From Sulfurimonas sp. (GTDB taxonomy: Bacteria; Campylobacterota; Campylobacteria; Campylobacterales; Sulfurimonadaceae): a DNA stretch of 13,103 bases. The stretch is taken from positions 1 to 13,103 of the forward strand of contig JALSKR010000182.1 in assembly GCA_026988735.1 (NCBI GenBank). Direction: 5' to 3'. A program made the position numbers and the translations under genes. The notes beneath the pieces are model-generated. The model searched no databases. It saw only the letters and a program-made list of their open reading frames with translations, and was not told where the DNA came from. Below are positions 1 to 13,103 of the stretch, one piece after another (the first letter of the stretch is position 1; every line of letters starts with the position of its first letter).

Positions 1-2
1 TT

Positions 3-1445
3 ATCACAAAGAATGTCAATGATGTTACTGTAGGTGAAATTGTTTTGATTAATTCAGGAGAGCGTGTTGCTCTTGATGGTGAGATACAAGAAGGAAGTGG
101 CAATTTTGATGAATCAAGTCTGACAGGGGAAAGTGATCCTGTTTTTAAAACTGCAGGGGAGAATGTTATCAGTGGAACGGTAAGTATTGACGGAGATGTA
201 AAATATAAAGTTACGAAAGATTTTGCACACTCTACAATGAGTAATATTGTTACTTTGCTTGAAAATGCAATGAATAACAAACCAAAAATACAGCAGTTGG
301 CAAACAGACTGAGTGAATATTTTTCAGAAGTAATACTGGCCCTCTCTTTTATAACTTTTATCGGATGGTATCTTTATTCGTCTGATTTTGAACACTCTTT
401 TATGATCAGTATCGCAGTTATTGTAATAGCATGTCCCTGTGCTCTTGCTCTGGCAACACCTGTTGCAACACTTGTCGGTCTTTCAATCGCTTCTAAAAGA
501 GGCATACTTTTTAAAGAAGCTGCACAGCTTGAAACAATGGCAAATGCAGATATTTTATTGCTTGATAAAACAGGAACAATTACAAAAGGACGACCTGAAG
601 TTGTCAATGAGGAAATATTTCTACCCTTTCATAAATCTATGCTTTATTCGTTACTGCTCAATTCAAAACATCCTATTGCCAAAAGTGTAGAAAAATATAT
701 TTTCGATGAAGATTTGGATCCCTTGGAGTTGGAAAGCTTTCAAAATATACCTTCGCAGGGTTTAAGTGCTATGGTTGATGGCAAAATGCTTGCCGGAGGA
801 AATGCAAAACTTATGCAGACTATAGGCATTGATGTCAGCAGTTCAAGTCAAAACAGTGAATTCTATTTTGCTTACGGTGGAGAACTTTTAGCAAAGTATG
901 AACTTTTTGATATGCCAAGAGAAGATGCAAAAGAAGCCATAGCAAAAATAAAGAAAATGGGTATAGAGATAATTATGCTCACAGGTGACCATGAAGAGAG
1001 TGCAAAAAAAGTGGCACAACTTGTTGGAATTGAGCAGTACAAATATGAACTGACGCCTCAGGACAAAGCTGCATATATAGATGCTTTACATGTAAATGGT
1101 AAAACGACTGTTATGGCAGGGGATGGAGTAAATGATATTTTGGCATTGGCAAGTTCGGATATTGCCATAGCAATGGGCAACGGAAGTGATATTGCCATAG
1201 AGGTGAGTGATGTAGTGCTTTTAAATGATACATTCAGTTCACTCTATGACAGTTTTAAAATTTCTAAAAAAACATTTACAATGATAAAAGAGAATCTTGC
1301 ACTTTCGTTTATTTATAACGGTATTACAATTCCGTTGGCAATGGCAGGGTATATCATTCCTTTGATTGCGGCAATTTCTATGAGTATAAGTTCCTTGATA
1401 GTTGTAGGCAACTCTATGAGAATTAAATTTGGATATAAGGATTAA
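3..1445 (+). CDS. ccoI: Copper-translocating P1B-type ATPase CcoI/FixI (5' end outside window)
   Basis: This is a CPx-type heavy-metal P-type ATPase of the inner membrane. CcoI/FixI moves copper across the membrane for cbb3-type cytochrome oxidase assembly. The reading frame is open from base 3, so the N-terminal metal-binding domain and first helices lie upstream. Visible in order are the actuator-domain TGES (123-134), the membrane CPC metal site followed by ALALATP (from 432), the phosphorylated Asp in DKTGT (564-578), a P1B-style KHP in the nucleotide-binding domain (about 667-675), TGDH (about 981-992), the hinge GDGVND (1119-1136) and two closing transmembrane helices. About 480 residues are present of a usual 700-800. 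The TTG at 45 is an internal Leu codon, not a start. The ccoS gene three bases downstream points to CcoI rather than a general CopA exporter. It contains one TTACATGTAA palindrome at 1086. Confidence 0.93.
   Translation: MTKNVNDVTVGEIVLINSGERVALDGEIQEGSGNFDESSLTGESDPVFKTAGENVISGTVSIDGDVKYKVTKDFAHSTMSNIVTLLENAMNNKPKIQQLANRLSEYFSEVILALSFITFIGWYLYSSDFEHSFMISIAVIVIACPCALALATPVATLVGLSIASKRGILFKEAAQLETMANADILLLDKTGTITKGRPEVVNEEIFLPFHKSMLYSLLLNSKHPIAKSVEKYIFDEDLDPLELESFQNIPSQGLSAMVDGKMLAGGNAKLMQTIGIDVSSSSQNSEFYFAYGGELLAKYELFDMPREDAKEAIAKIKKMGIEIIMLTGDHEESAKKVAQLVGIEQYKYELTPQDKAAYIDALHVNGKTTVMAGDGVNDILALASSDIAIAMGNGSDIAIEVSDVVLLNDTFSSLYDSFKISKKTFTMIKENLALSFIYNGITIPLAMAGYIIPLIAAISMSISSLIVVGNSMRIKFGYKD
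1086..1095. repeat. TTACATGTAA palindrome, copy 1 (in ccoI)
   Basis: A perfect 10-bp palindrome, extended to 12 bp (TTTACATGTAAA). It is read in frame as Leu-His-Val-Asn between the TGDH and GDGVND motifs. Confidence 0.9.
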
Positions 1446-1448
1446 AAA

Positions 1449-1691
1449 ATGAGTAGTTGGGTAATAGCCATGATGCTGGGTGTATCTATCTTTTTAGGAA
1501 GTATTGCTGTTGTAACTTTAATATGGGCGATAAAAAAAGGGCAGTTTGATGATTCTGAACACTTTTTAAATGCAGTCAAGTTTGATGGTACAGATGAATT
1601 AAATGATGCTTATGAAAAAGAGCAAAGAGCAGAAAAATTAAAAGAGAAAAAAAGAGAAGAATTACGAAAAAAGGGTTACAGACCTGAATAA
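1449..1691 (+). CDS. ccoS: Cbb3-type cytochrome oxidase assembly protein CcoS
   Basis: This 80-residue protein has one N-terminal transmembrane helix (about residues 5-27) followed directly by the sequence WAIKKGQFDD, the hallmark of the CcoS/FixS family. Family members are small inner-membrane factors needed for haem and copper insertion into cbb3 oxidase. The C-terminal half (about 55-80) is highly charged, rich in Lys and Glu, and probably forms a cytoplasmic helix. This tail is longer than in the shortest family members. The ATG lies three bases after the ccoI stop, and an AAGGA ribosome site sits within the end of ccoI, so the two are cotranscribed and probably translationally coupled. 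Confidence 0.92.
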   Translation: MSSWVIAMMLGVSIFLGSIAVVTLIWAIKKGQFDDSEHFLNAVKFDGTDELNDAYEKEQRAEKLKEKKREELRKKGYRPE

Positions 1692-1695
1692 AAGA

Positions 1696-1719
1696 TGAGC
1701 TACCTAAAAAGGTAACTCA
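1696..1719 (-). terminator. Probable rho-independent terminator of the cytochrome c gene
   Basis: The arms GAGCTACC (1697-1704) and GGTAACTC (1711-1718) pair with one exception. That exception is a G-U wobble in the minus-strand RNA but an A-C mismatch in the plus-strand RNA. Minus-strand transcription leaves the hairpin into TCTTTTATT, a U-rich tract, while the plus-strand side is A-rich. It therefore serves best as the terminator of the minus-strand cytochrome gene ending at 1730. Any stop for the ccoS transcript would be weaker. Confidence 0.6.
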
Positions 1720-1729
1720 AAAAATAGTA

Positions 1730-2017
1730 CTATTTACCGATAGTTTGAGCAAAAGCCTCTAACTCAGCATCAGAATAACGAGCAACCTGCCCTTTCATAA
1801 TACCTTTCATTGGTCCACCGAAAGTTCCAGCTTTATACCCTTTAAGAGCCTCAGCGATTTCAGCATGCGTCAAATCTTTAACAATTTTAGATTTACCCAT
1901 AGCTTTTTTCTCCCAGTGAGCACCATGACATGCAGCACAGGCTTTCCCGTTTACTGCAGCAGATGCAGCTGTAACCAATGCTAATGTAGCGATTGAAGCA
2001 ATTACGATTTTTTTCAT
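1730..2017 (-). CDS. Periplasmic monohaem cytochrome c, c553-like
   Basis: This is a 95-residue class I cytochrome c. A Sec signal peptide (about residues 1-20, KK then a hydrophobic stretch ending SAA) exports it to the periplasm. The haem-binding motif CAACH is at residues 27-31. The pattern GYKAGTFGG, then GIMKGQV, then YSDAEL resembles Desulfovibrio-type cytochrome c553, which makes Met74 the likely axial ligand. It probably carries electrons to a terminal oxidase or from a sulfur-oxidising or other dehydrogenase, and lies opposite the cbb3 assembly genes. The start is supported by AAGGAAA seven bases upstream and by the signal peptide. The gene appears monocistronic, with its own promoter (2047-2056) and terminator (1696-1719). 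The electron partner cannot be read from the sequence. Confidence 0.9.
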   Translation of the reverse strand: MKKIVIASIATLALVTAASAAVNGKACAACHGAHWEKKAMGKSKIVKDLTHAEIAEALKGYKAGTFGGPMKGIMKGQVARYSDAELEAFAQTIGK

Positions 2018-2046
2018 TTCATTTCCTTAATTTTAAATTCAACTTA

Positions 2047-2056
2047 TATTATAATA
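2047..2056. promoter_or_regulatory. Palindromic -10 element between the cytochrome c gene and hldD
   Basis: TATTATAATA is a perfect 10-bp palindrome that contains TATAAT on both strands (plus 2050-2055, minus 2053-2048). On the minus strand it gives a predicted 5' leader of about 24 bases before the cytochrome c ATG, with a ribosome site. On the plus strand the leader to hldD would be about 70 bases. No convincing -35 box is seen on either side, as is usual for Campylobacterota sigma-70 promoters. The minus-strand assignment is the stronger one. Confidence 0.5.
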
Positions 2057-2130
2057 GGTATAGTCTTAAATACTTGTTAATGAATTAAAAGGTATCATTT
2101 TATTAAAATTTATTGATTACGGATGGGAAG

Positions 2131-3138
2131 ATGCGATACACAGAAGATGATTTAAAAGACAAAACAATACTTATTACAGGCGGTGCGGGATTTATCGGTT
2201 CAAATTTAGCATTTTATTTTCAAGAAAACCATCCTGATGCAAAAGTTGTGGTACTTGATAGTTTTAGAAGCGGAGAGACACTCAGTAACGGAAATTTAAA
2301 AAGTTTTGGACATTTTAAAAATCTTATAGGTTTTGAGGGTGAAATAATCAGTGGTGATATTAATGATAAAGATCTGTTGCTTGATTTGGAAGTAAATTAT
2401 GACTTTGATTATATTTTTCATGAAGCGGCTATCTCTGATACGACAGCACAAGAACAGGACTTGATGATTAAAACAAATGTAAATGCCTATAAGGACCTGT
2501 TGGACTTGGCTGTTGCGCATAATGCATATATGATATATGCCTCTTCTGCGGCAACATACGGCAATACAGAATCCCCGCAGCGAGTCGGTAGAGAAGCACC
2601 AAACAATGTGTATGGCTTTTCAAAACTCTCCATGGATCATTTAAGTCGTGAATATATGAAAGAGTGTGACATAAACATAGTTGGACTGCGTTATTTTAAT
2701 GTTTACGGTCCAAGAGAGTATTTTAAAAATACAACAGCTTCTATGGTTTTACAGTTTGGACATCAGATACTTGCGGGAAAAAATCCTCGTCTTTTTGAGG
2801 GAAGTGATAAAATTCTTCGTGATTTTATTTATATAGAAGATATTATACAGGCAAATATTAAAGCGATGCAACCAAATACAAGCGGTATTTATAATGTAGG
2901 AACAGGCAAAGCAAGAAGTTTTCAAGATATTGTAGATATTTTGCAAAAAGAGTTAGGCACATCACTAGAATGTGAATATATTCCAAATCCTTTTGTTGGT
3001 TCCTATCAGTTTCATACCGAGGCGGATATTGCTACGACAAAAGAGGCATTAGGGTATGAGCCAGCTTATGAGATGGAAGAGGGCATAAAGGCTTATGTTC
3101 CTGAAATCAAGCGTATATATGAGACAGAAGTAAAATAG
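2131..3138 (+). CDS. hldD: ADP-L-glycero-D-manno-heptose 6-epimerase
   Basis: This is an NAD(P)-dependent extended short-chain dehydrogenase that converts ADP-D-glycero- to ADP-L-glycero-D-manno-heptose, the last step of nucleotide-heptose synthesis for LPS core. Counting from the ATG at 2131 (335 residues), the Rossmann motif TGGAGFIGSN is at 16-25, an SSAATYG segment carries the catalytic Ser/Thr region, and YGFSK is the YxxxK pair. RYFNVYGPRE is a typical HldD substrate-binding segment. The size fits the family. I chose the ATG at 2131, which is preceded by GGATGGGAAG, over the in-frame TTG at 2113. That TTG would add six residues with no better ribosome site. hldE follows with no gap, supporting one heptose operon. 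Confidence 0.92.
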   Translation: MRYTEDDLKDKTILITGGAGFIGSNLAFYFQENHPDAKVVVLDSFRSGETLSNGNLKSFGHFKNLIGFEGEIISGDINDKDLLLDLEVNYDFDYIFHEAAISDTTAQEQDLMIKTNVNAYKDLLDLAVAHNAYMIYASSAATYGNTESPQRVGREAPNNVYGFSKLSMDHLSREYMKECDINIVGLRYFNVYGPREYFKNTTASMVLQFGHQILAGKNPRLFEGSDKILRDFIYIEDIIQANIKAMQPNTSGIYNVGTGKARSFQDIVDILQKELGTSLECEYIPNPFVGSYQFHTEADIATTKEALGYEPAYEMEEGIKAYVPEIKRIYETEVK

Positions 3139-4569
3139 ATGCAAGTATTTAAAGAAGCAAAACCCAACATTTTGGTTGTGGGTGATTTGATGATTGATCA
3201 TTATCTGTGGGGGAGTTGTGAGCGTATCTCTCCGGAAGCTCCCGTTCAGGTTGTCGATATTCAAAAAGAAACAACGGTATTAGGCGGTGCAGGAAATGTA
3301 GTGAATAATCTGAAAGCTTTGGGTGCGAATGTCAGTGTCAGCAGTGTAATGGGTGATGATGACAATGGTAAAGAACTTGTAAAAATGCTTCATGCTATTG
3401 ATGTTGATACGAAAAATCTCATCATTGAAGAAAAAAGAAAAACATCAAAAAAGAGTCGGGTAATTGCAGTTTCGCAACAGGTTTTACGATATGACAAAGA
3501 GAGTAAAAATAACATTTCCAAAGAGAGTACGCAAAAGATTTTAGAATCCCTTGCCGATACAATTGCTATGTATGATGCTGTAATTTTGTCTGATTATGGC
3601 AAAGGTGTTTTGACAGAAGAACTCTCTGAGGGTATTATTGCGTTGGCAAAAAAACATAATGTAAAAGTATTGGTAGATCCGAAAGGGAAAGATTTTTCAA
3701 AGTATCGTGGTGCATATCTGCTTACCCCAAACAAAAAAGAGGCCGTATTGGCAACCGGCATAGACATAAAAGATGAAGGATCTTTAAAAAAAGCACTTTT
3801 AAAACTGAAAAATGAGTGTGATTTGGATGTTTCTTTGATAACTCTTTCAGAAGAGGGAATTGCAACATATGAAAAGGAAGTAAAAATCTTTCCAACTGTT
3901 GCCAAAGAGGTTTTTGATGTAACAGGAGCGGGAGATACTGTCATAGCATCCATTGCTTTTGCCTTAAGTGTCGGCAAAAGTCTTGAAGAGACAGCAGCAT
4001 TTGCCAATCTTGCTGCAGGTGTTGTTGTCGGTAAAATTGGTTCAGCAACGGTAACGATAGATGAGATAGAAGATTATGAAGCATCACTGCACAAAAGTAC
4101 ATCTGATGCACATATAAAAAGTTTTGAAGAGATTGACAAAATCGTACAGCGATACAAAAAGAATGGCAAAAAGATAGTCTTTACAAACGGCTGTTTTGAC
4201 ATCTTACATGTAGGGCATGTCAAATACTTGCAGATTGCAAAAAGTTTTGGAGATGTGTTGATAGTCGGGCTTAATTCCGATGCCTCTGTCTCGCGTCTAA
4301 AAGGTCCGAGCCGTCCTGTTAATCAGGCAGAGGACAGAGCCTATTTACTGGCTGCTCTTGAAGCGGTTGACTTTGTCGTGCCTTTTGAAGCAGACACCCC
4401 GTATGAATTGATAAAAATGATAGAGCCTGATGTGCTTGTCAAAGGTGGAGATTATGAAGGAAAAGAGGTAGTAGGTACGGAATTTGCTGGTGAATTAAAA
4501 CTGGTTGATTTTGTCGATGGCAAAAGTACAACAAAAACAATAGAAAAAATACAAGGAAAAATATGTTAA
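3139..4569 (+). CDS. hldE: Bifunctional heptose-7-phosphate kinase / heptose-1-phosphate adenylyltransferase
   Basis: This cytosolic enzyme phosphorylates D-glycero-D-manno-heptose 7-phosphate at C1 and later adenylylates the resulting heptose 1-phosphate. The N-terminal PfkB/ribokinase-type domain (about 1-315) shows GGAGNVVNNL (49-58), DYGKGV (152-157) and the catalytic GAGD (263-266). The C-terminal cytidylyltransferase-like domain (about 340-476) shows TNGCFD (349-354), the HVGH nucleotide-binding signature (357-360) and VKGGDYEGKEVVG. At 476 residues it is a full-length fusion like Escherichia coli HldE, whereas some bacteria keep two proteins. Its ATG directly follows the hldD stop. The gmhA and gmhB steps are not in this window. 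A one-mismatch copy of the TTACATGTAA palindrome (4204-4213) overlaps the HVGH codons. Confidence 0.95.
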   Translation: MQVFKEAKPNILVVGDLMIDHYLWGSCERISPEAPVQVVDIQKETTVLGGAGNVVNNLKALGANVSVSSVMGDDDNGKELVKMLHAIDVDTKNLIIEEKRKTSKKSRVIAVSQQVLRYDKESKNNISKESTQKILESLADTIAMYDAVILSDYGKGVLTEELSEGIIALAKKHNVKVLVDPKGKDFSKYRGAYLLTPNKKEAVLATGIDIKDEGSLKKALLKLKNECDLDVSLITLSEEGIATYEKEVKIFPTVAKEVFDVTGAGDTVIASIAFALSVGKSLEETAAFANLAAGVVVGKIGSATVTIDEIEDYEASLHKSTSDAHIKSFEEIDKIVQRYKKNGKKIVFTNGCFDILHVGHVKYLQIAKSFGDVLIVGLNSDASVSRLKGPSRPVNQAEDRAYLLAALEAVDFVVPFEADTPYELIKMIEPDVLVKGGDYEGKEVVGTEFAGELKLVDFVDGKSTTKTIEKIQGKIC

Positions 4570-5138
4570 AAAAAATAACTTTAGTAACAGTATCGGCTGT
4601 AGCAGCACTGGCAATGAATAGTGCAAGTATCAATATCAATAATGAAGATTTAGAGTTGAGTGCAAACCTTGACATTGGACAGTTTAATGAAAATGTGGAA
4701 CCTGAGACAATGTTTTTTGGTGCGAGATATTTAGATGCTGATAATAGTGATAGAGGGAACAATAATCCACTCTTTGAAGTAAATTTTTTACGACAAAAAG
4801 AGATACCAAGAACTTCTTTGAGTATTGGGTTGGGTGTAAAATTAAATTATACAAAAGATTATAGAACATTGCCATTGGGTATTGATGTTACTTATAGATT
4901 ACCTTCTACAACAGTTATTCCTATCTCTGTACATGCAAATGTCTATTATGCACCAAAAGTCTTGAGTTTTGATAATGCGAGTAAATATTTTGAAAATCGA
5001 GTAGAGTGTGATATTGAACTCATAGATAATGGTCATATTATTGTTGGATATAGAAATATTAGAACTGATTATGATGATGCAAGAGGAGATTTTATCTATA
5101 ATGAGTCAGGATATGTAGGCTTTAAATTTGAATTTTAA
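4563..5138 (+). CDS. Probable outer-membrane beta-barrel protein, YfaZ-like
   Basis: This 191-residue protein has an N-terminal signal peptide (about 1-21, LKK then hydrophobic, ending NSAS). The rest is alternating hydrophobic and polar beta-strand sequence, ending in Glu-Phe with the C-terminal aromatic residue expected of outer-membrane barrels. The patterns SANLDIGQFN, GARYLDAD and the closing GYVGFKFEF resemble the YfaZ family of poorly characterised outer-membrane proteins. The family call is from memory of its style and is moderate. The ATG overlaps the last seven bases of hldE, with AAGGAAAA upstream, so it is the third gene of the heptose operon and likely translationally coupled. 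Its role is unknown, and the context suggests the outer-membrane surface. Its stop codon overlaps that of the convergent waaF. Confidence 0.75.
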   Translation: MLKKITLVTVSAVAALAMNSASININNEDLELSANLDIGQFNENVEPETMFFGARYLDADNSDRGNNNPLFEVNFLRQKEIPRTSLSIGLGVKLNYTKDYRTLPLGIDVTYRLPSTTVIPISVHANVYYAPKVLSFDNASKYFENRVECDIELIDNGHIIVGYRNIRTDYDDARGDFIYNESGYVGFKFEF

Positions 5139-6109
5139 CACGATAGTTTTTTTACAGCCTCGATAACCTCAAAGGCTGTAATCCCTTTCATACACTCATG
5201 GTGTTTGAGAGGGCATTCTCGTTTCATACACGGGCTGCAATCTAACTCATGCCTGACAATTATACTCTTTTCATTTTTCCACTGTGATGTCTCTTTGTAC
5301 TTTGTAGGTCCAAATATTGCAACTGTCGGCACCCCATAGGCAGCAGCCACATGCATAGGTCCGCTGTCATTGGTGATAAAGAGCGAACACCCTCCTATGT
5401 TTGCACATAACTCTTCTATGTTAGTCTTCCCTGCTAAATTACTATAATTGTTTACATGTAAAGCTTGGAGGTTCTCTTCAATCTCTTTTGCCATTTCGAC
5501 TTCATTGGGTCCACCAAATATGATGATGTCATATTGGTCTTTATAAAATGCCGCAACCTCGGCGAAGCGTTCAGGGTACCATCTTTTTGCACTGCCGTAT
5601 GTTGCTCCTGCATTGATGCCAAGTGTCGGTTTGGCAAACTTTTTTGCTTGTATATAGAGTTGTAAAGCTGGAATTTCCTGATGGAAGTTATCTACATTTG
5701 CCATGGCAATTTGTGTGTATTGCTCCACCAAATGCTGGTTTGTTTGGATTTTTGGAGTGTGTGAAAGCAACACTCTTGAATGCCATGAGGCTCTTGCACA
5801 GCAGACGACGGTATCTGTAAAACGCAATAACAAAGAAGAGTATATCTGGTCTCTAAAGCTTACTGCTAAAGAAAATGTCCCGAGTTTTTTTGCAAGTTTG
5901 TAGGTTGCAAAAAGGCGTAAAGGGGCTTTTTTTGTTTCATCAACGATGGCATTTTCACAGAGTGGATGGTGCTTTAAGGCCTCTATGGTGACATAACTGC
6001 CAACAAAAGTGAATTTTGCATGGGGATAATATGTTGATAATAACTCTATAGCAGGTGTTGCCATAATAGCATCACCAAGCCAGTTTGGAAGAATAATCAA
6101 AATTTTCAT
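5135..6109 (-). CDS. waaF: ADP-heptose:LPS heptosyltransferase II
   Basis: This GT9 glycosyltransferase adds the second heptose to the LPS inner core at the cytoplasmic face of the inner membrane. Its 324 residues show the N-terminal PNWLGDAIMATPA (8-20), with Asp13 matching the conserved catalytic-region Asp of WaaC/WaaF. The central ADP-heptose binding region shows INAGATYGSAKRWYPERF (165-182), and NDSGPMHVAAAYGVPTVAIFGPT is at 247-269. A Cys-rich tail, CSPCMKREC (291-299) and HHEC, is typical of WaaF rather than WaaC. The ATG overlaps the stop of the upstream GH-like gene as ATGA, so the two form a minus-strand operon. The stop overlaps the convergent outer-membrane protein gene by four bases, with no room for a separate terminator. 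A TTACATGTAA palindrome encodes Leu217-Val219. Confidence 0.92.
   Translation of the reverse strand: MKILIILPNWLGDAIMATPAIELLSTYYPHAKFTFVGSYVTIEALKHHPLCENAIVDETKKAPLRLFATYKLAKKLGTFSLAVSFRDQIYSSLLLRFTDTVVCCARASWHSRVLLSHTPKIQTNQHLVEQYTQIAMANVDNFHQEIPALQLYIQAKKFAKPTLGINAGATYGSAKRWYPERFAEVAAFYKDQYDIIIFGGPNEVEMAKEIEENLQALHVNNYSNLAGKTNIEELCANIGGCSLFITNDSGPMHVAAAYGVPTVAIFGPTKYKETSQWKNEKSIIVRHELDCSPCMKRECPLKHHECMKGITAFEVIEAVKKLSC
5452..5461. repeat. TTACATGTAA palindrome, copy 2 (in waaF)
   Basis: A perfect 10-bp palindrome, extended to 14 bp here (CTTTACATGTAAAG on the minus strand). It encodes Leu217-His-Val-Asn220 of WaaF. Confidence 0.9.
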
Positions 6110-7395
6110 ATTCGCTCACTTGCATTGACTCTCTTTCCTACCTCTTTTGTTATGAAAATATATAAAGGAGAGGAGTTGATAGTAAGTATATCATCTTCTA
6201 TTTTTGTACCTGTTTTTGAATAAACTTCAAAAAAATCTTGATTTTGTAGTGTTGTCTCTTTGAGTGACCAGTGAATCTGTAAAAGAGTATCATCTAAAAG
6301 GACCTGCATGATGTAATATCCTCTTTTAATATCAAGCCGTAAAAACTGAGCATTTTTCAGTGTGGCAAACATATATTTATAGGTAAAAAATGCCTCTCTT
6401 TTTTTTATTCCTTTTCTGTTGTCTATCAAACCATATCCAGGTGCAATAAGCTGATGCCAGGAGACCGAATCAACTTGCTGCGAGGCAAAGGACAAAAGAT
6501 AATAACGCAGCATATAATCAGCATAAATTTCTTCACTGACACACTCATACTCACTCGTAGGAGCATAGGGTGCTGTATTAGAAAGTGGCCAGTTTACTTC
6601 GGTTACATGTAACTCCTGCTTTGTTTTTGGGCTTAGCCAGACAAGGGTGCTTAGCAGGGCTATTTTATCTGTGAGAGTAAAACCCAGTTGTGTGTTTTCG
6701 GGAGCTCCACGACGATCAACATACAAAAGAGCCGCAACTCCGTCATATTTGCATTTATAAAAGTTAAAAAGTGTGTGTACTGTAAAATGGAGTTCAAAAT
6801 CTATAACGCCGCTGCCAAGGAGTTTAATATCAGGAAAATATGCAGTTTTTAAATCATAAGCAACTTTGTAGAAGTTTACATATTCATTGACGGAAAAAAA
6901 GCCCCATTTCGTGCGGTTAATTGTAGAACCTATCTCATACGCTGCTACAGAATTCCCAAGTTCACTAAAGATTACATGTAAATCGTTTTTGAGCAGTGCT
7001 AAATCTTCTATGTGTTCACGGTCTTGTAAAATTTTTAGTGTAATTTTTTTGTCACTGTTTTGGGCTATAAAACTTTTTAGTCTCTGCAGTTGATGCATTT
7101 CCCAAAGCTTAAAACGGATAAGTATGCTTTTTACTTCGAGTTCTTCTAAAAGCTGTTGTGTCGCTTGTGTTTCTTTTTGAAAGTCCACACCCATAGAGAA
7201 AAACTCTGTTGTATGGATCTCTTTTCGTTTGACAAAAGGCATCATCAAGATGCTCAAAGGTAGGATAATTAAGGATGAAAAGAGTGTATAAAGTAGAGAG
7301 AAACGCTCTTTTTTTCGCATTCTCTTTTTATATGCTTTATCTGTGAGTAGTGCCGGTTGGTCGGAATAATCATCCCATTTAAAAGGTTTTTTCAT
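6106..7395 (-). CDS. Membrane-anchored clan GH-A glycosidase-like protein, acid/base site degenerate
   Basis: This is a 429-residue protein of uncertain function. Residues 1-30 are basic and polar, 32-55 form one transmembrane segment, and the rest looks like a TIM-barrel domain. YEIGSTINRTKWG (153-165) sits where clan GH-A glycosidases have an EIGNEPN-type motif after strand 4, but the acid/base Glu appears replaced by Thr. HVTEVNWP (263-270) looks like the strand-7 nucleophile motif, with Glu266 kept. The C-terminal 80 residues resemble a small beta domain. It lies directly upstream of waaF, with an ATGA overlap, so a role in core glycan binding, trimming or transfer is possible. I chose the ATG at 7393-7395. 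Starts further upstream (7434, 7461) would overlap the divergent gene and add residues unlike a normal N terminus. The fold assignment is inferred from motifs only. Confidence 0.6.
   Translation of the reverse strand: MKKPFKWDDYSDQPALLTDKAYKKRMRKKERFSLLYTLFSSLIILPLSILMMPFVKRKEIHTTEFFSMGVDFQKETQATQQLLEELEVKSILIRFKLWEMHQLQRLKSFIAQNSDKKITLKILQDREHIEDLALLKNDLHVIFSELGNSVAAYEIGSTINRTKWGFFSVNEYVNFYKVAYDLKTAYFPDIKLLGSGVIDFELHFTVHTLFNFYKCKYDGVAALLYVDRRGAPENTQLGFTLTDKIALLSTLVWLSPKTKQELHVTEVNWPLSNTAPYAPTSEYECVSEEIYADYMLRYYLLSFASQQVDSVSWHQLIAPGYGLIDNRKGIKKREAFFTYKYMFATLKNAQFLRLDIKRGYYIMQVLLDDTLLQIHWSLKETTLQNQDFFEVYSKTGTKIEDDILTINSSPLYIFITKEVGKRVNASERI
6603..6612. repeat. TTACATGTAA palindrome, copy 3 (in GH-like gene)
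   Basis: A perfect 10-bp palindrome, extended to 12 bp (GTTACATGTAAC). It encodes Leu262-His-Val-Thr265, directly before the putative nucleophile Glu266. Confidence 0.9.
6972..6981. repeat. TTACATGTAA palindrome, copy 4 (in GH-like gene)
   Basis: A perfect 10-bp palindrome encoding Leu139-His-Val-Ile142, shortly before the EIGSTIN motif. Confidence 0.9.
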
Positions 7396-7432
7396 AAGGG
7401 GAATTATATCAGGATTAAGATAAAATAACTCC
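7396..7432. promoter_or_regulatory. 37-bp divergent promoter region, both transcripts possibly leaderless
   Basis: Only 37 bases separate the two divergent ATGs. On the minus strand TATAAT (7408-7403) ends seven bases before the ATG at 7395. On the plus strand TAAAAT (7421-7426) ends six bases before the ATG at 7433. Neither start has a recognisable Shine-Dalgarno sequence at normal spacing. If these hexamers are the -10 boxes, transcription would start at or next to the A of each ATG. Box identity is inferred. Confidence 0.4.
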
Positions 7433-8398
7433 ATGAATATACTTATAGTAAGAACAGACAAACTAGGAGACTTTATAACGGCACTACCGACGATGTATGT
7501 ACTGAAAAAATATAATCCTCAAAATAAAATCATAGCACTTGTCGCTCCTCTCAATAAAGAGCTTGCCCTTACATGTAACTTTATTGATGAGGTGATTGTT
7601 GATGAAGTAAAGAGTTCTGTATCTGTTCTGGCAAAAAAAATCAAAGATGCAAAGATAGATGCTTCTATCACGCTTTTTTCAAACACAAGAGTGGCTTTTG
7701 CACAGTTTTTGGCAAGAGTTCCTCTGCGTATAGCTCCCGCTACAAAAATAGCACAAATTTTCTACAATAGGCGTATAAAACAGAGACGCTCTGAAGTTAA
7801 AATGGCGGAGTTTGCATACAATTTGGAGCTTGCAAAAGCACTTTTTCCAGATATTGATCTGCATTATGAAAAGCCTTTGCTTGCATTTGATGATGCCAAG
7901 GAGTATTATAAACAGTTTTGCAAAGAAAATAATATCACAAAAGAGGTTATAGCATTTCATGTCGGTTTTGGCGGTTCTTCAGATGCAAACTGGAACTTGG
8001 ATGAATATGAAGAGCTTATTCGTGAACTCTTACATGTAAACAAATATCAGGTAGTGCTTACTTTTGGACCAGATGAAAAAGCTTTACATGTAACTATGCA
8101 AAATCGTTTAAAAGATACAAATGCACTTTTTTATCTCTCAAATGAAGGCATAGTCAATTTTGCAAAGTTTATCAGCAACTTTAAACTCTTTGTTTCAACA
8201 TCGACAGGTACCTTTCATCTGGCTTCATTAGTGGGTACACCGACGATGACATTTTTTGGAGATTCAAAGTTTGCAAGTGCTGCAAGATGGAAAAGTGTAG
8301 GGGATGAAAAACTGCAAAAGCCTTATATGCTCCCAGTTGATGAGAAAAAACGAAAAGAGATTTTTGAAGAAGTAAAAAAAGAACTTACTGTTTTTTAA
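7433..8398 (+). CDS. GT9 heptosyltransferase-family glycosyltransferase
   Basis: This 321-residue GT-B glycosyltransferase of family 9 is probably a further LPS-core heptosyltransferase acting at the inner membrane. The N terminus IVRTDKLGDFITALPTM (5-21) carries the family's GD motif (Asp13). AFHVGFGGSSDANWNLDEY (174-192) is the sugar-nucleotide region. STSTGTFHLASLVGTPTMTFFG (255-276) is the C-terminal donor signature with His262. Compared with WaaF it lacks the Cys-rich tail, and Asn-Asp of the NDSG motif is replaced by Ser-Thr, so it is neither WaaF nor clearly WaaC; a WaaQ-like or species-specific role is possible. The start at 7433 has no visible ribosome site but a -10-like hexamer just upstream. 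The 3' end overlaps the convergent GT2 gene by 14 bases. It holds three TTACATGTAA copies, more than any other gene here. Confidence 0.85.
   Translation: MNILIVRTDKLGDFITALPTMYVLKKYNPQNKIIALVAPLNKELALTCNFIDEVIVDEVKSSVSVLAKKIKDAKIDASITLFSNTRVAFAQFLARVPLRIAPATKIAQIFYNRRIKQRRSEVKMAEFAYNLELAKALFPDIDLHYEKPLLAFDDAKEYYKQFCKENNITKEVIAFHVGFGGSSDANWNLDEYEELIRELLHVNKYQVVLTFGPDEKALHVTMQNRLKDTNALFYLSNEGIVNFAKFISNFKLFVSTSTGTFHLASLVGTPTMTFFGDSKFASAARWKSVGDEKLQKPYMLPVDEKKRKEIFEEVKKELTVF
7569..7578. repeat. TTACATGTAA palindrome, copy 5 (in GT9 gene, different phase)
   Basis: A perfect 10-bp palindrome. It is the only perfect copy read in another phase, as codons CTT ACA TGT AAC (Leu46-Thr-Cys-Asn49). Confidence 0.9.
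8030..8039. repeat. TTACATGTAA palindrome, copy 6 (in GT9 gene)
   Basis: A perfect 10-bp palindrome encoding Leu200-His-Val-Asn203. It lies 54 bases before copy 7. Confidence 0.9.
8084..8093. repeat. TTACATGTAA palindrome, copy 7 (in GT9 gene)
   Basis: A perfect 10-bp palindrome encoding Leu218-His-Val-Thr221. Confidence 0.9.
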
Positions 8399-9143
8399 GC
8401 TCTTTATTTAATTCATAAAGTTTTATATATTTGTAAAAATTCGTCACCATATGCGAATAGGCAATAATAAGCCCCACATATCCATCACGAAACCCCTGCT
8501 TGAAAAAATATGTTTTTATAAACGAGTAGGCACCATTGAAAAAGGCCTTTGCGGGAGAAGAACTTTTCTTGCCAACATTATTTTTAGCAAAAAGTGTTGA
8601 GTATCTATCAAGCTTGACTATAAAATCATGGATAGAGTTATAGGGGTAGTGTTTGACGCTTCCTTTGAGTGTTTGTATTGCAAATCCCTCTGTGATAATA
8701 TGTTCATGTACATCTTCATCTGTAAAAGAGGTTTTATTTCTATTATAGAGTCTTACGATAGTTTCATCACCCCAGCAGTGTTTGACCTGTACCTCTTTGT
8801 AAAAATTAATTCTGTGTATTTTATAAAGAGTACCTGCATCAAGTTGGAGCGTTTTGAGTGAAGCAATAAATCTTTCATCCAAAACTTCATCGCTGTCCAA
8901 AGAGAGAATCCAATCTTTAGATGCAAAAGAAGCAGCTAGATTTTTTGTTTTTCCAAAACCGAAAAAATCTCCAGATGTGATTGTGACATTTTTATATTTT
9001 TTTGCTATTGCTAAGGTATTGTCTTTTGAATTGTTTTCATATAAAATAACCTCTTCAAAATCTTGTAAACTTTGTAAGCATTCATCAAGCTTTGCTGCTG
9101 CATTACTTGCAATAATAACAACACTGATATCTTTAATCAACAA
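8385..9143 (-). CDS. GT2 glycosyltransferase, WaaE/KdtX-like
   Basis: This family 2 glycosyltransferase of 252 residues resembles the WaaE/KdtX LPS-core transferases, which add a glucose-type residue to core heptose. The GT-A domain opens with ISVVIIASNAAAKLDECLQS (6-25), ENNSKDNT (36-43) lies in the nucleotide-binding region, and SLDSDEVLDERF (81-92) holds the metal-binding DxD-type motif. VHEHI and the amphipathic C terminus (about 195-252) also fit this subgroup. The start is a TTG at 9143-9141 with AAGGAA about eight bases upstream, inside the kinase gene. It overlaps the kinase end by 11 bases, so it is probably translationally coupled to it. The actual sugar donor cannot be read from the sequence. 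Its end overlaps the convergent GT9 gene. Confidence 0.85.
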   Translation of the reverse strand: MLIKDISVVIIASNAAAKLDECLQSLQDFEEVILYENNSKDNTLAIAKKYKNVTITSGDFFGFGKTKNLAASFASKDWILSLDSDEVLDERFIASLKTLQLDAGTLYKIHRINFYKEVQVKHCWGDETIVRLYNRNKTSFTDEDVHEHIITEGFAIQTLKGSVKHYPYNSIHDFIVKLDRYSTLFAKNNVGKKSSSPAKAFFNGAYSFIKTYFFKQGFRDGYVGLIIAYSHMVTNFYKYIKLYELNKELKKQ

Positions 9144-9876
9144 CGGCTTTTCCTTTTAATCTTTTTTTCATATTCTTAAAATTTTTTAGTTTTTGTGAAA
9201 AATAGAGAGCTTTTTTAATGCTGTCTTCTTTATCTATATTGGCTATTGTTGCATATTCTTTGATAATGATTGTTAAATCTTCATCTTGCGCCCAGAGCAT
9301 GTTGAAGTTTTGTAATCTTTCTTTAACTGACAATACTTTAAACTTCATTCTGTTTATATCAACTACTTTAAAAGTATAATTGTTGTTTTCTTCTTTTATA
9401 AGAATATTTCCAGGACTGTAATCTTTATGGATGATATTGTTTTGGTGAAGGGCAAATGTGAATCTTGCAAATGCTTTGAATACTTTTTCTTTATCTTTAA
9501 AATTTTTGTTCGTTAACGGTTCTCGTATGGTAAAGTCATATTCAAATTTTTGGGCTATAAAGTAGCTTTCATTCAAGAGACCTTTTTTATAAAATTCAAT
9601 ATATCCAATAGGATTGGGGGTAAAATTACCTATTTTTATTGAGTTTTCATAAGATTTTTTTGCCTTTGTCTTTCTAAAATATGTATACAAAATCCGACGA
9701 AAAAAGTTTGGAACTTGAAAAGATTTGACAACAGTGTTTATTGTATTACAAGAGATTGTTTTTAATTCATTCCGTGCTTTGTGGATGGTACTTTGATTTT
9801 TGTTGAAATATTTTTGTATATTGAGTAGAAAATCTGTACATGTTTTTTTATAAAGGGGATTTATTTTATATTTCAT
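9133..9876 (-). CDS. LPS core kinase, WaaP/Kdo-kinase-like (protein kinase fold)
   Basis: This 247-residue small-molecule kinase has the eukaryotic-type protein kinase fold, in the group of LPS kinases such as WaaP, KdkA and InaA that phosphorylate heptose or Kdo in the inner core. HKDYSPGNILI (150-160) is the catalytic loop, with Asp152 as base and Asn157. VVDINRMKF (171-179) takes the place of DFG, with Asp173 for metal binding. KARNELK (33-39) resembles the family's N-terminal RN-IK motif. I chose the ATG at 9876-9874, with GAGAGA just upstream. The in-frame ATG at 9912 is overlapped by the predicted -10 box and would add 12 residues. It is the first gene of a two-gene minus-strand operon with the GT2. 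Base use is more AT-rich than in hldE. The substrate is inferred from family and context. Confidence 0.82.
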   Translation of the reverse strand: MKYKINPLYKKTCTDFLLNIQKYFNKNQSTIHKARNELKTISCNTINTVVKSFQVPNFFRRILYTYFRKTKAKKSYENSIKIGNFTPNPIGYIEFYKKGLLNESYFIAQKFEYDFTIREPLTNKNFKDKEKVFKAFARFTFALHQNNIIHKDYSPGNILIKEENNNYTFKVVDINRMKFKVLSVKERLQNFNMLWAQDEDLTIIIKEYATIANIDKEDSIKKALYFSQKLKNFKNMKKRLKGKAVVD

Positions 9877-9893
9877 AGATCTCTCATAATTAA

Positions 9894-9921
9894 TTTTGTA
9901 TAATCTTTTCATTATACAAAA
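9894..9921. promoter_or_regulatory. Symmetric divergent promoter on an 11-bp perfect inverted repeat
   Basis: TTTTGTATAAT (9894-9904) and ATTATACAAAA (9911-9921) are perfect inverted repeats around a six-base spacer, CTTTTC. Each arm contains a consensus -10 box. Plus TATAAT at 9899-9904 predicts a start near 9911, 23 bases before the GT9 TTG, with GGGA as ribosome site. Minus TATAAT at 9916-9911 predicts a start near 9904, 28 bases before the kinase ATG. The two promoters overlap and would compete for polymerase. The inverted repeat could also be a dimeric regulator site. It has no U-tract on either side, so it is not a simple terminator. Confidence 0.6.
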
Positions 9922-9933
9922 AAAGGGATTATA

Positions 9934-10956
9934 TTGAAGTTAAATTTTAGAAGAGGCAGCGCTTATGCTTCAAAATATGCCAGAGAATATCTAAAAGGTA
10001 AAAAGCCAGAAGATATAAAAAACATAACTGTTATTCGTCATGCAGCTATAGGCGATTTTATGAATATCCGTCCTTTTTTAATAGAGTTACGCAAATTTTT
10101 CCCAAATGCAAAAATAACCTTAAGTGTCATCAAGCATTATATGTACGGTATTCCCGAAGATTTGATAGATGAGTTACATGTAATGAGCAGGTACAAAGAA
10201 GATGGTTCCAAAACCGGAATTTTAACAAGGATTAAAGAAGCAAAAAAATTACCTTCTCAGGATATTATATTTGATTTGACTGACAGTACTATCACGCTGT
10301 TACTTGTTTTTTTAGCCAAGGCAAAACTCAAAATCGGTTATCCGTACAGGGCAATCAGAAGAGCTTTTTTTGATATAGCAACGCTGCGAAGTGATTTTGT
10401 TGTAGAGGCTGTGAGTGTTGAGCATATGCTCAATATTCTCGGAGCAAAAACTGCGTATCCCTTACAATATGGATATGAGAAGCAGTATCCAAAACATGAT
10501 AAAAAAAGAGTTGTCTATTTTGCCGGTGCTTCTGTTGAAAATAAATGTTGGGAGAGAGAAAAATTTAAAGAGTTGATACAGATGATGGCAAAAGAGTACC
10601 CTGATTATGAGCATATAATACTTCAGGGAATAGGTGAAAACGAAAAGTTTTATGATATTTATGAACCTGTAAGTCATCTTGAAAATGTCAAACTTCAGCA
10701 AAAAATGAGTATAGAAAAGGTAATGCAGTTTTTGGCAGACAGTCGACTTTTGGTTTCGAATGATACCGGCATACGAAACATGGGAATCGCCTTAGAAATA
10801 GCAACAGTAGGTATATTTTTTCAAATTCCACCATTTCGGTACTGGCCACGAGAAGAAAAACATGACTGTGTGTTTACTATAGAGTATGATTCCCCATCAG
10901 TTGAGGCTGTTTTTTGTAGTGCAAAATCAATGATGGAAAAGCTTTATGAAAAATAA
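9934..10956 (+). CDS. Atypical GT9-family glycosyltransferase
   Basis: This is a 340-residue GT-B protein of the heptosyltransferase (GT9) type. VIRHAAIGDFMNIRPFL (33-49) is the N-terminal motif with GD at 40-41, preceded by a basic extension of about 30 residues. VVYFAGASVENKCWEREKF (193-211) matches the sugar-nucleotide region. NDTGIRNMGIALEIATVGIFF (276-296) matches the C-terminal signature, but the usual G-P-x-H is G-I-R-N, so the conserved His is missing. Donor or function may therefore differ from true heptosyltransferases. It starts at a TTG with GGGA five bases upstream and a TATAAT box at 9899-9904. It heads a plus-strand glycan operon, and its end overlaps the next ATG by 11 bases. 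One TTACATGTAA copy encodes Leu81-Val83. Confidence 0.8.
   Translation: MKLNFRRGSAYASKYAREYLKGKKPEDIKNITVIRHAAIGDFMNIRPFLIELRKFFPNAKITLSVIKHYMYGIPEDLIDELHVMSRYKEDGSKTGILTRIKEAKKLPSQDIIFDLTDSTITLLLVFLAKAKLKIGYPYRAIRRAFFDIATLRSDFVVEAVSVEHMLNILGAKTAYPLQYGYEKQYPKHDKKRVVYFAGASVENKCWEREKFKELIQMMAKEYPDYEHIILQGIGENEKFYDIYEPVSHLENVKLQQKMSIEKVMQFLADSRLLVSNDTGIRNMGIALEIATVGIFFQIPPFRYWPREEKHDCVFTIEYDSPSVEAVFCSAKSMMEKLYEK
10174..10183. repeat. TTACATGTAA palindrome, copy 8 (in atypical GT9 gene)
   Basis: A perfect 10-bp palindrome encoding Leu81-His-Val-Met84. Confidence 0.9.
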
Positions 10957-12022
10957 AAATATACTTGAAGTCTGTCTCTCTCCCGGGCTTGGAGGTTTAG
11001 AGATGTTTGTAGCATCTTGTTATGATGCTTTTTCAAAATATACATCATGTAAGGTTGTAGTAGCACCGGAGACAAAACTGGATAAGTATCTTGAGATTGA
11101 AGACAAATATCACATAAAGAGAAGTAAGTTTTTCCCTTTTTTGCCTGCTTGGAGATTGGCGAAGTATATTGATAAAAATGATATAGAGATAGTGCATTTT
11201 CACTGGACGCGGGATATGATAACAGTTGTTTTGGCAAAGTTGTTCAGCAAAAAGAAACCAAAGATAGTACAAAGTCGTCATATGGGAATGACACGTTTTA
11301 AAGATGACTTGTATCACAGATACATGTATAAAAATATTGATATGATTCATGCTGTAACAAAGAGGGTAGAACAAGAGTTGAGAAAATTTATACCTGAAGA
11401 TGTGCGGCCAAAGATAGATATGGTTTATCTTGGTGTGGAGATTCCAAAAGTTGATGAAAAAAAAGTTGAAGCTTTGCAAAAAAAATATAATTTCAAGGAT
11501 GATTTTGTTGTTGGTATTATCGGACGAATAGAGGAGGGTAAGGGACAACATCTTCTTATAGAAGCTCTTGACAAACTTGATAAAAATGTAAAAGCATTGA
11601 TAGTCGGTGATGTTATGGATGATGACTATTTGTCTGATCTGAAAGATAAAGTGCAAGAGCAAAATTTGAACAATCGAGTCGTTTTTTCGGGATTTACCAA
11701 AGAGGTAAATGAACATATGCAGCTTTGTGATATTCTTGTTTTAGCAACAAAAAATGAAACATTTGGGCTCGTAATTATCGAAGCAATGGCAAACAAAGTA
11801 GCAGTCATTGCAACAAACAATGGCGGACCTTTAGAGATTATAGATGATGGTGTTGATGGGCTTTTGTTTGATGGAGGTAGTGATGATTTGGCTAGGAAGA
11901 TAGATTATTTGTATAGAAATATGGATATGAAAAACTTGTTCTCTCATGCAGGTTATGAAAAAATAAAAGAAAGTTTTTTTTATAAAAAACAACTTGAAAA
12001 ACTTTACAAGGCAATTGTATGA
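10946..12022 (+). CDS. GT4-family glycosyltransferase
   Basis: This 358-residue retaining GT-B glycosyltransferase belongs to the GT4 (Glycos_transf_1) family and uses a nucleotide-sugar donor at the cytoplasmic face of the membrane. SPGLGGLEMF (12-21) is the glycine-rich acceptor loop. FHWTRDM (85-91) and QSRHMGMTR (109-117) lie in the N-terminal domain. IIGRIEEGKG (191-200) opens the donor domain, and ETFGLVIIE (271-279) is the E-x7-E type donor motif, followed by GGPLEII. All expected core motifs are present and the length is normal, so it should be active. It overlaps the upstream GT9 by 11 bases and the next gene by ATGA, so it is the second gene of a tightly coupled operon. Sugar specificity is unknown. 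Confidence 0.87.
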   Translation: MKNKNILEVCLSPGLGGLEMFVASCYDAFSKYTSCKVVVAPETKLDKYLEIEDKYHIKRSKFFPFLPAWRLAKYIDKNDIEIVHFHWTRDMITVVLAKLFSKKKPKIVQSRHMGMTRFKDDLYHRYMYKNIDMIHAVTKRVEQELRKFIPEDVRPKIDMVYLGVEIPKVDEKKVEALQKKYNFKDDFVVGIIGRIEEGKGQHLLIEALDKLDKNVKALIVGDVMDDDYLSDLKDKVQEQNLNNRVVFSGFTKEVNEHMQLCDILVLATKNETFGLVIIEAMANKVAVIATNNGGPLEIIDDGVDGLLFDGGSDDLARKIDYLYRNMDMKNLFSHAGYEKIKESFFYKKQLEKLYKAIV

Positions 12023-12564
12023 AAAAATTTACATTGATACAAAAGATTAGAAATAAAATTCGTATAAAAGGCAGTGTAGAGTTGATAATTGCAAAAAATG
12101 CGAAAATTGTTCATTGTGATATATCTATAAAGGGAGAAAATAACAAACTTGTTATAGCAGGTGGAGCAACTGTGCGATATACACAAATAGAAATTTTAGG
12201 AGATAATTGTATTATTGAAATAGGCCGAAACTCAATAATTGGGCATGGTTGCTACCTCTCTGCCAAAAATGGAAGAAAGTTGTTTATTGGAAATGAGTGT
12301 ATGCTTTCAAGAAATGTAAAAATTATGACTTCTGATGGACATGTTATTTATCAAAATGGAAGAGTGATTAATGCTGCAAAGGATATTATTTTAGAAAAGA
12401 ATATTTGGGCAGCCGATAATGTCACAATACTTAAAGGTGTTACAATCGGTGAGGGCAGTATTCTTGGAATAAACGCAACTGTTACGCAGAATATACCTGC
12501 ATATAGTATTGCCGCCGGTAATCCGGCTAAAGTTGTTAAAGAGAAAATACTATGGAAAAAATAG
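12019..12564 (+). CDS. Left-handed beta-helix (hexapeptide) acyltransferase
   Basis: This 181-residue acyltransferase of the hexapeptide-repeat superfamily is probably an O-acetyltransferase in the WbbJ/NodL/maltose-acetyltransferase style that uses acetyl-CoA. Imperfect hexapeptide repeats run from about 45 to 160 (for example IIEIGRNSIIGHGC, 65-78, and VTILKGVTIGEGSILG, 135-150). His108 in TSDGH is the likely catalytic base. AAGNPAKVVKEK (165-176) is the standard C-terminal CoA-site closure. The first 20 residues are basic. The ATG overlaps the GT4 stop as ATGA, so it is translationally coupled. In this context it likely acetylates a surface-glycan sugar. Serine acetyltransferase is unlikely because its N-terminal domain is missing. 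Confidence 0.87.
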   Translation: MKKFTLIQKIRNKIRIKGSVELIIAKNAKIVHCDISIKGENNKLVIAGGATVRYTQIEILGDNCIIEIGRNSIIGHGCYLSAKNGRKLFIGNECMLSRNVKIMTSDGHVIYQNGRVINAAKDIILEKNIWAADNVTILKGVTIGEGSILGINATVTQNIPAYSIAAGNPAKVVKEKILWKK

Positions 12565-12603
12565 TCATGACAGGATTGCTTTTAGGATGGCAGAGGGATT
12601 GCT

Positions 12604-13044
12604 TTGCGTAGTAAAAAAAATTTATTTATTATTTCATCACCATTACAGTTATTAAATGCAATGGAAGCGATATATTCTTTTAATACATCAGATAATATTT
12701 TAATATTGATATATAATTCCTCAGAAAACAAAACAGATTTTCATCAAAAAACAAATCTTTTAGATACAGATCAATGGGAAAAAATAATTTATTATGATTT
12801 AGGAAAAATAGCGAAGAAGAAACGTTTTTTTCAGCAGGTGAGACTCATTAAAGAACTGAAGAAAGAGAGTTACACTTATCTGTTTTCAGGAGATTTTGGC
12901 ACAATACAACAGGCAATTATGGCAAATGTAAGTGCTGAAAAGATATATTTGTTAGATGATGGAACGGCATCAATTGTAATAGACTTCTTGCATAACCCCA
13001 AACTGGTTCAAAAATTGCTATTGCTCAAGCATGAAGAATTATGA
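12604..13044 (+). pseudogene. Polysialyltransferase/GT52-like glycosyltransferase, apparently truncated by an insertion sequence
   Basis: The first 130 or so residues look like the N terminus of the polysialyltransferase/GT52-type transferases. KNLFIISSPLQLLNAMEAI (5-23) is the characteristic opening. SYTYLFSGDFGTIQQAIM and KIYLLDDGTASI are typical of the first Rossmann domain, with the LLDDG motif. The family usually runs about 300-400 residues, but this frame stops after 146. A new frame with transposase-like sequence begins at 13031, overlapping its end. The last 15 or so residues are therefore probably read from the mobile element and not native. It starts at a TTG with GAGGG about six bases upstream, 39 bases after the acyltransferase stop. 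Without the rest, transferase activity is unlikely. A naturally short protein cannot be excluded. Confidence 0.6.
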
Positions 13045-13103
13045 GAAATTAAAAGAGCTAAAACCAGAACTATTCAAACGATTAACAGGTGTAAAACCTG
13101 ATA
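12991..13103 (+). mobile_element. Left end of an insertion sequence, IS5-like (right end outside window)
   Basis: The element is inferred from the transposase-like frame starting at 13031 and the sudden stop of the glycosyltransferase frame. The exact left boundary is not fixed. The segment ACCCCAAACTGGTTC (12995-13009) is a candidate terminal-repeat region. The matching inverted repeat and target duplication would lie beyond the window. Confidence 0.5.
13031..13103 (+). CDS. Transposase N terminus, IS5-type with helix-turn-helix (cut by window edge)
   Basis: A frame opens at the ATG 13031-13033 and stays open to the window end. It encodes 24 residues starting MKNYEKLKELK and continuing with PELFKRLTGVKPD. 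The FKRLTGV motif followed by a short turn is typical of the N-terminal helix-turn-helix domain in IS5-family transposases with a DDE_Tnp_4-type catalytic domain. It overlaps the glycosyltransferase frame by 14 bases in another phase. No clear ribosome site is seen. The family call rests on a short segment, so it is moderate. Confidence 0.55.
   Translation, partial: MKNYEKLKELKPELFKRLTGVKPD

Follow-up and report, generated by a model that had tools for sequence, protein, structure and literature searches.

A palindromic 10-mer as a probable DNA uptake sequence with dialects in sulfur-cycling Campylobacterota

Uptake sequences are known from the Neisseriaceae (DUS) and the Pasteurellaceae (USS), both of which were also among the literature matches listed, and DUS and USS are asymmetric. 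In Campylobacter jejuni, uptake discrimination linked to CtsM relies on a methylated short site and not on an over-represented word. This methylation-gated uptake belongs to the same phylum as the bacteria studied here and involves a similar transformation apparatus; however, we found no matching methyltransferase in the genomes G011 or G175. The word described here, TTACATGTAA, resembles the DUS of Neisseriaceae, as portrayed in parts of Frye et al. (2013; PMC3630211), in being a very-high-copy 10-mer with a sharp consensus, mostly with one dialect per genome and different dialects in relatives; in both cases a few genomes have two dialects or lack any. It differs in that the DUS dialects described in that work have a CTG core in common and track the phylogeny, whereas here unrelated words can be found in adjacent clades and a perfect palindrome is among them; moreover, both the uptake role and the receptor are putative here. 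The USS of Pasteurellaceae is comparable as a short over-represented mark of own DNA in naturally competent bacteria, with a receptor that is only predicted (excerpts of PMC1626085 and PMC12616744), although both word and phylum are other and the role proposed here is deduced from sequence. Cyanobacterial HIP1 is likewise a highly iterated palindrome that is swapped for other words in some relatives (Elhai, 2015, in part; PMC4390886). We consider that TTACATGTAA is probably a DNA uptake sequence with dialects, of the DUS/USS type, that would tag own-kind DNA for natural transformation.

The window, i.e., the whole stretch of 13,103 nt that was analyzed, contains eight perfect copies of TTACATGTAA, each exactly where the preliminary description had placed it: at 1086..1095 in the ORF 45-1445 (+), at 5452..5461 in the ORF 5135-6109 (-), at 6603..6612 and 6972..6981 in the ORF 6106-7461 (-), at 7569..7578, 8030..8039 and 8084..8093 in the ORF 7433-8398 (+), and at 10174..10183 in the ORF 9934-10956 (+). 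The excess claimed for them was borne out, since 200 dinucleotide shuffles of the window gave a mean of 0.04 copies and a maximum of one. The core ACATGT is present 12 times, eight of them within the full 10-mer. Of the two relatives reported, the one at 4204..4213, in the ORF 3139-4569 (+), is TTACATGTAG with one mismatch, and the core at 11322 lies within ATACATGTAT at 11320, with two mismatches. As had been described, seven of the eight copies are in the Leu-His-Val phase according to the ORF coordinates, the exception being that at 7569, which reads Leu-Thr-Cys-Asn; the codon starting with A after each Leu-His-Val is indeed present, but it merely reflects the tenth base of the motif. By arithmetic on the counts, the density in the window is about 3.5 times the genome mean.

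The motif survives a genome-wide count, with 322 copies in the source assembly (1.86 Mb, 80% complete) against a single one of the reversed word, used as control. In a sample of 397 genomes of the phylum, at least 100 copies were found in 26, namely 19 of the 22 Sulfurospirillaceae, six Sulfurimonadaceae and one member of family f11. Copy numbers in these 26 genomes range from 107 to 1496, compared to 943 to 5918 for the DUS of Neisseriaceae (PMC3630211, in part), and densities are about 70-490 per Mb, compared to 1000-2000 per Mb for HIP1 (PMC4390886, in part). The highest count was that of G292 (1496 vs. 4 for the reversed word), while G011, G175, G391 and G228 have 397, 340, 412 and 238 copies, respectively. 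The control stayed at chance level both in the source genome and in the phylum sample, which together with the shuffles of the window rules out a chance origin. A restriction-modification site was also discarded, as avoidance would be expected and a strong excess is seen instead, and so was a polar chromosome motif such as Chi or KOPS, given that TTACATGTAA, as a palindrome, cannot have polarity. The extended form in the Sulfurospirillaceae and Sulfurimonas samples is cTTTACATGTAAAg. Most of the Sulfurospirillaceae sampled and part of the Sulfurimonadaceae keep TTACATGTAA at the DNA level, with copy numbers from the hundreds to ~1500.

Orthologous copies are retained well above the identity of their flanks. 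From G292 to G252, 15 of 20 aligned sites (34 sites in all) were intact over a flank identity of 81%, and 15 of 18 in the opposite direction; from G292 to G170 the figure was nine of ten, with a flank identity of 78%. Weaker comparisons were those from G170 to G292 (9/14 intact) and from G292 to G255 (1/7). G192, a genome within the Sulfurospirillaceae, has just 49 copies genome-wide and the word was intact at none of the 15 sites aligned with G292. The two largest samples indicate a sharp consensus, with 8 single-mismatch vs. 37 perfect copies in G011 and 11 vs. 34 in G292; for the kingDUS of Neisseriaceae, single-mismatch copies add 21% (PMC3630211, in part). The share of single mismatches was relatively higher in the smaller samples (13 vs. 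22 in G377, 10 vs. 8 in G408, 5 vs. 6 in G163 and 3 vs. 10 in G000), an observation that counts against an uptake sequence. Spacing was random, with no regularity, among the 66 listed sites of G011 (CV 1.04), and nine gaps between them were shorter than 300 bp, where 3.4 were expected.

Some Sulfurimonas genomes devoid of TTACATGTAA carry another word, and these dialects are new here. The replacement words are CTACATGTAG, TTCCACATGCCAA and TGCGTGAG, with CTGCGTTT and TGGCGTTT as further candidates based on 40-kb samples. Like TTACATGTAA, CTACATGTAG is palindromic and highly iterated, whereas TTCCACATGCCAA, TGCGTGAG and CCACATGCC are asymmetric. Among 135 genomes of the genus, at least 100 copies of YTACATGTAR were found in 22, of CCACATGCC in 15 and of TGCGTGAG in seven, so that 44 have one of the three counted words and none has two at this cut, which was set post hoc, after the counts had been seen. 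G508 has 141 copies of one counted word and 50 of another. Copies of TGCGTGAG lie in either orientation and use several gene frames, 30 being in coding sequences vs. 1.9 after synonymous shuffling. The alternative words do not derive from a longer interspersed repeat, as their flanks vary (up to 14 copies per word compared), and close inverted pairs are rare, with one among 36 CCACATGCC sites and one among 68 TGCGTGAG sites (some loci overlap), which counts against an uptake sequence; a role as inverted-pair terminators found no backing. AGATGCTA, in G374 and G383 (19 and 22 coding sites vs. 4.9 and 5.7 shuffled), was left uncounted as a dialect.

The distribution of the words was followed along a one-gene tree of 45 rows, built with 39 hand-picked loci out of 80 and with six G genomes. 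Each row received its dialect label from a locus of some 8-21 kb, the cut being 0.2 sites per kb, and 27 rows were labeled 'none', including L247, whose three TTACATGTAA sites fall just under the cut; L246 has TCACATGCC, scored under CACATGCC, and the label of L286 is TAGCATC. Unrelated words were found in adjacent clades: the one with TGCGTGAG, made up of three rows that include G062 and S. indica, stands beside the pair containing G011, which has TTACATGTAA, and the support of their joint branch is 97/88. For S. indica NW8N, five TGCGTGAG sites were counted in a locus of 20.8 kb. In many low-count genomes no word was found within their samples; G397, G373 and G246 were covered by short contigs only, as was G401, whose piece fell outside the scan. 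Beyond f1 (Sulfurimonadaceae), f20 (Sulfurospirillaceae) and f11, eight samples of 28-40 kb (four f9, three f6 and one f16) gave no clear dialect. In that of G223 (f6) AAGTGCGTAA appeared six times, and repeated words were also seen in G279 and G414.

An artefact at the level of protein or mutation, be it the use of preferred codons in Leu-His-Val tripeptides or a mutation bias that depends on context, might be suspected from the dominance of the Leu-His-Val phase, in which 25 of the 33 in-gene copies of G011 are found. We give it almost no credence. The codon explanation had been raised in the preliminary description, and synonymous-codon shuffles fail to account for the excess: they leave 0.36-1.93 copies across ten sampled carriers, with 33 coding copies vs. 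1.9 in the G011 samples, 20 vs. 1.25 in G292 and 9 vs. 0.72 in G000, which rules out a codon or tripeptide effect. Furthermore, 14 of 34 copies in the G292 sample lie outside ORFs and the reversed word stays at chance level. The tripeptide itself looks like a by-product of the DNA word, as 26 of 28 Leu-His-Val in G011 are encoded by TTACATGTA and there are only 4 per 100 kb in G192, compared to 15 in G292 and 18 in G252. The phase bias is to be expected from coding constraint, since the third phase sets the stop TAA in frame; within ORFs it was used by none of nine copies in the G000 sample and two of 20 in that of G292. The proposal that selection (or drive) acts on DNA and not on protein is therefore supported by the genome-wide count and the synonymous shuffles. 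A HIP1-like origin, in which ACATGT or CATG would be the target of a methyltransferase and the sites would build up through methylation-linked repair or replication, would suit a palindromic word that contains a site type read by type II methyltransferases, and HIPs have been tied to such enzymes (Elhai, 2015, in part; PMC4390886). We nevertheless regard it as improbable. No methyltransferase of the families PF02086, PF01555 or PF00145 is common to all carriers: these families have no matches in G011 and G175, both single-contig and 100% complete, nor in G391 and G228. For the fourth family, PF07669, which was searched in 14 carriers, 13 have at least one match, and thus the carriers might conceivably share a methyltransferase of a less common kind. 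In G011 and G175 the PF07669 matches are HsdM-like (PF02384, seen through these matches rather than genome-wide, plus HsdM_N), one per genome being above the NCBIfam hsdM cut-off, and type I recognition sites are two-part, unlike TTACATGTAA. Each of these two genomes has one further match, a small non-HsdM methyltransferase, and the sole match in G163 is a small methyltransferase nearest to the TrmN/PrmC models, under their cut-offs; the matches are stronger in G391 and G228 (up to 92.8 and 70.5 bits). A methylation site, one of the roles suggested earlier, is disfavored by this pattern, with three of four families missing from complete carriers and the fourth yielding only type I or small enzymes. 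Since, in addition, TTCCACATGCCAA and TGCGTGAG are not palindromes, the parallel with HIP1 drawn in the preliminary description is weakened, whereas that with DUS and USS gains strength. The passage of PMC4687349 that names Sulfurospirillum deleyianum mentions it for GATC only.

The perfect dyad symmetry, the hundreds of copies over the genome and the conservation of orthologous positions would also fit the binding site of a dimeric protein involved in chromosome organization, replication or recombination, with a specificity drifting between species. Such a protein should be conserved, yet adjacent clades have unrelated words and G192, inside the Sulfurospirillaceae, has a low copy number and no aligned site intact; besides, asymmetric dialects are ill-suited to a symmetric dimer, and we find this explanation unlikely. 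An uptake signal is favored among the roles named earlier precisely because related species use different, partly asymmetric words. A surface component of the uptake apparatus, the putative receptor, would prefer fragments bearing the word, and recombination would then spread and repair its copies by molecular drive. A change in receptor specificity could lead to the build-up of a new word and the decay of the old one, of which G192 may be an example. The perfect palindrome counts against an uptake sequence, given the asymmetry of DUS and USS; if it is one, a transforming fragment could be recognized in either orientation. It is somewhat more probable than the contrary that we are dealing with an independently evolved uptake-sequence system of sulfur-cycling Campylobacterota, in which words switch between unrelated sequences even in adjacent Sulfurimonas clades, a palindromic one allows the fragment to be read either way, and a switch may bar gene exchange and help to split species.

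The components expected for transformation are widespread. ComEC (PF03772) was detected in 53 of 56 genomes, the misses (G000, G033 and G034) being incomplete assemblies, the source assembly among them, and T2SSF (PF00482) in 62 of 62. A T2SSE-T2SSF-AAA gene cluster was confirmed with Pfam in G011 and G292, and in G062, G163, G331 and G192 the order and length of the ORFs point to such a cluster. ComEC and T2SSF are equally common in genomes with and without a word, so their presence does not correlate with one, which counts against an uptake role. In seven genomes, prepilin genes are located ~5-10 kb from comEC. Among these seven genomes (G011 left out) pilin A, one of two pilins compared, does not follow the dialect, with body identities of 34, 38, 33, 24, and 37% for the same dialect and up to 49 and 46% for different ones; the similarity of pilin B tracks relatedness and speaks neither for nor against a receptor role. 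A literature search limited to Sulfurimonas listed no relevant paper on natural competence in this genus, a further point against.

If the uptake role is correct, the known uptake systems would gain one from another phylum, whose words switch between unrelated sequences, and this would permit direct tests of word origin, of receptor-genome co-evolution and of the isolation of gene pools by dialect change. Among the carriers, G175 and G170 correspond to cultured species, Sulfurimonas autotrophica and Sulfurospirillum deleyianum, respectively, neither of which is known to be a pathogen. The dialect could also provide a handle to transform sulfur-cycling bacteria and to spot foreign DNA in their genomes. 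Islands around methyltransferase genes are often foreign; however, the loci around such genes of the carriers showed no depletion of TTACATGTAA, with 25 copies in 62.6 kb over 17 hand-picked loci, which also counts against an uptake sequence. Atypical (low) density in mobile DNA is a criterion that has been applied to Neisseriaceae uptake sequences (PMC7371117, in part). In G055, the 20 kb read of a mobile-looking contig of 39.9 kb contained one TTACATGTAA vs. 8.7 predicted from the genome mean, and in the same 20 kb the shorter core TACATGTA was still in excess, with six copies.

All eight copies of the palindrome TTACATGTAA (core ACATGT) that the preliminary description had placed in the window are present there, against a mean of 0.04 in 200 shuffles of the same DNA. 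The core occurs 12 times, 8 of them with the full flanks, and seven copies are read as Leu-His-Val and one as Leu-Thr-Cys-Asn, just as had been claimed. This bias in phase reflects a coding constraint and no protein signal, because the third phase sets a TAA stop in frame. The excess extends to the whole assembly of this Sulfurimonas sp., with 322 copies of TTACATGTAA against a single one of the reversed letters, and the density of the motif over the window as a whole was ca. 3.5 times the mean of its genome. The dense stretch (2113–12564) contains, judging solely by translations, a heptose-/glycosyltransferase-like gene cluster.

The proposal that selection acts on the DNA and not on the protein was borne out by shuffling synonymous codons, which left 1.9 copies against the 33 seen in the sample of G011, one of the genomes rich in the word (carriers). 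An explanation by the codons of Leu-His-Val fails, with 1.25 copies after the shuffle against 20 in the carrier G292 and 0.72 against 9 in the window's own genome; the remaining seven sampled carriers gave the same outcome. Leu-His-Val tripeptides themselves seem to arise from the word, which underlies 26 of the 28 in G011. At orthologous sites, scored only where aligned, the word of G292 was intact in G252 (81% identity) at 15 of 20, of 34 in total, and in the opposite direction at 15 of 18. Between G292 and Sulfurospirillum deleyianum 5175 (78% identity) it was intact at 9 of 10 aligned sites, and at 9 of 14 in the reverse comparison. The figures were 1 of 7 from G292 to S. cavolei UCH003, and 0 of 15, at 79% identity, for another member of the Sulfurospirillaceae that has 49 copies (G192).

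When 10-mers were ranked by excess, TTACATGTAA came first in samples from six genomes. Samples of Sulfurospirillaceae and Sulfurimonas favor a T directly outside the word and a C next to it, giving cTTTACATGTAAAg; in G408 and G163 the directly flanking base is preferentially C. Copies with a single mismatch, mostly at the outermost base, were scarce beside the perfect copies where samples were larger (8 to 37 in G011, 11 to 34 in G292) and relatively commoner in the smaller (13 to 22 in G377, 10 to 8 in G408, 5 to 6 in G163, 3 to 10 in the window's genome). Outside ORFs of at least 100 aa we found 14 of the 34 copies of G292, although its sample was 89% coding, and 4 of 37 in G011.

The word was counted in 60 relatives and then in a phylum-level sample of 397 genomes, 26 of which had at least 100 copies: 19 of the 22 Sulfurospirillaceae, six Sulfurimonadaceae and one genome of family f11. 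The maximum in any other family was 10. The f11 genome (G377, genus g72) has 1059 copies, the rest of its family being almost without the word; three f11 genomes of genus g64 had 78, 9 and 1.

A blind search for over-represented 8- to 10-mers in samples of low-count relatives detected different words, i.e., dialects: CTACATGTAG in G032, TGCGTGAG in G062 and G088, TCCACATGCC (extended form TTCCACATGCCAA) in G331, CTGCGTTT in G016 and TGGCGTTT in G067, while S. cavolei UCH003 had TTACATGTAA plus TGACATGT-type variants. These are not long repeats, because the flanks of the copies listed differ from one to the next. ACATG between TT and AA ends is common to TTTACATGTAAA and TTCCACATGCCAA, and TGCGT to TGCGTGAG and CTGCGTTT. 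In samples, the asymmetric words also outlasted the synonymous shuffle (30 against 1.9 in G062, 21 against 1.3 in G088, 14 against 1.0 in G331, 22 against 1.8 in G016 and 13 against 0.7 in G067). Three dialect words were confirmed by counts over 135 Sulfurimonas genomes, at least 100 copies being found in 22 genomes for YTACATGTAR, in 15 for CCACATGCC (maximum 1427, against 2 for controls) and in 7 for TGCGTGAG (maximum 962, against 33). No genome reached 100 for two words, and 91 did so for none; intermediates were G508 (141 YTACATGTAR and 50 CCACATGCC) and, near the cut, G246 with 99 YTACATGTAR and G482 with 99 TGCGTGAG.

A 45-row tree was built for one AAA protein encoded in a competence-type gene cluster. 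Its three TGCGTGAG rows formed one clade (support 100/99), whose neighbor within a 97/88 branch was a pair including G011, which has TTACATGTAA. The TACATGTA rows required at least seven label changes, and the "none" labels on this tree are unsure because dialects were assigned from short loci.

The species-specific iterated words are a real and widespread system, unreported in the literature searched. Among the papers listed, none described such words in Campylobacterota, most subscription journals and all bioRxiv preprints lying outside the search, and the 18 papers with the literal letters of TTACATGTAA are, judging by their titles, on other subjects. The system shows the pattern of DNA uptake sequences (PMC3630211): a word has hundreds of copies and a sharply defined consensus, each species keeps to one word, relatives use several, and individual species have lost theirs. 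The most likely reading of the iterated words is that they are DNA uptake sequences that come in dialects. ComEC was detected in 53 of the 56 genomes searched for it, and T2SSF in all 62 searched; being found in carriers and non-carriers alike, competence genes permit the uptake model and do not prove it. Pfam matches confirmed a cluster of T2SSE, T2SSF and an AAA protein in G011 and G292, the latter also having a secretin, and the cluster was recognized by ORF order in four more genomes. Transformation of C. jejuni relies on a similar cts cluster.

A word coupled to methylation, in the manner of HIP1, would be a rival explanation. PF07669 matches in 13 of 14 carriers speak for it, with stronger proteins in G391 and G228; however, those of the complete genomes of G011 and Sulfurimonas autotrophica OK10 fall into two kinds, type I proteins resembling HsdM and a small methyltransferase, that of G163 is a small methyltransferase alone, and neither complete genome has a PF02086, PF01555 or PF00145 match. 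The window's genome encodes one PF00145 protein. The methylation rival is weakened by the families searched, though it may still hold. Besides a regular HsdM, both complete genomes (L335, L338) encode a divergent methyltransferase of HsdM-like type, 495 aa long in G011 and 504 aa in S. autotrophica OK10. These divergent proteins weakly resemble MAD2-type defence methyltransferases, scoring under the cut-off of that model. Around carriers' methyltransferase genes, 17 hand-picked loci revealed no depletion of the word (25 copies in 62.6 kb), and they were not clearly richer than T2SSF loci (9 copies in 38.0 kb).

As candidate receptors we examined prepilins encoded ca. 5–10 kb from comEC, two or three small ones per locus (L310, L311, L323, L324, L330), bordered by what we take to be flagellar rod genes on one side and priA on the other. 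The first, pilin A, is constant at its N-terminus and variable in its body (24–49% identity among seven genomes), but its variation did not match dialect; pilin B follows relatedness and is still a candidate.

A mobile-looking 39.9-kb contig of G055 was poor in TTACATGTAA over C2:1-20000 (L334), with a single copy in 20 kb where 8.7 would be expected and TACATGTA still in excess; its genes presumably include transposase-like ORFs, defence-like genes and, at either end of the stretch, DinB-like ORFs that are nearly identical to each other.

Other words were noted in some samples. AGATGCTA / TGATGCTA occurred at ca. four times the synonymous-shuffle mean in G374, G383 (L152–L155) and L286, perhaps a weaker or decaying dialect. 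AAGTGCGTAA was found 6 times in 27.7 kb of G223 (family f6, L180–L181) against 0.1 expected, and TCGATACGG 10 times against 0.3 in 40 kb of G109 (Sulfurimonadaceae, genus g24, L186–L187), where repeats or codon effects may contribute, with related TCGAT-containing words likewise in excess. Beside the CTGCGTTT word, the repeat-like words GTCATTCTGG, GTCCAGAATG, TGAGATTCTG and CTCATGAG recur in G016:C14:1-40000 (L146–L147), perhaps as a REP-like element. In G237 (L118–L119) TTAAGAGTTA had a both-strand count of 13 against 0.0 expected, shared among overlapping words, and is probably one local repeat array.
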